A DNA stretch of 64,000 bases, from positions 682,001-746,000 of the forward strand of contig NZ_JAGXTP010000001.1 of NCBI RefSeq assembly GCF_018334155.1. The letters run 5' to 3'. The notes beneath the pieces are model-generated. The model did no database searches. It had not been told where the DNA came from and was given only the letters and a program-made list of their open reading frames with translations. Positions 1-64,000 of this stretch are shown piece after piece. Source of the DNA: Devosia litorisediminis. GTDB lineage: Bacteria; Pseudomonadota; Alphaproteobacteria; Rhizobiales; Devosiaceae. The position numbers were made by a program, and so were the translations under genes. Numbering within the stretch: the first letter of the stretch is position 1; each line of letters begins with the position of its first letter.

Positions 1-58
1 CCTCTTCGCTGCCCCTATTGAGGCGCTCGCGGAGCCAGGCGAAGTAGAGGATCTTCAT
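1..58 (-). CDS. moaD: MoaD, molybdopterin synthase sulfur-carrier subunit (partial, N-terminus only)
   Basis: Only the first 19 codons lie in the window; the gene runs off the left edge. They read MKILYFAWLRERLNRGSEE, which matches the usual start of MoaD, the small ubiquitin-like protein that carries the thiocarboxylate sulfur for molybdopterin synthesis. Its ATG overlaps the TGA of pgsA (ATGA), so the two are translationally coupled. The pgsA-moaD order is common in rhizobia and relatives, which supports the call. Nothing can be said about the C-terminal Gly-Gly, which is outside. Confidence 0.8.
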   Translation of the reverse strand, partial: MKILYFAWLRERLNRGSEE

Positions 59-621
59 CTCGCATCACCTGACAGGTGTGGCCAGCTGGCGCGAAGATAG
101 TCCCAACCCGTCCAGAGCGTCAGGGCGCCGGCGAGCCAGAGCAGCACATCGCTGAGCAGGCCAAACCCGGGAACAATGCGTTCAAACAGCACAATGGAGA
201 GTGCTATCAACTGAACGGTGGTCTTCCATTTGGCCAGTTGGCTGACAGGCAGCACGATCTTGGTATTACCAAGGAATTCACGCAGGCCGGAGATGAAAAA
301 TTCCCGGAACAGAATGGCGCAGACCGGGATCATATCCCAGCCCGACAGGCTGCCATCCCAAGCCAGTACGGCGATCATGATACCCACCAGCAGTTTGTCT
401 GCGATGGGGTCAAGCATACGGCCCAAGGGCGAATACTGGTCCCAGGCGCGGGCGAGGTAGCCATCGAGCCAGTCGCTGGCTGCCGCCAGCACGAAAAGGA
501 TCAGCGCAATCAGGCGCAGGATCAGATCACCATCCATCACCAGAATGGCAATGGGGATAATCGCCAGGATGCGCGCAATGGTGATCAGGTTAGGGACGAG
601 GAGCAGCGGGTTTTTGGCCAT
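55..621 (-). CDS. pgsA: CDP-diacylglycerol--glycerol-3-phosphate 3-phosphatidyltransferase
   Basis: 188 residues. Inner-membrane enzyme that makes phosphatidylglycerophosphate, the first committed step to phosphatidylglycerol and cardiolipin. The CDP-alcohol phosphotransferase signature is complete: D50, D53, G54, A57, R58, G67, D71 and D75 in the spacing D-x2-D-G-x2-A-R-x8-G-x3-D-x3-D. Several hydrophobic segments surround it. I chose the ATG at 621 (MAKNPLLLVPNLITIARI), where family members normally begin; the frame is open upstream to 684, but that stretch lacks family resemblance. It overlaps moaD by 4 bp. Confidence 0.92.
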   Translation of the reverse strand: MAKNPLLLVPNLITIARILAIIPIAILVMDGDLILRLIALILFVLAAASDWLDGYLARAWDQYSPLGRMLDPIADKLLVGIMIAVLAWDGSLSGWDMIPVCAILFREFFISGLREFLGNTKIVLPVSQLAKWKTTVQLIALSIVLFERIVPGFGLLSDVLLWLAGALTLWTGWDYLRASWPHLSGDAR

Positions 622-689
622 GGATTGACAGAACAGTTTTGCTGGTAAGGGGTCAAGAGTGAGTTCGTCAGTAGCGATGGCCATTTTAA

Positions 690-709
690 CCTCCCCCCGT
701 GGGGGGAGG
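690..709. terminator. Perfect CCTCCCCCC/GGGGGGAGG hairpin between aroG and pgsA
   Basis: Nine-base arms with a 2-base centre lie about 30 bp past the aroG stop. On the minus strand the hairpin is followed by TTAAAA, so it may end aroG transcription, although the U-tract is poor. The sequence also resembles the dispersed CTCCCCC palindromes found elsewhere in the window. Confidence 0.45.
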
Positions 710-741
710 ATTAGTGCGGCTAGGCGATTGGCGATATTGCC

Positions 742-1815
742 TTATGCGACACGCTGCTTGGTGGCGGCGCGCCGGGCCGCTACCGCCTCGGCGAGGGTTT
801 CCAGCGCTGTTACGGTAGTGTCCCAATCGATGCAGCCATCGGTGATAGACTGACCGTAGACGAGTTCACGGCCGTCAACGAGATCCTGACGGCCGGCCAC
901 GAGGTTGGATTCAACCATGACCCCAATAATGCGGCGATCACCGGCGGCCATCTGGGTGCCGATATCGGCCAGAACGGCTGGTTGGTTTTCGGGCTTCTTG
1001 GATGAATTGGCGTGGCTGGCATCAATCATGATGGTAGCGGGCAGCCCGGCCTTGTTGGCTGCCTGGGCTGCGGCCTCGACACTGTCCGCATCGAAGTTGG
1101 TGGTCTTGCCGCCGCGCAGGATGATGTGGCAATCGGCATTGCCGGTGGTGGCGGCAATGGCGGAGCGCCCCGATTTGGTGACGGCCAGGAAATGGTGGGG
1201 CTGACTGGCCGAGGCTACAGCGTCCAGGGCAATCTTGACATTGCCATCGGTACCATTCTTGAAGCCGACCGGGCAGGACAGGCCCGAGGCCAGTTCGCGG
1301 TGGATCTGGCTTTCGGTGGTGCGGGCACCAATGGCGGCCCAACTGACCAGATCGGCGATGTATTGCGGGGTGGTCATGTCGAGGAATTCGCAGGCCGCGG
1401 GCAGGCCCAGATTGGCGATATCGAGGAGCAGAGCGCGGGCTGTGTGCAGGCCGTTATCGATGTCGAAGCTGCCATCGAGATTGGGGTCGTTGATCAAGCC
1501 CTTCCAGCCCACAGTGGTGCGGGGCTTTTCGAAATAGACACGCATGATGATCTCAAGCCGGTCGCCCAGGGTGTCACGCAGCGCGCTGAGGCGCTTGGCG
1601 TAATCCAGCGCCGCGGCGGGATCGTGGATGGAGCAGGGCCCGACCACGACCGCAAGGCGATCATCGGCGCCAGTGAGAATGTTGTGGAAGGCGTGACGAG
1701 CGCTGATGACGGTGCGCGTGGCTGCATCGGTGCGCGGATGCTGGCGCATCACCTCGATGGGGGTGGTGAGTTCCTTGATGGCGCTGATACGCAGGTCATC
1801 GGTGGTCTTGAGCAT
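742..1815 (-). CDS. aroG: 3-deoxy-7-phosphoheptulonate synthase, class I (DAHP synthase)
   Basis: 357 residues, the usual length of class I (AroF/G/H type) DAHP synthases. Condenses phosphoenolpyruvate with erythrose 4-phosphate, the entry step of the shikimate pathway. Recognisable blocks are VVGPCSIHD near residue 58, KPRTTVGWKGLINDP, NLDGSFDIDNGL and HIILRGGKTTNFD, all typical of the TIM-barrel active site. The ATG at 1815 has a GAGGAG-like ribosome site about 10 bases upstream. A leader-peptide attenuator precedes the gene (1841-1990), so expression should respond to aromatic amino-acid supply. Confidence 0.93.
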   Translation of the reverse strand: MLKTTDDLRISAIKELTTPIEVMRQHPRTDAATRTVISARHAFHNILTGADDRLAVVVGPCSIHDPAAALDYAKRLSALRDTLGDRLEIIMRVYFEKPRTTVGWKGLINDPNLDGSFDIDNGLHTARALLLDIANLGLPAACEFLDMTTPQYIADLVSWAAIGARTTESQIHRELASGLSCPVGFKNGTDGNVKIALDAVASASQPHHFLAVTKSGRSAIAATTGNADCHIILRGGKTTNFDADSVEAAAQAANKAGLPATIMIDASHANSSKKPENQPAVLADIGTQMAAGDRRIIGVMVESNLVAGRQDLVDGRELVYGQSITDGCIDWDTTVTALETLAEAVAARRAATKQRVA

Positions 1816-1853
1816 TGGTGGTCTCCTCGGGAATTTCGGGTGAGGCGGCCAAC

Positions 1854-1881
1854 AAAAAAGCCGCCTCGTATGGGGGCGGCT
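1854..1881 (-). terminator. Attenuator terminator in the aroG leader
   Basis: On the minus strand AGCCGCC (1881-1875) pairs with GGCGGCT (1865-1859) and is followed by six T residues. It lies about 40 bp before the aroG ATG and after the leader peptide, so it ends transcription before the gene unless the upstream arm is captured by the alternative helix. A further perfect hairpin (1842-1849 with 1860-1867) shares its downstream arm. Confidence 0.75.
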
Positions 1882-1911
1882 GGCTTCGGGTTCGGTCGTA
1901 TCCTGGAAGGA

Positions 1912-1989
1912 TCAGATCAAGCGCGCGGTAGCCTCCGCCGAGAGCGGATAGCTAAACCAAAACGAAAAAGTGGCTGCGGTGCGGATCAT
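1912..1989 (-). CDS. aroG leader peptide, 25 residues, aromatic-rich
   Basis: ATG at 1989, TGA at 1914-1912. Residues 8-14 read FSFWFSY: three Phe, one Trp and one Tyr in seven codons, far above chance, placed directly before competing RNA hairpins and a terminator. The peptide itself probably has no function; its translation senses charged aromatic tRNAs. No strong Shine-Dalgarno sequence is visible before the ATG, which is the weakest point of the call. Confidence 0.72.
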   Translation of the reverse strand: MIRTAATFSFWFSYPLSAEATARLI

Positions 1990-2033
1990 GAGGGAAGTTG
2001 TAGCGTGGGTTCCGCTGACTGTCGACTACTACT

Positions 2034-2282
2034 TTAGCCGCCCGCGCCCTGATAATTGCGCAGGACCAGGCGCTGCGCATAGACGTCAAAGTTGTCGCGA
2101 CTCAGGATAATCTGAACGCGTGGGCCCCAATTATGGTCCCTGGAGGTTTCGTCATCAAACCCCAGCAGTTCAGAGCCAGAGCCGATCAACGCCGCGGTGT
2201 GACGCAAATCGGGTGCCGTTTCGGCCAGCCAAGGGCGAACAATATCGGTGTAGAAGCGCCGTGATAGTTCGATCCCCTGCAT
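2034..2282 (-). pseudogene. N-terminal remnant of a DUF4037 protein
   Basis: 82 residues ending in TAA. The sequence (MQGIELSRRFY at the start, GSGSELLGFDDETSRDHNWG in the middle) matches the beginning of DUF4037 proteins, which have a nucleotidyltransferase-like start and are normally several times longer. Nothing downstream continues the fold before the aroG leader, so I read it as a truncated remnant. It could instead be an expressed short protein, but a fragment cut in mid-domain makes that unlikely. Its stop lies within 50 bp of the aroG leader ATG. Confidence 0.6.
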
Positions 2283-2396
2283 GCCTTCGCCTCCCCAGCG
2301 CTGGTGGAAGCTTATGGCCCGGCAGGGATATTTGGAAGGGCGGGCACGGCGCGGATGGCATGGCGCTATAGTCTGACGACATCGCCTTGGAAGTGA

Positions 2397-2825
2397 TCAG
2401 TCCGACCATCCCTGGCGCATCAGAGTATAGGCAAACGAGGCTGTCCAGCCGATCAGTGCGAAGCCGTTCAGCGCCTCAATGCCTGAAACGATGCGCATTG
2501 CGCCTAGAGGGTAGATATCGCCGACGCCCAGCGTGGTGTAGCTCATCATGGAGAAATAGAAATGGTCCAGCGGGCTGCCCTGTGTCTCGCCAGCCAGTGA
2601 GCCCATGCCGAGCCAGCTGTCCATCGCATAGAATGCAAAAGCGTAGAGCGCTACCGAGAGCATCTGCGCTGCCGTCACACTGGCCATGCCGACCAGCACG
2701 CCAGCGCGTCGCGGTAACCCGCTCCCATCAAGGATGCTCCGTGCCGCCAACATGGACTGGTAGTGGATCAGTACCGAAACGGCCATGATCGCGAAGGCGC
2801 CAATGGTGGCGATAACAATTTCCAT
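2397..2825 (-). CDS. Small potassium-channel-like membrane protein (ion channel family)
   Basis: 142 residues with about three hydrophobic segments (roughly 3-22, 45-67 and 112-135). Between the last two sits a pore loop containing SYTTLGVGDIYP (residues 95-106); the TLGVGD core (98-103) fits the K+ selectivity-filter pattern TxGxGD. No cytoplasmic ligand-binding domain is present. The ATG at 2825 is the first start in frame. The gene stands alone between uvrC and the DUF4037 remnant. The substrate is inferred only from the filter. Confidence 0.75.
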   Translation of the reverse strand: MEIVIATIGAFAIMAVSVLIHYQSMLAARSILDGSGLPRRAGVLVGMASVTAAQMLSVALYAFAFYAMDSWLGMGSLAGETQGSPLDHFYFSMMSYTTLGVGDIYPLGAMRIVSGIEALNGFALIGWTASFAYTLMRQGWSD

Positions 2826-2909
2826 GCCGGTGCTCCGTGTTTTTCACAGGAGGCAATGAGGCAGGCGGTGGTCCGTTCCCTCAGGATCGGCATCGGCGCA
2901 GCGTGCGTA

Positions 2910-4793
2910 TCAGCTGGCGCGGTTGAAGTGATCGTAGATCAGCTGCGCCATGGCGCTGGAAATGCCGGGTACGGCTTCGAGATCGGTCAGGCTGGCGCGG
3001 CCGACGGCCTTGGCGGAGCCGAAATGGTTGAGAAGGCTGCGTTTGCGGGTGGGGCCGATGCCTTCGATCTCGTCGAGCGGATTGGAAATCTGCTCTTTCT
3101 TGCGCTTGGCGCGGTGGGTGCCGATGGCGAAGCGATGGGCTTCGTCGCGCAGGCGCTGGACGTAATAGAGCACCGGATCGCGATGGGGCAGCATGAAGGC
3201 CTCGCGGCCCTCCATGAAGAATTTCTCACGGCCGGCGTCGCGTTCCTCACCCTTGGCGATGCCAATAAAAGTCACCTCCTTGGGCAGGTTCATTTCAGCG
3301 ATAACGCCACGCACGGCGCTCATCTGGCCGGCGCCGCCGTCGATAAAGACGACATCGGGCCAGTCGGGCATGCCGGTGGCCTCGTCCTCGGCGTCGCTGT
3401 CGCTGTCATTGGTCAAGCGCGTGAAGCGGCGCGTCAGGACTTCGCGCATCATGCCGAAATCGTCGCCGGCGGTGATGTCGGATTTTATGTTGAAGGTGCG
3501 GTAGTGCCTTTTGGAAAAGCCTTCTTCGCCGGCCACGACCATGGCGCCGACCATGTTGGTGCCCGAGATGTGGGAGTTGTCGTAGGTTTCAATGCGGCGG
3601 GGCACGCTATCGAGGCCAAAGGTCTCGGCGACGCCTTCGAGCAGGGTGCGGTTGGTGGCGCCTTCGGCGAGCTGGCGGCCGAGGGCTTCGCGGGCATTGT
3701 TGAGAGCGTGGTTGAGCAGGTCGCGCTTTTCGCCCCGCTTGGGCACTTCGATGGCGACCTTGCGACCGGCGCGGCTGGAGAGTGCTTCGCCCATCAGTTC
3801 GGGCTCGGCCAGTTCGTGACTGATCAGCACCAGGCGGGCCGGGGTGCGGTTTTCGTAGAACTGGGCGATGAAGGCTTCGAGCACGTCGGCGTCGCTGAGA
3901 CTGGAATCGGCGCGTGGTCGATAGGGGTAATTGCCCCAGTTCTGGAAGGCGCGGAAGAAGAAGACCTGCACGCAGAACTGGCCGCCTTCGTGGTGGATGG
4001 CGAAGACGTCGGCTTCTTCGACGGATTTGGCGGTGGCGTCGCCCTGGGACTGGACCAGGGCCAGGGCGCCGAGGCGGTCCCGGATCAGGGCGGCGCGCTC
4101 GAAATCGAGGTTTTCGGCGGCCTGTTCCATGTCGGCCTGCAAATGGTCGCGGACCTTTTGCGATTTGCCGGAGAGGAACTGGCGGGCATCTTCGACCAGC
4201 TCGGCGTAGCCCTCAAGCGAGATTTCGCGGGTGCAGGGGGCGGCGCAGCGCTTGATCTGATGCTGCAGGCACGGGCGGGTGCGGGCAGCATAAAAGCTGT
4301 CCGAACAATTGCGGAGCAGAAACGCCTTTTGCAGGCTGGCGATGGTGCGCGCGACGGCGGTGGCTGAGGCAAAGGGGCCGTAATAATTGCCCTTGCGACG
4401 ACGGGTACCGCGATGCTTGGTCAACTCGGGGGCCTCGTGGTCACCGGTGATCAGGATATAGGGGAAGCTCTTGTCGTCGCGCAGCAGCACATTGAAGCGC
4501 GGCTTGAGGCGCTTGATCAGATTGGCCTCGAGCAGCAGGGCCTCGGATTCGGTCTCGGTGCGCACGAATTCCATGCTGACCGTGGCTGCGATCATGCGCT
4601 GCAGACGCACTTCTAGCGCCTCAGGTCGGGTGTAATTGGTGACGCGAGCCTTGAGATTACGGGCCTTGCCGACATACATCACCGCGCCCTGCGCATCGAG
4701 CATGCGATAGACGCCGGGGGCGGCGGGCAGGGTTCGAACAAAGGCCCGGATTACCTCATGGCCGCTGGGCAGGGGCGTGCTGTCGTCGGTCAT
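2910..4793 (-). CDS. uvrC: Excinuclease ABC subunit C
   Basis: 627 residues, normal length. Makes both incisions in nucleotide excision repair after UvrA2B loads on damaged DNA. Domains in order: GIY-YIG nuclease (GVYR from residue 27, [13 protein letters not shown] at 38-50) for the 3' cut; a UVR helix pair that binds UvrB near 215-245; the RNase H-like domain ([20 protein letters not shown]) for the 5' cut; and two C-terminal helix-hairpin-helix motifs ([25 protein letters not shown]). The start overlaps the stop of the upstream reductase (ATGA at 4790-4793), so they form an operon. Confidence 0.96.
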
Positions 4794-5572
4794 GAGCGGG
4801 GAGTCGGGCCACGGCGTTCGGGGTGTTCGAGGTGTTCGCCACCATCGAGTGCCAGCATCTGGCCGGTCATGGATTTGGCGGCGAGCAGCATCAGCACACC
4901 ATCGGCGATATCCTCGGGCCCCGCATTGCGTTGCAGAGGCAGACCCTGAACGCTGGATTCGAACTGAGCCTGGCTTTGACGCGAATGGGGCAGGACCGGG
5001 CCGGGACCGATGGCGTTGACGCGGATGGTCGGGGCCAGGGTCTGGGCCATGGTCCGGGTGGCAGCCCAGAGTACGGATTTGGACAGGGTGTAGCTGAAAT
5101 AGGCGGGCGAGGTGTGCAGAACGCGCTCATCGATGATGTTGACGATATTGCCGAGGCTGCCAGCGGGGTGCTGAGCGGCGAAGTCGCGGGCCAGAAAAAC
5201 CGGCGCTTCGGCATGAATGGCGAAATGGCTATCCCAGAGCGCTTCGTCAAGATCGTACAGGCTATCGGGGTCAAAGACCGAGGCATTGTTGATCAGCACC
5301 GAGAGGGGACCAAAGGGTGCGGCGGCTTTGGCGATCAGCCCGGCGCGGTGGGGGCGGTCCATCAGGTCAGCCTGAACAATGGCGGCGGTGCCGCCGGCAG
5401 CCGTGATGTCTGCCTGCACCTGACCGGCGCCATCGGCATCGCGGTTATAATGGATGATCACGGCATGGCCGGCGCGCGACAGCGCCTTGGCGATGGCGGC
5501 GCCGATGCGGTCACCAGCGCCGGTGACAAGCGCGACGGAAAGAGCTGAGGGTGAAGTGGACTGATTAATCAT
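4790..5572 (-). CDS. FolM/PTR1-like short-chain dehydrogenase (putative pteridine reductase)
   Basis: 260 residues from the ATG at 5572 (MINQSTS). NAD(P)-binding TGAGDRIG is at 17-24 and NNAS at 95-98. The catalytic pair is Y161/K165 (YTLSK). The position 13 residues before the Tyr, a Ser in most of the family, is Asp148, as in trypanosomatid PTR1 and FolM pteridine reductases; the TGxxxRIG form also fits that branch. I infer reduction of dihydromonapterin or dihydrofolate-like pterins in the cytoplasm. The gene is coupled to uvrC by a 4-bp overlap, an arrangement seen in relatives. Confidence 0.7.
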
Positions 5573-5805
5573 GCTGGGAACTGGGACCTGATGGGCGGAC
5601 CATAGGCCGCTTTGGCTGGAGTCTTCAACGTGCTGGATGGGATGAGCTGGGGGCAATTGGCGCGTCAGCCTGCCTCCGGTGTGCTGACAGCGTGTGGCAG
5701 CAGCGCTGTCCTTTTGTTGCGCAACCTTCGGGCATAGGCTGCTGGAGTCGCTGCAGGGCAGGAGGCACTGCGGGGCGGACGCAGATATCCTTGGGGGAAC
5801 ATACA

Positions 5806-6147
5806 GTGGAAGCGATCATCTCGATTCTGGTGCAATTGGTGGCCGGCGGTGCAGGCGGCAATGTGGTGGGGCAACTCGCCAAATCGCTGAGCCTGGGCAC
5901 GGCAGGCAATTCGGTCGTCGGTGCAGTTGGCGGCATGGCGGCCACATGGCTGGCGGGAATGATCCCCGGGCTGGATGGCCTGGTGGGTGCGGCAGCGGGC
6001 ATGGCTGGTGACGCGGCAGGCGCTGCGGACATGGCTGGCGGAATTGATTTCGGCGCACTGGCCGGTCAGGGCGTTACCGGTCTGGTTGGCGGCGGCGTGC
6101 TGACGGCGATTGCGGGTCTGGTCAAGTCGCAGATGGCCAAGGACTGA
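5806..6147 (+). CDS. Glycine-rich hydrophobic small protein, function unknown
   Basis: 113 residues from a GTG start at 5806, chosen because GGGGGA lies about 8 bases upstream. Almost the whole protein is Gly/Ala/Val/Leu-rich (VAGGAGGNVVGQLAKSLSLG near the start), suggesting a membrane-embedded or glycine-zipper-like protein. It resembles short conserved hypothetical proteins of rhizobia (memory, not searched). Upstream bases 5573-5805 hold no other gene. Confidence 0.65.
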   Translation: MEAIISILVQLVAGGAGGNVVGQLAKSLSLGTAGNSVVGAVGGMAATWLAGMIPGLDGLVGAAAGMAGDAAGAADMAGGIDFGALAGQGVTGLVGGGVLTAIAGLVKSQMAKD

Positions 6148-6222
6148 ACTTTGCGATAGCGCTTTGGCGTCCCGGTTCGCAAGTGAATCGGGACGTTTCT
6201 CAAGCAGGCGTAACATCTTACC

Positions 6223-7146
6223 ATGTCCCTTTCCGCCATTGACGACAGGGCCGATAATGTCGGTCGGGCTATTGCTCTGACACTGTTCACCATTGCGGTG
6301 TTCGGGATACAGGACGCTATTTCCAAGCATCTGGTGCAGACCTATTCGCCGTTTCAGGTGACGATGATGCGCTATTGGGGCTTTGCCGCCTTCGCACTTT
6401 ATATCGTGTCGCGACAGGCTGGGTTGCGTCAGGCGCTGTCGTCCAAGGTGCCGCTTTGGCAATTGCTGCGCGGCTCGCTGCTTATTATCGAGATCTGTAT
6501 CTTTGCGCTGGCGCTGCAGACGGTGCCGCTGGGCGAGTTGCAGGCGATCTCGCTGGTCTATCCGCTGCTGGTGACGCTGTTCTCGATCCCGCTGCTGGGT
6601 GAGAAGGTTGGCGTGTTCCGCTTTGTGGCGGTGGGCGTAGGATTTGCCGGTGCGCTGATCATCGTGCGACCCGGAGGGTTGCCGCTGGACTGGGGTGTCG
6701 GCTTTGCAATGATCGCGGCGGTGCTCTATTCGCTTTATATCGTGCTGACCCGCAAAGTCAGCCAATACGACAAGGCGCCGACCAGCCTGGCCTATACCGG
6801 CATTATCGGGCTGGTGCTGTCGAGCGGCGTGGGTATTTTCTTCTGGCAGCCGATGGCCTGGCCGGATGTTGCGCTGGTGGTCACGATGATGATCACAACG
6901 TGTCTGGGCCATGGGGTAATGATCTATGCGCTGTCGCTGGCACCGGCGAGCACGGTGCAGCCATTCAACTATTTTGCACTGCCCTGGGCGATCGTGCTGA
7001 GCATGGTGGTGTTCGGCCACTACATCGACCCGATATCGCTGCTTGGTGCGGGAATCGTGGTTGCGGCGGGCCTAGTGGTGATGGCCCGCGAGCGGATCAA
7101 GCGCGTCAGAATTGTTGACGGCCCGATCCTGCCCGGGCGGGAGTAA
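6223..7146 (+). CDS. EamA/DMT-superfamily transporter
   Basis: 307 residues with about ten hydrophobic segments arranged as two EamA repeats (roughly 15-145 and 155-295). Inner-membrane drug/metabolite exporter family; the substrate cannot be predicted. Typical features are an early Tyr-Ser-PF region (QTYSPFQVTMMRYWGFA) and LGE-type turns in the first repeat. The end carries a basic tail. It stands alone, 75 bp after the glycine-rich gene. A second EamA protein is at 44455-45369. Confidence 0.85.
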   Translation: MSLSAIDDRADNVGRAIALTLFTIAVFGIQDAISKHLVQTYSPFQVTMMRYWGFAAFALYIVSRQAGLRQALSSKVPLWQLLRGSLLIIEICIFALALQTVPLGELQAISLVYPLLVTLFSIPLLGEKVGVFRFVAVGVGFAGALIIVRPGGLPLDWGVGFAMIAAVLYSLYIVLTRKVSQYDKAPTSLAYTGIIGLVLSSGVGIFFWQPMAWPDVALVVTMMITTCLGHGVMIYALSLAPASTVQPFNYFALPWAIVLSMVVFGHYIDPISLLGAGIVVAAGLVVMARERIKRVRIVDGPILPGRE

Positions 7147-7542
7147 TCAGGCGAACATCTTGGAAATCCAGACGCCACCAGCGGCGCTGACGCCTGTGAG
7201 GAAAGTGCCCCAGACCATGTCGACCGCTGCAACCGTTGGGGTGAAGCCCTTCATGGTCGACAAATTCGTCAGGTCGTAGGTGCCATAGGCAACAAAGCCG
7301 AGCAGGGCACCGAGCATGAGGGCCTTGAGCACATCACCTTCGGCGGGTGCGGCGACCAGGGCAACAACGCCGACCAGATAGGCGAGGTAGAATAGCCCTG
7401 CGATCATCAGATTGGGATTGGGCAGCAGGATGTCGCCAATCTCGCGCTGATAGAAGCCCTTGCCCATGGTGGAGAGCCAGACGAAGTCGAGCGGGAAGAA
7501 GATCAGCGCGCAGGCGCCGTACAGGATCAAGTATTTGGTCAT
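7147..7542 (-). CDS. DUF2177 family membrane protein
   Basis: 131 residues from the ATG at 7542. Four hydrophobic segments, with PLDFVWL near residue 18 and YGTYDLTNLSTMKGF in the third quarter, which are the recognisable conserved blocks of DUF2177. Function unknown; located in the inner membrane. It converges with the EamA gene (its stop abuts that gene's stop) and diverges from the gene at 7674. The frame is open further upstream to 7740, but that stretch lies over the divergent promoter region. Confidence 0.8.
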   Translation of the reverse strand: MTKYLILYGACALIFFPLDFVWLSTMGKGFYQREIGDILLPNPNLMIAGLFYLAYLVGVVALVAAPAEGDVLKALMLGALLGFVAYGTYDLTNLSTMKGFTPTVAAVDMVWGTFLTGVSAAGGVWISKMFA

Positions 7543-7673
7543 GAGAGCGGCTCCTTGCAGCAGGTTAGACTTGTTACGCAGCGTGGTGGTTGCAGGATCA
7601 CTGTCATTGGCAGGCCTGCCCTTGAAGTCTGCGCCGGGGGAGGGCATGTCAGGGTGCACATGGAGGGAATAGT

Positions 7674-8114
7674 ATGATCTGGCTGCTGGAAATCGGGTTG
7701 GTGTTGCTGCTGGTGGGTGGTGGCTGGACCTATCTGACACGCGGCAAGCGCGGTAGCGACAAGGATTCGCTGACCATGCGCCGGGTTGATGCCTATATCG
7801 AGACGATCCGGCGCGAGCGCAGCAACAAGGAACTGGCGGCGATGAGCGATACCGAATTGCGCGATCTGCTGCATTCGGGGGCGCACAATATGCGCGTGGC
7901 CGGGGAGCGGAAGAACTGGGCGCTGCTGGGGGCTGGCGGGGTAACGCTGTTTTCAGCGGTCATTGCGGCCAACCAGGACGGGATGCGGGGCTTCGCCGTT
8001 GCGATGGTGGTTGGCGCGCTGGTGATCTACGGGCTCAATGAATATCTGGTGCGCCGACTGCGTGCGCCATTGGAGCAGCGCGGGATTGATGTCGACCGCA
8101 TCAAAGTCGAATAG
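7674..8114 (+). CDS. Hypothetical membrane protein
   Basis: 146 residues, start ATG preceded by GGAGGGA. A first hydrophobic segment spans residues 2-20, a charged middle (about 22-80) follows, then two closely spaced hydrophobic segments (about 83-120) and a basic tail. I recognise no family. The charged stretch between the membrane segments is predicted helical. Transcription probably ends at the hairpin at 8119-8138. Confidence 0.7.
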   Translation: MIWLLEIGLVLLLVGGGWTYLTRGKRGSDKDSLTMRRVDAYIETIRRERSNKELAAMSDTELRDLLHSGAHNMRVAGERKNWALLGAGGVTLFSAVIAANQDGMRGFAVAMVVGALVIYGLNEYLVRRLRAPLEQRGIDVDRIKVE

Positions 8115-8118
8115 AAAG

Positions 8119-8138
8119 CGCCGCCCCGTGGGGCGGCG
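8119..8138. terminator. Bidirectional hairpin terminator
   Basis: CGCCGCCCC and GGGGCGGCG form a 9-bp stem with a 2-base centre between two convergent genes. TTGTCGTTT follows on the plus strand and CTTTC on the minus strand, so it can serve both. Confidence 0.75.
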
Positions 8139-8150
8139 TTGTCGTTTCGA

Positions 8151-8600
8151 TCAGTTGCCGATGCAGAAGTAGCCGTTGGGACCATTGACGCAGACGCTGC
8201 TATTGCTGCGTGGATAGGTCGGGGCGGGGCGCGGTGTCCAGCGTGGCTCGTCGCGAGGATCCCAGCGTGGGGTGCGGTCCCACCGACCGCGGTCGCGATC
8301 CCGGTCATGGCCCCAATCACGGTCGTTCCAGCCGTCATAGCCACTGCGCGAGAGGTAATTGGCCGATACCCAGCCATCTGCGCCGCGCTTTTCGACAAAG
8401 CACCAGCCACTGCGGCACTGCTGCACATCGACCTGCTCGCCCCGACGCAAGGTGTCGACGACCCGGTAGTGCGTAGATGGTCCCGAGCGGACATTGACGT
8501 TGCTGGTTGCGTAGGCCGATGCCGCGGACGCTGCGGCAGTGGTTGCCACGAGTGCCAGGACCGCGAGGCCGCCTGCCATGAGTTTGTTGCTCAGAGCCAT
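8151..8600 (-). CDS. Secreted SH3 (SH3b) domain protein
   Basis: 149 residues from the ATG at 8600. A signal peptide (about 1-27, ending ASAASA) is followed by one bacterial SH3 domain (about 28-88) with NVNVRSGPSTHYRVVDTLRRG and GWVSANYL, then an Arg/Asp/Trp-rich low-complexity stretch and a short Cys-containing tail (SVCVNGPNGYFCIGN). SH3b domains usually bind peptidoglycan or periplasmic partners. A paralogue with the same SH3 sequence pattern is at 40938-41600. Confidence 0.85.
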   Translation of the reverse strand: MALSNKLMAGGLAVLALVATTAAASAASAYATSNVNVRSGPSTHYRVVDTLRRGEQVDVQQCRSGWCFVEKRGADGWVSANYLSRSGYDGWNDRDWGHDRDRDRGRWDRTPRWDPRDEPRWTPRPAPTYPRSNSSVCVNGPNGYFCIGN

Positions 8601-8695
8601 TGTTGATCTCCTTATCCCTGTTGGGCATTGAATGCCTGTGAGGACAGAAGACACCAGTGCGCCTGAACCCAAGCTGAATGGCTTGTTGTGTGCAG

Positions 8696-9118
8696 CTAGA
8701 ACGTTAGCAGATCGACGAAGCGCTTGAGGCGGTCGCCCAGCTTCTTGCGCTGCTTGGTCTTGAGCTCGCCCATCAGGGCTTCTTCAAGCTGGGCCCAGTG
8801 ATCGGCCAGTCCGTTGCGGATGCGCACGCCGCGTTCGCTTAGCGCAACGCCAGCAGCGAGTTCTGGACCAACGGCCTGCCGGGTGATCAGACCCCGCTCA
8901 GTCAGGCGCGCCAGACGGTCGGTCAAACCGGCCTCGGACAGCCCCAGCTCGGCTGCCAGCTCGGTTTCGGTGCGCCCCGACCGACCCAGTTCAAACAGGA
9001 TGGCGTCGTCGCCCGGCTCGAGGCCGCGCTCTGAGAGCGGCAGCAGCAAGGCGCGGTGGGCGAGCTGGCCCGCCTGGATGAGCCGGTAAAGTGTTGAACG
9101 GGATGAGGGCTTGGACAT
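8696..9118 (-). CDS. MarR-family transcriptional regulator
   Basis: 140 residues from the ATG at 9118. Winged-helix region with ELAAELGLSEAGLTDRLARL as recognition helices and a wing leading into a long C-terminal dimerisation helix (EEALMGELKTKQRKKLGDRL). The usual DxR wing motif is not evident, so it is a divergent member. It is transcribed away from the LysR gene at 9263; the shared 144-bp region probably holds both promoters. Ligand unknown. Confidence 0.78.
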   Translation of the reverse strand: MSKPSSRSTLYRLIQAGQLAHRALLLPLSERGLEPGDDAILFELGRSGRTETELAAELGLSEAGLTDRLARLTERGLITRQAVGPELAAGVALSERGVRIRNGLADHWAQLEEALMGELKTKQRKKLGDRLKRFVDLLTF

Positions 9119-9262
9119 AGTTGGGAAAATAGTCCGAACTCCTTGTGCGCGTCGATTGAGGTTACACTCTATCGTTAATCGTGGAAGGACCAAGGCCGGT
9201 TATTGTTCACCTCACGCAGGTGAGTTATGACTTGATTGCAATGATCTGGTGAACGGAATGCC

Positions 9263-10162
9263 ATGACGCAGGACCTCGCACGCATCCGGGCTTTCGTTCA
9301 AGTCTTTGATTCAGGTGGTTTTTCTGCAGCGGCGCGGCAGCACGGCCGGTCAAAGGCGCTGCTCAGCAAATATGTGACGGACCTGGAGGACTATCTTGGG
9401 GTCCGACTGATGAACCGGACCACGCGCAAGCTCAGTTTGACCGAAGCGGGCGAGGGATATTACCGCGAAGCCAGTGCGCTGCTGCAGCAGCTTGATGATC
9501 TGGACGCCACCATTACTGACCAGACCGCCGAGCCGCGGGGCTTGTTGCGGGTCTCGGCCCCACGCAATTTTGGCGAAGATTCATTGGCACCAGCCATCTT
9601 TGAGTATCTGCGCAAGTTTCCCAAAGTGACGCTCGATCTGCGGCTGGAAGACCGCTATGTCGATCTGGTGGATGAGGGGATTGATGTCGCGTTGCGCATC
9701 TCCACACTTGCGGACTCCTCACTGATTGCCCGCAAGATTTCCGACATGCATGTGATTGTCGGCGGTGCGCCTAGTCTGCTTGAGGCTCATGGCACACCCA
9801 AGCACCCTGAAGACCTGCGGCATATGCCCTGCATTATCGATGTGAATTTGCAGGGTCAGTCGAACTGGCGCTTCGTGGATGAGGGCAAGACCATATCAGT
9901 GCCGGTGAATGGACCGCTGCGGGTCAATTCCCCATTGGCCGCGCGCAAGGCTGCCGTACTGGGCCTCGGATTTGTCGTATTGCCATCCTATCTGGCCGAA
10001 CCAGCGGTAGCCTCGGGCGAACTGGTGCCGGTACTGGCGGATTTTCTGCCAACCGGACAGACGCTGCAGGCAGTTTATCCGCACAGGCGACATCTGGCGG
10101 GAAAGGTGCGGGCCCTGATTGACCATCTGGTCGAGTGGTTCCAGACCCACCCCATCCATTAG
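9263..10162 (+). CDS. LysR-family transcriptional regulator
   Basis: 299 residues, full length. N-terminal helix-turn-helix (about 5-62: FDSGGFSAAARQHGRSKALL, then LEDYLGVRLMNRTTRKLSLT) and a C-terminal effector-binding domain (about 90-295). The sequence belongs to the common CrgA/DmlR-like branch. It lies 9 bp before the metal exporter gene on the same strand, but LysR proteins more often control divergent genes, here the MarR gene at 8696-9118. Target and ligand are not predictable. Confidence 0.88.
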   Translation: MTQDLARIRAFVQVFDSGGFSAAARQHGRSKALLSKYVTDLEDYLGVRLMNRTTRKLSLTEAGEGYYREASALLQQLDDLDATITDQTAEPRGLLRVSAPRNFGEDSLAPAIFEYLRKFPKVTLDLRLEDRYVDLVDEGIDVALRISTLADSSLIARKISDMHVIVGGAPSLLEAHGTPKHPEDLRHMPCIIDVNLQGQSNWRFVDEGKTISVPVNGPLRVNSPLAARKAAVLGLGFVVLPSYLAEPAVASGELVPVLADFLPTGQTLQAVYPHRRHLAGKVRALIDHLVEWFQTHPIH

Positions 10163-10171
10163 GGACGACAC

Positions 10172-11839
10172 GTGAACCTCAAGACTTTCGGTCGCGCGCT
10201 TGCTGGCGCTGCTCTGGGCGTTGTAGCCCTGTCCCTGCCGGCGCTGGCACATCCACACATTTTGATCGACGCCAAGGTGGCGATCACGTTTGACGATAGC
10301 GGTGCGGTGGCGGGGCTTCACTATGACTGGACCTTTGATACGGCATTTTCGGCCTGGGTCATCCAGGGGCTCGATACCAATGACGATCGGGAAACCAGCC
10401 CCGAGGAACTGCAGGAACTGGCCGACGAGAATCTGGCGGGGCTGGCCGATTTTGGCTTCTACACCTATGCCGGTGATATTGCTGACCCGATGGTGTTCAC
10501 GCCGATGGGCGACCAGCGCATGGTCTATGCGGATGGGCGCACCACGCTGAGCTATTCACTGAGCGCCGACACGCCCTATCCGGCAGGCGGGCGATTTGAG
10601 CTGGGCGTTTACGATCCGGAATATTATGTGGCCATTACCGTCTCTGATGCCACTGACGTGACGCTGGTCAATGCACCCGCTGGCTGTGCCGTCGTGGTTG
10701 AGCCGCCAAAGGAAATGTCAGATGAACTGGTGCAGCGGCTGAGTGCGCTGGGCACTGAAGTTACTGAATTGCCACCCGACCTTGCCGCAGCGACCCGCGG
10801 CACACAGGGGTTGATCGTGGTGGACTGCACCGGGGCCGAGATTGCAGCACCGGCCACGGCTGTGGAAGCCACCAAGGCCGTCGCCCAGGCCAAGCCGACG
10901 ACACCTTTCGGCGGCCCGCCAGCCGAGGTGGGACTGAACATGCCACGCACTGGCTTTTTTGGCTGGTTATCGACGCAGCAGCGCCATTTCTATGGGGCCA
11001 TCACGACCTCGCTGGATGCGCTGCGCACAGACTGGACTGCATTCTGGGTGCTGGGTGGCCTCAGCTTTGTGTATGGCATTCTGCATGCTGCCGGACCGGG
11101 GCATGGCAAAGTGGTGATTTCATCCTATGTGCTGGCCAACGAGACGCAGTTGCGGCGTGGCGTAGCGCTCAGCGTGCTCTCGGCGATGATGCAGTCGCTG
11201 GTCGCGGTCGTGTTTGTGCTGATCGCCGCTGGGTTGCTGGGCATGACCAGCCTGGCAATGAGCGATGCGGCCAACTGGATCGGAATTGCCTCCTACGCCA
11301 TGGTAGCTCTGCTGGGCGTGTGGCTGATTGCACGCAAGTTGTTTGGCTGGGGGCATAACCATGGCCACCATCATGCGGCCTCCAGTGCGGACATGGCGCG
11401 CAAGGCGCGGGCGCATCTGCATGACCACGACCACTGCCATACGAATGGGCACGGGCATGGCAATCACAGCCACGATCACGATCATGAGGGGCATGTACAT
11501 GTGGTGACACCAGCCGCGACCAGTGGCAGTTGGCGCGAGCAATTGGGCGTGGTGCTGGCTGTCGGCTTGCGCCCCTGTTCCGGAGCGTTGGTAGTTCTTG
11601 TGTTTGCGCTGTCGCAGGGCGTGCTGGCCGCCGGTATTGCGGCGGTGTTCCTGATGGGAGCGGGGACGGCGATTACGGTCGCCGTGCTGGCCACGCTGGC
11701 GGTAACGGCCAAGGGGTTGGCGCAGCGGATCGGCGGTGCGGATAATCCGCTGACGGCGTCAATCATGTGGTGGTTTGAACTGTTCGGTGCTGTGGCAGTG
11801 CTGGCGTTCGGCGTGGTTCTACTGCTGGCCAGTCTCTAG
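10172..11839 (+). CDS. Fused DUF1007-NicO nickel/cobalt exporter
   Basis: 555 residues, GTG start. A signal sequence (about 1-26) and a periplasmic DUF1007 domain (about 27-215; LAHPHILIDAKVAITFDD) are fused to a NicO/RcnA-type membrane domain (about 270-555). The latter contains HAAGPGHGK near residue 302, a His/Asp-rich cytosolic loop (about 391-443, over 20 His) and GLRPCSGALVVLVFAL. The family exports Ni2+/Co2+ across the inner membrane; the His-rich loop is expected to bind metal. The two domains are often separate genes, so this is a fusion. Confidence 0.87.
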   Translation: MNLKTFGRALAGAALGVVALSLPALAHPHILIDAKVAITFDDSGAVAGLHYDWTFDTAFSAWVIQGLDTNDDRETSPEELQELADENLAGLADFGFYTYAGDIADPMVFTPMGDQRMVYADGRTTLSYSLSADTPYPAGGRFELGVYDPEYYVAITVSDATDVTLVNAPAGCAVVVEPPKEMSDELVQRLSALGTEVTELPPDLAAATRGTQGLIVVDCTGAEIAAPATAVEATKAVAQAKPTTPFGGPPAEVGLNMPRTGFFGWLSTQQRHFYGAITTSLDALRTDWTAFWVLGGLSFVYGILHAAGPGHGKVVISSYVLANETQLRRGVALSVLSAMMQSLVAVVFVLIAAGLLGMTSLAMSDAANWIGIASYAMVALLGVWLIARKLFGWGHNHGHHHAASSADMARKARAHLHDHDHCHTNGHGHGNHSHDHDHEGHVHVVTPAATSGSWREQLGVVLAVGLRPCSGALVVLVFALSQGVLAAGIAAVFLMGAGTAITVAVLATLAVTAKGLAQRIGGADNPLTASIMWWFELFGAVAVLAFGVVLLLASL

Positions 11840-11947
11840 CTGGACGCATCCGGATCACCTCAGATGGCGCGACCCATCGCCGCCTTGCGGAGTTGGGCGG
11901 AGACGCTATGGTGACCAAAAGCCTAGAACCCTTCCAAACTGGCGCTC

Positions 11948-12973
11948 ATGTCCGATCACCTGCCGCCTGCCCATCCGCCCGTCAAAGAACAGAAAATCGG
12001 TGTCCTGCTGCTCAATCTGGGCACACCTGACGCTACCGATTACTGGAGCGTGCGACGTTATCTCAAGGAATTCCTCAGCGATCCGCGCGTCATCGAGACG
12101 CCGAAATGGCTGTGGTGGCCGCTGCTCAATCTGGTGATCCTGTCGGTACGACCGCAAAAGAGCGGCCATGCCTATGCACAGATCTGGGACAAGGAAGAAA
12201 ACGCCAGCCCGCTATTGGTGATTACCAGAAAGCAGACGGCTGCGCTGGCCGAGCGGATGGCGGGCCACGATAATGTCGTGGTGGACTTTGCCATGCGCTA
12301 TGGCAATCCATCGACCAAGAGCGTGCTGGAGAAGATGCAGGCTGAAGGCTGCACCAAGATCCTGCTGGTGCCGCTCTACCCGCAGAATTCGGCGACCACT
12401 ACCGCGACGGCCAATGACAAGGCATTCGACGTGCTCAAGACCATGCGCCGCCAGCCAGCGGTGCGCACCATGCCAGCCTATTTCGAAGACCCCAAATATA
12501 TTGAGACGCTAGGTAATTCGATCCGCGATGGCGTCGCGGCGCTGGATTTCGAGCCCGACCTCGTGATCACCAGTTATCACGGCATGCCGGTGACGTATCT
12601 CGAACGCGGCGATGTCTATCATTGCCAGTGCTACAAGACGACACGTCTGGTGCAGGAGTATCTGGGCTGGCCCAAGGACAAGCTGATGGTAACGTTCCAG
12701 TCGCGCTTTGGCCCCACCAAGTGGCTCGAACCTTATACCGACAAAACCCTCGAAGCGCTGCCGGGCAAGGGGGTAAAGAAGGTTGCCATTCTGGCCCCGG
12801 CGTTCTCGGCTGACTGCATCGAGACGCTGGAGGAAATTTCCATGGAAGGGCGCGATACCTTCCTCGAAGCCGGCGGCGAGAACTTCGCCTATATCCCGTG
12901 CCTGAATGACAGCGCGGGCGGCATGGACATGATCGAGGACATGGTGCGACGTGAACTGGCCGGCTGGCTCTAG
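11948..12973 (+). CDS. hemH: Ferrochelatase
   Basis: 341 residues, normal length. Inserts Fe2+ into protoporphyrin IX, the last step of haem synthesis. Family blocks: KIGVLLLNLGTPDA near the start, VPLYPQNSATTTATANDKAF, the metal-site region LVITSYHGMPVTYLERGD followed by YHCQCYKTT, FQSRFGPTKWLEPYTD, and the active-site helix FSADCIETLEEI. The ATG at 11948 fits the family N-terminus. Its stop overlaps the stop of the convergent gntR gene by 3 bp. Confidence 0.95.
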   Translation: MSDHLPPAHPPVKEQKIGVLLLNLGTPDATDYWSVRRYLKEFLSDPRVIETPKWLWWPLLNLVILSVRPQKSGHAYAQIWDKEENASPLLVITRKQTAALAERMAGHDNVVVDFAMRYGNPSTKSVLEKMQAEGCTKILLVPLYPQNSATTTATANDKAFDVLKTMRRQPAVRTMPAYFEDPKYIETLGNSIRDGVAALDFEPDLVITSYHGMPVTYLERGDVYHCQCYKTTRLVQEYLGWPKDKLMVTFQSRFGPTKWLEPYTDKTLEALPGKGVKKVAILAPAFSADCIETLEEISMEGRDTFLEAGGENFAYIPCLNDSAGGMDMIEDMVRRELAGWL

Positions 12974-13698
12974 CCGGCGGCCTTGCTCTCGCCAATGATG
13001 GCCTTGACCTCGTTCTCGACGATATCAAGCATCTGATTGACGGTGGCGACCGCCTTGTCGGCGTCGCCGGCAACGACCGCATCAGCAAGATCGCGGTGGA
13101 TCGGGAATGAGCTCAGGCCGAAATCGTCAGCACCAAACGGCGAGGCGCCGCCGCGCTCCAGCGCGTGGTCTAGGTTGACCAGGATCTGCCCATACATGGG
13201 GTTGCCAGACGCATCATAGATGGCGCCGTGGAAGGCGTGATCGGCCTTGCGCCAGGGACGCCCGGCATCGACTTCAAGCAGCAGGGCGTCGCAAAGCTCG
13301 GATATTTGCTGGCGCTGGGCTGGGGTGGCGGCCAGGGTCGCCTTGCGCACCACGTCGTTCTCCAGCGTGCGGCGAATTTCCATCAGGCGCAGCAGGGCTT
13401 CGCCTTCCAGCCGGACCATGGTGGGCACCAGACCGCGCGATGTCTGGACGCGGGCGGACAGATAGGTGCCATCGCCACGGCGGCGCCTGATGATGCCCAG
13501 GCCTTCCCAGCGATTGAGCGCCTCGCGAATGGTGGACCGACCGACGCCGAGCGTTGCGGCCAGCGAGACTTCGGGCGGCAGGCGATCGCCGATCTTGAGA
13601 CCGGAGCGTTCGACCATGTCAGCAAGCGCGTCCAGCACAGCAACGCCACGCGTCCGGGTTTCCAGCGGCTCAAGATAGCTCAGGGCACTCTGTCTCAC
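12970..13698 (-). CDS. FadR-type GntR transcriptional regulator
   Basis: 242 residues from a GTG at 13698, chosen because GGGAGG lies 10 bases upstream; a TTG at 13725 is the alternative. N-terminal winged helix (SLAATLGVGRSTIREALNRW) and a C-terminal FCD ligand domain with the expected Asp/His metal-site residues (DHAFHGAIYDASGNP and IHRDLADAV). Last gene of the peptide-importer operon. FadR-type regulators bind short palindromes such as TGTCnGACA; two such boxes lie upstream of the importer and the AceE-like gene, and I infer that this protein binds them. Confidence 0.87.
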   Translation of the reverse strand: MRQSALSYLEPLETRTRGVAVLDALADMVERSGLKIGDRLPPEVSLAATLGVGRSTIREALNRWEGLGIIRRRRGDGTYLSARVQTSRGLVPTMVRLEGEALLRLMEIRRTLENDVVRKATLAATPAQRQQISELCDALLLEVDAGRPWRKADHAFHGAIYDASGNPMYGQILVNLDHALERGGASPFGADDFGLSSFPIHRDLADAVVAGDADKAVATVNQMLDIVENEVKAIIGESKAAG

Positions 13699-13760
13699 GG
13701 CGCCTGATCCTCCCGGCGTGTGCAATCAACAGCCCCACACATCACAATTTTCCTGATTTG

Positions 13761-14969
13761 TCAGCCTTGTGATGCCGCTCGTGGCGCAGCCGCGCCCTTG
13801 AGATCGAGCAATTCACTCAGCGCGCCTATCAGCAAATCCATCTGCGGTTTGGAATTGTAGCCCTGCACCGACAGGCGACAAATGCAGGTGTCCTTCCATC
13901 TAAAGACCGGGATTTCAATGTTGTAGCGCTCAATCAGATCAAGCTTTAGCTGGTCGACGTCACAATCGGGGATGGGCATGGCGACCATTTGCGGGGCGCA
14001 GAAGGCAGCGCTGCTGAGCGGGGTGAGCCCGGTCATCTGCGCGAGGCGGTGGGCGGTGTCCTGCGCCAAGGCCTGGCAATGGGCCTGCACGTCGCTCCAG
14101 CCATTGGCGCGCCGGAAATCGATGGCGGCCGGCACGGTGAGCCAGGCGGACGGATCGCGCGTACCCTGCATCTCAAGCTCGTCGATAAAGGGCGAGTTGC
14201 CAAATGCACCCTTGGCGCCGGGCTCCTTGGAGTGCTCGGTCCAGCCGTGGCTGACGACCAGCGGATTGATCATGCCCTGTACACTGGGCCGGGTGTGCAG
14301 GAAGGCTGAGCCCTTGGGGGTCATCATCCATTTGTGACAATTGCCGGCATAGAAGTCGGCGCCAAGCTCATCGAGCGCCAGCGGAATGTGCCCAGGTGTG
14401 TGGGCGCCATCAATCACGCTCCAGATCCCGCGCTTGCGCGCTTCGGCAATGGCGTTCTCGATCGGAAAGAGCAGGGCGGTGGGCGAGGTGATGTGGCTGA
14501 GGAACAGCACGCGGGTGCGCTCGGTCATGCCGCCGATGATGGCCTTGGTAAACTGGCTCTCAGAGGTAAGCGGCAACGGGATATCGACCACCACGATCTC
14601 GGCACCGGTGCGGCGGGCGACGTAGGCCCAGGTCTTTTCGAGGGCTGAGTACTCGTGATCGGTGGTAAGGATCTGATCGCCGGGTTTGAGATCAAGCGAC
14701 TGGGCAACGATGTTCAGCCCCAGCGTGGCATTGGTCAGCCCGACGATATTTTCCTGGGTGGTGCCCAGTTCGGCGGCCAGCGCGATGCGGGGCACCCGCA
14801 TGGTCTCGGTCAACTCGCGACCGAGGAACTCCACTGGCTGGGCTTCGAGCTCGCGCTGCCAGCGCTGATAGGTCTCAAAGACCGGGCGGGGGCAGGCGCC
14901 GAAGGAGCCGTGATTGAGGAAAACGACATCCTCACGGAGGAGGAATTGCCGCGCAAGATTTTCGGACAC
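13761..14969 (-). CDS. Class V aminotransferase-fold PLP enzyme (isopenicillin N epimerase-like)
   Basis: 402 residues. PLP-binding blocks are VFLNHGSFGACPRPV at the N-terminus, the Asp motif VIDGAHTPGHIPL and the lysine motif GNCHKWMMTPKG, whose Lys should form the Schiff base. This branch is often annotated as isopenicillin N epimerase or cysteine desulfurase-like, but its members mostly have unknown substrates. It starts 1 bp after the oppC-type permease and precedes the GntR gene, so it probably acts on an amino acid released from the imported peptide (inference). Confidence 0.82.
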   Translation of the reverse strand: MSENLARQFLLREDVVFLNHGSFGACPRPVFETYQRWQRELEAQPVEFLGRELTETMRVPRIALAAELGTTQENIVGLTNATLGLNIVAQSLDLKPGDQILTTDHEYSALEKTWAYVARRTGAEIVVVDIPLPLTSESQFTKAIIGGMTERTRVLFLSHITSPTALLFPIENAIAEARKRGIWSVIDGAHTPGHIPLALDELGADFYAGNCHKWMMTPKGSAFLHTRPSVQGMINPLVVSHGWTEHSKEPGAKGAFGNSPFIDELEMQGTRDPSAWLTVPAAIDFRRANGWSDVQAHCQALAQDTAHRLAQMTGLTPLSSAAFCAPQMVAMPIPDCDVDQLKLDLIERYNIEIPVFRWKDTCICRLSVQGYNSKPQMDLLIGALSELLDLKGAAAPRAASQG

Positions 14970-14970
14970 G

Positions 14971-15864
14971 TCAACGGCCTTTCAAAGTCGGATCAAGCGC
15001 ATCGCGCAGTCCGTCGCCAAACAGGGTGGTCGCCAGCACGGTGATGGCGAGTGCGGCGGTGGGGAACAAAGCGAGGTGCCAATAGAAGAACATGAAATCG
15101 ATGCCCTCATTGATCATCTGGCCCCAGGTGGGGGTGGGCGGTGGCACACCAATGCCCAGAAAGCTCAGGCTGGCTTCGAGCATCATGGCCAGAGGAATGG
15201 CCAGCACGAAGCCAACGATGATGGGGGAGATCGAATTGGGAATGAGATGGCGGCGGATGATGTACCAGGGCGAGGCGCCCAGGGCCTGCGCAGCGCGGAC
15301 GAATTCCTTTTCGCGGAAGGCCTTGATCTGGGCCCGGACAAGCAGGCAGACCTGCACCCAGCCGAACAGCGCAGCAATCAGCACGATGGTGAAATAGCCG
15401 CCGCGGGTCAGCGCGCCGAGCAGCATGGCGGCCAGCAGCGGCGGGACTACCGAGAACAGCTCGATGATGCGCATGATGAACCAGTCGGTCTTGCCGCCAA
15501 AATAGCCGGCCAGCGCGCCCAGCGGGATGCCGATGACGACACTGAAAAGGGCGGCGGTAAAGCCGATGGTCAGCGATACGCGGGCGCCATAGACGATGCG
15601 GGTATAGAAATCACGCCCCAGGCTATCGACGCCGAACCAGTGTTCAGCAGAGGGGAAGGCCAGCGCCTCGGTGAGAAAGAGCTGGGCTTCGGGCGGCGCC
15701 GGGGTGATCAGCGGGGCAAAGATCGCCATCAGGATCAGGATGGCGAGGATGACGCCTGCGGTGATAGCGGCCTTGTTGCCAGAAAAACGTTGCCAGGCGA
15801 ACCAGAGGGGGCTGCGCTGGCGATAGGCTGGGGTTGGCGTGACGGTCATGGGCTCAGTGGTCAT
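14971..15864 (-). CDS. Peptide ABC transporter permease, OppC/DppC type
   Basis: 297 residues. N-terminal OppC extension with one hydrophobic segment (about 30-52), then the binding-protein-dependent permease domain with five segments (about 90-290). The ATPase-coupling EAA loop is visible as VRAAQALGASPWYIIRRHLI. It pairs with the OppB-type permease, which it overlaps by 4 bp (ATGA at 15861-15864). Confidence 0.9.
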   Translation of the reverse strand: MTTEPMTVTPTPAYRQRSPLWFAWQRFSGNKAAITAGVILAILILMAIFAPLITPAPPEAQLFLTEALAFPSAEHWFGVDSLGRDFYTRIVYGARVSLTIGFTAALFSVVIGIPLGALAGYFGGKTDWFIMRIIELFSVVPPLLAAMLLGALTRGGYFTIVLIAALFGWVQVCLLVRAQIKAFREKEFVRAAQALGASPWYIIRRHLIPNSISPIIVGFVLAIPLAMMLEASLSFLGIGVPPPTPTWGQMINEGIDFMFFYWHLALFPTAALAITVLATTLFGDGLRDALDPTLKGR

Positions 15865-16790
15865 TGGCCGCCTCCCACGCGGATGCGGGGATTGATCAGG
15901 GCGTAGACAACGTCAGAGATCAGATAGGCGATGCAGTACATGAAGGTGATCATGAGCATCAGCGCCATCTCCAGCGGATAGTCGCGGTTTTCAATCGACG
16001 AGACGAAATAGGCGCCCAGGCCCGGCACGCGGAACATGGCTTCGACAAAGATCGAGCCGGTGGCGGTGCCGATGAACATGGGCAGGAAAACGGTGACCAG
16101 CGGGATCGCCGAATTGCGCAGGACGTGCTGGAAGATGATGCGGCGCTCGGTGAGACCCTTGGCGCGCAGCACGGTGACAAAGGGACGGTTGAGCGTGTCC
16201 AGCATGGCTGAGCGGGTGTAGCGCGCATAGGTGGCCAGCGGGATGGCCGCATAGGCAATGATGGGCAGGATCCAGCGCTCGGGCTTGCCCCAGCCACTGG
16301 CGGGGAGCCAGTTGAGCCAGACTGCGAAGACCAGAATGAGCAGCATGGATGTGACGAAGACCGGGATGGTCAGGCCGAGCGTGGCCAGGGTCGAGGCGAA
16401 GTAATCGATCCAGGTATTGCGGTTGAGCGCGGCGGCCATGCCTAGCAGGATACCAAGCGGCGCGCCGATCAGCACACCGAGACCGCCGAGCACCAGGCTG
16501 GGGACCCAGGCGCGGGAGAGCAACTGGGTGACGGTCTCGCCGGGGCTCTGATAGGGTACGCCAAAGTCGAAATGCAAGACACCCCACATATAGCGGAAGT
16601 ACTGCACATAAAGCGGCTGATCGAGGCCAAGCTGGGCCATCATCTTGTCCCGCACAGCCTGGGAGACGGGCATGTCATTGCCATCAAAGGGCCCGCCGGG
16701 AATGGCGTGCATCATGAAAAAGATGATGAGCGAGACGACGATGAAGGTGACTGCGACCGAGACGAGGCGGCGGAGGATGTAGGTTAGCAT
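15861..16790 (-). CDS. Peptide ABC transporter permease, OppB/DppB type
   Basis: 309 residues from the ATG at 16790 (MLTYILRRLVSVAVTFIVV), preceded by GGGAG. Typical OppB layout: a first membrane helix at 8-28, a periplasmic segment including HAIPGGPFD, then five helices with the EAA-type loop VLRAKGLTERRIIFQHVLRN. Forms the membrane channel with the OppC-type partner. Confidence 0.9.
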   Translation of the reverse strand: MLTYILRRLVSVAVTFIVVSLIIFFMMHAIPGGPFDGNDMPVSQAVRDKMMAQLGLDQPLYVQYFRYMWGVLHFDFGVPYQSPGETVTQLLSRAWVPSLVLGGLGVLIGAPLGILLGMAAALNRNTWIDYFASTLATLGLTIPVFVTSMLLILVFAVWLNWLPASGWGKPERWILPIIAYAAIPLATYARYTRSAMLDTLNRPFVTVLRAKGLTERRIIFQHVLRNSAIPLVTVFLPMFIGTATGSIFVEAMFRVPGLGAYFVSSIENRDYPLEMALMLMITFMYCIAYLISDVVYALINPRIRVGGGQ

Positions 16791-17046
16791 TGGGGAGCTC
16801 CCGCCGTTGCGTCGCGCATGCTGCTCCACCCCCTTCTTTGCCCCTCAGGCACAGCCTTTGTGGCCTTCTTGCTCAAATTGCTCCACAGGAGCGGTTTGCC
16901 CCTGCGGGGCGCGGCGAACTCCCCCATCAAGGGGGAGGTACAGATCGCGCTACGGGCAATAGCTGGCTGCATCCACTTAACGGCACCTCCTCCAGGATGG
17001 GGGAGGCTGGCAGGGGGCGACTTCGCAAAACTCATTGCAGGCTCCC
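16791..17046. repeat. Intergenic palindromic repeat region inside the importer operon
   Basis: 256 bp between the ATPase and permease genes with no credible gene. It contains the palindrome CTCCCCC-ATCAA-GGGGGAG (16919-16937) and a related CCTCC/GGAGG stretch (about 16986-17008). The same motif recurs at 23713-23733 and 45477-45498. It looks like a dispersed palindromic element of the kind found in rhizobial genomes; its insertion would place a structured RNA inside the operon transcript. Confidence 0.6.
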
Positions 17047-18804
<1,758 letters not shown>

Positions 18805-18824
18805 GGGCTGGCCTTGCTGGGGAG

Positions 18825-18859
18825 AAAAACGCTCCCTGGCCTTGGAGTACCAGGGAGCG
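18825..18859 (-). terminator. Hairpin between the binding protein gene and the ATPase gene
   Basis: On the minus strand CGCTCCCTGG pairs with CCAGGGAGCG (10 bp, 10-base loop) and is followed by TTTTT. It sits right after the substrate-binding-protein gene, where partial termination is commonly used to make more binding protein than the rest of the transporter. Confidence 0.75.
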
Positions 18860-18875
18860 AAGTTTTGGATCGGAA

Positions 18876-20480
18876 CTACTGCTTTGTCAGGTGCGTGAAG
18901 AAGTAGTGGGCCAGACGATCCAATGGGGTGAAGCCGAGTTCGTTCGGCGTTGCTGCATCGCCGCCGAGTTCATCGGAAATCACGGCGATGGTAATCGGGT
19001 GCACGAGCGGCACGATCGAGGCATTGTCGATCAGGACCTGTTCGGCCTGTGCATAGAGATCAAGACGCTCTTCCCAGACCGGGTTGGAGTCGGCCTCGGC
19101 AACCAGCTTGTCATAGGCATCGACATGGTGGCTGTGGCGGCCGCCATTGTAGAAGATGCCGTAGAAGTTAGACGGATCGAGATAGTCGTACTCGTAGGGC
19201 GCGATGAAGATGTTGTTCTCCTTGTTGAGGAGACCCTGCATCCAGTCCTGACCGGGGAGCACGCGGATGTTCATGGTCACGCCCAGAACTTCCTTGAACT
19301 CGGCCTGCAGATACTGCGCCATGGCCGGGATGATGGCGCCGTTATAGCCGCCTTCTTCGCGATACCAGATTTCAATCTCAGGGAAGCCATCGCCGCCGGG
19401 GAAGCCAGCTGCTGCCATGTGTTCGGCTGCCTGTTCGGGATCAAAGACAGCCTCAGCGGCGACCTCTTCATTGTAGCCAGGATAGCCGGGCGGCAGGATA
19501 GAGCCGGCGGGGATGGCAATGTCCTTGAGTACGGTTGAGGTCAGTTCAGCGCGATCAACGGCGTAGTAGAAGGCCTTGCGGACATCAACATTGTTGAAGG
19601 GCTCTGAGTCCATGTCGAACGAAATGTAAGACGTGGCGAAGACGGCGTTCTTGCGGATGCCATCGGGATAGCGCTGCTCAGCGACCGGCACCTGACCGGT
19701 ATTTAGGAACGAGTAATCGGCGTCGCCGGCCAGGAAGGCGGGCAGGCCGACTTCAGGTGCGCCCAGAGTTGGATCAATCTCGAGACGATCGATCTGCGCC
19801 TGCCATGGTCCGGTGTAGGTGTCGGACTTCGTCAGCACGACTGAGTTGTTGGACTTTTCCCAGCTCTCGAGATCAAAGGGACCCGAGGTGACGACGGTGT
19901 CGACATTGAGAGCCCAGTCATCGCCAAGTTCATCGACCACGTGCTTGGGCACGGGATACCAGAGACTGGTGACCGATGGCAGATAGGGCTTGGGCGCGTT
20001 GGTGGTGACTTCGATGGTCAGGTCATCAACCGCCTTGAGACCCAGGGTGGAAACGTCAGCGGTACCCTCGGTGACTTCCTTCCAATTCTTGATGCCGCCA
20101 GCAAAGTCCCAGTACCAGGCAAAATCGTAGCCCGAGGTCGCGGCGCGGGTGAGGGCGAAGACATAGTCCTCGGCGGTCAGTGGCTCGCCATCGGACCAGA
20201 CCAGACCGGGGCGCAGCTTGAAGGTCCAGGTCAGACCATCCTCGGACTGGCTCCAGCTCTCAGCCGCCATGGGCGTGAGTTTGAAGTCCTTGTCAAAGGT
20301 GGCGATCGGCACCTGCAGCACTTCGGCAAAAGTGGCGCGGGCATAGACCGTCTTCATGTAGTCCATATAGGTGCCGGTGGTGGACTGACCGGGCGCGACG
20401 ATAGTGGTTTGAGCCATGGTCGGTACGGTCAAAGCCGTCGCAACAGCCAGTGCCCCGGCGATTTTCAAAAGTGTTTTCAT
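18876..20480 (-). CDS. Peptide ABC transporter substrate-binding protein (SBP family 5)
   Basis: 534 residues from the ATG at 20480, which has AAGGAGGGAG about 8 bases upstream. Signal peptide MKTLLKIAGALAVATALTVP ending TMAQ; exported to the periplasm. The rest matches DppA/OppA-type proteins: an early AESWSQSEDGLTWTFKLRPG, DGEPLTAEDYVFALTRA, and a VRKAFYYAVDRAEL block in the middle. First gene of the importer operon. The peptide captured is unknown. A palindromic box (20617-20628) lies about 140 bp upstream of the ATG. Confidence 0.92.
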   Translation of the reverse strand: MKTLLKIAGALAVATALTVPTMAQTTIVAPGQSTTGTYMDYMKTVYARATFAEVLQVPIATFDKDFKLTPMAAESWSQSEDGLTWTFKLRPGLVWSDGEPLTAEDYVFALTRAATSGYDFAWYWDFAGGIKNWKEVTEGTADVSTLGLKAVDDLTIEVTTNAPKPYLPSVTSLWYPVPKHVVDELGDDWALNVDTVVTSGPFDLESWEKSNNSVVLTKSDTYTGPWQAQIDRLEIDPTLGAPEVGLPAFLAGDADYSFLNTGQVPVAEQRYPDGIRKNAVFATSYISFDMDSEPFNNVDVRKAFYYAVDRAELTSTVLKDIAIPAGSILPPGYPGYNEEVAAEAVFDPEQAAEHMAAAGFPGGDGFPEIEIWYREEGGYNGAIIPAMAQYLQAEFKEVLGVTMNIRVLPGQDWMQGLLNKENNIFIAPYEYDYLDPSNFYGIFYNGGRHSHHVDAYDKLVAEADSNPVWEERLDLYAQAEQVLIDNASIVPLVHPITIAVISDELGGDAATPNELGFTPLDRLAHYFFTHLTKQ

Positions 20481-20616
20481 AGCAAGACTCCCTCCTTGCA
20501 GAGCCAGATTTCGGACGTTCCCTCGGTGCCGGTCGCGTTGGCGCGGCCGGTCTTTTCGTTGCGCAGCCGGGCTGCGATCGACAGATACGAATTCCCCTCG
20601 AAATCTGCCCAATGAC

Positions 20617-20628
20617 ATATGTCTGACA
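20617..20628. promoter_or_regulatory. Candidate GntR operator upstream of the peptide importer
   Basis: ATATGTCTGACA, containing the 9-bp palindrome TGTC-T-GACA. The identical 12-mer occurs at 23097-23108 before the AceE-like gene. The form fits FadR-type GntR operators, and a GntR gene of that type closes the operon. Confidence 0.55.
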
Positions 20629-20672
20629 AATGAAGGCGGGCTTGGCAAGTCGATCTGTGGATAGCGGGTCCA

Positions 20673-20705
20673 TTTCTGCGGCAATCATTAGGAATGCCGC
20701 AGAAA
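20673..20705 (-). terminator. Long hairpin after the AceE-like gene
   Basis: TTTCTGCGGCA (20673-20683) and TGCCGCAGAAA (20695-20705) are perfect 11-base arms about 15 bp beyond the stop. No long T-run follows, so it may act as a weak terminator or as an RNA-protecting stem. Confidence 0.6.
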
Positions 20706-20720
20706 CAGGCCGGATCAGGT

Positions 20721-23081
20721 TCAGTGTCGCGCGCGGCTGAAGCTGCGGGCGGCGGTTTCGATGGCTCGGGCGCCGATGCCAAAATGGGCGTAGAGATCGT
20801 TGACCGTGCCGGTCTGGCCGAAGTGCTCGACACCCAGGGTGACGGTGCGGTGGCCCAAAACGCTACCCAACCAGCCCAGTGTGGCGGGGTGGGCGTCGAT
20901 AGCGGTAATCAGGCCAGCAGTGTGGGGGATGTCGGCAAGCAGGTTTTCGATGTGGCTGCGGGCATCGTCATCGCCATGCAGGCGCGCGCGCTGGGCGGCA
21001 TGCCAGCCGGCGTTGAGCCGGTCGGCAGAGGTCACGGCGAGTACGGCGACGTTACGGCGGTCGCCACCGATGGCGGCCGCGGCGGCGATGGCTTCGTTGG
21101 CCAGCACCCCCTGATAGGCGATGACGGTGTCGCATTCGGGGGTGGGGGCCTTGAGCCAGTAGGCACCACGGATGATGTCGTCGGCCAGGGGCTTGGCCAT
21201 ATCGCGCGGGGGCTGCTCGATAGTACGGGTGGACAGGCGCAGATAGACCGAGCCGCCGGTGACGTCACGCGGCCAGTCGGCCAGATCGGGGCGGGCATCG
21301 CCCGCGCGTTGCATGTAGTCGAAGGCCCAATCCATGATGACCGAGAGTTCGTCGGCAAAGGCTGGCTCGAAGCTGGCGAGGCCGTCCTGCGACATGCCGA
21401 TCAGCGGGGAGGCGATTGACTGGTGGGCACCGCCTTCGCCAGCAAGCGAGACGCCCGACGGCGTGCCGATCAGCAGGAAGCGGGCATCCTGGTAGCAGGC
21501 ATAGTTCAGTGCATCGAGGCCGCGGGAAATGAAGGGGTCGTAGAGCGTGCCGATGGGCAGCAGGCGTTCGCCGAACAGGGAGTGGCTGAGACCGGCTGCG
21601 CCAAGGGCGAGGAACAGGTTCATCTCGGCAATGCCGAGTTCGAGGTGCTGGCCCTCGGGGGTGAAGCGCCATTTCTGGGCGCTGGGAATGGCTTCCTTTT
21701 GGAAGATGTCGACCATTTCGCTCTTGGCGTAGAGATTGCGACGGTTCACCCAGGTGCCCAGATTGGTCGAGACGGTGACGTCGGGCGAGGTGGTGATGAT
21801 GCGCCGGGCCAGATCGCTATCGGTCTTGGCGATGGCGTCGAGCACCATGCCAAATGCAGTTTGAGTGGAAGTGGCGCCAGTGCCGACAAACTGCGGGCCG
21901 ATGGTGGCGACGGCGGGCGAGGTGTGGCGGCGGCTCTGAGTGGTGTTGAAAGGGACCTCGGCGAGGAAGGTTTCGATGGCGGCGGGATCGTGCATGCCTT
22001 CGAACTTGTCCCATTCATGGCCCTCCCGGACATTCATGGACTGGCGCAGGCTATCGATCTGGGCGCCGGTCATCTGGCCGGCGTGGTTGTCCTTGTGGCC
22101 GGCCAGCGGGGTGGCCCAGCCCTTGACGGTATAGGCGATAAACACGGTCGGTTTGTCGCTGCCGGCGGCCTCGAACTGTTCGAGCAGGGAGGCGGTGCAA
22201 TGGCCCCCCAGATTGCCCATCAGATCGGCCAGTTCGGCATCGCTGCGGCGGGCGATGAGCGCCGAGAGGTCGCCCTGATCGCCGATTTCGTCATTGAGGC
22301 GCTCGCGCCAGGCAGCGCCGCCACGGAACATCAGCGCCGAGTAGATGGCGTTGGGGGCGGCGTCGATCCAGGCCTTGAGCTTGTCGCCGCCGGCTTCAGC
22401 GAATGCGGCGCGCTGCAGGGCGCCGTATTTGAGGGTGACGATGTTCCAGTCGAAGGCGCGGAAGATGGCTTCGATGCGGTCATAGAGGCCTTCGCGGACG
22501 ACGCCGTCCAGGCTCTGGCGGTTGTAGTCGATGACCCACCAGGTGTTGCGCAGACCGTGCTTCCAGCCTTCGAGCAGGCATTCATAGACATTGCCTTCGT
22601 CGAGCTCGGCATCGCCAACCAGGGCCACCATGCGGCCTTCGGGGCGCGATGTATCTGCCCAGGGCTTGGCGCGGACATAATCCTGGATCAGCGAGGCGAA
22701 TGCGGTGAAGGCGACGCCGAGGCCTACCGAGCCGGTGGAGATGTCGACGTCGTCGGTGTCCTTGGTGCGGCTGGGATAGGACTGGGCGCCGCCAAAGGCG
22801 CGGAAATTCTCGAGCTTTTCCAGGGTCTGCTTGCCGAACAGGTACTGGATGGCGTGAAAGACCGGGGAGGCGTGGGGTTTGACGGCGACGCGGTCTTCGG
22901 GTCTGAGCACGCCGAAATAGAGGGCGGCCATGATGGCGGCCATGCTGGCGGAGCTGGCCTGGTGGCCGCCGACCTTGACCCCATCGGTATTGGGCCGGAT
23001 GTGGTTGGCGTGGTGGATCATCCAGTTGGAGAGCCAGAGCGCCTTTTTGGTGAGCGCGGCAATGGTTTGAGTCCGGTCCAT
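20721..23081 (-). CDS. AceE-like (homodimeric 2-oxoacid dehydrogenase E1/transketolase family) thiamine diphosphate enzyme
   Basis: 786 residues from the ATG at 23081 (GAGGGAAAT just upstream). The N-terminus GGHQASSASMAAIMAALYF and the ThDP/Mg motif GDAELDEGN (about 155-163), followed by NTWWVIDYNRQSLDG, resemble the homodimeric pyruvate dehydrogenase E1 AceE rather than ordinary transketolase; it is about 100 residues shorter than AceE. No E2 or E3 gene is nearby, so the reaction is uncertain: a 2-oxoacid or transketolase-type substrate is possible. A divergent Lrp gene and a shared operator with the peptide importer suggest a role in amino-acid catabolism (inference). Confidence 0.8.
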   Translation of the reverse strand: MDRTQTIAALTKKALWLSNWMIHHANHIRPNTDGVKVGGHQASSASMAAIMAALYFGVLRPEDRVAVKPHASPVFHAIQYLFGKQTLEKLENFRAFGGAQSYPSRTKDTDDVDISTGSVGLGVAFTAFASLIQDYVRAKPWADTSRPEGRMVALVGDAELDEGNVYECLLEGWKHGLRNTWWVIDYNRQSLDGVVREGLYDRIEAIFRAFDWNIVTLKYGALQRAAFAEAGGDKLKAWIDAAPNAIYSALMFRGGAAWRERLNDEIGDQGDLSALIARRSDAELADLMGNLGGHCTASLLEQFEAAGSDKPTVFIAYTVKGWATPLAGHKDNHAGQMTGAQIDSLRQSMNVREGHEWDKFEGMHDPAAIETFLAEVPFNTTQSRRHTSPAVATIGPQFVGTGATSTQTAFGMVLDAIAKTDSDLARRIITTSPDVTVSTNLGTWVNRRNLYAKSEMVDIFQKEAIPSAQKWRFTPEGQHLELGIAEMNLFLALGAAGLSHSLFGERLLPIGTLYDPFISRGLDALNYACYQDARFLLIGTPSGVSLAGEGGAHQSIASPLIGMSQDGLASFEPAFADELSVIMDWAFDYMQRAGDARPDLADWPRDVTGGSVYLRLSTRTIEQPPRDMAKPLADDIIRGAYWLKAPTPECDTVIAYQGVLANEAIAAAAAIGGDRRNVAVLAVTSADRLNAGWHAAQRARLHGDDDARSHIENLLADIPHTAGLITAIDAHPATLGWLGSVLGHRTVTLGVEHFGQTGTVNDLYAHFGIGARAIETAARSFSRARH

Positions 23082-23096
23082 ATTTCCCTCCACAGA

Positions 23097-23108
23097 ATAT
23101 GTCTGACA
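23097..23108. promoter_or_regulatory. Candidate GntR operator upstream of the AceE-like gene
   Basis: ATATGTCTGACA, identical to the box at 20617-20628. It starts 16 bp upstream of the AceE-like ATG and lies in the divergent AceE-like/Lrp promoter region. Confidence 0.55.
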
Positions 23109-23162
23109 TTGCACCTTGCCGCGCGGTGGTTCTTGTCTATTCTGGCCCCGATGGGGATAAGT

Positions 23163-23179
23163 TGCGCATGTTATGCGCA
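23163..23179. promoter_or_regulatory. Inverted repeat, candidate Lrp autoregulatory operator
   Basis: TGCGCAT-GTT-ATGCGCA, perfect 7-base arms, ending 3 bp before the chosen Lrp ATG. Lrp/AsnC regulators commonly bind such dyads in their own divergent promoter. An ATG inside it (23168) is a competing start for the regulator. Confidence 0.55.
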
Positions 23180-23182
23180 GAT

Positions 23183-23671
23183 ATGGAGAGAAAATTGGCG
23201 GAAACTGCCAAAACGCCATTGAGCGCCGTGGACCGCAAGATCCTGGGTGCGCTGCAGGAAGATGGCCGGATGACCATCCAGGCCATTGCCGACCGGGTGG
23301 GGCTGTCGGCATCGCCCTGCCTGCGCAGGATACGCCAGATGGAGCAGGCGGGGATTATTTCTGGATACAGCGCCAGCGTGGACCAGAAAGCGGTTGGCCT
23401 GCCGGTGTCGGTGTTCATTTCAATCAAGCTGGAACGGCAGCGGGCGGCAGAGCTGGATGCGTTCAGCGCGGCGATTGATCGCTGGCCCGAGGTGATGGAG
23501 TGCTATCTGATGACCGGGCAGTTCGATTTCCTGCTGCGCGTGGTGTGCGCGGATCTCCAAGCCTATGAGCAGTTTTTGCGCGAACGGCTGACCCAGATCG
23601 CCGGCGTCGCCTCGATCGAGAGCAGTTTTTCGCTGGGGCAGGTCAAGCAGTCGCGGGTGCTGCCGCTGTAG
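23183..23671 (+). CDS. Lrp/AsnC-family transcriptional regulator
   Basis: 162 residues from the ATG at 23183 (MERKLAETAKTPLSAVDRKIL), a normal length; in-frame starts at 23168 and 23099 would add a tail unlike the family. N-terminal helix-turn-helix (MTIQAIADRVGLSASPCLRRIRQMEQAGII, about 30-60) and a C-terminal RAM ligand domain (VMECYLMTGQFDFLLRVVCAD). It is divergent from the AceE-like gene and probably controls it in response to an amino acid. Confidence 0.9.
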   Translation: MERKLAETAKTPLSAVDRKILGALQEDGRMTIQAIADRVGLSASPCLRRIRQMEQAGIISGYSASVDQKAVGLPVSVFISIKLERQRAAELDAFSAAIDRWPEVMECYLMTGQFDFLLRVVCADLQAYEQFLRERLTQIAGVASIESSFSLGQVKQSRVLPL

Positions 23672-23712
23672 GACAGCACCCGCGCCTTTCTCGCTGAGGC
23701 CCCCCAGCCCGG

Positions 23713-23733
23713 CCCTCCCCACAAGGGGGAGGG
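23713..23733. repeat. Dispersed CCCTCCCC/GGGGAGGG palindrome
   Basis: CCCTCCCC-ACAAG-GGGGAGGG in the 92-bp gap between the convergent Lrp and pyridoxamine-oxidase-like genes. Same type as at 16919-16937 and 45477-45498. It may double as a terminator for the Lrp gene, but no T-run follows. Confidence 0.55.
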
Positions 23734-23763
23734 AGCGACAGGGGAGTGCCTTGCGCGGGTTGA

Positions 23764-24270
23764 TCAGAGGTCGACCTTGGCGTTTTCGCCCATATCGGGG
23801 GCGTCGCCGGTGACGGCGGCATAAGCCATCTTGGCCAGCGCGACAGCCTGATTGGGGCTGTCCCAGAGTTCGCCATCTTCGGGGATGACGGTGAGCAGGC
23901 GGATGGATGGATCGGTGGCATCGTCCCACCAGGCCTTGTCCCAGTCGCTCCATAGTTCGGTGATCTTGGCGCGGTCATTGCTCAGTTTGGCCTTGCCCGA
24001 CACCACTGCATATTTGTGGCCACCATTATCGACCCAGGTCATGGAGACGAAGGGGTATTTGTCGACCTGTTCGTTCTTGTGGCCGGATTCATCGACCAGG
24101 AAATGCACGGCATGTTCGTCGCGACGCGGGCGGGCCGAGAGGGGACGGCTACGCTGGCGCTCACCATCCCAGGTGGTGAACATGCAGATGTCGATCTTGT
24201 CGGCGAGTTCCCAGATGCGGTCCTGCACCTCGGCGGGAGTTTTTTCATTGTCGTGATGGGGTTTGACCAT
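23764..24270 (-). CDS. Pyridoxamine 5'-phosphate oxidase-family protein (general stress protein 26-like)
   Basis: 168 residues. A split-barrel flavin-binding fold is suggested by IDICMFTTWDGERQRSRPLS near residues 27-46 and VHFLVDESGHKNEQVDKYPF further on, as in the YzzA/GSP26 group. Such proteins bind FMN or FAD; most have no known substrate, and this is not PdxH. Cytoplasmic. A single gene; its stop converges on Lrp. Confidence 0.8.
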   Translation of the reverse strand: MVKPHHDNEKTPAEVQDRIWELADKIDICMFTTWDGERQRSRPLSARPRRDEHAVHFLVDESGHKNEQVDKYPFVSMTWVDNGGHKYAVVSGKAKLSNDRAKITELWSDWDKAWWDDATDPSIRLLTVIPEDGELWDSPNQAVALAKMAYAAVTGDAPDMGENAKVDL

Positions 24271-24372
24271 TGTGGTGGCCTCCTTTGCTGTTGGGAGGCA
24301 AACGGTCGAGGCGGGCAGCGGTTGCGCGCGATATTTTTGCGTTTGGAGTGATCCAGCGCGCCGGGCGCGGGT

Positions 24373-24747
24373 TCAATCGAATGGCGATTGCAGATCGTCC
24401 CAAGCGGGCGCGGCTTCCTTGAGTGGATCGAAACCGGCATTGTCGGGCAGCAGGGTCTGGGGATCGGCGGACAGATTGCTCAGGCCCGCCGCGGCAATCC
24501 AGCCCAGGCCACGGATGAGGCACCATGTGTCCTCGCCGGGCGCGGGGGCAATGAAGCCAGCGGCTTCGCCGGTGCAATGCTCAATGGTGACGGTGGCGCC
24601 GGTGGGCGGGTGGCCGGTGATCTCGGCGCTCGCCTCGGGGCTGGCATGGGCCGATGGGGTGCCGCTGATCGTGGCGGTGCGGGCTGCATGCGCCGAAGTG
24701 GCGAGCAGCAGCAGGGTGGCGATGAGGGTGATCGGGCCGAGGCGCAT
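24373..24747 (-). CDS. Secreted hypothetical protein with SH3-like core
   Basis: 124 residues. Signal peptide about 1-21 (MRLGPITLIATLLLLATSAHA). The mature part has two Cys (near 58 and 76) and a GATVTIEHCTGEAAGF...WCLIRGLGWI pattern that loosely resembles an SH3b fold; this is weak. No other family recognised. Periplasmic. A single gene between two small minus-strand genes. Confidence 0.6.
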   Translation of the reverse strand: MRLGPITLIATLLLLATSAHAARTATISGTPSAHASPEASAEITGHPPTGATVTIEHCTGEAAGFIAPAPGEDTWCLIRGLGWIAAAGLSNLSADPQTLLPDNAGFDPLKEAAPAWDDLQSPFD

Positions 24748-24839
24748 GGCGGCATTTGCACTGCCATGAGGGTCAAAGGCAAGGCCCCCTCAACCGGCCG
24801 CTATGGGCGCGGTGAGGGCGGCTGCCATTTGTGTGGGCG

Positions 24840-25046
24840 TCAGCTGCGCTTGACGGGGCAGGTGGAGATGCCCAGCAGCATATAGAGCGGGCAGGTGCCG
24901 ACAATGCCGGTGATCAGCGGCACCAGGCCAATCAGGGCCAACCAGCGCCAGCCGGCATCGGGGAAGACGAAGAAGGCGACAAGCAGCGCCAGTCCGACGA
25001 CGACGCGCAGCACGCGATCGATAGTGCTTTCATTGGTCTTGAACAT
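24840..25046 (-). CDS. DUF2892 (YgaP-type) small membrane protein
   Basis: 68 residues from the ATG at 25046. The start MFKTNESTIDRVLRVVVGLAL and the TGIVGTCPLYMLLGISTC block are the standard DUF2892 signature; two membrane helices (about 13-31 and 36-54). Its role is unclear; in YgaP the domain accompanies a rhodanese, absent here. A bicistronic link to the SH3-like gene is possible (92 bp apart). Confidence 0.85.
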   Translation of the reverse strand: MFKTNESTIDRVLRVVVGLALLVAFFVFPDAGWRWLALIGLVPLITGIVGTCPLYMLLGISTCPVKRS

Positions 25047-25501
25047 GGCGGCTCTCCTGTTGTGTTGGCACCAGCCTAGCAGAGCGGGGCGGCGGGGGAT
25101 TTGATTTGGGACAAAGACCGCGGCGCGCTGGCACGCGCCAGGAACGGCACTCGCCAGGACGGCACGCACCAATAACGCCACGCGCGAAGGGGGCGCTGGC
25201 GGGACACGGGTTACGGGCGGCCGATGACTCGACCTGGAAAATAGTGTGGCTGGAGCCAAAGGGCCGCCCGTCACGAACCGGTTTTGTGCGAGGGGTGGTT
25301 CAGCCTGCGCCGGTATTTCAGACGCGACTGCCACTTGCCCCACTGGATGGCGCCCCATCCCCCGGCCCCTCCCGCCCAGCCCTGCGTGGGGACTGGTGAC
25401 TGGCGGGAACCCCAACAGCGTGCCACAGGTGACCGGGGGCGGGGATAAGTTGGGCGCAAAAACCCCGGCGCGTGGCGCGGTGCCGGGGTTTTGTGCGGGT
25501 T
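25047..25501. other. 455-bp region without a gene
   Basis: Very GC-rich, with imperfect repeats of GGCACGC/CGCCAGG-like words (25120-25195) and a CCCCTCCCGCCCAG stretch (25367-25383) related to the dispersed palindromes. A bidirectional terminator (25459-25492) closes it. I see no convincing coding frame or RNA gene. Confidence 0.5.
25459..25492. terminator. Bidirectional terminator after the gene at 25502
   Basis: AAAACCCCGGC and GCCGGGGTTTT arms around a GC-rich loop, with A-run on one side and T-run on the other; it can end minus-strand transcription of the adjacent small gene. Confidence 0.75.
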
Positions 25502-25840
25502 TCAGGCGTGCATGGGGGGCGGGGCCGCGTCGGTCAGATGCGCATAGCGTTGCTCAAAGGCCTGACAGGCCACGATCAGCCGCGTCACCATCAGGGCAAT
25601 ATCGGCATTGGTGAGGGGATTGATCGGGTTGATCAGCCGGAAACTGGGCAGGCCGGGCTCGTGCCGATAGAGCTTGTTGGCGGCGCGCATCACGTCATTG
25701 AGGCTGCGCCGCCCGTTCTCGCCCAGCGTACCGGCGGGCTTGGCCACCCGCAGCAGATAGTTGAGCGCGGCGACTTCGCGCGCCAGGCGGGAATGGGCAT
25801 GAATGGCACGGCGGCCCAGTCGGGGCAGGGGATCGGACAT
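25502..25840 (-). CDS. Conserved-looking hypothetical protein
   Basis: 112 residues from the ATG at 25840 (MSDPLPRLGRRAIHAHSRLA). Predicted mainly helical, cytoplasmic, without membrane segments or known motifs. Codon use is like that of the chromosome, and it has its own terminator, which supports a real gene. It marks the left flank of the AT-richer islet beginning at 26134. Confidence 0.6.
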   Translation of the reverse strand: MSDPLPRLGRRAIHAHSRLAREVAALNYLLRVAKPAGTLGENGRRSLNDVMRAANKLYRHEPGLPSFRLINPINPLTNADIALMVTRLIVACQAFEQRYAHLTDAAPPPMHA

Positions 25841-26133
25841 GGCTGGTTTCTCCAAAAAGGGGATGAAACCGGCAAGGATAGCAGCGGTGGACGGGGCGGG
25901 GATATGTTTGGGGGGCGGGTGCAGCGGAAGAAAACTCCGTTTTGTTGCTCTGGCGAGTCTCTGCGAACCCGCCGCGGCCCAGGGTGCCCTCGTCTAGCGG
26001 CGATTGGCTCAATTACCGGGCTGTACCAGCGTGGAATAGTGCTGTTGTATGCAGCTGAATTTGTGCTCAGTTGATATTCCGGAATACATTTGTAACTCTA
26101 CGACGTAATATTTTTAGGTAAGTCGAACAAAAT
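25841..26133 (+). promoter_or_regulatory. Promoter region of the two-gene islet
   Basis: The sequence shifts from GC-rich to AT-rich near 26030. TTGATA (26071-26076) with TAACTC 16 bp later could be a -35/-10 pair (weak). A perfect 12-bp palindrome TATTCCGGAATA (26075-26086) overlaps the -35 and is a candidate operator. No gene is seen here. Confidence 0.4.
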
Positions 26134-26976
26134 ATGATCTGTACTCACTGCGGCAACGAAGTGCCGTCGCATAGACGGGATTGTCCAAGTTGTGGAGAGG
26201 ACAACGGATTTCCAAACGTCCGGCTTAGTCAATTGCAACCAGAAGTTACAGCACTCGCAACAAGGTATGCTTCCGCACTCGTGTCTGCGGACGCGCGAGG
26301 TGCTAAGAGCATATTGCTCAGGTTTGAGGCGGCGGTCGCCACATCAAAAGTCGTCATTTCGCGCCCTCTAGGTATTATTCAGGGTTTGATCGACGATACG
26401 CGACAGAGCTATGTCAGCTTTCAAAAGCAGGTTAGTGCTGGACTTCGCAGTCCCGCCGACAACATATATGACCAAGTGCGTCAGCAGTATGAGAGTGCCT
26501 TATACCCGCACTTCTCCGGAGAGATTATATTCGGTTCTCTAACGCTAAGCGGTCGAGGCATCACGCCATATGGCCCGTATGCAATGGTTTTGAGAACTGA
26601 GATGATTAAACGCAGAACAACCGTGTTTGAGGAGAACCCTCATAAATTTATCTCCAAGCACCGGCTGCTTGGAAACGAGCCTCTCAGCGCGGGTTATCGC
26701 GCTGATTGGGAAGGCAGATCGCGGCTAGCTGCAACAAAGTTGCAACCCGACCTAACACCGAATACATCAGAAGAGGACTTTCCTGGGATCCTTCAGAAGG
26801 ATGTCGGAGACACAGGCGAAGGCGATTTCATTGAGGCACATATCTACGGCAGCATCAATCGAAACGCGATTGAAAGCGTTGTCGGACCAAAGCCAAAGGT
26901 TAGGGCTGATCGTATTATTTGGGACGCTGTTGTCCAGCGTCTCAATAATGCCGGAATAGAAGCGCGAACGATATGA
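26134..26976 (+). CDS. Zinc-ribbon protein with possible ADP-ribosyltransferase-like C-terminal domain
   Basis: 280 residues. An N-terminal zinc ribbon has Cys3, Cys6, Cys17 and Cys20. A helical middle (about 30-125) leads to a C-terminal domain with SGRGITPYGPYAMVLRTEM, RRTTVFEENPHKFI, GYRADWEGRSRLAATKL and FIEAHIYGSINRNAIESVV. From memory, the YG..xxVL / R.T.F / xEA(H,Q)xxG order recalls ART-fold toxins and DUF3626-like proteins, with Glu in FIEAH as the possible catalytic residue; this is inference and unverified. The DNA is visibly richer in A+T than its neighbours, suggesting transfer. Its stop overlaps the next ATG (ATGA), so the two proteins are made together. Confidence 0.6.
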   Translation: MICTHCGNEVPSHRRDCPSCGEDNGFPNVRLSQLQPEVTALATRYASALVSADARGAKSILLRFEAAVATSKVVISRPLGIIQGLIDDTRQSYVSFQKQVSAGLRSPADNIYDQVRQQYESALYPHFSGEIIFGSLTLSGRGITPYGPYAMVLRTEMIKRRTTVFEENPHKFISKHRLLGNEPLSAGYRADWEGRSRLAATKLQPDLTPNTSEEDFPGILQKDVGDTGEGDFIEAHIYGSINRNAIESVVGPKPKVRADRIIWDAVVQRLNNAGIEARTI

Positions 26977-29423
26977 TTGAAGCTTACATCTCAGGCCAAG
27001 CTGCTAGGGTGGCCTTTGTCCAAGGCGATGAATTTAGCTACATTGACGCGGACAATCCCAAGTATGAAGTCAAGATATTGGCTCATCAGCTAGCTTACGT
27101 TTTTGCGGATGCAACGGATGTCGAGCGGGTTTTATTAAGGCGGAAAGAAGATTCCTATACACCGTTGCTTCAGCGATACAACATTGACCGGGCGTTGCAC
27201 ATGGTTGATGTTGCGTTGGATCGAGAGCTAAGCGAAGAGTTGCGGCATGCAGCAGCTGAAACATTTGTTGAGCTCACTGAGGACAATACCGTTCTCGTTG
27301 CTGTTAAGAACGTTCTATATGCGCGCCCGATATCTTCAGATCACATAGACGCTGCCCGGGCCGATACGTTATCTAGTATACACAGTTTCAATGATCTTCT
27401 CACTGATCTGACGCAGTCCAGAGTTTTGTCGCATAAGGTTGTGGCATCCTTTGAGCGCGCGTCAAAGAATATGGAGAAAGACACAAAATCTCAGATTTGG
27501 GCGACGGCCGTATATGCAGGGCTCTTTAGAGAGCTTGTTCTGGCAGGGATTGATGCTGTCAAAATTAATGCAGCAGTTTTTCACTGCTACACAGTTCTGT
27601 CTAAGTTTCCAAACGGCAGGGGCTTCGTGAAGGAGTGGGTCAGGGACTTGACCGTTCCGCTTGATAGATCCGCTATGGTCAACACTCCAGAGCCTGATAT
27701 CCGTCGCGGACCTGAGCACGTGCAATGGTCCGCCAGGGTAGCCTCTCCTCATGAGATGTATTCGGCAGTGCTTGGACGACAAGATTCAATATTGGAGCAC
27801 CTTCGTGCTGGTGATGTAGGTCAAGCGCGCCACTTCGCAGACCAATTGGTTCAATGGCAGTTGCATAACTCCGACAGTTCGTTTGCCTCTATGTCCTTGT
27901 CAAAGCTTGCATCGGAGGCTCGACGTCTCAAGCAGAGATCGGTGGAGTTGGAGTGGGCAAAAAGCGCAATAGAGTTGAACCCGGTCGACGCCATCGCGGT
28001 GTCGTTGCTGGCTGATACATATCTTGACCTGTTCCGTCTCCGCGAAGCTGAAGAGTCATTCCGAAATGCAATTGCTTTGGGGCAGCGTGAGTTCGGTCGT
28101 GTAGGTGTGGCGCGGACTTGGCGAGCGGCGGGAAAGCTAGAAGAAGCCTACAATGAGCTCCTTGAAATTGTGGCAGAATTTCAGGACAGCGACAGTATAT
28201 TTCACGGCTGGATGATTGCGGCTGAGATAGCAAGAGAGCGCGGCGAGCCCGTCGAGGCATTGCGGCTTTATGAGGACGCACTTGTTGCATTTCCTGGAGA
28301 AGCGCAGCTTTGGTATGGAAAGGGGTCGGCGTTGCGAGATTTGCGTGAAACCGAGGCCGCGGCAGAATGGCTGACGCGAACGGTTCGCACCTTTCCTCAA
28401 GACCCCACTCCGTTGTGTATTCTAGCTGAGGTCTATCGAGATGCGGGCCGATACAATCAGTCTCTGGACACATACAAAGTAGCTAGGAGTTCCTTTCCGC
28501 AGTCTGCCGTTGTCCGAAGCGGTATGGCTGAGGTCTTGATCAAGATGGGTCAGGTTGAAGAGGCCCTCAGAATCTATTCTGAGGCAAAGCGTGATTTCCC
28601 AAATGAGTCGGTGATTTTCTGCGGATACGCTGAATGCCTGAGGAATAAGGGTGACCTTGAGATGTCTTTGGTGGCATATGAAGAAGCTGTATCTCGATTT
28701 CCTTTGGACTTAACTTCGAGAGGTGGTCGGGCAAATGTCCTAAAGGTTATGGGACGCCACCAAGATGCCATAAACGCCTACGATCTTAACATTCGGGACT
28801 TTCCATTTGACTTGGTTTCGATGTCAAATCGAGCCAACTTGTTGCGTTTGCTGGGCAGGTATACAGACGCAGTGGACGCTTATGATCTGCTGCTTGAACG
28901 GAGACCCGATTATCTCCGTGCTAGGTACGCTAAGGCGGCTATCCTCGCGGCTTCGGGGGATTTTTCTGCTGCGTTTGAGTTACTGCCCAATACACAGCCA
29001 GTTACGGACGATGATTGGTTCGCGTATCACGTTCGTGGAATGCTCAATTTGCGGATGAATGAGATTGGTGAGGCCACTCGGATATTTGCGTGGGGGAAAG
29101 AGCAGGCGCCGTTTGGTCGGCGGGAGCAGTTTGATCGATCATGGGCTGTAGCAAGGATGAGGGAAAAGGATTTTTCCGTCGCAGCGCGTCACTTGCAGCA
29201 CAATGGTGATACCTTAGAGTTGCTCCTAAGGGCGCGGTGCTTATTTGAGTTGGGCGAGCTTAAGCAGGCAGGCCTCATATTGGAGGCGGCAAATGACAAT
29301 AGTTATCCTACTGTCGTTCTATATAGAGACGAATTGAAACGCCTTGTGTCGGGATTCTCACCAACCTTACCTGCTAATCAACTTTCAGACGCAGAGGCCG
29401 AACTGTTGCTCCAAGCTGCCTAG
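26973..29423 (+). CDS. Large TPR-repeat protein, partner of the zinc-ribbon protein
   Basis: 816 residues. The N-terminal third (about 1-250) is of unknown fold, with an Asp/Glu-rich start (VQGDEFSYIDADNPKYEVK) and a helical region. From about 265 to 720 it is built from tetratricopeptide-like helical pairs, e.g. GEPVEALRLYEDALVAFPGE, GRYNQSLDTYKVARSSFPQS, GQVEEALRIYSEAKRDFPNE, GDLEMSLVAYEEAVSRFPLD and GRYTDAVDAYDLLLERRPDY. Soluble, no signal peptide. AT-richer than its neighbours, like its partner; the stop lies only 18 bp from the uvrB stop. TPR proteins often act as sensors or scaffolds for effectors in defence modules; that role here is inferred. Confidence 0.7.
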   Translation: MIEAYISGQAARVAFVQGDEFSYIDADNPKYEVKILAHQLAYVFADATDVERVLLRRKEDSYTPLLQRYNIDRALHMVDVALDRELSEELRHAAAETFVELTEDNTVLVAVKNVLYARPISSDHIDAARADTLSSIHSFNDLLTDLTQSRVLSHKVVASFERASKNMEKDTKSQIWATAVYAGLFRELVLAGIDAVKINAAVFHCYTVLSKFPNGRGFVKEWVRDLTVPLDRSAMVNTPEPDIRRGPEHVQWSARVASPHEMYSAVLGRQDSILEHLRAGDVGQARHFADQLVQWQLHNSDSSFASMSLSKLASEARRLKQRSVELEWAKSAIELNPVDAIAVSLLADTYLDLFRLREAEESFRNAIALGQREFGRVGVARTWRAAGKLEEAYNELLEIVAEFQDSDSIFHGWMIAAEIARERGEPVEALRLYEDALVAFPGEAQLWYGKGSALRDLRETEAAAEWLTRTVRTFPQDPTPLCILAEVYRDAGRYNQSLDTYKVARSSFPQSAVVRSGMAEVLIKMGQVEEALRIYSEAKRDFPNESVIFCGYAECLRNKGDLEMSLVAYEEAVSRFPLDLTSRGGRANVLKVMGRHQDAINAYDLNIRDFPFDLVSMSNRANLLRLLGRYTDAVDAYDLLLERRPDYLRARYAKAAILAASGDFSAAFELLPNTQPVTDDDWFAYHVRGMLNLRMNEIGEATRIFAWGKEQAPFGRREQFDRSWAVARMREKDFSVAARHLQHNGDTLELLLRARCLFELGELKQAGLILEAANDNSYPTVVLYRDELKRLVSGFSPTLPANQLSDAEAELLLQAA

Positions 29424-29441
29424 AATTCATAAAGTAGCAAT

Positions 29442-32060
29442 CTAGTTCACCTCGCCTTCCAGCGTATCCAGCTCCATCTCCCGCAACCGTTTGACTTCGT
29501 CGCGGAGCCGCGCGGCCTTTTCGAATTCCAGATTGGTCGCGGCTTCGCGCATCTGGGCTTCCATGTCCTTGATGACGGCGGCGAGGTTGGCGCCGACATG
29601 GGTGACTTCCTTGCCGTCCTTGCCCTTGCCAATGGAGATGGTGACGTGGTCGCGCTCATCGACGCTGTCGACAATGTCGTGAATATTGGAGCGCACCGAC
29701 TGGGGCGTGATGCCGTGTTCGGTGTTGTAGGCGATCTGCTTTTCGCGGCGGCGGCTGGTTTCGGCCAAAGCGCGTTCCATCGAGCCGGTGATCTTGTCGG
29801 CATAGAGCACGACCTTGCCATCGACGTTACGCGCGGCGCGGCCAATGGTCTGGATGAGGGAGGTTTCTGAGCGCAGGAAGCCTTCCTTGTCAGCATCCAG
29901 AATGGCGACGAAGCCGCATTCGGGAATGTCGAGGCCTTCGCGCAGCAGGTTGATGCCCACCAGCACGTCGAAGGCGCCCAGACGCAGATCGCGAATGATC
30001 TCGATGCGCTCGATGGTGTCGACATCGGAGTGCATGTAGCGCACGCGAATGCCCTGCTCGTGCAGATATTCGGTGAGATCCTCTGCCATCTTCTTGGTCA
30101 GGACGGTGAGCAGGGTGCGGTAGCCGGCCTTGTTGACCTGGCGGATTTCATCGACCACGTCATCGACCTGGGCCTTGGCGGGGCGGATTTCGACCGGGGG
30201 ATCGATCAGCCCGGTGGGGCGAATGACCTGTTCGGCAAACACGCCACCGGTCTGCTCCATTTCCCAGCTGCCGGGGGTGGCCGAGACATAGACCGATTGC
30301 GGCCGCATGGCGTTCCACTCTTCAAAGCGCAGCGGGCGATTGTCCATGCAGCTGGGCAGGCGGAAGCCATATTCGGCCAGGGTGGCCTTGCGGCGCAGAT
30401 CGCCGCGATACATGGCGCCGAGCTGGCCGATGGTGACGTGGCTTTCGTCGACGAACACCAGGGCATTGTCGGGCAGGTATTCAAACAGGGTTGGTGGTGG
30501 CTCGCCCGGCTTGCGGCCCGAGAAGTAGCGCGAATAGTTCTCGATGCCGGCGCAGGAGCCGGTGGCTTCCATCATTTCGAGATCGAACAGTGTGCGCTGT
30601 TCAAGCCGCTGGGCCTCGAGGAAACGGCCACCGCCATTGAGCTCCTGCAGCCGGGCATTGAGCTCGGCGCGGATCAGCTTGATGGCCTGGTTCATGGTGG
30701 TGCGCGGCGTCACGTGGTGGGAATTGGCGAAGACGCGAATGAAGGTGAGATCGGCGCTCTTCTTGCCGGTCAGGGGATCGAATTCGGTAATCGACTCGAT
30801 CTCGTTGCCGAACAGGGACACGCGCCAGGCCGCCGCTTCATAGTGGGCCGGGAAGATTTCGACGGTATCGCCGCGCACGCGGAAGGTGCCGCGCACGAAG
30901 CCGGTATCGCCGCGCTTGTATTGCAGGGCCACCAGCTTGGCGAGCAACTCGCGCTGGTCGATCTTCTCGCCCTTCTGCACGTCGATGGTCATGGCGGTGT
31001 AGTCTTCGACCGAGCCAATGCCGTAAATGCACGAGACCGAGGAGACGATGATGACGTCATTGCGCTCGAGGATCGCGCGCGTGGCCGAGTGGCGCATGCG
31101 GTCGATCTGCTCGTTAATGGTGGATTCCTTCTCGATATAGGTATCGGTGCGCGGGACGTAGGCCTCGGGCTGGTAGTAGTCGTAATAGGATACGAAATAC
31201 TCGACCGCATTGTCGGGAAAGAAGGATTTGAACTCGCCATAGAGCTGGGCGGCCAGGGTCTTGTTGGGCGCCAGGATCAGGGCGGGGCGATTGGTGCGGG
31301 CGATGACCTGGGCGGCGGTGAAGGTCTTGCCCGAGCCGGTGACGCCGAGCAGCACCTGATCGGTCTCGCCATTGTTAACGCCCTCGACCAGTTCGGCAAT
31401 GGCGGTGGGCTGATCGCCGCGCGGCTCATAGGGGGTGACCATGCGGAAGGGCTGGCCGCCGCGCTTGAGCCTGGACTCGGCCTTGTGCGGCACCCAGGGA
31501 GAGCTGCCTTCGACTTCCTTGCGGCCATGCAGGATGATCTGTTCAAGCGCCTTGACGGTGGCGGTAACGCCTACGGCGGCGCCCTCGACGGTCCTGGAGG
31601 ACCCCGATTTGGACTTGGCGCTAGACAGGGCGGAGCGCAGCTTGCCCTCGATTTCGGGATCGCCACTGGCCGAGACGCCCGAGGAGGGAACGTGGCCAAA
31701 GCCGGCCTGGGGGGCCTCGCCCATGCCCTCGAAATCGACGCGGTCGACGGAATTGATCTTGGTTTTAGACGATTTGGCGGCCATGCCGGTGACGGTGTCA
31801 TGGCTGGATTTGGTAGTGCGGCGCTTTTCCAGCGCGGTCTTCTTTTTGGCGGCGTCCTTAAGCGCCTTTTCGGCATCCAGACGCACCTGCTCGGCATCGG
31901 CGGCGACCTTCTGGTCGGCCCGATCCAGCGCGCGCTTATTGCGCATGCGCTCGGCATAGAGCGGCTTGGAAGCCGCGATATCCTCGGCCTTCTCGATCTC
32001 GCCGAGGAAGTCGTCGATGGAGAAGTCAGCTTTGCCGGGGCGGGCGGATTTATCGGCCAT
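29442..32060 (-). CDS. uvrB: Excinuclease ABC subunit B with long N-terminal extension
   Basis: 872 residues from the ATG at 32060, about 200 longer than standard UvrB. Residues about 1-200 are charged, Lys/Ala/Asp-rich and probably coiled-coil; rhizobial UvrB proteins carry comparable extensions. The core begins near 207 ([20 protein letters not shown]). Helicase motifs: Walker [11 protein letters not shown] (about 238), the beta-hairpin [24 protein letters not shown] box ([11 protein letters not shown]), QTIGRAARN, and a C-terminal UVR helix pair that binds UvrC. It verifies DNA damage for UvrC. Confidence 0.95.
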
Positions 32061-32305
32061 AGAAGAAAACACCGTGCGTTAGCTCTGTCGCGCTGCCGGA
32101 AACCGGGGCTTCCGCCTGTCAGGCGCGCTCAAGGGGAGGCGATTAACATGGGGAACGATGCGCACAGATGCAATGTTCCCCGCAGACTATCGCGTCTCCA
32201 CCACGGAAGAAACAGGGGCTGCTGACAGGGCGTGGCAGTAGCGGGTGACCCAAAGCGGGGCATGCTGCGTAACAGGTTGAACGCTCAGCAATTTCGAGAA
32301 GACCG

Positions 32306-32740
32306 ATGAGCCGCGACAATCAACGTATTGCCACTGTGCTGACCCTGGCGGGGATCACGCCGATCTGGATTCTGCTGGCGCTGCGCCCGCTGGTTTTTGT
32401 CGACACGCTGGCCTTTGCGGCGCTGGGTTATGGCGCGGTGATCGCCAGCTTTGTGTGCGGCGTGCATTGGGGCCTGTTCATGGCCCGCTATCGGGTGATG
32501 CCATTCAATCTGCTGGTGACCAGCAATGTCGGGGCACTGGCGGCCTGGGCCATGCTGCTGCTGGGACAGGTATCGCTGCCGACCGGGTTTGTCGGGCTGG
32601 CCCTGGTGCTGGCGGGATTGCTGGCGCTGGATTGGCGACTGGTGCAGCGCGGCGGGATTGCGCCCTGGTTCTGGCGTCTGCGCTGGATGGCGACTGCCGG
32701 GCTAGGGCTGGGATTATTGGTTTGGGGAATAAGCATATGA
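32306..32740 (+). CDS. DUF3429 family membrane protein
   Basis: 144 residues with about four or five membrane segments (GITPIWILLAL, AALGYGAVIASFVCGVHWGL, LLVTSNVGALAAWAMLLLG and a C-terminal pair). VCGVHWGL is the recognisable DUF3429 feature. Function unknown. It overlaps the next gene by 4 bp (ATGA at 32737-32740) and is divergent from uvrB. Confidence 0.8.
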   Translation: MSRDNQRIATVLTLAGITPIWILLALRPLVFVDTLAFAALGYGAVIASFVCGVHWGLFMARYRVMPFNLLVTSNVGALAAWAMLLLGQVSLPTGFVGLALVLAGLLALDWRLVQRGGIAPWFWRLRWMATAGLGLGLLVWGISI

Positions 32741-33720
32741 GCCGGATTGCGATTATCGGGGCCGGTATTGGCGGGCTGACGCTGGGGCAGGCGCTGGCCA
32801 GCCAGCATGATGTGGTGGTGTTCGAGAAGGGCCGCGGCGTGGGCGGGCGCATGGCGACGCGCTATGCTGATGGCTTCGCCTTTGACCACGGTGCACAGTA
32901 TTTTACGGTACGCGATCCGCGTTTTGCGGCACTGGTGCAGCCCTTGATTGCGAGCGGTGCGGTGGCGCCGTGGGAGGGCAAGATCGCCCGCATTGCCGGC
33001 GATGGGATGATGAGCACGGCGGACCCGCACGATATCCATTATGTCGGCATGCCCAATATGAACAGTCTGGCCAAGGCGCTGGCGGCCAATGTCAGCGTGC
33101 GCACCGGGGTGGACGTGGCGCCGCTGGGTGCGCGGCAGGGCGAAGGCTGGGTGCTCAGCGATATTGATGGGGTGGCGCTGGGCGTATTTGACTGGGTGAT
33201 TTCAACCACGACGCCGCATCAGACGGTCGCGCTGTTTGCCGATCATGCGCCCGCCGATGGTCCACTGCGCCGTGCGACCATGCTGCCATGTTATGCGCTG
33301 ATGCTGGGGTTCGGTCGGGCAATCGAGCGGCCATGGGTCTTGGCGCGTGTTGCTGATAGCGCCATTGAGCTGGTGGCGCTCAATTCGAGCAAGCCCGGCC
33401 GTGACGCCAGCAAGGGCACGCTGGTGGCGCATTCCACCAGCGCCTGGGCAGCGGCCCATCTGGGGGATGATCCGGCCGATATCCAGACGGCGCTGGAGCG
33501 AGCGGTGGCCGCCGCAATCTGGTTGGACCCGGCGACAGCGCGCTTCCGCACCGCGCACCGGTGGAAATCGGCACGGCTGCGCCAGGACAATAGTGAGCCG
33601 CCCTTTGTCGACCGCGCGCGCGGCCTGGCGGCCAGCGGGGACTGGACGACAGGCAGCCGGGTGGAGAATGTGGTGCTCAGCGCGCTGGATCTGGCGGCTG
33701 CAATCGGGGCCTCAAAATAG
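32737..33720 (+). CDS. FAD-dependent NAD(P)-binding protein, renalase-like
   Basis: 327 residues. Rossmann FAD motif IIGAGIGGLTLGQAL (residues 5-19), then EKGRGVGGRMATRYADG and FDHGAQYFTVRD, the classic blocks of bacterial renalase-like amine-oxidase-fold proteins, and a C-terminal ASGDW-type segment (AASGDWTTGSRVENVVLSAL) contacting FAD. Bacterial renalases oxidise wrongly protonated NAD(P)H isomers; assignment of that activity is by family only. Translationally coupled to the DUF3429 protein. Confidence 0.85.
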   Translation: MSRIAIIGAGIGGLTLGQALASQHDVVVFEKGRGVGGRMATRYADGFAFDHGAQYFTVRDPRFAALVQPLIASGAVAPWEGKIARIAGDGMMSTADPHDIHYVGMPNMNSLAKALAANVSVRTGVDVAPLGARQGEGWVLSDIDGVALGVFDWVISTTTPHQTVALFADHAPADGPLRRATMLPCYALMLGFGRAIERPWVLARVADSAIELVALNSSKPGRDASKGTLVAHSTSAWAAAHLGDDPADIQTALERAVAAAIWLDPATARFRTAHRWKSARLRQDNSEPPFVDRARGLAASGDWTTGSRVENVVLSALDLAAAIGASK

Positions 33721-33845
33721 CGCCTCAAAGTAACTCTGGGGTTGGTGAGGCCGCCTCCAGATCGCCTATGTAGTCCTACTGATTTCCTTTTCCGCCAAAA
33801 GCATACTGACTGTTCCCGGCCTGTTTAGAAGCTGGAGGTGGGGCA

Positions 33846-34238
33846 GTGACGGCGACACGAGACGCTCTGAAATCTGACAATTACGCGGATCGAATTGGCA
33901 AGATATTGCCTGCAGAGCTGACGGCAACCTATCTACCGCTGCGCGTGCTGGCGGAGACGATGAGTGTCTCTGCATATTACCTGTTTTCTCTGGCGCTGAT
34001 CCTCGCGGCTTTCTTCTTTTTCCTGGCGCGGCACCTCATCAAACTCGCCACGCTGAGAAACCGGACACTTTATTGTCTGACGTTTCTCGTCTGGGTCGTC
34101 GCCATCGATACCGAAAGGCTGGTTCTGGAGGTGTTTCAGGCACCTGTCGGCAACGTCAGCAACCTGATGTTCCTGGTATCTGGTCTGGGCACCGTGTGGA
34201 GTTTTGCGGTGCCCTACATGATGGAGGAGCGGTCGTGA
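33846..34238 (+). CDS. Small membrane protein of unknown function
   Basis: 130 residues, GTG start preceded by GGAGGTGGGGC. An amphipathic start (DRIGKILPAELTATYLPLRVLAE) is followed by three hydrophobic segments (about 43-62, 74-90 and 103-123). The LPAE-x-AxYL sequence is reminiscent of other small unknown membrane proteins. It overlaps the following secreted-protein gene by 4 bp (GTGA), so they are coupled. Base composition is a little lower in GC than the surroundings. Confidence 0.65.
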   Translation: MTATRDALKSDNYADRIGKILPAELTATYLPLRVLAETMSVSAYYLFSLALILAAFFFFLARHLIKLATLRNRTLYCLTFLVWVVAIDTERLVLEVFQAPVGNVSNLMFLVSGLGTVWSFAVPYMMEERS

Positions 34239-35095
34239 AACCGTCGATGATGTTGGTGGCAATACTGATCGCTTTAATGGCTAGCCTGCAGCCCAGTTTT
34301 GCGCGGTGCACAGGTCCCGAAGACTACAGGCAAGCCGAAGTTCTAAGGGAAACTGCGTTCCTGCGAACAGGGTTTGGTACGCTTGCGCTCCGGTATTACT
34401 CGGATCGTGTGTTGTCATTGCAGGGTGGCGGGTGTTTCGACGTCTCCAAGTTCAGGTTCAGCGGCTTGCGGTTTGAGTTAAATTCAACTGCTCATGACGG
34501 GCCAGCCTATTTTGCTGCCGCCGTGACGCGCACATTTCCAAGTAAGAGCACAGATGGTGGTGGACACGAGCTGAAGGTTCGGCGCAACGCCAGCAGCGCC
34601 GACCGTTCAGATAAGTGGCTTCGGGTCACCGATGGGGAAGAGCAGACAGAGGCAGGCATCCAGCTGAACGGGAGTGAGTTCAGCGTCTTGCGGTCATCTT
34701 GGGATGCAGTGGTGCTCGACGAGGTTTCCGACTTGCGCGAAGCGGATCTGACGGACCTTCCCGGGGTCGGTTCGTGGCATGCGGTGTTGGGTGTGCTTGA
34801 TGGGCGACGCTCTGCCCAAGTGAACATCCCCGTGGTGGCAAACACCCGGATCGGCATAAACGAGCTGATCAGGGATATTGATAGTCTGGTGGGTGAGCAG
34901 GGAGGACCGACATACACCAAGGTCTATCTGCACAAATTTCTGACATCGCCGCATCCCAGCCTGAATACGCCAATCCTGCAGCCGGGCATCGCCGAGTGCA
35001 TGTATATTACGTTCGGCATTGGCGGGCTGCCTGACATGAGCCTATCTGACAGTCTGACGACCATAGTATTGAAGCTGGACGACGTGGATTGCTAG
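34235..35095 (+). CDS. Secreted protein of unknown function
   Basis: 286 residues from a GTG at 34235 overlapping the stop of the membrane protein. Signal peptide about 1-23 (MKPSMMLVAILIALMASLQP, ending SFA). The mature part contains four or five Cys and no motif I recognise; it looks beta-rich. Likely periplasmic. Coupling suggests that the two products act together at the envelope. An in-frame region upstream to 34073 is not used, because it lies inside the preceding gene. Confidence 0.6.
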   Translation: MKPSMMLVAILIALMASLQPSFARCTGPEDYRQAEVLRETAFLRTGFGTLALRYYSDRVLSLQGGGCFDVSKFRFSGLRFELNSTAHDGPAYFAAAVTRTFPSKSTDGGGHELKVRRNASSADRSDKWLRVTDGEEQTEAGIQLNGSEFSVLRSSWDAVVLDEVSDLREADLTDLPGVGSWHAVLGVLDGRRSAQVNIPVVANTRIGINELIRDIDSLVGEQGGPTYTKVYLHKFLTSPHPSLNTPILQPGIAECMYITFGIGGLPDMSLSDSLTTIVLKLDDVDC

Positions 35096-35119
35096 CTGGC
35101 GGATCCGGTGGGCGCTCAT

Positions 35120-36964
35120 CTAACGCAGTGCCCTGAGCGCATTGAGGATGACGGCGACGTCGATGACCTCCTGCAGCAGCGCGCCTTGCACGGGTGGCAG
35201 ATAGCCCAGGGCGGCGGCAATCATGGCTGCAAGGGACAGGCCCAGGCCGACAACAACGCTTTCAAGCGCGATGCGGCGGGTGCGTTTGGCGATGGTGACG
35301 GCCTTGGCCAGCGGGGCCAGGGCGTCGACCAGCAGGACGATGCCAGCGGCTTCCGAAGAGGCGGCGGCGCCGCGGGCACCCATGGCGACGCCCACATCGG
35401 CAAGGGCCAGAGCGGGCGCGTCATTGATGCCGTCACCGACCATCATAACCTTGGCATTATTGGCTTTTTCGCGCCGCAGAATGGCGACCTTGTCTTCGGG
35501 GTGCAGACCGCCGACGGAAAAATCAACGCCAAGATCGGTGCCGACGGCCTGGGCGATGTCGTCGCGATCGCCCGAAGCCAGAATGATGCGGGTGAGACCG
35601 GCAGCGCGCAGGGCGTCAAGGGATTGGCGCGCGTCGGGGCGAATGCGGTCCTGCAGGACAATCAGGCCAAAGGGTCGGCCATCTACGGCAATGGCAACCG
35701 TCATCGCATCAACGGGCAGATCGGTGGTCAGCGGGTCAAAGCTACCGCCGGTCAACTGGGCGATGACATAGCTGCGGCTGCCCACGGCTGTGGTGCGATC
35801 GTCGATCTGACCGTGCAGACCTTCGCCGGCGGTTTCAACGACATTGGTGGGCGGCGAGAGGGTGAGTTTGCGGGCGGCGGCAGCCTGTAGCAGAGCGGCG
35901 GCGACGACGTGGCCGGAGGCCTGATCGAGGCTGGCGGCGCGGCGCAGCACATCGTCTTGGGTGATGCCGGGCATGGGGCGGATTTCGGTGACTTCGGCCT
36001 GCCCGCCGGTGAGGGTGCCGGTCTTGTCGAGCACGGCGGTACGCACATCGGCCAGCGCTTCGAGCATGCCGCCATTCTTGACCAGAACGCCGATGCGGGC
36101 GGTGCGCGACATGCCCGAAATGATGGCGACGGGTACAGCCAAGATGAGCGGGCAGGGCGTGGCAACGACCAGCACGGCAAGGGCACGGAGATGGTCGCCG
36201 CTAAAGGCCCAGGCCGCGCCGGCCAAGATAACGGTGAGCAGCAGGAAGCCCATGGCGTATCGGTCGGCCATGCGGGCCATGGGCGCCTTGCTGGACTGGG
36301 CTGCCTCAACCAGGCGGACAATACCGGCATAGGTGCTTTCGGCCGCGGGGCGGCTGGCAACCAGATCAAAGGGCGCGCCGATCAGGGTCGAGCCGCTGAG
36401 GGCTTCTGCGCCATCGGCCAAGTGGACGGGAATGGATTCGCCGGTGAGCGCGGACATGTCGAGTTCGGCCTGTTCGGCGGCGACATGACCATCCACCGGC
36501 AGGACTTCGCCGTGGCGGATCAGCAGCCGATCGCCGGGACTGATGGCGGTGATGTCGATTTCATGCAGCCTGGTGCCGTCATAGCGCATGGCGGTGCGGG
36601 CGACGCGACCGAGCAGGGCGGTCATTTCCTGGCGGGCGCGGCCAGCAGCAAAGGTTTCGAGCAACTGGCCGCCCGAATACATCAGCGCAACCACATTGCC
36701 GGCCAGCGGCTCGCCAAAGGCCAGGGCCGCAGACATGGACAGGGCCGCCACGACATCGAGGCCGACATCGCCGCGGCGCAGCGTGATGATGATCTGCCAG
36801 AGCAGACCTGCCAGAACAGGGGTCGTGCCCAGGGTCCATGCAAGGTCGGCATTGGTGCCAAAGCCGGTAAACCAGAGCGCGGTGCCGATGCTCAGTCCCG
36901 TCAGCGCGATGGCGAGCAGAACGGTGTCATAATGCTGGCGGAGCAGATGTGTCAGACGCGAAAT
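35120..36964 (-). CDS. P1B-type heavy-metal ATPase without metal-binding N-domain; apparent ATT start
   Basis: 614 residues if translation begins at ATT 36964. P-type motifs: TGES (ALTGESIPV), TPCPLILAVPV in the membrane metal site, DKTGTLT (phosphorylated Asp) and GDGINDAPALALADVGVAMG. The usual His-Pro of the nucleotide domain reads GHV. No HMA domain. The first two membrane helices (ISRLTHLLRQHYDTVLLAIA onwards) lie upstream of the first ordinary start, GTG 36751; the only in-frame candidate with a ribosome site is ATT, 8 bases after AGGAG (36977-36973). A sequencing or real frameshift is the alternative. It probably exports a transition metal; which one is not clear. Confidence 0.75.
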   Translation of the reverse strand: MSRLTHLLRQHYDTVLLAIALTGLSIGTALWFTGFGTNADLAWTLGTTPVLAGLLWQIIITLRRGDVGLDVVAALSMSAALAFGEPLAGNVVALMYSGGQLLETFAAGRARQEMTALLGRVARTAMRYDGTRLHEIDITAISPGDRLLIRHGEVLPVDGHVAAEQAELDMSALTGESIPVHLADGAEALSGSTLIGAPFDLVASRPAAESTYAGIVRLVEAAQSSKAPMARMADRYAMGFLLLTVILAGAAWAFSGDHLRALAVLVVATPCPLILAVPVAIISGMSRTARIGVLVKNGGMLEALADVRTAVLDKTGTLTGGQAEVTEIRPMPGITQDDVLRRAASLDQASGHVVAAALLQAAAARKLTLSPPTNVVETAGEGLHGQIDDRTTAVGSRSYVIAQLTGGSFDPLTTDLPVDAMTVAIAVDGRPFGLIVLQDRIRPDARQSLDALRAAGLTRIILASGDRDDIAQAVGTDLGVDFSVGGLHPEDKVAILRREKANNAKVMMVGDGINDAPALALADVGVAMGARGAAASSEAAGIVLLVDALAPLAKAVTIAKRTRRIALESVVVGLGLSLAAMIAAALGYLPPVQGALLQEVIDVAVILNALRALR

Positions 36965-37101
36965 GGGTCCATCTCCTGTGGCGCGGACGGGCGTTATCGG
37001 AGCAGACTAGCATGGTGGTGAAGCGCGTTATGTGACTTGAATCAAGCAAGGCGCACAGGGCGAAAAGATGCGGGCGATGTGCCCGCATCGCGATTGCGGC
37101 G

Positions 37102-37476
37102 TCAGTGACGCGCGGGCATCCAGACGATCCAGGCGAAGATCAGTACGCCCAGGAAGGTGACCATGGAGCTGGCGGCAACGATGGGTTCAACCGCGGGATT
37201 GCCCGAGAGCAGCAGATAGAGCGAGATGCCCATGACGATGACGCCGGCAGTGTAGATGAAGAACTGGATTACAGGCAGGCGACCGACCGCCTTGGCCGGG
37301 TTCAGGGCAAAATAGCCGCCGAACAGGGCGCTGGTAACCCAGCCGAGCAGGTTGATATGGGCATGGGCACCGGCAACGGCATGGTTGCCGCTGATCGACA
37401 TGTGCAGGCCCAGTGCAATGCCGGCAATCAGAAACACGATCGCGGCGCGGAAAAAATACTCGGATATGCGTGGCAT
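37102..37476 (-). CDS. Small haem-copper-oxidase-like membrane protein
   Basis: 124 residues, four hydrophobic segments (about 9-27, 38-58, 68-90 and 98-118). HAHINLLGWV (about 39-48) resembles the His-containing helix of cbb3/NorB-type subunit I, but the protein is far too short to be an oxidase. Such proteins are common beside metal or NO genes in alphaproteobacteria. It lies 137 bp upstream of the P1B ATPase on the same strand and may be cotranscribed with it. Confidence 0.65.
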   Translation of the reverse strand: MPRISEYFFRAAIVFLIAGIALGLHMSISGNHAVAGAHAHINLLGWVTSALFGGYFALNPAKAVGRLPVIQFFIYTAGVIVMGISLYLLLSGNPAVEPIVAASSMVTFLGVLIFAWIVWMPARH

Positions 37477-37578
37477 TTGGTCCCCCCAAAGCTGCGGGTG
37501 CGCCCGTGTCCCTCACGGATGCTGGCCCGTTGCGTTGGCGAGATTATGCCTCAATTTCCCTTGTGACCAGCGGGTTGC

Positions 37579-38604
37579 TCATGCGGCTGGAACCGCCTTG
37601 CGACGGGGTGCCAGGAACAGGGTTTCGAGCAGGGCCAGCAGGCAGATGGCGATCACTGCGGCGGTGGTGCTGAGCACGACGCGCTGAATAATCACCTCGA
37701 AGGCGTCGCGATTGGTGAAGCTGGACATCACGATGATGGCGGTGACCGAGCAGGCGAACTGATAGGTGACTGCCGAGCGCGCGCCATCGAACATCCTGGC
37801 GGTGAAGTAGAGCGTCATCAGCGTCATGGCGGCGACCAGCATGGGCCAGTGCGGCATGAAGCGATAGGCAAGCAGAACGACGATGGCCACGGCGGCGCCG
37901 ATCAGCGTGGCCGAAATGCGGGCGACAGCTTCGCGACGGCGCATGGTGTGGTCGGTCTGGCCGAGCACATAGGCCACCATGACGGGCATGATGATCAGAT
38001 TGGTGTCGGCGGTGGCATAGCAATAGAGCAGGACCGGGGCAAAGATGGCGGTGCGCAAGGCCAGATCCAGCAGGGGCCTGTCGGTCTGGTGCGGATCGGT
38101 CAGCGGCACATGGATATGGGTGGTGCGCGGCGGAAAGATCAGATTGAGCACGATGATGATGACTGCCAGCATGGCGCCGGACATGGCCATGCTGTCGCGC
38201 ATGGCGATGAGCATCTGATCGCTGGTGACGGCGGCAATCGACAGCACGGCGGGGATCAGGATGACGATGACGCCGCCCAGACTGCCGCGAAACACCATCA
38301 GGGCCAGACCCAGCGCGCTGAAGGCGATGAACATGGCGGTGAACAGCAAGGGCTCGCCCACCGTTGCGGCGGCCAGCCAGCTGATGATCCAGGCCAGGAC
38401 CGGAATGATCAATGGCAGGGCGGCGCGCTTGAGATCAAAGGCGCCGCGCTGACCCGAGAGCAGGGCCAGGGCAAAGGCGGCGGGCAGCATGGGCACGGAC
38501 ACACCCATGGGTTCGGCCAGCACCACGGCCAGGCCGACGCCGAGCGCGGTGCGCACGGCGAAATTGGGATCCTGACGGCGATCTACTTTGGTGAGCTGTT
38601 CCAT
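37579..38604 (-). CDS. DUF2955 membrane protein (FUSC-like efflux component)
   Basis: 341 residues with about ten membrane segments in two groups, separated by a loop (residues about 160-175, PPRTTHIHVPLTDPHQ). Belongs to the DUF2955/FUSC-type group whose members accompany HlyD-family adaptors and export aromatic acids or drugs. Starts 10 bp after the adaptor gene, so one operon (adaptor, then this) under the divergent MarR gene. Confidence 0.8.
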   Translation of the reverse strand: MEQLTKVDRRQDPNFAVRTALGVGLAVVLAEPMGVSVPMLPAAFALALLSGQRGAFDLKRAALPLIIPVLAWIISWLAAATVGEPLLFTAMFIAFSALGLALMVFRGSLGGVIVILIPAVLSIAAVTSDQMLIAMRDSMAMSGAMLAVIIIVLNLIFPPRTTHIHVPLTDPHQTDRPLLDLALRTAIFAPVLLYCYATADTNLIIMPVMVAYVLGQTDHTMRRREAVARISATLIGAAVAIVVLLAYRFMPHWPMLVAAMTLMTLYFTARMFDGARSAVTYQFACSVTAIIVMSSFTNRDAFEVIIQRVVLSTTAAVIAICLLALLETLFLAPRRKAVPAA

Positions 38605-38614
38605 TGGCGGTGCC

Positions 38615-39754
38615 TCAGTTCAGGCCAGCAAGCCAGGATTTGACCTGCATCAGGCCCTTGGCAATGGTGGCGGTCAGCCCCGTGGTGCCATCGGCATAGA
38701 TGGTGATGCTGGCTTCCGAGCCGAGGCGCAGATTGGTGGGCAGGGTTTCGTCATCAAGGGTGATGCGCACGGGGATCTTGCGGGCAGGGGGGAACCAGCG
38801 GGTGTCGTTGCTGGACTGGGCCAGCCCGCCGACGCTGTTGCGACCGGCACTGATGCCCCAGGCGATGGATTCGACCCTGCCGTCGAAGATCTGGCCGGGG
38901 GCCGCTTCGAAGATCACCTGGACGGGATCGCCGGGTTCGACATTGACCAGTTGGTTCTCGCGGAAATCGCCGATCAGCGCCTGGGTGCTGGGATCGATGA
39001 AGGTCATGGCTGCCTGACCGGCAGCAGCGAACTGGCCGGTGGCCAGCGAAAGATTGGTGATGTAGCCATCCACGGGGGCCAGCACGGTGGTGTTGTCGAG
39101 CGCGAAGCGGGCCTTTTCGACGGCGGCGGTGGCGCTGCGCAGTTGCGGGTTGGCTTCGCCGGATGGGCCGGCCTGCGCCTTGGCGCGGGCGAGATCGGCC
39201 TGGGCTGCATTGATGGCGGCCTGGGCGCTGTCGTAATCGGCATTGGCCTGATCGAACTTGGCGCTGGCAATGGTGCCCTTGGCGAACAGCTCGATGGCGC
39301 GGTCGCGGGCCTGGGTGGCGCTGGTGGCCTGCACCTTGATGCGCTCAAGCTGGGCCTCGGCAGCGGCCACCGCTGCATCGGTGGCGCCAAGGCTCTGCAG
39401 CACCTGATCATGCTGAGCCTGGGCCTGGGCCAGATCCATCTGGAAGGTGGTGTCATCAATGGTGAAGAGGGGCTGGCCGGCGTCGACACGGGCATTGTCC
39501 TGCACCAGAACGGCGCTGACCGGGCCGGAAATGCGGGGCGAGATCTGGGTGACCAGCGCGGTGATGGAGGCGCCGCTGGCAAAAGGAGTGCTGCGGTCGG
39601 CCATGGGATACCAGATGGCCAGGCCTGCCAGAATCGCCACCACGACCAGACCGGCCCGGGCCGCAGGATTGCCGGTTCTGGCGGTCGGCTGGGCCGGGGT
39701 CGGGGCTTGCTTGGGCAGGGCGGGAACGGTTGGTTCGGCGGTCATATCGGTCAT
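38615..39754 (-). CDS. HlyD/EmrA-family membrane-fusion (adaptor) protein
   Basis: 379 residues from the ATG at 39754. A Pro-rich cytosolic start, one membrane helix (about 34-52), then the biotinyl-lipoyl-like domain split by a long coiled coil (about 95-205, rich in Ala and Gln) and a beta-barrel. SPRISGPVSAVLVQDNARVD and TVLAPVDGYITNLSL are the lipoyl halves. It should span the periplasm between the DUF2955 pump and an outer-membrane factor. Repressed by MarR via the palindrome at 39803-39827 (inference). Confidence 0.9.
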   Translation of the reverse strand: MTDMTAEPTVPALPKQAPTPAQPTARTGNPAARAGLVVVAILAGLAIWYPMADRSTPFASGASITALVTQISPRISGPVSAVLVQDNARVDAGQPLFTIDDTTFQMDLAQAQAQHDQVLQSLGATDAAVAAAEAQLERIKVQATSATQARDRAIELFAKGTIASAKFDQANADYDSAQAAINAAQADLARAKAQAGPSGEANPQLRSATAAVEKARFALDNTTVLAPVDGYITNLSLATGQFAAAGQAAMTFIDPSTQALIGDFRENQLVNVEPGDPVQVIFEAAPGQIFDGRVESIAWGISAGRNSVGGLAQSSNDTRWFPPARKIPVRITLDDETLPTNLRLGSEASITIYADGTTGLTATIAKGLMQVKSWLAGLN

Positions 39755-39802
39755 CGGGGCGCCTGTGCAGAATGAATTGGTCGGCCGCATATAGCGCTGT
39801 TG

Positions 39803-39827
39803 ATATAACTCTACAATAGAGCTATAT
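39803..39827. promoter_or_regulatory. MarR operator in the efflux/MarR divergent promoter
   Basis: ATATAACTCTA-CAA-TAGAGCTATAT: 11-base arms with one mismatch and a 3-base centre, midway between the divergent adaptor and marR genes. AT-rich dyads of this size are typical MarR sites. Confidence 0.75.
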
Positions 39828-39865
39828 GGTTTTAGAGTGAAAAATTCGTGAGCTGGAGAGACAGC

Positions 39866-40351
39866 GTGACCGAGCAACGGGCGATCGAGACGAGCACCAG
39901 TGACCTGATGCAGAAGCTGCTGCTGGAAGTGCAGCGATTCGACCGCATGACGGCGGACGAAATCGGCATCAATGCCACTGACCTGTTGTGTCTGGTGTGG
40001 GTGGAGCGGGCCGAGCAGCCGGTTTCAGCCAAGGCGCTGTCGGGGTTTCTGGGGATTTCCACCGGCTCGACAACGGCGCTGATCGACCGGCTGGAAAAGC
40101 GCAAGCTGCTCAAGCGGGCGCGACACCCCACCGATCGTCGCGGCATTACCCTGCAGCCCGGTCCGGCGGTGGCGCGGCCCGAGATCGTGGCGGTGCGTGC
40201 GCAATACCGCAATCTGATGACACAGGCCTGGTCCGGGTTTAGCGAGGCCGAGTTGCTGGTGGTGCAGCGCTTCCTGCTGGCAACCATCGCGGCGATGGGC
40301 GAACAGATTGGCGCCGATACTGTGCCGTCTGCAAGGGCGCAAGATGAATGA
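39866..40351 (+). CDS. MarR-family regulator of the adjacent efflux pair
   Basis: 161 residues from a GTG at 39866, with GGAGAG 5 bases upstream (a GTG at 39848 is less likely). Winged helix with AKALSGFLGISTGSTTALID as recognition helix and the wing motif HPTDRRGITL. Its divergent position next to an EmrA-type operon and a strong palindrome between them is the usual arrangement of a repressor relieved by the exported compound. Confidence 0.9.
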   Translation: MTEQRAIETSTSDLMQKLLLEVQRFDRMTADEIGINATDLLCLVWVERAEQPVSAKALSGFLGISTGSTTALIDRLEKRKLLKRARHPTDRRGITLQPGPAVARPEIVAVRAQYRNLMTQAWSGFSEAELLVVQRFLLATIAAMGEQIGADTVPSARAQDE

Positions 40352-40539
40352 GCCTTGCCAAGGCCACAGTTTCCTGTGATAAAGCCATACGTTTTCAGCC
40401 TAAGTCGGCTGCCCTGATACCGGTTCTGCCGGTCGTGGCTACCCTCTCTCTCGTGCGAACGTGCTATCCGGCCGGCATGCTGCCACCGGACAACTGCTCG
40501 TCCGCATGCGACACGAGCCTACTATCAGGATACAAATCT
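40352..40539 (+). promoter_or_regulatory. Long 5' region of the cold-shock gene
   Basis: 188 bp without a gene. It contains a CGGAC/GTCCG hairpin (about 40486-40505) and a GCCGG/CCGGC pair near 40471. Long structured leaders that act as cold-sensing elements are known for cspA-type genes; that this one does so is inference. AGGA lies about 9 bases before the ATG. Confidence 0.45.
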
Positions 40540-40752
40540 ATGTCCACCATCACCGGTACCGTCAAGTTCTTCAATGCAACCAAGGGCTTCGGCTTTATTT
40601 CGCCTGAAGATGGCGGCAAGGACGCCTTCGTTCACGTTTCCGCTGTTCAGCGTTCGGGCCTGCAGGGCCTGTATGAAAACGACAAGGTGACCTACGAGCT
40701 CGAAACCGGCCGCGACGGCAAGGTCTCGGCTACGAACCTGACCCTGCTCTAG
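40540..40752 (+). CDS. cspA: Cold-shock protein (CspA family)
   Basis: 70 residues, exactly the family length. Single-stranded nucleic-acid-binding OB fold with RNP-1 KGFGFIS (residues 15-21) and RNP-2 AFVHVSAV (29-36). Cytoplasmic RNA chaperone. The ATG at 40540 gives MSTITGTVKFFN, the standard start. A long leader precedes it, and a strong terminator follows at 40772. Confidence 0.95.
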   Translation: MSTITGTVKFFNATKGFGFISPEDGGKDAFVHVSAVQRSGLQGLYENDKVTYELETGRDGKVSATNLTLL

Positions 40753-40771
40753 TTCTTACTAGACAGTCCCG

Positions 40772-40811
40772 AAGGCTACCGTGATGTTGAAAACACGGTA
40801 GCCTTTGGTTT
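40772..40811 (+). terminator. Intrinsic terminator of the cold-shock gene
   Basis: AAGGCTACCGTG pairs perfectly with CACGGTAGCCTT (12 bp, 10-base loop), followed by TGGTTT. A second hairpin with T-run follows at 40825-40850. Confidence 0.88.
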
Positions 40812-40824
40812 GTCTGGAAGCAGA

Positions 40825-40850
40825 AACGCCGCCCTTGGGGGCGGCGTTTT
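40825..40850. terminator. Second, bidirectional terminator
   Basis: AACGCCGCCC/GGGCGGCGTT stem, TTTT after it and AAA before it on the plus strand. Confidence 0.75.
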
Positions 40851-40883
40851 GCGTTTGAAGGGGCTTTTCAGACTGCCGCCCAA

Positions 40884-40911
40884 ACAAAAGGCGCCCACCG
40901 GAGTGGACGCC
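40884..40911 (-). terminator. Terminator of the SH3/crystallin gene
   Basis: On the minus strand GGCGTCCAC pairs with GTGGGCGCC (one G-U) and is followed by TTTTGTTT, 27 bp after the stop at 40938. Confidence 0.78.
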
Positions 40912-40937
40912 CTTGCTGCATGGGATGTTGGAGGCGC

Positions 40938-41600
40938 TTAGCGGATACGCACCGAGACGATGTAATCATCGAAGTCACCCAGCGAGGAGGCGCTGGTGGC
41001 ATAGGTGCGGCAGTTGCGATAGCTGGTGTCAGAACATACCTGAACACTCAGACCATCGGGGTTCTCGATCGAGGAGATGCGGTCGGCCCAGCTGCCCAGA
41101 TTGCGGCTGCCCTGGCCTTCTTCGAGGCAGAAGCTCTGACCGCGATAGCGGCTGTATTCAAAAAAGCAGACTTCGCCATAGGTTGGTTCGACCACTACGG
41201 GGGGACGTTCAGGGCGCTGTGGCGTCTGGCTGCCGCCAACACCGAAATTGACGGTGGGGCCATCGGGGCCGATCTGGAAGCCGAACGAAATGCCGGGCTG
41301 GGTCGGATTGACCGTGCCGCCGCTGCCGGTGGTCAGGTAGTTGGCCGAAACCCAGCCATCGGGGCCGGATTTTTCAATGTAGCACCACGAGCCACGGCAC
41401 TGCTGCACATCGACGCGCTCGCCGCGGCGTGCGGTATCGACAACGCTGTAATTTGTACCAGGACCGGAGCGGACATTGACATTGGTGGTCACCGTGCCGG
41501 GCGCGGCATTGGCGGCGGGCAGGAAGACCACAAGGGCTGTCGTCGCGACGGCGACACCAGTGGCAATATTGAGCAGCATCTTGCGTGTATGTCGGTTCAT
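40938..41600 (-). CDS. Secreted protein with SH3 domain and beta/gamma-crystallin-like domain
   Basis: 220 residues from the ATG at 41600. Signal peptide about 1-33 (ending ANA), one SH3b domain (about 34-90) with VNVRSGPGTNYSVVDTARRG and GWVSANYL, a Gly/Pro-rich linker, then a C-terminal crystallin-type Greek-key domain (about 140-220) with VCFFEYSRYRGQSFCLEEG and LGSWADRISSIE. The SH3 half is a paralogue of that at 8151-8600. Periplasmic or surface; ligand unknown. Confidence 0.85.
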   Translation of the reverse strand: MNRHTRKMLLNIATGVAVATTALVVFLPAANAAPGTVTTNVNVRSGPGTNYSVVDTARRGERVDVQQCRGSWCYIEKSGPDGWVSANYLTTGSGGTVNPTQPGISFGFQIGPDGPTVNFGVGGSQTPQRPERPPVVVEPTYGEVCFFEYSRYRGQSFCLEEGQGSRNLGSWADRISSIENPDGLSVQVCSDTSYRNCRTYATSASSLGDFDDYIVSVRIR

Positions 41601-41841
41601 TTCGGTGCCTCCGCAGTGCGCCCCACCGGTTCCCGTCATCGGGTTAACGCAGGCGGGCGCCACATTAGTATTTGCTTAAGAAACGGTGGGGGGAAGATAA
41701 AAGTTCCCCGCCGGGTGAATTCGTCGAATCCGTGTCGGGACTTAGCGCTGTTGCCAAGGCACGACCCGACCCGGCCGATGGACCCTAATGACCACAGGCT
41801 AGCTGAACGCTGGCTGAACGGAATTTACGTCTTGGTAAGAC

Positions 41842-42237
41842 TTAACTGTTGATCGGGCGCTTGCTGCCGTCTTCGCCCAGCGAGACATAGACAAAGCGAC
41901 CATCGGTGACCTTGACCCGCTCATCGAGGCGATTGCGGCGGGCCCAGGCTTCGATCCCCACGGTGATGGAGGTAGTGCCGACACGCTCGATGGTGGTGTA
42001 GACGCACAGCACGTCGCCGACCTTGACCGGTGCGATGAAGGTCATGCCTTCGACGGCAACGGTGACAACGCGGCCCTTGGAGCGTTCGACCGCTGCGATC
42101 GCACCGGCAATATCCATCTGGCTCATCACCCAACCGCCGAAAATGTCACCGGCCGGATTGGTATCGCCGGGCATGGCCAGGGTGCGGATGGTCAGGGCGC
42201 CAAGGGGCTCCTCATTCGAAGCGGTCAGGCTGGTCAC
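41842..42237 (-). CDS. Acyl-CoA thioesterase, YciA-like hotdog protein
   Basis: 131 residues from a GTG at 42237. Hotdog fold with RTLAMPGDTNPAGDIFGGWVMSQMD at the start, the Asn/Asp-containing helix region of YciA-type thioesterases. Hydrolyses acyl-CoA esters; chain preference unknown. The GTG overlaps the TGA of tdk (4 bp), so the genes are coupled. Confidence 0.88.
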   Translation of the reverse strand: MTSLTASNEEPLGALTIRTLAMPGDTNPAGDIFGGWVMSQMDIAGAIAAVERSKGRVVTVAVEGMTFIAPVKVGDVLCVYTTIERVGTTSITVGIEAWARRNRLDERVKVTDGRFVYVSLGEDGSKRPINS

Positions 42238-42833
42238 GTCGCAGGTCCTTTCGCTGGCCAACGGCCGATGGCCTCTTCCCAATGCTTGCGGCACAGCGAG
42301 ATATAGACCGATTTTTCGATGGAGACCTGATCGCCCTGATCCAGAACGCGGCCGTCTGCGCTTTGACGCGCGACCATGGTGGCCTTGGCGCCGCATTCGC
42401 AGATGGTGCGAATTTCCCGCAAGACGTCGGCAATGGCAAGCAATTGCAGGGAGCCGGGGAACAGCTTGCCCTGAAAATCGGTGCGCAGGCCAAAGCACAT
42501 GACGGGGATCTTCAGCCGGTCGCTGACGCGGGCGAGTTGCCAGACCTGATCGGCGGTGAGGAACTGGGCCTCATCGACAAAGACGCAATCGACCTTGCCC
42601 ACCTCAAGCTGCTCGCGAATGTCCTGATAAAGGTCGTCTTCTGCCGAATAGAGTTCGGCTGGCTCGGAAATGCCGATGCGCGAGGAAATCAGACCAATGC
42701 CGTTCTCGACGTAGAGCGAGGACGTATAGAGCAGCGGTCGCATGCCGCGCTCACGGTAGTTGTACGCCGCCTGCAGCAGCAAGGTGGACTTGCCGGCATT
42801 CATTGCGGCATAGGAGAAATACAGCTTGGCCAT
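42234..42833 (-). CDS. tdk: Thymidine kinase
   Basis: 199 residues from the ATG at 42833. Phosphorylates thymidine in nucleotide salvage. P-loop AAMNAGKSTLLLQ (about 9-21), VDCVFVDEAQFL with catalytic Glu, the zinc-site Cys pairs in TICECGAK and YISLCRKHW, and the flexible lasso region between. Length is typical of type II TK. Coupled to the thioesterase downstream. Confidence 0.95.
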   Translation of the reverse strand: MAKLYFSYAAMNAGKSTLLLQAAYNYRERGMRPLLYTSSLYVENGIGLISSRIGISEPAELYSAEDDLYQDIREQLEVGKVDCVFVDEAQFLTADQVWQLARVSDRLKIPVMCFGLRTDFQGKLFPGSLQLLAIADVLREIRTICECGAKATMVARQSADGRVLDQGDQVSIEKSVYISLCRKHWEEAIGRWPAKGPAT

Positions 42834-42943
42834 TGCGGGCAGGGTTCTCGCAGGTTGCGGCGTTGTCTGCCTAGGCAATAGACTGTGGCCGCGTGCGCTA
42901 GAAGCGCCGAGGCCAAACATCAACAGTTCATTGCGAGGCGAGA

Positions 42944-43435
42944 ATGCCCGAAATCTCCATTCGCCCCGCGCAGGCGCGCGACGCCGAGGCGCTCAAAGAT
43001 CTGCTGCACCGGTCCTGGCGTACGCATTGGGGCCCCCATGTCAGCGCCCCATCAAGAGAGCGGTTCGAACGCGAACTGCCAGCGAATGACTATGTGGATG
43101 AGTTCGTGTCGCACATGCAGGTGGCGGTGCGTGGTCATGACATCGTTGGCATGTACCATCTCGAAGGCGATTATCTGCACGCCATCCATGTCGCTGCCGA
43201 TCAGATCGGCAGCGGGGTAGGCCGAGTGCTGATGGCAGCAGCCGAGGAGGGCGGCGCCCGCCGGCTCGAGGTGCGGGCTTTCAACGCGCGCGCGCGTCAG
43301 TTTTATGCTGCGCGTGGCTGGCAGGAGGTCGATCGGGCGGACGCAACGGAGATGGGCACTCCGGTCGTTACCATTAACATGGCGCGGCCCCAGGCAAAAA
43401 AAAGGCCGCCACAGGGGCGGCCCAAACCGATCTGA
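42944..43435 (+). CDS. GNAT-family N-acetyltransferase
   Basis: 163 residues. N-terminal ISIRPAQARDAEALKDLLHRS is the usual GNAT start. The acetyl-CoA loop is visible around QIGSGVGRVLMAAAEE, and the C-terminal strand-helix ends with VRAFNARARQFYAARGWQEV. Substrate unknown. Its last codons overlap a strong minus-strand terminator (43396-43422). Confidence 0.88.
   Translation: MPEISIRPAQARDAEALKDLLHRSWRTHWGPHVSAPSRERFERELPANDYVDEFVSHMQVAVRGHDIVGMYHLEGDYLHAIHVAADQIGSGVGRVLMAAAEEGGARRLEVRAFNARARQFYAARGWQEVDRADATEMGTPVVTINMARPQAKKRPPQGRPKPI
43396..43422 (-). terminator. Strong minus-strand terminator inside the end of the acetyltransferase gene
   Basis: On the minus strand GGCCGCC pairs with GGCGGCC (5-base loop) and is followed by eight T. 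No minus-strand protein gene ends here, so it implies an antisense or small RNA. Confidence 0.75.
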
Positions 43436-43560
43436 TCGGCACAGAGAGCTGGGGTTGGCGGCCACACTCTCCAAAAGGCCGGGCGCGACGTTGGGGAACG
43501 TGGGGCGCGGCACGTCCGGGCCTATGGGGATAGAGCCGGGACACTTGTCAGGCTATTGGG
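43396..43560 (-). ncRNA. Candidate small RNA upstream of the DUF2147 pair
   Basis: The terminator at 43396-43422 is preceded on the minus strand by about 130 bases that fold readily: ACGTT-CCCC-AACGT nested in CGCG/CGCG and GGCC/GGCC arms (about 43482-43527). No coding frame fits. The 5' end is a guess, since no clear promoter was found. I could not match it to a known RNA family. Confidence 0.35.
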
Positions 43561-43654
43561 CACGCATGACGGGCGTATGACGGCCATGTTCAGCTGGGGT
43601 TCAGCCGGGCAAAACCATTATGGGGACGGACCCATGGAATTGAGGAGATCAATT

Positions 43655-44047
43655 ATGGTGCGAAACATGTTCGGCGTTGCGGCCAGCCTGATGATGTTGG
43701 CCAGTAGCGCGGGGGCGGCCCATGCATCGCCCAATGGCGTGTGGGAGCTGGAGTCGCGCGATACCCGTATCCAGCTAGCGCTGTGTGGAGACGGCACGCA
43801 GCTCTGTGGCACCTTGGTCTGGTTGTCTGATGTCGACTATAACGAGCAGTACAAACCGTTTCTCAATGCCCCGGTGGCCAATGGGATCAAGCAGACAAGT
43901 CCCAATCGCTGGAAGGGCGCCATGCAGTTGTTCGGTTACAAGATGACGGGCACGATCACCCAGCGCAGCGAAACGCAGATGACCTTGCAGGGCTGTGCAT
44001 TCCTGGTGGTCTGCAAGAGCTATGAAATGTTCAAGTACAGCGAATGA
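43655..44047 (+). CDS. DUF2147 secreted protein (first of a tandem pair)
   Basis: 130 residues from the ATG at 43655, which follows TGAGGAGATC; in-frame ATGs upstream lack a signal-peptide layout. Signal peptide about 1-27 (ending AHA), then GVWELESRDTRIQLALCGDG, LCGTLVWL and CKSYEMFKY, the core of DUF2147 lipocalin-like proteins. Periplasmic, function unknown. Overlaps its paralogue by 4 bp. Confidence 0.85.
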   Translation: MVRNMFGVAASLMMLASSAGAAHASPNGVWELESRDTRIQLALCGDGTQLCGTLVWLSDVDYNEQYKPFLNAPVANGIKQTSPNRWKGAMQLFGYKMTGTITQRSETQMTLQGCAFLVVCKSYEMFKYSE

Positions 44048-44448
44048 TGACAGCTCGGGGGTTTCGTTGCCTGGCGGCGATCGGTGTTGCCAGTCTGCTC
44101 AGTGTCCCGACGGCGCTGGCGGCCTCGCCAGTGGGCATCTGGGAAATCGAGATGCGGGATTCCCGCTATAGCGTGGAATTGTGCGGGGCAGCGGGCACTG
44201 CGCTGTGCGGCACGCTGATCTGGCTGGGGAATGGGGCCGACAGTCCGGACAATCTGCCCTATCTCAATACGTTGATGATCGACCACGCGCCGCAGACGGG
44301 CCCCAATACATGGAAGGGCGACCTGCATATTTACGGGCAGTCGGCAGCCGGGACGATCACCCAGGTCAGCGAAGATCAGATCACGCTGCGTGGCTGCGTG
44401 TTCGGCATTATCTGCAAGACCTACCAGATGTACCGGATGGCCGATTAG
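44044..44448 (+). CDS. DUF2147 secreted protein (second of a tandem pair)
   Basis: 134 residues. Signal peptide about 1-26 (ending ALAA), then the same motifs as the preceding gene (GIWEIEMRDSRYSVELCG, LCGTLIWL, CKTYQMYRM). Together they are a tandem duplication, translated as a coupled pair through ATGA. Divergence between the copies indicates an old duplication. Confidence 0.85.
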   Translation: MMTARGFRCLAAIGVASLLSVPTALAASPVGIWEIEMRDSRYSVELCGAAGTALCGTLIWLGNGADSPDNLPYLNTLMIDHAPQTGPNTWKGDLHIYGQSAAGTITQVSEDQITLRGCVFGIICKTYQMYRMAD

Positions 44449-44454
44449 CGCCGG

Positions 44455-45369
44455 TTAGTTGGTATTGCGCGGGATGTGCATGCGGCGGCGCTCCCAGAGC
44501 GGGGGCAGGGCCTCGACTGCCAGAATGGCGGCAAAGATCAGCGCGGCACCGGCATAACCGATGACCGGCAGGCGCTCGCCCAGGATCAGCGCACCGCCCA
44601 GTGCAGCAAACAGGCTCTCGGCAGACAGGATGATGGCGGCATTGGCGGGTGGCACATATTGCTGGCCGATGGCCTGGAAGGTGAAGGCCACAGCCGTTGA
44701 GAGAATGCCGGTATAGACCAGTTCCATCCACCCGGCCTGGATGTCGGCGAGATTGGGCTGCTCGAATACAAAGGCCAACGCCACCCCAATGCATCCGGCG
44801 ATCAGGAAACTGATGGCGGACACGAAAATGGGCAGGCCGGTCGCACGGGCGGTCAGCCCGAGCAGGATCACATGCAGCGCCCAGAATACTGCACCAATCA
44901 CCATCAGGCCATCGCCGCCATTGAAGCTGTCCAGGCCACCGCCATTGAGGAAATAGATGCCCAGCAATGCCATGGGCACGCAGACATAGATGATGGCGTG
45001 GGGGCGGGTGCGGAACAGCACAAAGCCCAGAAAGGGCACGAAGAAAACATAGAGCCCGGTGAGGAAGCCCGCATTGGTGACGGTGGTGTAGATCAGCCCG
45101 ACCTGCTGGAGCGCCGAGCCCAGGAAGAACACCAGGCTGACGCCGATGATCAGCCACCAGTGTTGTGCATTGAGCGGTTCAACGCGCTTGCTGCGACCGC
45201 GTTCAAACAGCAGCGCCACGGGCAGCACAGCCAGGCCGCCAATGATGTAGCGCAGACCCGAAAAGGTCAGCGGCCCCATGGAGTCCATGGCTGACTTCTG
45301 GGCGATGAATGCCAGACCCCACAAAATGGTGCAGGTGAGCAGGAACAGGGTGGCGACGGGGCGGGACAT
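44455..45369 (-). CDS. EamA/DMT-superfamily transporter
   Basis: 304 residues, about ten membrane segments in two EamA repeats (about 5-140 and 152-290); family blocks LFLLTCTILWGLAFIAQKSA at the start and LVYTGILSTAVAFTFQAIGQ in the second repeat. Inner-membrane exporter, substrate unknown. The C-terminal tail is basic. It converges with the DUF2147 pair. Confidence 0.88.
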   Translation of the reverse strand: MSRPVATLFLLTCTILWGLAFIAQKSAMDSMGPLTFSGLRYIIGGLAVLPVALLFERGRSKRVEPLNAQHWWLIIGVSLVFFLGSALQQVGLIYTTVTNAGFLTGLYVFFVPFLGFVLFRTRPHAIIYVCVPMALLGIYFLNGGGLDSFNGGDGLMVIGAVFWALHVILLGLTARATGLPIFVSAISFLIAGCIGVALAFVFEQPNLADIQAGWMELVYTGILSTAVAFTFQAIGQQYVPPANAAIILSAESLFAALGGALILGERLPVIGYAGAALIFAAILAVEALPPLWERRRMHIPRNTN

Positions 45370-45476
45370 GGGTTGGCTTTGTGTCTGGAGTTTTTTGAAG
45401 GTCAGGTGGCCCCTCGCTTGTAGCGAGTGGCGGCAGTGAACGGATCGGTTTGGGCCTGGGGTTCACCGCCTCCGGG

Positions 45477-45498
45477 CCTTCCCCCATCAAGGGGAAGG
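45477..45498. repeat. Dispersed CCTTCCCC/GGGGAAGG palindrome
   Basis: CCTTCCCC-CATCAA-GGGGAAGG in the 202-bp gap between the transporter and the PLP enzyme. Same type as at 16919 and 23713; the ATCAA centre is shared with 16919. No gene is seen in the gap. Confidence 0.55.
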
Positions 45499-45571
45499 TG
45501 CTGTCTGGCGGGAGCAGGCGGTCCAACCCATTTCGGCCCGCTTGGAGGCCGGTGATGGCAGATGGGTTTTG

Positions 45572-46804
45572 CTATTTCAGCTCAGCGTCAAGGGCGGTGA
45601 TGAGCTGATTGATTTCAGCGGGGGTGGTGTAGTGCGTGAAGGAGAGACGCAGCACGCCGTGATTGGGTTCGATGCCCAGGGCCTGCATCAGACGCCAGGC
45701 ATAGAAGTGACCACCACCGGCCATGACGCCGTGATTGGCCAGGCGGGCCGCGACGGCGGCGCCGGGTTCATCAAGCAGCAGGGCGATGGTGGGAGCGCGC
45801 AGTTCCGGATCGGCGGGGCCGATGATGCGCACCGTGTTTTTCTGGCGCAGGTAATCGAGCAGCGGGGCAGACAGGGCGACTTCCTGGGCGCGCATGGCGG
45901 CATGGGCGCGGCGGAAGGCGTTGTCGCCGGGCACGCTGTTGCCGGCAATCTCGGCGACGGTTTCGAGGTAATCGGCAATGCCCGAAGATGCGGCGATCTG
46001 GGCATGGTCAGGACCCGCCGGAGTCAGGCGATAGCGTGGCTTGGCGTCATTGAAGAAGTGGCCCTGATTGGGCAGCGCCATGGCCAGTTCGGGCCGAACG
46101 GCCATGATGCCCTGATGGGGGCCGAAAACCTTGTAGGCGGAGAAGAAATAGATATCGACGCCGAGCGCGGCCAGATCGGGCAGACCGTGGGGGGCATAGC
46201 TAACGCCATCAATGATGGTGCGCGCGCCAACGGCCTTGGCGCGGGCGGCGATCTCGGCCACCGGGTTGATTTCGCCGACGACATTGGAGCAGTGCGGCGC
46301 GGCGACGAAGCGGACTTTGGCGTCGAGCAGGGCATCAAGTGCGTCCAGCGAGAGGCGACCGGTCTGGCTGTCGACGGCCCATTCGCGCACTTCAATGCCC
46401 AGGCTGGCCAGTTTGCGCCAGGCGCCGGTATTGGCCTCGTGATCCTGATTGGTGACGATGATGGCGTCGCCGGACTGGAAATGCTCGCCGAAGGCCTTGC
46501 CCAGCACATAGGTGTTGATCGAGGAAGATGGGCCGAAATGGATCCAGTCGCTCGAGACATTGAGCGCCTGGGCGATGCGCTCGAAGCTGAGATCCATGGC
46601 TGCGCCAGCGGCCTGGGAGGCCGGGTAAAAGCCATAGGGCTGCAGCTTGGTGGCGCGATAATAGTGATCGAGCTTGGTCAGCACAGCCTGGGCGGTATAG
46701 GAGCCGCCGGCGTTCTCGAAAAAGGCCTGCCCCTGCAGGGACGGTTCGGAAAAAGCGGGGAACTGCGCGCGAATGCGGGCCGGGTCGAGAGGCAGGGAGG
46801 TCAT
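45572..46804 (-). CDS. Class V aminotransferase-fold PLP enzyme, cysteine desulfurase-like
   Basis: 410 residues from the ATG at 46804 (MTSLPLDPARIRAQFPAF). FFENAGGSYTAQAVL at the start, HEANTGAWRKL with the cofactor-stacking His, DGVSYAPHGLPDL for the Asp that contacts the pyridine N, and YFFSAYKVFGPHQG with the Schiff-base Lys. This is the group often called cysteine desulfurase-like (VC1184 type). No Fe-S or sulfur genes are adjacent, so the substrate is open. A second, distinct class V enzyme is at 13761-14969. Confidence 0.85.
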   Translation of the reverse strand: MTSLPLDPARIRAQFPAFSEPSLQGQAFFENAGGSYTAQAVLTKLDHYYRATKLQPYGFYPASQAAGAAMDLSFERIAQALNVSSDWIHFGPSSSINTYVLGKAFGEHFQSGDAIIVTNQDHEANTGAWRKLASLGIEVREWAVDSQTGRLSLDALDALLDAKVRFVAAPHCSNVVGEINPVAEIAARAKAVGARTIIDGVSYAPHGLPDLAALGVDIYFFSAYKVFGPHQGIMAVRPELAMALPNQGHFFNDAKPRYRLTPAGPDHAQIAASSGIADYLETVAEIAGNSVPGDNAFRRAHAAMRAQEVALSAPLLDYLRQKNTVRIIGPADPELRAPTIALLLDEPGAAVAARLANHGVMAGGGHFYAWRLMQALGIEPNHGVLRLSFTHYTTPAEINQLITALDAELK

Positions 46805-46859
46805 GAGGCTGATCCAGTCGGAGTGTCCCCGATTGGTAGAGCAAGGTTTGACAAAAGCA

Positions 46860-46885
46860 AACCCCGGCTGTTGAGAGCCGGGGTT
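46860..46885 (-). terminator. Terminator after the Spy-like gene
   Basis: AACCCCGGCT and AGCCGGGGTT form a 10-bp stem with a 6-base loop; TTTGCTTTT follows on the minus strand. Confidence 0.75.
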
Positions 46886-46995
46886 CGTCCACCGCTCGGG
46901 GCGCGAGGGTGGAAAGGTGCGGTGTCCGATTGCATGGCAGCTGGACATCGCGAGGCCGGCTGCACCCGCCCGAAGTGGGGCGCAGCCGATTTGGC

Positions 46996-47640
46996 TTAGC
47001 CGCCGTTGCGCTGGCCGCGATCACCGCCGCCGTGGCGCTGACCCTGTTCGTGCTGGCCGCCCTTGCCCATCTGGCCTTTACCCATGCCACCACGCTCGCC
47101 GCGCTGTGGGGCCAGTTCGGCCTTCTGCTCATCGGTGAGGCTGTCGAAGAAGGCGGTCATGGAAGGCTGGACAGATTCAAGCGCTGCCAGCTGAGCCGAC
47201 TGGGCGGCTATGCGGTTCTGCATCATTTCGGACATGTCGGGACGCTCGGCATTTTCGCCAGTGGCAGGGGCTGCGGGGCGCAGGCCCTCGACGGCTGTCG
47301 AGAAGCTGGCAGCTGCAGCGAGCGCTTCGGTCTTGAAGGTATCAAACAGCGCCTGCTGCTCGGGGGTCATGTCGATTGCGTGGCTGAGACGGACCAGGGC
47401 GATCTCGACGCCTTCGGCACCGTGCTCAAAGCCAATCATGCCGCCGGGACCGCGCTGGCCACCCTGGCGCTGACCATCACGCTGGCGCAACTGGGCCATG
47501 TCGCCCTTGCCCTGAGCCTGCTCGGTCGCAGCAGGGGCTGCTGGTGCAGCAGCAGTCTGGGCGAAGGATGGTGCGATGGCCGAGAGGCCAACAGCGGCAG
47601 TCATCAGGGCAACGATGGCAGTGGTCTGGAGATTCTTCAT
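46996..47640 (-). CDS. Spy/CpxP-like periplasmic protein
   Basis: 214 residues. Signal peptide about 1-27 (ending SFA), an Ala/Gln-rich linker, a helical core with two LTxxQ-type segments (DMTPEQQALFDTF and LTDEQKAELAP), and a His/Gly/Gln/Met-rich tail (GMGKGQMGKGGQHEQ...). LTxxQ proteins are periplasmic chaperones or metal binders induced by envelope or metal stress. Its position 127 bp downstream of a Zn/Cd-type ATPase on the same strand suggests a metal role (inference). Confidence 0.78.
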   Translation of the reverse strand: MKNLQTTAIVALMTAAVGLSAIAPSFAQTAAAPAAPAATEQAQGKGDMAQLRQRDGQRQGGQRGPGGMIGFEHGAEGVEIALVRLSHAIDMTPEQQALFDTFKTEALAAAASFSTAVEGLRPAAPATGENAERPDMSEMMQNRIAAQSAQLAALESVQPSMTAFFDSLTDEQKAELAPQRGERGGMGKGQMGKGGQHEQGQRHGGGDRGQRNGG

Positions 47641-47767
47641 AATGAGGTTTTCCTTTGCATGGGACCCGGAACGTTGTCCGGTGTGAAAGGAACCTAGCTT
47701 CTGTCACCTCTTCGGTAGATTGCGGCCATATGAACAGTTGGTCACCTTGGTAAGGTGGCCGCATTGA

Positions 47768-49918
47768 TCAGCGGGGGCGCCAGCCGAGCAGGCGCATGGC
47801 GTTGAGGGTCACAAGGACAGTGGCGCCGGTATCGGCCAGGATGGCGGGCCACAGACCGGTAATGCCGGCAATTGTGGTGATGAGGAAGACCACCTTGAGC
47901 CCCAGCGCCACCGAAATGTTCTGCCAGATATTGGTCATGGTGGCGCGCGACAGGCCGATCATGTCGGCAATGTCGGTGACCCGGCCATGCAGGATGGCGG
48001 CGTCAGCGGTTTCCAGCGCAACGTCGGTGCCGCCGCCCATGGCAATGCCGATATCGGCAGCCGCCAGAGCCGGAGCATCGTTGATGCCATCGCCAATCTT
48101 GGCGACGATCTGACCGCTGGCCTGAAGGTCACGGACGATGGTCTGCTTGTCCTGCGGCATCAGATCGGCGCGTACGGTGATGCCCAGATCAGCCCCGATG
48201 GCAGCGGCAGTACGGGCGTTGTCGCCGGTCAACATGATGACGTCAACATTGATCTGTTTGAGGGCGTCCAAGCCCGCCCTGGCATCTGCGCGTGGCTCGT
48301 CGCGCATGGCGATGACGCCAGCGATTTCATCACCGGCCAGCAGGACGGAGACGGTTTTCCCGGCGTCGGTATAGCGGTTGATCAGCGTGTCCAGCTCGGG
48401 CGTGAAAGCGACGCGCTGGGCCGCCGCGACGGCTGAGCCGAGGAAAATTTCCTCGCCGCCAACACGGGCGGATAGCCCCTTGCCGGGAATGGCGTGGGCA
48501 GCAGCGCTGGGGGGCACGGGAACGCCGTCAGCCTTGGCGCGCGCAAGGATGGCCAGCGCCAAAGGATGGCTGGAGCCGGTTTCGAGCGCCGCGGCGAGCG
48601 AGAGGATTCTGGGCAGTGGGCGGGCGACGGGGTGGATATCGGTGACCTGGGGTTTGCCCTGGGTCAGGGTGCCCGTCTTGTCGAGGGCAACGGTGGTGAT
48701 GGTGTGCAGGCGTTCGAGCACGGCGCCGCCCTTGAGCAGCAGGCCACGGCGGGCACCGGCCGATAGCGCGGCGGCGATGGCTGCCGGGGTCGAGATCACC
48801 AGCGCGCAGGGGCAGCCGATAAGCAGGATGGCCAGACCCTTATAGACCCATTCGCTCCAGGACTGTCCCAGCACCAATGGCGGGAGGGTGGCGACCAGTG
48901 CGCCAACGACCAGTACGCCGGGGGTGTAATAGCGCGAGAAATCATCGATGAAGCGGGCGGTGGGGGCTTTGGATTCCTGGGCCTCCTCGACCAGCTGGAC
49001 AACGCGGGCAATGGTGTTGTCGCTGGCCGTGGCGGTGACGCGGATGTGCAGAACGGCATCGGTATTGATGGTGCCGGCAAATACCGCGTCGCCGGGCTGC
49101 TTGGTTTTGGGGACGCTCTCGCCTGTGACAGGGGCCTCGTCGATGGCGCTCTGGCCCTGGGTGATGGTGCCGTCCGCGGGGATGCGATCGCCAGGGCGGA
49201 CCATGATGATGGCGTTGAGCGCCAGACTGGCGGCGGCCACTTCGGTGGTGCTGTCGCCATCGACCAGCAGGGCCGTCTTGGGGACCAGATCAGCCAGTCC
49301 CTTGATCGAGGCGCGGGCGCGGCTGGCGGCGACGCCTTCGAGCACTTCGCCAATCAGGAAGAGCAGCACCACCATGGCGGCTTCTTCGGTGGCGCCGATA
49401 ATCACCGCCCCGATGGCGGCGATGGTCATCAGTGTTTCAATGGAGAAGGGACTGCCGGTCATGGCGCCGGCAATGGCGCGCCGACCGACCGGGATCAGAC
49501 CGACCAGCAGTGCGAGCAGAAATGCCTCGTGCCCAATATCGGGGACGACCATGCCCACCAGCCAGGCGGCGAGCATGGCAATGCCGCAGGTCAGGGCCAG
49601 AATGGCCTTGGGGGTCTTCCACCATGGGCCGTCGCCGAGCTCGAAATGGTCATGGCCGCGGGGGTGGTCGTGACCACCAGATGCATCGCTGGCGGCGGTC
49701 GCGCCATCGGGCGCCAGGGAATAGCCAAGCGGCTTGATGGCCCGCTGGATGGCGGCAAAGGGAACGTCGTCATGGGTGACGTTGAGCGTGCCAGCGGTAT
49801 AGCTGGCACCGACTTCGGAAACGCCGGGGACGCGACTGACGGCGTTTTCGATCTTGGTGGCACAGGCGCCGCAATCCATACCGCCCACGCGGTATCTGGT
49901 TCTGGTTGCCTGTGTCAT
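47768..49918 (-). CDS. P1B-2-type Zn/Cd/Pb-exporting ATPase with HMA domain
   Basis: 716 residues. N-terminal HMA domain with GMDCGACA (Cys16, Cys19), a His-rich linker (GGHDHPRGHDHFE, about 81-93), membrane helices including IGCPCALVIS (CPC metal site), TGES, DKTGTLT, GSSHPLA (His-Pro) and GDGINDAPALAAADIGIAMG. This combination is that of ZntA/CadA exporters of Zn2+, Cd2+ and Pb2+. The promoter at 49949-49979 has a MerR-type dyad, and a MerR gene lies 0.7 kb away. Confidence 0.93.
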   Translation of the reverse strand: MTQATRTRYRVGGMDCGACATKIENAVSRVPGVSEVGASYTAGTLNVTHDDVPFAAIQRAIKPLGYSLAPDGATAASDASGGHDHPRGHDHFELGDGPWWKTPKAILALTCGIAMLAAWLVGMVVPDIGHEAFLLALLVGLIPVGRRAIAGAMTGSPFSIETLMTIAAIGAVIIGATEEAAMVVLLFLIGEVLEGVAASRARASIKGLADLVPKTALLVDGDSTTEVAAASLALNAIIMVRPGDRIPADGTITQGQSAIDEAPVTGESVPKTKQPGDAVFAGTINTDAVLHIRVTATASDNTIARVVQLVEEAQESKAPTARFIDDFSRYYTPGVLVVGALVATLPPLVLGQSWSEWVYKGLAILLIGCPCALVISTPAAIAAALSAGARRGLLLKGGAVLERLHTITTVALDKTGTLTQGKPQVTDIHPVARPLPRILSLAAALETGSSHPLALAILARAKADGVPVPPSAAAHAIPGKGLSARVGGEEIFLGSAVAAAQRVAFTPELDTLINRYTDAGKTVSVLLAGDEIAGVIAMRDEPRADARAGLDALKQINVDVIMLTGDNARTAAAIGADLGITVRADLMPQDKQTIVRDLQASGQIVAKIGDGINDAPALAAADIGIAMGGGTDVALETADAAILHGRVTDIADMIGLSRATMTNIWQNISVALGLKVVFLITTIAGITGLWPAILADTGATVLVTLNAMRLLGWRPR

Positions 49919-49948
49919 GTCGTGTCCTTTCAGTCTGTTGATAGGGAC

Positions 49949-49979
49949 AAGCTAGCTTCTATAGCCACTAGAGGAGCAA
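49949..49979 (-). promoter_or_regulatory. MerR-type promoter of the Zn/Cd/Pb ATPase gene
   Basis: On the minus strand -35 TTGCTC (49979-49974) and -10 TAGCTT (49954-49949) are separated by 19 bp, the over-long spacer that MerR activators correct. The spacer holds CTCTAGTGGCTATAG, close to CadR/PbrR operators. Position is 31 bp upstream of the ATG. Confidence 0.75.
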
Positions 49980-50074
49980 GGCCAAAAGAACAGGTATTTC
50001 GCGTCTGAATGCGAGAGCGCGCCGCCCCTTGAGGAGCGGCGCGCTGGGATTGGTTGCAGCGGCAATGCGGGAGG

Positions 50075-50554
50075 CTATTCGGTCGGCGTGCGCAGCTGGA
50101 AACCGGTAATGCCTACAGCAACATTAATGCCGGTCTGGCCCTGTACGCTGAGGGGCTGCAGCATGAAGCCATCGTTGGAGCCGCCAACCAGCACATTCGC
50201 ACCGGCGCCCAGCCCGAGCGACACCTCAGCGCTGGCGCCGACATACTGGCCCGCCAGCGAGCCGGATGAGTAGGCGTCGGTGCTCGGCGCCAGTACCAGC
50301 CACTGGATAACTGATTCCTCGGTAAAGCCGACGTCGAGGCCGACCTTGTTGACCTTGCCGTAATAAACATCGACCGGTTCGGCGGCTTCGGAATCATAGA
50401 AGCTGCAGACGGCATCCTTTGAGGAGCCGATGATCAGGCCAATGCCACCTTCGACGGTGCATTCAAGACGGCCGATCTCGACCTTTTCCTGAGCGTGGGC
50501 GGCTGTCGAGAACAGGGCCGTGGCGGCAAGTGCTGTTGCAGTAATCAGTTTCAT
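50075..50554 (-). CDS. DUF992 secreted protein
   Basis: 159 residues from the ATG at 50554. Signal peptide about 1-21 (MKLITATALAATALFSTAAH then AQ). The mature part begins with IGRLECTVEGGIGLIIGSSK and has two Cys (near 31 and 50), the DUF992 pattern common in rhizobia. Glycine-rich C-terminal half. Function unknown, periplasmic. Divergent from the MerR gene. Confidence 0.85.
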   Translation of the reverse strand: MKLITATALAATALFSTAAHAQEKVEIGRLECTVEGGIGLIIGSSKDAVCSFYDSEAAEPVDVYYGKVNKVGLDVGFTEESVIQWLVLAPSTDAYSSGSLAGQYVGASAEVSLGLGAGANVLVGGSNDGFMLQPLSVQGQTGINVAVGITGFQLRTPTE

Positions 50555-50630
50555 GTGGGTACTCCTTGGTGAACCCAACTCGGTGGGCGGCGCACAGGTT
50601 CCCCATTGGCCGCATGACAGGAGTAGCGAC

Positions 50631-51047
50631 ATGGCATTTCCCATTGGCGAGCTTTCGCGACAGACCGCTGTGAAGGTGCCCACTATTCGCTATTACGAGC
50701 AGATCGGACTGCTGCCCGAAGCACCGCGCAGCGAAGGCAATCGGCGGCTCTATGGGCAGGCAGAGGTGGAGCGGCTGCGGTTTATCCGGCATTCGCGTGA
50801 ACTGGGTTTTGAGATCGAGGACATACGTGAACTGCTCAGCATGGCCGCGCAACCGCAATCGTCGTGCCATCAGGTCGACAGCATCGCCAATAACCATCTG
50901 GCAGAAATTGATCGCCGCATCGCCAGCCTGACCAAGCTCAAGGCCGAGCTGAGCCGGATGATCGATGAGTGCGGGCATGGCCGGGTATGCGATTGCCGGA
51001 TCATCGAAGCGCTGGCCGATCACAGCCATTGTTTGACCGACCACTAA
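50631..51047 (+). CDS. MerR-family metal-responsive activator (CadR/PbrR/ZntR type)
   Basis: 138 residues from the ATG at 50631 (ACAGGAG upstream). N-terminal winged helix (FPIGELSRQTAVKVPTIRYY, then EQIGLLPEAPRSEGNRRLY), dimerisation helix, and C-terminal metal loop. Cys79, Cys114, Cys120 and Cys122 fit the CadR/PbrR pattern; Cys134 and His residues follow. It should activate the ATPase gene at 47768-49918 through the dyad at 49949-49979. Zn, Cd and Pb cannot be told apart by sequence alone. Confidence 0.9.
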   Translation: MAFPIGELSRQTAVKVPTIRYYEQIGLLPEAPRSEGNRRLYGQAEVERLRFIRHSRELGFEIEDIRELLSMAAQPQSSCHQVDSIANNHLAEIDRRIASLTKLKAELSRMIDECGHGRVCDCRIIEALADHSHCLTDH

Positions 51048-51050
51048 GGC

Positions 51051-51737
51051 TCAGGCGTAGGCGACCCAGCCGCGAAAGCTCAGCCCGACATAGAACAGGG
51101 TGACATCGGAAAAGCCGGCCTGACGCAGCATGGCCTCATCGTCCTCAGGCGAGAGGATGGAAAGCTTGCTGGCGAAGGTCTGTTTGGCGTCTTCCAGATT
51201 GGCCGGCGCCTTGCCGCCAAAGGCCAGGTGTCGGGCGATCCATTGCGAGCGCGCCGGCTCGGTCTGGGCAAAGCTGATATGGGCGACAATCAGGGGCGCG
51301 CCCGGCACCAACCGGCTGCGCATCGCCTGCAGCGTGGCGAGGCGCTGATCGCGCGGCACAAAGTGCAGGGTGAGCAGGCATACCGCGCCGTCGAAGGGGC
51401 CGGGCGGCGCTGTGTCGATATAGCCCTTGTGCAGCTGGATGCGGGCGGCATGCGGTTGGGTGATCTGCTCCGCCAGCCGCACCATATCGGCCGAAGGATC
51501 AACGCCGTCAAAAGTCCAGCCGGCGTGATCATCGCCCAGGGCCTTGAGCTCCAGGCCGCCGCCGGCGCCCAGGACGAGCACACGCCCCTTGGCAGGAACG
51601 CGCTCGGCCAGCAGCATGGACGTCATGCGGTGCAGCCCCTCAAAGCCCGGCACCTGTCGCGGCGGGCCTTCGACATAGGTTTGCGCGTGTGTTGCACCAA
51701 AGGCTGTGGTGGCGTTATGGGAGGTTTCGGGTTTCAT
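51051..51737 (-). CDS. Class I SAM-dependent methyltransferase
   Basis: 228 residues. SAM-binding motif I is GRVLVLGAGGGLELKAL (about 53-70), then the acidic motif II region TFDGVDPSADMV and a motif near LIVAHISFAQTEPA. No other domain. Substrate unknown. It converges on the MerR gene (3 bp apart). A perfect TGTAAC/GTTACA repeat overlaps its start codon. Confidence 0.85.
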   Translation of the reverse strand: MKPETSHNATTAFGATHAQTYVEGPPRQVPGFEGLHRMTSMLLAERVPAKGRVLVLGAGGGLELKALGDDHAGWTFDGVDPSADMVRLAEQITQPHAARIQLHKGYIDTAPPGPFDGAVCLLTLHFVPRDQRLATLQAMRSRLVPGAPLIVAHISFAQTEPARSQWIARHLAFGGKAPANLEDAKQTFASKLSILSPEDDEAMLRQAGFSDVTLFYVGLSFRGWVAYA

Positions 51738-51755
51738 GTAACTTTGTTTGTTACA
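51737..51755. promoter_or_regulatory. TGTAAC-N7-GTTACA repeat at the methyltransferase start
   Basis: Perfect 6-base arms, TTTGTTT between them, touching the ATG. This looks like a TetR-type operator; no tetR gene is in the window, so the regulator would act in trans. Confidence 0.5.
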
Positions 51756-51801
51756 TATTGTGTGTGCCTGTCAAGGCCAGTGTGGCGATGCGGCCACGCA
51801 C

Positions 51802-51829
51802 AAAAAAGGCAGCGCTCGAAAGCGCTGCC
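51802..51829 (-). terminator. Terminator of the proXWV genes
   Basis: GGCAGCGCT and AGCGCTGCC (9 bp, CGAA-type loop) followed by TTTTTT on the minus strand, 27 bp after the proV stop. Confidence 0.9.
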
Positions 51830-51855
51830 TGAAAACTCCTGGATGTCGAAAGGCG

Positions 51856-52920
51856 CTACTGGGCCGCGACTTCGCCGACCGGGGCAGGGGTGTGACGCGC
51901 CAGGGCGCGGATAACCTGCTTGGCGGTGATTGAGCCGATCTGCACGCCGTTCTCGTCCTGAACGCCGACCCATTCATGTTCGGCGAACAGCGGCAGCACG
52001 TCCTCGCAACGGGCGTCGCGGGGAACCAGCACGTCGCAAGGCTCGCCGGGGCCCTTGGTCATGATCGAGCGCACATGGATGGCGCGCGCCTTGTTCACTT
52101 CGCGCACGAACTCTTCGATGTGTTCATTGGCGGGACGCAGCACGATGTCTTCGGGCTTGCCTTCCTGCTGCAGGGCGCCGTCCTTGAGAACGGCGATACG
52201 ATCACCGATCTTGAGGGCCTCGTCGAAATCGTGGGTGATGAACAGGATGGTCTTGCCCAGTGATTTCTGCAGCTCGATGAGCTGATCCTGCATGCCCGAA
52301 CGAATGAGCGGATCAAGCGCCGAGAAAGCCTCATCCATCAGGATGATGTCGGTATCCATGGCGAGCGCACGGGCCAGGCCCACACGCTGCTGCTGGCCAC
52401 CCGAGAGCTGGCGCGGCTGGCTCTGCTCATAGCCGGCCAGACCAACGGTTTCGATCCACTTGGAAGCCGTGGCGAGACGTTCTTCCTTGCCGACGCCGCG
52501 GACCTCAAGGCCATAGGCGACATTGTCGATGACCGAGCGGTGCGGCAGCAGGCCGAACTTCTGGAACACCATGGCAATCTGGGTGCGGCGGAAAGTGCGC
52601 AGCTCGTCCAGATTCATCTTCATCACGTCCACGCCATTGACGATGATCTCGCCCGCCGTGGGGTCGATCAGCCGGTTGACGTGGCGGATAAGGGTCGACT
52701 TGCCGGAACCCGACAGGCCCATGACCACGAAGATCTGGCCCTTGGCGACGTCGAGCGAGACATTGTCGAGACCGACAACGTGGTTGGTCTCGGCCTGCAC
52801 TTCGGACTTGGATTTGCCGGACTGCAGCAGGGCGAGCGCCGTTTGGGGATCGTCACCAAAGATCTTGGTGACGCCGCGCATGGCGATAGCGAGTTCGGGT
52901 GTGTTGGTTGCTTCAGACAT
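51856..52920 (-). CDS. proV: Glycine betaine/proline-type ABC transporter ATP-binding protein
   Basis: 354 residues. ATPase domain with Walker A GLSGSGKSTLIRH, signature LSGGQQQRVGLARAL and Walker B ILMDEAFSALDP, followed by a C-terminal CBS region (about 280-350; LVPRDARCEDVLPLFAEHEW), which in OpuA/ProV senses ionic strength. Cytoplasmic face of the inner membrane. Abuts proW with no gap. Choline is an alternative substrate (ChoV in rhizobia). Confidence 0.93.
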   Translation of the reverse strand: MSEATNTPELAIAMRGVTKIFGDDPQTALALLQSGKSKSEVQAETNHVVGLDNVSLDVAKGQIFVVMGLSGSGKSTLIRHVNRLIDPTAGEIIVNGVDVMKMNLDELRTFRRTQIAMVFQKFGLLPHRSVIDNVAYGLEVRGVGKEERLATASKWIETVGLAGYEQSQPRQLSGGQQQRVGLARALAMDTDIILMDEAFSALDPLIRSGMQDQLIELQKSLGKTILFITHDFDEALKIGDRIAVLKDGALQQEGKPEDIVLRPANEHIEEFVREVNKARAIHVRSIMTKGPGEPCDVLVPRDARCEDVLPLFAEHEWVGVQDENGVQIGSITAKQVIRALARHTPAPVGEVAAQ

Positions 52921-53790
52921 CTAGCGCGCCTCCGCCAGGCCGATACGGGCCTGCAATTGTTTGCCGAATGCCTGGGTGACACGGTCAAAGATGATGGCCA
53001 GAGCCACAATGCCCAGACCAGCGAACAGGCCGCGGCTGACTTCGAGACGACCAATGCCCTGCAGCACCTGATAGCCAAGGCCACCGGCACCAATCATGGA
53101 GGCGATCACCACCATGGACAGTGCCATCATCGTGGTCTGGTTCACGCCGGCCAGAATGGTAGGCAAGGCGAGCGGGATCTGCACGCCGAACAGACGCTGG
53201 CTTGGATTGGTACCAAAAGCGCGGCTGGCTTCCATGACGGCCGGATCAACCGAGCGCAGACCCAGATCGGTCAGGCGCACCAGAGGTGGGGAGGCATAGA
53301 CGATGGTGGCGATCAGCGCCGGGATCTTGCCAGGGCCAAAGATCATCACGGTCGGGATGAGATAGACGAAGCTGGGCAGCGTCTGCATCAGATCGAGCAG
53401 CGGCGTGATGGATTTGCGCACGTTGAGCGAGCGGGACATCCACACACCCACGGGAATGGCAATGACGATGGCGGTCAGCGTGGCCGCGATCATCAGGGCC
53501 ATGGTGGCCATGGCATCTTCCCAAAGCTCCATAACGCCCAGGAACATCAGGGCGAAGAAGACCACGGTTGGCAGCTGCCAGCGGCGCGTGGCGAGCCAGG
53601 CGATACCCACCAGGATCACCGTGATCAGCCACCATGGAGTGGCCAACAGCAGGTTTTCAATGGACTTGAGCAACATCAGCAGCGGGTAGGCCGCGGCCTC
53701 GAATTCATCGCCCCAATTGCGCACGACCCAGTTCAGGGCGTCGTCAATCGAGCGGCGGAGCGGCTTGGTATTTACGATTTCTGGGAACAC
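52921..53790 (-). CDS. proW: Glycine betaine/proline-type ABC transporter permease
   Basis: 289 residues, about six membrane segments. The permease loop is LRSVDPAVMEASRAFGTNPSQ. N-terminal part VNTKPLRRSIDDALNWVVRN is typical of ProW. Pairs with ProV directly downstream and takes substrate from ProX. Confidence 0.93.
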   Translation of the reverse strand: MFPEIVNTKPLRRSIDDALNWVVRNWGDEFEAAAYPLLMLLKSIENLLLATPWWLITVILVGIAWLATRRWQLPTVVFFALMFLGVMELWEDAMATMALMIAATLTAIVIAIPVGVWMSRSLNVRKSITPLLDLMQTLPSFVYLIPTVMIFGPGKIPALIATIVYASPPLVRLTDLGLRSVDPAVMEASRAFGTNPSQRLFGVQIPLALPTILAGVNQTTMMALSMVVIASMIGAGGLGYQVLQGIGRLEVSRGLFAGLGIVALAIIFDRVTQAFGKQLQARIGLAEAR

Positions 53791-53918
53791 GGCTTTTCTC
53801 TCTCGTGTGGAGGAACGGCGCGGGATGCCGGAAGGCGTAATGGACGCGTTCGGGCATCACGCGGAAAACGGCCGGGTCGTAACCCAGCCGTCAAATTACG
53901 TGATCTTAGCGAAACCTA

Positions 53919-54938
53919 CTAGAGGCTTGCGTTGACCTTCTCGGCGACTTCAGCCGGAACCCACTTGGTCCACACGTCCTGCTTGGTGCGCAGGAAGTTT
54001 TCGGCAGTTGCCTCGGCGTCAGCCTGGTTCTCATCACCATACACCAGCAGCTCGCTGATTTCGGCGTTGGTCAGGCCGGTCTTGGAGAAGTACTCGGCAA
54101 TGGCCGGTGCTTCTTCAGGCAGCCAGGCGGCAGCGCCGATGACAGCAGGCGACGATGGATAAGCGGTCTTGCCGGCTGGCTTGTCGCAATCCGCGTCGGT
54201 GTTGCAGGCATAGATGTCCTTGTCGGCGGGACCCATGTCGAGCATCACAGCGTCATACTTGCCCAGGATCGATGTTGGACCCCAGTAGTAGAACAGGATG
54301 GGTTCTTCGCGCGTGAAAGCACGGGCGATCGAGGCATCCAGTGCGCCGCCCGAACCGGGCGAGAACAGGTTCCAGGTGTCTTCCATCTCGTAGGCTTCAA
54401 ACAGGGCCGAGGTCGAGATCTCGCAAGCCCAGCCTGGAGGGCAGGAATAGAGGCGGCCCTTGCTGGGCTCTTCTGGATCCTGGAAAATCTCCGGGTGATC
54501 AACCACGTCCTGCACGGTCACGAGCTCGGGGTGAGCTTCCTGCGTGTAGCCGGGGATGAACCAGCCTTCGACAGTGCCGTCGGTGATGGCCAGGGACAGT
54601 TCAACGACGACGCCGTCTTCCTTGCCCTTGTTCCAAGGCTCTTCCATGGCGCTGGTCCACAGCTCCGGCGCAACAGCCGGGGTGCCGCGAGTCATCATGG
54701 AAGAAGAGGTTGGGACGGTATCGCCAGTGACGATCTCGACGTTACAGCCGAAGCCTTCTTCGAGAATGGTGGCGTGAATGTGGGCCAAGGCAGCCGCGGA
54801 CGGCCAGGTCATCTCGGCGATATCGATCGTGCGATCCGTGTCGCAAGCGACAGCATCCTGAGCAAAAGCAGGCGAAGAAGCGGCAGCCATGAGGGCAACA
54901 GCAATCGCGGCGGCAGCGCCACCGGTTTTCAGCATCAT
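53919..54938 (-). CDS. proX: Glycine betaine/choline-type substrate-binding protein
   Basis: 339 residues from the ATG at 54938, with GGAGAA about 10 bases upstream; ATG 54953 is possible. Signal peptide about 1-26 (ending AFA). The mature protein matches the OpuAC/ProX family: IDIAEMTWPSAAALAHIHAT, PELWTSAMEEPWNKGKEDG and the aromatic-rich WFIPGYTQEAHPEL. Four Cys in the middle suggest disulfides. Periplasmic. First gene of the proXWV cluster. Confidence 0.9.
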   Translation of the reverse strand: MMLKTGGAAAAIAVALMAAASSPAFAQDAVACDTDRTIDIAEMTWPSAAALAHIHATILEEGFGCNVEIVTGDTVPTSSSMMTRGTPAVAPELWTSAMEEPWNKGKEDGVVVELSLAITDGTVEGWFIPGYTQEAHPELVTVQDVVDHPEIFQDPEEPSKGRLYSCPPGWACEISTSALFEAYEMEDTWNLFSPGSGGALDASIARAFTREEPILFYYWGPTSILGKYDAVMLDMGPADKDIYACNTDADCDKPAGKTAYPSSPAVIGAAAWLPEEAPAIAEYFSKTGLTNAEISELLVYGDENQADAEATAENFLRTKQDVWTKWVPAEVAEKVNASL

Positions 54939-55519
54939 GTGGATATTCTCCATGTTATAGGCGTTGCCCAACGATAACGACCCAGTAGATGGGTGTCAAA
55001 TTCGCAGTTACTTTGTATGCTGCTGTAATATCCAAGAAAATTCGGCAATCAGTCTGTTGATTTGCACTGTCTTACGTCTGTGTTGGTGTGATTTTGTCGT
55101 GCTTGCTGATGTATTTGGTCTGAACGGGGATTGCGCGGAAGAAAAAGAATTCTCAAAACTGCCGCAAGGTGCGAAATTCGCCGGAATCCCGGATGATTGC
55201 GGCAGGTTTGTGCTGCGCGATCTGCGACGGGCTAGACTTGGCAGGTGACTTGGCAGGTGACTGGCGGGCATAATGGCGCTCCAAGAGGCGGTGAAGCGTG
55301 TTGCCGATGCATCACATGCCCGCAAAGGCTGCCACATTGTTGCCACGGACTTGCGAGTCGGCGCGAGACTGTGCAAAAAGCCCGCAGTCAATTTGGACCC
55401 GGTGCAACTCCGGGTGGCTCTTCCGGCCGCCAATCCGCCGGACATACCAGTAACTACGCTCACCCCGACAGCGAGCCCGCAACAGGGCTTTGCCGTATAG
55501 AGACGTCTGGACCGTATAT
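54939..55519. other. Upstream region of proX and the SulP gene, 581 bp without a credible gene
   Basis: Contains an AT-richer part (54990-55110), a tandem repeat ACTTGGCAGGTG (about 55236-55260) and a T-arm-like CCCGG-TGCAACT-CCGGG (about 55397-55415), not part of a recognisable tRNA. Open frames here have no family resemblance and unusual codon use. Both divergent promoters should be within it. Confidence 0.45.
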
Positions 55520-57004
55520 ATGACATTTATCGAATCGTTTCGCCGTGACTGGCTTTCCAACATCCGCGGTGATGTGCTGGCCGGCATCGTCGTTGCCCTG
55601 GCACTGATCCCCGAAGCCATCGGCTTTTCTCTTATTGCCGGCGTCGACCCCAAGGTGGGGCTGTATGCCTCGTTCTCGATTGCCATGATCATTTCGATCA
55701 CCGGTGGTCGTCCTGGCATGATCTCGGCGGCTACTGCCGCCACTGCCGTGCTGATGGTCAGCCTGGTGCGTGACCACGGCCTGCAATACCTGCTGGCCGC
55801 CACCATTCTGGCTGGCGTCATCCAGGTGCTGGCCGGCTATGCGCGGGTTGGCTACATCATGCGCTTCGTATCGCGCTCGGTGCTGACCGGCTTCGTGAAC
55901 GCGCTGGCGATCCTGATCTTCATGGCGCAATTGCCCGAGATCGTAGGGATGCCATGGGAGACCTATGCGATGATTGCGCTGGGTCTGGCGATCATCTATC
56001 TGTTCCCGCGCATCAACAAGACCATCCCCTCGCCACTGGTGTGCATCATCGTGCTGACCATTCTGGCGGTGCTGCTCAAGATCGATGTGCGCTCGGTGGG
56101 TGATCTGGGTGAACTGCCCTCGACGCTGCCGACCTTCCTGATCCCCGATGTGCCGTATAATCTCGACACGCTGATGATCATCCTGCCCTATTCGATCGGC
56201 GTCGCCGCCGTCGGTCTGCTGGAAAGCCTGCTGACCGCATCAATCGTTGATCAGATGACCGACACCAAGAGCGACAAGAACCGCGAGTCGGTTGGTCAGG
56301 GCATTGCCAACTTCTTCACCGGCTTCCTTGGCGGCATGGCCGGTTGCGCCATGATCGGCCAGTCGGTGATCAATGTGCGTTCAGGCGGCCGCGGTCGGTT
56401 GTCGACCTTCACGGCCGGTGCGTTCCTGCTGTTCCTGCTCATGGTGCTGGGCGACTGGGTCGGGATCATTCCGATGCCGGCGCTGGTGGCGATCATGATC
56501 ATGGTGTCGATCGGCACGTTCAGCTGGACCTCGCTGAATGATATGCGCAAGCATCCCCGGCGTTCGAGCCTGGTGATGGTGGCCACGGTGGTGACCGTCG
56601 TGGGCACCCATAATCTGGCGCTGGGCGTTGGCGTAGGCGTGCTGCTCTCGGGCATCTTCTTTGCCTGGAAGGTCTCACAGATCTTCCGCGTGTCGTCGCA
56701 ACTGACCGCTGATGGTCGCGAACGTGACTATGTGATCGAAGGCCAGGTGTTTTTCGCCTCGGCCGAGGATTTCCTCGACGCGATGGACTTCAAGGAAGAT
56801 CTGGACCGCGTGCGGATCGATGTCACCAAGGCCCATATCTGGGATCTGACAGGCGTCAATGCCGTTGACACTGCCGTGCTCAAGTTCCGCCGTGAAGGCG
56901 TGGAAGTGGAACTGGTCGGCATGAACGATGCCAGCGCCACGATCATGGACAATCTGGCCCAGCATGATGAGCCAAACGCCATGGAAAAGGTGCTGGGCCA
57001 CTAG
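55520..57004 (+). CDS. SulP-family anion transporter with STAS domain
   Basis: 494 residues from the ATG at 55520. Eleven or so membrane segments; the N-terminal SulP block RRDWLSNIRGDVLAGIVVAL, IPEAIGFSLIAGVDPKVGLY and ISITGGRPGMISAATAATAV are clear. A C-terminal STAS domain (about 400-485) follows, with ITGVNAVD-like LTGVNAVDTAVLKFR. Family members carry sulfate, bicarbonate, dicarboxylates or other anions; which is not predictable. No clear Shine-Dalgarno before the ATG. Confidence 0.92.
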   Translation: MTFIESFRRDWLSNIRGDVLAGIVVALALIPEAIGFSLIAGVDPKVGLYASFSIAMIISITGGRPGMISAATAATAVLMVSLVRDHGLQYLLAATILAGVIQVLAGYARVGYIMRFVSRSVLTGFVNALAILIFMAQLPEIVGMPWETYAMIALGLAIIYLFPRINKTIPSPLVCIIVLTILAVLLKIDVRSVGDLGELPSTLPTFLIPDVPYNLDTLMIILPYSIGVAAVGLLESLLTASIVDQMTDTKSDKNRESVGQGIANFFTGFLGGMAGCAMIGQSVINVRSGGRGRLSTFTAGAFLLFLLMVLGDWVGIIPMPALVAIMIMVSIGTFSWTSLNDMRKHPRRSSLVMVATVVTVVGTHNLALGVGVGVLLSGIFFAWKVSQIFRVSSQLTADGRERDYVIEGQVFFASAEDFLDAMDFKEDLDRVRIDVTKAHIWDLTGVNAVDTAVLKFRREGVEVELVGMNDASATIMDNLAQHDEPNAMEKVLGH

Positions 57005-57033
57005 GCCCGCATCTCACCTGTCGCGCCGGTTTC

Positions 57034-57062
57034 GGGTCCCGCTCTGGCGGGGCCCGTTTTAT
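57034..57062 (+). terminator. Terminator of the SulP gene
   Basis: GGGTCCCGC pairs with GCGGGGCCC (one G-U, TCTG loop) and is followed by GTTTTATTT. Confidence 0.88.
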
Positions 57063-58294
57063 TTGGCGGATGCCAGCGTTTCGAGCCGCGCGATAGCGTT
57101 GGCAATGCCGGTTTCGGCGCGGATTCGGGTGCCGAGGGCTGCCGCATTGTGGCGCATGGCTGGTGCGTCCATGGCCTGAAGAGCCGATGCGACATGTTCG
57201 GCGGTCAGACGTTTGCGGTCGAGGGGTGGCGGGCTGACGCCGAGATTGTGGAGGCGGCTGGCCCAGAAGGGTTGATCGCCGAAAAAGGGGCAGATGGTGG
57301 TGGGCTTGCCGGCGCGCAGGGCCGCTGCCGTGGTGCCTGCGCCGCCGTGGTGCATGGTGGCGCTGACATGGGCAAAGAGCCGGTCATGCGGGGCGGCATC
57401 GAGAATGTGGATGTGGTCGGGTGCCGTTGAGGCGCTGAGCGCGCCGCCACCGGTGGCGAGCAGGCCTCGCTTGCCGGCGCGGGCCAGACCGTCGATAATC
57501 GCCTTGGTAAAGCGTTCGGGATCGATGCCGGGCATGCTGCCAAAGCCGACATAGACGGGCGCGTCGCCAGCAGCGAGGAAACGCTGCAGGGCATCGGGCA
57601 TAACCCAGTCGGGCGTATCGAGAAACCAGTAGCCCGAAACCAGCACGTCATCGCCCCAATCGGCAGGCTTGGGCACGACGCGGGGGCTATAGGCATAAAG
57701 GGTGGCATCGGGCCCTTTGTGCGCGGTCTTGGCGGGCAGGCCCAGAACGTCCTGTCGCCATTGGCGCTGCAACTTGCCGAACAGCACATTGGCACTTTTG
57801 GTGGCCAGCAGGTGGCTGGCCCAGTTGAGCGGCCCCAGATTGGCCACCGGAATGAGCGGGCTGGGCCAGGCGGCTGTGGGCGTGAAACCGGGTAGGGGGC
57901 AGGCCAGTACGCAGAGCACGCCGAGCTTTTCGGCCATGTGCGGCGAGGCCATGGATTTGGGATGGTGGATAATCAGATCGGGGCCGAAATCGGCAATCGC
58001 CTGACCTTCAATTTCGAGCACCTGCCTGACCAATGGCCCAACCTGGCGCAGCAGATTGATGCTGCCCGAAATGGCCTTGCCACCCAAGGCCTGCTTGCCG
58101 GCCCTGGAATCAATCAGGGCGAGGAATTCGGCGGGCAACGAAACAAAGGGAATGCCCAGTTCGGCCGCCATGGCGGAAAACTGGTCGGGCGCAACCAGTT
58201 GAACAAGGTGGCCACGCCCCTGCAGCGCCAGCGCCAGGGCGCAATAGGGCTGGACATCACCGCGGCTGCCCAAGGTCTGGATGGTGATACGCAT
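57059..58294 (-). CDS. GT1-family glycosyltransferase (UDP-glucuronosyl/sterol-glucosyltransferase-like)
   Basis: 411 residues from the ATG at 58294 (MRITIQTLGSRGDVQPYCAL). N-terminal acceptor domain and a C-terminal nucleotide-sugar domain with MHHGGAGTTAAALRAGKPTT and CPFFGDQPFWASRL, the GT1 donor-binding block. Soluble, cytoplasmic or peripheral. It probably transfers a sugar to a lipid, sterol or small hydrophobic acceptor; unknown which. It overlaps the end of the SulP terminator. Confidence 0.87.
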   Translation of the reverse strand: MRITIQTLGSRGDVQPYCALALALQGRGHLVQLVAPDQFSAMAAELGIPFVSLPAEFLALIDSRAGKQALGGKAISGSINLLRQVGPLVRQVLEIEGQAIADFGPDLIIHHPKSMASPHMAEKLGVLCVLACPLPGFTPTAAWPSPLIPVANLGPLNWASHLLATKSANVLFGKLQRQWRQDVLGLPAKTAHKGPDATLYAYSPRVVPKPADWGDDVLVSGYWFLDTPDWVMPDALQRFLAAGDAPVYVGFGSMPGIDPERFTKAIIDGLARAGKRGLLATGGGALSASTAPDHIHILDAAPHDRLFAHVSATMHHGGAGTTAAALRAGKPTTICPFFGDQPFWASRLHNLGVSPPPLDRKRLTAEHVASALQAMDAPAMRHNAAALGTRIRAETGIANAIARLETLASAK

Positions 58295-58374
58295 ATTGGC
58301 TCCGTCACATCCGCCGACCTGTCTGTCGGTGGGTGACATATAAGCCCTTGTCGCGCGCTGCCAATGGCCCTGGG

Positions 58375-58803
58375 CTAGCTGGCGATGTACTCGCGCAACT
58401 CGGCTGCCTCGCGCTCGGCCTCTTCGATCTTGTGTTTGACAACGTCGCCAATCGAGATGATGCCGATCAACTGGTCGTTTTCAATCACCGGCATATGACG
58501 GATGCGGCGCTGGGTCATGCGCTCCATGACTTCGGCGATCGGTGTGGCGGCCGTGCAGGTCACCACACCGCGCGTCATGCAGTCCATGATCGGCAGCGCC
58601 ATGGCGTGGGCCGGATTGCCACCCAGACGACGCACGATATCGCGTTCGGAGAGAATGCCGGCAATGGCGCCTGCCGTGCCGGTGATGACCACTGCGCCGA
58701 TATTGTTGGCGTTGAGCAGAGCCACGGCATCGGCCAGGGTGCCGGTCTCAGAAAGGGTATGCACCTGCGCACCCTTGGTTTGAAGGATAGTGTCGACAAG
58801 CAT
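58375..58803 (-). CDS. CBS-domain pair protein
   Basis: 142 residues forming two CBS motifs (about 8-62 and 73-128): LADAVALLNANNIGAVVITG, LSERDIVRRL, TPIAEVMERMTQRRIRHMPV and LIGIISIGDVVKHKIEE. Stand-alone CBS pairs bind adenine nucleotides and regulate partners. Cytoplasmic, target unknown. Confidence 0.93.
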   Translation of the reverse strand: MLVDTILQTKGAQVHTLSETGTLADAVALLNANNIGAVVITGTAGAIAGILSERDIVRRLGGNPAHAMALPIMDCMTRGVVTCTAATPIAEVMERMTQRRIRHMPVIENDQLIGIISIGDVVKHKIEEAEREAAELREYIAS

Positions 58804-58880
58804 CGTTCGGTCCTCCTGTAATCAAAGTCTGGACCTGTGCGCGGCGCGGGGCAATAGGCGCTTGGTCTAAACACCTGACA

Positions 58881-58909
58881 AAAGAAAAGGGCCAGCGCGA
58901 GGCTGGCCC
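58881..58909 (-). terminator. Terminator of the small membrane-protein gene
   Basis: GGGCCAGC/GCTGGCCC stem with TTTTCTTT after it on the minus strand, 28 bp after the stop at 58938. Confidence 0.82.
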
Positions 58910-58937
58910 AGTCGTCAAGGTCGGGAGAAATTGGAGG

Positions 58938-59237
58938 TCAGCCCTCGTTGTGGCCGGGGGACCAGTAGCGCCGCACGGGCTTGCGCGCCGGGGCGTGGGC
59001 CGGGAGGGTGCCGCGCAAGGCAAATCGCGCGACTTCAAACAGCATGGCAAGGACAAGCAAGGTCAGCGGGATCATGAAAACCATGACCTGGGTATCGGGC
59101 TGGGTGGCCAGTGAGGCCGCATTTGCCGGTGAAACGCCAGCCAGAACCGCAGCAAGTGTGCCGCCGGCAATCATGGCCGCCGAGACGATGGCGTAGAGGC
59201 TGAAACTTTTTAGCTTGGGAGACGTAGCTTTTTGCAT
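58938..59237 (-). CDS. Hypothetical two-helix membrane protein
   Basis: 99 residues. A basic start (MQKATSPKLKSFS), hydrophobic segments at about 13-34 and 49-72, and a basic tail (ARKPVRRYW). No family recognised; its own terminator follows, which supports it being a gene. Confidence 0.6.
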   Translation of the reverse strand: MQKATSPKLKSFSLYAIVSAAMIAGGTLAAVLAGVSPANAASLATQPDTQVMVFMIPLTLLVLAMLFEVARFALRGTLPAHAPARKPVRRYWSPGHNEG

Positions 59238-59385
59238 GGGATCAACGTCGTTCCTTGTCTTCGCAGTGGGCCTAATAGGCCATGTGAATGCGGTTCGAGT
59301 TTGTGTCGAATGGGGTCAGGCGCGTACCATTTGAAGGCAGAACTGTGGCAATGCAGGCTGTCGACCCCCACAAGAGGAGGCTTTA

Positions 59386-61073
<1,688 letters not shown>

Positions 61074-61088
61074 CCAACCGGCTAGCCC

Positions 61089-62207
61089 CTATTTGGAGCC
61101 CATGAAACTGAGGAAGCTGGTGGCTGAGCCACCCGCTTCGGCGAACATCTGGGTCAGCTTGGAGGTGGATTCGTAGCTGGCGACAGCGGCCTGATAGAAA
61201 TCATCGCTCCAGCCGGCGGCCTGGCGCTCCTCGACGCTCATTGAGGAGAACATCGAGATGATGTTCTGGCTGAAGGCGGTTGGGTCGCTGGAATTGGCGG
61301 CATTCTGGAACCCGGCCAACAGCGCCGCGCCGCTCTTGTCGCGCAGAATGGAGGCAGCCTCGTCGGTTTCGGCTGTGGTGAACTTGCTGTCGGTGTTCAG
61401 GGCGATGGCGGACAGTGTGCGGCTGGGAAAGCCGGACATGTCGATATAGCTGCCCATTGTGGTTTTGCTGTTGAAGGTGGGCGCCTTGCCCGCCGCGATG
61501 GCATCGGCATAGAGCGCGTCGAGTGACTGCCGCGCGCTGCTGGCGACATCGGCGATGTCCTGCTGCTGCATGGCCTGGCCCGTATTGACCAGCGCCAGAT
61601 AGAGCTGCACCGGATCCTGATCGCCGGTATCGGGCAGGGATTTGGGATCGCTCTGGAGCTGCTTGAGCCCCTCGGTGACGGCGGCGCGACCGGCAATCCA
61701 GTCTGCGCCAGCTTTCTCTTCGGACCCAAGGCTATCGAGATATTGCGCAGCCGCTTTGTACAGCGCGGTGAAATTGCCGGTGACCTGTGCCACGCCGGCC
61801 GGGCCAGACATGGCGTTTTCGAAGCGGCGCTGCATTTCAAGCCCGGCGGCGGCCTGGGCATCTGCATCGAAGCTGTCATCGCTGGCCATGGCGAACAGCT
61901 CGCGCTGGTTTAGGCCCGACAGGTCGATGGCCAGCTTGCCGTCTTCGAGGGGGGAGGTGCGTTCGGCCTCTTCAAGCAGACTGGCCAGCCTGGCGTGGGT
62001 GTCGGCCAGCACGGTGGCGAAGTCCTTGGTCGCCAGGGCGGCCTGGGCGGCGCTAGAGAGGGTTATGGCGGTGGCGGCCTGCTCGGTAACGCTGGGCACT
62101 ACAGACGCGCTGGTGGCTGCCGCGTAGGCGCTGCTGGCCGCATTGGACTGGCTGGTGGCCAGGTTGAGATAGCTGGTGCTGGGATAGGGGGCGCTGATGG
62201 CAACCAT
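61089..62207 (-). CDS. Hypothetical Ala/Ser-rich protein
   Basis: 372 residues from the ATG at 62207 (MVAISAPYPSTSYLNLATSQ). No signal peptide or membrane helix; mostly helical with many Ala, Ser, Gln and Asp. I recognise no domain. The composition recalls flagellar hook/filament-associated proteins of rhizobia, a weak analogy. It converges with aatA. Function not assigned. Confidence 0.65.
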   Translation of the reverse strand: MVAISAPYPSTSYLNLATSQSNAASSAYAAATSASVVPSVTEQAATAITLSSAAQAALATKDFATVLADTHARLASLLEEAERTSPLEDGKLAIDLSGLNQRELFAMASDDSFDADAQAAAGLEMQRRFENAMSGPAGVAQVTGNFTALYKAAAQYLDSLGSEEKAGADWIAGRAAVTEGLKQLQSDPKSLPDTGDQDPVQLYLALVNTGQAMQQQDIADVASSARQSLDALYADAIAAGKAPTFNSKTTMGSYIDMSGFPSRTLSAIALNTDSKFTTAETDEAASILRDKSGAALLAGFQNAANSSDPTAFSQNIISMFSSMSVEERQAAGWSDDFYQAAVASYESTSKLTQMFAEAGGSATSFLSFMGSK

Positions 62208-62347
62208 TCTGGGCTCCTGCAATCGGTATGCGGAACACCATGCAATCCACGTGCCGAAGAAAAGGCAATTGAATCAATTGCCTTTTGACAGCCATCGGCG
62301 CCAGGGCGGCAGAAACTGCCGGTTGGCGGGCAATAATGTCTGGAATG

Positions 62348-62378
62348 AAAAGGCCCCGCCCGAGGGGAGGGCAGGGCC
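62348..62378 (-). terminator. Terminator of candidate small RNA D
   Basis: Minus strand: GGCCCTGCCC pairs with GGGCGGGGCC (10 bp, one G-U, 7-base loop) and TTTTCATT follows. No minus-strand gene ends here. Confidence 0.8.
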
Positions 62379-62490
62379 CGACGGTCATCAGCCGAAGCGT
62401 CTGACCTTGGAGGTGCGGCACCACCACGATTGCCGCAATTCTTGTGGGCTCAATATCGGCTAGCGGGCCTTGCCGCACAAACGCGCAATG
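62348..62490 (-). ncRNA. Candidate small RNA D
   Basis: Minus-strand RNA of about 140 nt inferred from the terminator at 62348-62378 and from the upstream box CTGCCATGCAG (62498-62508) shared with RNAs A and B. It has no CCUCCUCCC motif, only one CACCTCC. It is the last unit of the tandem array. The exact 5' end is unknown. Confidence 0.4.
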
Positions 62491-62497
62491 GGAAGTG

Positions 62498-62508
62498 CTG
62501 CCATGCAG
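62498..62508 (-). promoter_or_regulatory. Upstream box of small RNA D
   Basis: CTGCCATGCAG, the core of the 15-base box that precedes RNAs A (62780-62794) and B (63348-63362). Four-base arms CTGC/GCAG make it a near-palindrome. Confidence 0.4.
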
Positions 62509-62540
62509 ATTGACGGACGGAGCAAGGGGGTGCACGGGAC

Positions 62541-62570
62541 AAAAAAAGGGCCCCAACCGAAGTTGGGGCC
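62541..62570 (-). terminator. Terminator of small RNA A
   Basis: GGCCCCAAC/GTTGGGGCC stem, TTCG tetraloop and seven T on the minus strand: a textbook intrinsic terminator. Confidence 0.92.
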
Positions 62571-62740
62571 AATGATAGGGCCGAAGCCAAATCTGAAGTA
62601 GGGCCCTGCGCAAGGGAGGAGGATATGCGCCGGACCAGTGAACTAAGCTGCGGGAGGAGGATGCAGCTTTCGTTCGTGTCGCCTAAACGCGGGTCCGAGG
62701 GAGGAGGATACGGAGCGGCGTCGCCAGCGACAGGTACACA
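62541..62740 (-). ncRNA. Cuckoo/CcsR-type small RNA A (three CCUCCUCCC motifs)
   Basis: Minus-strand RNA of about 200 nt. Three CCTCCTCCC motifs (62707-62699, 62660-62652, 62622-62614) each sit in a hairpin loop: TCCG/CGGA (62694-62714), AAGCTGC/GCAGCTT (62645-62669, perfect 7 bp) and GCGCA/TGCGC (62608-62630). It ends in the terminator at 62541-62570 (9-bp stem, TTCG loop, seven T). Loop-presented CCUCCUCCC, an anti-Shine-Dalgarno-like sequence, defines the cuckoo/CcsR RNAs of alphaproteobacteria. The 5' end is approximate. Confidence 0.8.
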
Positions 62741-62779
62741 TATAGATTTTGACCGACTGGTCAGCAATGCATAGGTCAG

Positions 62780-62794
62780 CATGTCTGCCATGCA
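62780..62794 (-). promoter_or_regulatory. Shared upstream box of small RNA A
   Basis: CATGTCTGCCATGCA (plus-strand reading), identical to the sequence at 63348-63362 before RNA B. Conservation outside the transcribed part suggests promoter or regulator binding. Confidence 0.5.
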
Positions 62795-62830
62795 TTCTGC
62801 ACAGCGACATGTTGTCAATCGCCGGGCGGC

Positions 62831-62998
62831 CTAGAACACGGCCAGATATTTGAGCAGCGAGATAATGCCGATCACGATCACCACGATCTGCAGGATCTGC
62901 CGCAGGCGAGCCTCGATAGGCAGGCGCTGGACGAGCCAGAGAATAAGAACGATCACCAGGAAGGTGATCAGAATGCCGACAAGAACAGATGTGCCCAC
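62831..62998 (-). CDS. Small two-helix membrane protein (Thivi_2564-like)
   Basis: 55 residues from a GTG at 62998 (GGAG 7 bases upstream). Two hydrophobic segments (about 4-22 and 35-54) around QRLPIEARLRQ. The layout and sequence recall the Thivi_2564 family of short membrane proteins of unknown role (memory). It lies inside the small-RNA array, between RNAs B and A; in Rhodobacter, CcsR RNAs are also cotranscribed with a small protein, though of another family. Confidence 0.65.
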   Translation of the reverse strand: MGTSVLVGILITFLVIVLILWLVQRLPIEARLRQILQIVVIVIGIISLLKYLAVF

Positions 62999-63113
62999 GA
63001 TAATCTCCAAAGCAGCGCTTGGTGCGCGAGCAGTAACGTGGCTGTGAACGCTTTGGTTGCATGGCGAGGCCGTGCCGGGCGCTGCATGCATTGGGCAATG
63101 CCGGGCGCATGGC

Positions 63114-63141
63114 AAAAAAAAGCCCCGTCCGAAGACGGGGT
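63114..63141 (-). terminator. Terminator of small RNA B
   Basis: ACCCCGTC/GACGGGG-type stem with TTCG loop and eight T on the minus strand. Confidence 0.92.
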
Positions 63142-63300
63142 CGATGATAGGGCCGAAGCCAAATCGAAAGTGGGGCAGAGGCAAGGGAGGAGGATATGCG
63201 CTCTGCCAGTGAACCTTGATCGAGGGAGGAGGATACGATCTCGGTCCGATGTCGCGATACTTGTTCCGAGGGAGGAGGATACGGAACGCGCCTCAGCGAC
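63114..63300 (-). ncRNA. Cuckoo/CcsR-type small RNA B (three CCUCCUCCC motifs)
   Basis: Minus-strand RNA of about 190 nt, clearly homologous to RNA A (shared stretch near 63150-63200). Three motifs at 63278-63270, 63232-63224 and 63193-63185 lie in hairpins GTTCCG/CGGAAC (63263-63287), GATCG/CGATC (63218-63240) and GCAGAG/CTCTGC (63175-63206). The stems differ from those of RNA A but still pair, while the loops are conserved: compensatory change that supports a real RNA. Ends at terminator 63114-63141. Confidence 0.82.
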
Positions 63301-63347
63301 GCCCTCCTTATGAACTCTACCGGATTGGTCGGCAATCCAGTCTGCGT

Positions 63348-63362
63348 CATGTCTGCCATGCA
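63348..63362 (-). promoter_or_regulatory. Shared upstream box of small RNA B
   Basis: CATGTCTGCCATGCA, the same 15 bases as at 62780-62794; flanking bases (TTTTGCACAG against TTCTGCACAG) are also similar. Confidence 0.5.
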
Positions 63363-63380
63363 GTTTTGCACAGGCTGGGC

Positions 63381-63420
63381 AAAAAAATGTGGCCCCGCTC
63401 GAGGGGAGAGCGGAGCCACA
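63381..63420 (-). terminator. Terminator of small RNA C
   Basis: TGTGGC-x-CCGCTC pairs with GAGCGG-x-GCCACA on the minus strand, followed by seven T. Confidence 0.9.
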
Positions 63421-63520
63421 TGTTTGCGGAAACGAATTCCCGCAAGGAGGGAACGCACGGGGCGCAAGGGAGGAGGAGAAGCGCCCGCGGTGCTGGGATC
63501 GATATAGGGGGATGGCGGCT
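63381..63520 (-). ncRNA. Cuckoo-type small RNA C (single CCUCCUCCC motif)
   Basis: Minus-strand RNA of about 140 nt. One CCTCCTCCC (63476-63468) in the loop of a perfect GGGCGC/GCGCCC hairpin (63460-63486), a further GTTCCCTCC, and a terminator at 63381-63420. It lacks the second and third motif hairpins of A and B and their upstream box, so it is a diverged or shortened relative. 5' end not determined. Confidence 0.65.
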
Positions 63521-63657
63521 GCTCAACAATCAGGCAGAGCGTATATTAGCTATGCATTGGCTGCATATTGAATTGGAAAAATCCAACCGAATCAATGCGA
63601 AAGCCCGATTTCCTGTGGCGGATCTTAGGGCGCGCTTTGTAAGCAGTGGCGCGCTTT

Positions 63658-64000
63658 TTAAGGCGTTTGCAGGTTCTCAATGGTTTCGGCAAGCGTGCCG
63701 AGATGCTCGATCCGGGCGTAGCGCGGCTGGTCGCGCGGTTCTTCCGCGCGCTCGTAGGACCAGGTCAGATCATGGGGCACATAGATGGCAAAGGCACCCG
63801 CAGCGAGAGCGGGCAGGATGTCGGAGCGCAGCGAATTGCCGACCATGACCGTGTGCTCGGGCCCCTCGGTGTGTTGGGCAAAAATTCGCGCATAGGTCTT
63901 GGGGCTCTTGTCCGAGACGATTTCGATGGCAGCGAAATAGTCGGCCAGACCGGAAGCCGCCAGCTTGCGCTCCTGATCGAACAGATCGCCCTTGGTCACC
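63658..64000 (-). CDS. HAD-family hydrolase (partial, C-terminal part)
   Basis: The gene runs off the right edge; 113 codons are visible, ending at 63658. VTKGDLFDQERKLAASGLAD, the motif III Lys in EIVSDKSPKTYARIF, and VMVGNSLRSDILPALAAG (motif IV, here with Asn/Asp and Ser) identify the haloacid-dehalogenase phosphatase fold. The nucleophile Asp motif lies outside the window. Substrate unknown. Confidence 0.85.
   Translation of the reverse strand, partial: VTKGDLFDQERKLAASGLADYFAAIEIVSDKSPKTYARIFAQHTEGPEHTVMVGNSLRSDILPALAAGAFAIYVPHDLTWSYERAEEPRDQPRYARIEHLGTLAETIENLQTP

Follow-up and report, generated by a model that had tools for sequence, protein, structure and literature searches.

Anti-Shine-Dalgarno (aSD) RNAs with CCUCCUCCC-type sequences are a kind of small RNA that is already known. 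Excerpts of the published accounts describe the ar14 family as consisting of three hairpins, each with an unpaired CCUCCUCCC and with highly variable stems (PMC10746234), the three redundant aSD motifs of ar14-type RNAs as acting at translation starts (PMC7143759, PMC10746234), and ar14/cuckoo members as having two, three or four hairpins (PMC10746234, PMC3927594). Excerpts also report that Sinorhizobium LsrB activates AbcR1, which is encoded beside lsrB, and NfeR1, which is encoded elsewhere (PMC8844928, PMC10746234), and they describe the gene order trxB-lsrB for LsrB/VtlR (PMC7486931), the LsrB/VtlR consensus GCAT-N3-TG-N3-T (PMC8844928, PMC7486931), and TGCA-N6-GCAT as the LsrB motif of NfeR1 (PMC10746234). 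In Rhodobacter sphaeroides, according to an excerpted source, CcsR1-4 are co-transcribed with a DUF1127 gene from an RpoHI/RpoHII promoter and processed by RNase E (PMC10253847). No description was found in the literature of aSD RNAs clustered beside one LysR-type regulator and probably activated by that regulator. In the Devosia literature (titles and abstract starts), we found no paper on the RNAs described here; a 2015 cuckoo-family paper may include related loci.

Near the end of the window (the whole 64,000-nucleotide stretch of the Devosia litorisediminis genome that was analysed), there is an array of four small RNA genes, in the order C-A-B-D, on the minus strand and 3′ of trxB-lsrB-HAD. 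The exact sequence CCTCCTCCC occurs seven times, on the minus strand only (starts 62614, 62652, 62699, 63185, 63224, 63270, and 63468), as an earlier note on this DNA had claimed. Chance was rejected as an explanation for these motifs, because none of 100 shuffles reached seven copies (mean 0.99, maximum 5), and because, among 397 genomes of the order, a triple-motif pattern was found in 97 and its reversed control in none. The whole-genome total of CCTCCTCCC is 19, compared to 15 for the reversed pattern, and the remaining 12 copies are single and scattered; it is the clustering of the motif, not its genome-wide number, that is unusual.

In the predicted folding, all seven copies are in hairpin loops of RNAs A, B, and C (z = -2.66, -4.86, and -4.43, respectively), so the loop placement given in the earlier note was right, but the number was seven rather than six. 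Each of these three RNAs ends in a GC-rich hairpin followed by a U-run, which bears out the claim of one terminator per RNA. The three RNAs also stood, but their count did not: a fourth, D, has its terminator inside the same interval (62348..63520).

RNA A (63113..63306, minus strand) and RNA B (62541..62738, minus strand), both with approximate starts, were delimited by folding, by alignments of 37 (A1) and 39 (A2) sequences, respectively, and by covariation. The alignments began with 39 + 40 candidates, of which 37 + 39 were used; one was moved from A to B, and the rows left out were those of L027 and L028 and the second A copy of locus L063. Each RNA has three hairpins containing CCTCCTCCC (63270-63278, 63224-63232, and 63185-63193 in A; 62699-62707, 62652-62660, and 62614-62622 in B; all minus strand), and a terminator at 63122-63140 in A and 62549-62570 in B, each followed by a U-run. 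It was found that 26 pairs had changed on both sides in A (shuffled mean 13.5; 3-14 when slid) and 25 in B (shuffled mean 14.2; 3-10 when slid). The earlier note had argued for selected structure from two paralogues, and stem covariation across the 37 A and 39 B orthologues strongly supports selection on the RNA structure of both. Its statement that the loops of A and B are identical holds exactly for the 9-mer and for two of the three loops (hairpins 1 and 3), but in hairpin 2 the loop differs, with 13 nt in A versus 11 nt in B.

Between hairpin 3 and the terminator of A, a contig search identified a conserved 22-mer, GATTTGGCTTCGGCCCTATCAT (63144..63165, minus strand), which is also present by sequence in B (62572..62593, minus strand). 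The genome contigs searched contained 33 stretches of it, 30 of them titled Devosia, and its first part, GATTTGGCTTCGGCC, is invariant among the 39 B sequences of A2. A 55-aa Thivi_2564 family membrane protein is encoded between A and B (62831..62998, minus strand; NCBIfam NF041949, 50.2 bits, cut-off 33). By eye, the query strain and three relatives have GGAGGG in the leader of A, a sequence with the potential to base-pair with the loops; it was rejected as a conserved cis-inhibitor, being present by eye in only 4 of the 37 A1 rows.

A covariance-model search with the cuckoo/CcsR families, which the earlier note had proposed as a check, gave matches below both gathering scores. The Rfam ar14 model (RF02344) matched B at 33.5 bits (E 6e-4) and A at 31.6 bits, under the cut-off of 58.8, and the CcsR1 model (RF02791) matched best to B at 31.8 bits (E 2.5e-5), under the cut-off of 65.3. 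None of 15 family loci (11 of them of the genus) reached the ar14 cut-off, whereas four f44 loci had 84-92 bits. The ar14 model nevertheless matched all five family genomes tested at E <= 0.001, and in one family member (G127) a match of 62.2 bits, over the cut-off, lies within the lsrB-side array. Like NfeR1 of Sinorhizobium meliloti (RF02344; SmelA075, SmelA099), A and B have three CCUCCUCCC-loop hairpins with variable stems, a sigma-70-like -10 (by eye), an upstream LsrB-type box, and more than one copy per genome. In contrast to ar14/NfeR1, A and B in D. litorisediminis are below the Rfam gathering score, are clustered beside lsrB, and have the extra conserved 22-mer before the terminator. 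The best reading of A and B is that they are divergent ar14/NfeR1 (cuckoo) RNAs. The earlier note had correctly recognized the resemblance of these RNAs to cuckoo/ar14 RNAs, which carry an aSD motif; the three hairpins per RNA, which it had called unusual, are the normal ar14/NfeR1 layout in excerpts of PMC10746234 and PMC3927594.

The same note had also assigned the RNAs to the CcsR type, and this part of the label did not hold. A cluster of the CcsR/CIN1 kind would consist of sRNAs cut from one stress-induced precursor that includes a DUF1127 gene under RpoH control, as in CcaF1-CcsR1-4 of R. sphaeroides. The locus resembles the CcsR1-4 and CIN1 loci in having tandem small RNAs with CCUCCUCCC loops, in addition to the CcsR1 match to B. 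However, the neighbour genes scanned at the array (greA, trxB, LysR, HAD, the Thivi_2564 protein, a 371-aa protein without a match, and an aminotransferase) included no DUF1127 gene, which does precede arrays of other families (L164 by Pfam; L002 by eye); furthermore, terminator and upstream element are separate for each of the Devosia RNAs, and there are three hairpins, not two. We consider a CcsR-type cluster very unlikely.

The gene order in the D. litorisediminis genome is greA-trxB-lsrB-HAD-array. The lsrB gene (C1:746376-747266) is beyond the window end and is separated from RNA C by a HAD-type hydrolase gene, the 3′ part of which is at 63658..64000 (minus strand); neither lsrB nor the LsrB-type boxes had appeared in the earlier note. 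The assignment of lsrB is based on gene order plus the LysR match, the LysR protein encoded beside trxB being normally the one match per genome. When places were compared by eye, all 20 array-bearing family genomes (12/12 of the genus and 8/8 others) were found to have the array on the strand of lsrB and no more than 3.6 kb from it, which was the case in none of the 22 genomes outside the family for which both places were listed. The redox cysteine pair of Agrobacterium tumefaciens LsrB is C144/C273 in an excerpted account (PMC11975290). The only cysteine of Devosia LsrB is residue 233, valine occupies the two other cysteine columns of the aligned f23 (rhizobial) LsrB, and a pair of this type is absent from the Devosia protein. 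Because 4 of 13 aligned LsrB orthologues have no cysteine, the pair may not define the LsrB family.

An LsrB/VtlR-type box, GCATGGCAGACAT, was identified by sequence on the minus strand upstream of A (63349..63361) and of B (62781..62793), in both cases with a sigma-70-like -10 (by eye; CTATAT at 62740-62745, minus strand, in B). C is preceded by TGCA-N6-GCAT (63552..63565, minus strand) and, by eye, a -10-like CTATAT (63502-63507, minus strand), and D, also by eye, by the LsrB-box-like GCATGGCAGCACT (62494..62506, minus strand). The family-type box is present in 34/37 A and 37/39 B copies, where it is located at -82 to -86 relative to the first motif; the strict published consensus is present in 33/37 A and 18/39 B copies, the background in the loci being 0.43 per kb on both strands. 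Four loci that duplicate named ones, and copies lying too close to the end of a locus, are not part of these counts; L027, L028, and L032 were tallied apart, and two of the three have the strict consensus. At the TG of the published consensus, AG is found in the boxes of the window's own A and B, which therefore conform to the relaxed form only. Among the single-motif groups, 10 of 23 have a strict box (duplicates and three non-C groups included). B has a further promoter element, the inverted repeat GACA-ACA-TGTC (62806..62816, minus strand), and GACA-N3-TG[TC]CGC is present in 37/39 B copies versus 1/37 A copies. The LsrB-type boxes suggest that these RNAs are regulated by LsrB.

RNA C (63381..63501, minus strand, ends approximate) was defined by folding, by model R3, which was built only from C copies of the family, by alignment, and by covariation. 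It consists of an aSD hairpin with CCTCCTCCC (63468-63476) in the loop, a single-stranded GUUCCCUCC, a second hairpin, and a terminator. Among 38 distinct aligned copies, 16 pairs had changed on both sides, compared to a shuffled mean of 10.0 and 7-10 when slid; the search used did not find C in four loci or in one further locus without a three-motif group. R3 matched the window's C at 111.4 bits, this copy being included in R3's own alignment, and an R3 match adjoins lsrB in 21/21 family genomes. Although the earlier note had taken C to be of cuckoo type, C is laid out like AbcR (ar15) and occupies the place that AbcR has in other families: AbcR (RF02345) was found 0.5-0.8 kb from lsrB in three of three f23 genomes compared (G136, G105, and G069), with a consensus box upstream. 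The likeness to AbcR1/AbcR2 extends to the position 3′ of trxB-lsrB, the LsrB-type box, the aSD-loop hairpin, the single-stranded GUUCCC, the second hairpin, and the terminator. The differences are that RF02345 does not match C, that C has GUUCCCUCC where AbcR has GUUCCCCUCUGGA, that the HAD gene separates lsrB from C, and that nothing in AbcR corresponds to A and B.

RNA D (about 62345-62449, minus strand, ends approximate) was recognized from 31 aligned Devosia rows and models R1 and R3, and is a fourth conserved RNA of the array. It comprises a hairpin, CACCTCCAAGGTC (of which CTCCTCCAAGGTC is the commonest form in the genus), a second hairpin, and a terminator; the aSD motif is degenerate. 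R1 matched the window's D at 98.2 bits (the window copy being part of R1's own alignment, and the R1 structure being poor, with 19 pairs and hairpin 1 missed), and R3 matched it at 38.9 bits. The odd rows of L027, L028, L043, and L056 were left out of alignment A3; seven loci, several of them cut by the locus end, yielded no D, nor did one locus without a three-motif group. We found no Rfam match to D at gathering score. D is possibly of AbcR layout too.

Whether C and D are relatives of AbcR, or share with it by convergence a generic plan of aSD hairpin, second hairpin, and terminator, appears to us evenly balanced. With strict filters, RF02345 matched none of 61 family genomes, and with laxer filters it matched 6 of 12 genomes tested but not that of D. 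litorisediminis; two of the 61 have the AbcR signature GTTCCCCTCTGGA, in neither case with AbcR-like surroundings (by eye). R2, an AbcR model with 3 pairs that is nearly sequence-only and poor in structure, found C at best with an E of 0.0077, in one of 34 sources, and did not match the window's own C. R3 itself recovered 7 of the 18 AbcR genes present in 29 loci, with scores of 22.9-39.6 bits compared to 17.6 for the best match outside the array within the window, which together with the shared place beside lsrB argues against convergence; but the other 11 were missed or weak, R3 also matched A and B in their 3′ halves, and outside the family it matched in 46/397 genomes at up to 36.1 bits, at least one of these matches (in G079) adjoining lsrB. 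The R3 E-values do not prove homology.

With selection on structure, conservation, gene order, and boxes established here, we think it probable that the locus is an LsrB-controlled battery of aSD sRNAs, AbcR-like in C and D and NfeR1-like in A and B. Points that weigh against this reading are the sub-threshold ar14 and CcsR1 scores, the relaxed boxes of the window's own A and B, the lack of the strict consensus in about half of the B copies, the small number of perfect complements before ATG described below, and the single cysteine of Devosia LsrB. We infer the transcription of these RNAs, LsrB binding, base-pairing, and targets as follows. The array would comprise genes for four small RNAs that act in trans, each gene having a terminator and an upstream promoter element of its own, and the LysR-type LsrB/VtlR would probably activate it by way of a GCATRGCWGNYAT-like box that precedes the core promoter. 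The aSD sequences (one in C, three in each of A and B, and a shortened one in D), displayed in loops or single strands, may base-pair with many mRNAs at their purine-rich ribosome-binding sites, which would keep translation from being initiated, a mode of action reported for Sinorhizobium NfeR1 and AbcR. Perfect nine-base complements before ATG (GGGAGGAGG-N4-9-ATG) gave 85 matches in 25 Devosia genomes versus 18 for the reversed control, with 1 to 9 per genome and two in D. litorisediminis, before genes for a cupin protein and a DUF2189 membrane protein. In 30 of the 85 that were inspected, only one gene recurred in two species (an ABC transporter permease, by eye), 10 had no frame of at least 40 aa from the ATG, and two were the same site; therefore, we claim no conserved target set.

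It could be argued that the motifs do not repress mRNAs at start sites but are a sponge that titrates some other RNA (or SD-rich RNA that is free), given the multiplicity of the motif and the potential of the GGAGGG leader of A to pair with the loops. We regard this as unlikely, in view of the small number of A1 rows with that leader and of relatives with the same loops that, in the excerpted literature, repress translation starts. It is extremely improbable that the region contains no RNA genes but repeats or coding sequence holding the motif by chance: long open frames do cross it on both strands, but the length differences between orthologues are not multiples of three, the stem changes are compensatory, and the boxes are conserved at a fixed distance. 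Coding sequence was thus ruled out by the indels together with the covariation.

We know of no account of how one regulator came to control two families of anti-Shine-Dalgarno RNAs. As a tentative and rather doubtful proposal, AbcR (ar15) and NfeR1/cuckoo (ar14) may have grown from one aSD hairpin module at lsrB, with the Devosiaceae keeping both in one LsrB regulon, C and D being of AbcR type and A and B hairpin-multiplied descendants of a kind later dispersed in rhizobia. Most of this clade escapes detection by the ar14 and ar15 models of Rfam. The presence of both RNA types in one lsrB-side array, family-wide, would give a natural test of LsrB-controlled translation repression graded by motif count, and such a test would reach beyond symbionts and pathogens.

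The nine-mer CCTCCTCCC is present in seven exact copies on the minus strand at the end of the window, a number that was reached in 0 of 100 shuffles. The unusual feature of this motif is its clustering; the genome-wide total did not stand out above the reversed control (19 vs. 15). RNA C carries one copy and RNAs A and B carry three each, and folding of A, B and C placed all seven copies in hairpin loops, so that the loop placement proposed in the earlier note stands but its number, six, does not. The note had also taken covariation as evidence of selected RNA structure, and aligned orthologues (37 of A, 39 of B) uphold this. It was found that 26 pairs in A and 25 in B had changed on both sides yet still paired, compared to shuffled means of 13.5 and 14.2, respectively, and sliding the partners gave at most 14 (A) and 10 (B) such pairs. 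RNA C also covaries (16 pairs vs. 10.0 in shuffles), although not above shuffles by the measure of further pair types. The selected structure, the units with terminators, the boxes and the gene order are all evident from sequence, and the array is a real set of well-conserved RNAs of a known kind.

In an Rfam search of the window, ar14 (the cuckoo family of NfeR1, RF02344) matched at 33.5 and 31.6 bits and CcsR1 at 31.8 bits, all under the gathering scores. The ar14 cut-off was reached in none of 15 Devosiaceae loci, whereas four loci of family f44 passed in the same search. At E <= 0.001, ar14 matched in all five Devosiaceae genomes searched separately, and in one of the five (G127) the match was 62.2 bits, above the cut-off and inside its array. 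The available part of PMC10746234 gives three hairpins as the rule for ar14, and two-, three- and four-hairpin members are described in that of PMC3927594; therefore, the suggestion that three hairpins per RNA are unusual was incorrect. No description of the array arrangement was found in the literature covered, which did not include the main cuckoo-family paper.

A 22-mer common to A and B had 33 matching stretches in named genomes, 30 of them titled Devosia, which NCBI places in Devosiaceae. Among the 47 loci examined for motif groups (including four duplicates), the exact-motif groups were 1-3-3 (C-A-B) in 18, 3-3 in 20 and of other kinds in 9. RNA C was found in 38 distinct loci, including ones with the nine-mer changed to CTCCTCCCTCCC, and the triple-motif pattern was present in 97 of 397 genomes of the order. 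Locus L063 has ten motifs (1-3-3-3), with an additional three-hairpin copy in the array. Loci L164 and L165 (genus g99, family f10) contain eight exact motifs and a near-exact ninth as hairpins in tandem, all within about 330 nt; a DUF1127 gene (Pfam) lies immediately upstream of the L164 array and apparently, by eye, in L165 too, the upstream DNA being nearly identical.

Beyond the window end are genes for a HAD-type hydrolase and a LysR-type regulator, followed by trxB and greA. The order trxB-vtlR/lsrB with abcR1/abcR2 downstream is reported for A. tumefaciens and S. meliloti in the available part of PMC7486931. The LysR protein had matches at E <= 1e-70 in 368 of 397 genomes, with a single match in all but three, among the matches listed. 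As judged by eye, array and lsrB share a strand and are no more than 3.6 kb apart in 12/12 genomes of the genus and 8/8 other array-bearing Devosiaceae genomes; in a ninth (G093), which lacks an exact triple, the region beside lsrB matches ar14 and R3, a model built from the C copies of Devosiaceae. Outside the family, array and lsrB were within 1 Mb on one contig in 0 of the 22 array-bearing genomes with a place for both among the matches listed; 20 of these genomes have the two on different contigs, where adjacency across contig ends is in principle possible. An ar14 match below threshold (36 bits) was located 0.4 kb from lsrB in G094, a genome of family f6. A gene for a Thivi_2564-type small membrane protein (62831-62998, minus strand) lies between A and B, and a similar coding sequence precedes B, by eye, in other Devosia (loci L038, L052 and L057). 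Downstream of the array, 61089-62204 (minus strand) encodes a 371-aa protein that matched neither Pfam nor NCBIfam at E 0.001, and a sul1 RNA (Rfam RF03058, 71.2 bits) is at 55392-55447 (plus strand).

The LsrB/VtlR consensus is GCAT-N3-TG-N3-T in the available parts of PMC8844928 and PMC7486931. It was found exactly for 33/37 A copies, 18/39 B copies and 10/23 single-motif groups (counting duplicates and three non-C groups), relative to a background in these loci of 0.43 per kb on both strands. The family form of the box, GCATRGCWGNYAT, accompanied 34/37 A and 37/39 B copies, positioned at -82 to -86 relative to their first motif. The A and B boxes of the window have AG where the consensus has TG, and window C has TGCA-N6-GCAT, the form given for NfeR1, about 70 nt upstream of a start position judged by eye. 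Genome-wide, GCATRGCWGNCAT had 13 matches, compared to a single one for the reversed control. Two of the 13 belong to A and B, and one is about 140 nt upstream of a periplasmic-binding-protein-like gene; of the remaining 10, 7 are, by eye, inside reading frames. In 14 triple arrays of families f27 and f44, the 150 nt preceding the first motif contained no consensus box. Upstream of the B box is an inverted repeat, GACA-N3-TG[TC]CGC (62806-62816, minus strand), found in 37/39 B promoters compared to 1/37 A promoters; a second regulator may act on B through this site.

A fourth conserved RNA, D (62345-62449, minus strand), with a shortened anti-Shine-Dalgarno (aSD) motif, lies downstream of B; the conserved unit comprises a box-like element, followed by a hairpin, then CTCCTCCAAGGTC and finally a terminator. 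It matched no Rfam model at gathering score. A model of D gave 75-110 bits in 12/12 genus genomes, 30-45 bits in 7/9 further Devosiaceae genomes and no more than 34.2 bits outside the family (4 genomes). Because the match of this model was at the C position in five of those seven genomes, as was a second match in six genus genomes, C and D look related.

In three genomes of family f23, probably Rhizobiaceae (G136, G105 and G069), the Rfam AbcR model matched 0.5-0.8 kb away from lsrB on its strand, and the match is preceded by the consensus box. Another 20 stretches downstream of lsrB, drawn from other families and genera, included 8 with the signature GTTCCCCTCTGGA after a CCTCCC-bearing hairpin, as AbcR-like RNAs in loci L133, L134, L136, L137, L139, L141, L142 and L148. 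In a single case, L137, this hairpin has the stem GTTCCG/CGGAAC of A hairpin 1 and nearly the same loop. The Rfam ar15 (AbcR) model had no match in G015 (family f15) or G041 (f41), one genome tried per family, but the signature was present in another genome of each, and the model may be too narrow. In Devosiaceae, RF02345 matched in 0/61 genomes, and GTTCCCCTCTGGA occurred in 2/61, without AbcR surroundings; a second RF02345 search was negative in the genome under study and positive in 6/12 genomes.

The slot beside lsrB is occupied in Devosiaceae by C, which has a fold like that of AbcR: an aSD-loop hairpin, GUUCCCUCC, a hairpin and a terminator. Of 18 AbcR genes, R3 matched 7 (22.9-39.6 bits) and gave weak matches or none for the other 11, and it reached 36.1 bits outside the family (397 genomes); its best match in the window outside the array was 17.6 bits (40815-40956, minus strand). 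The reverse search of C with the nearly sequence-only AbcR model R2 was weak. On this evidence, the chances that C is orthologous to AbcR are about even.

The lsrB gene of this genome (C1:746376-747266) encodes a protein with a single cysteine (233), and alignment shows valine at both other cysteine positions of an f23 LsrB; 4 of 13 aligned orthologues have no cysteine. Given the valines, a disulfide switch within the monomer, which has been proposed for Agrobacterium (available part of PMC11975290), seems not to be available to Devosia LsrB. By analogy with relatives, LsrB would activate the array RNAs, and their motifs would pair with ribosome-binding sites and lower translation. For NfeR1, the available part of PMC7143759 reports that the three motifs are redundant and that predicted targets are mostly transport genes.
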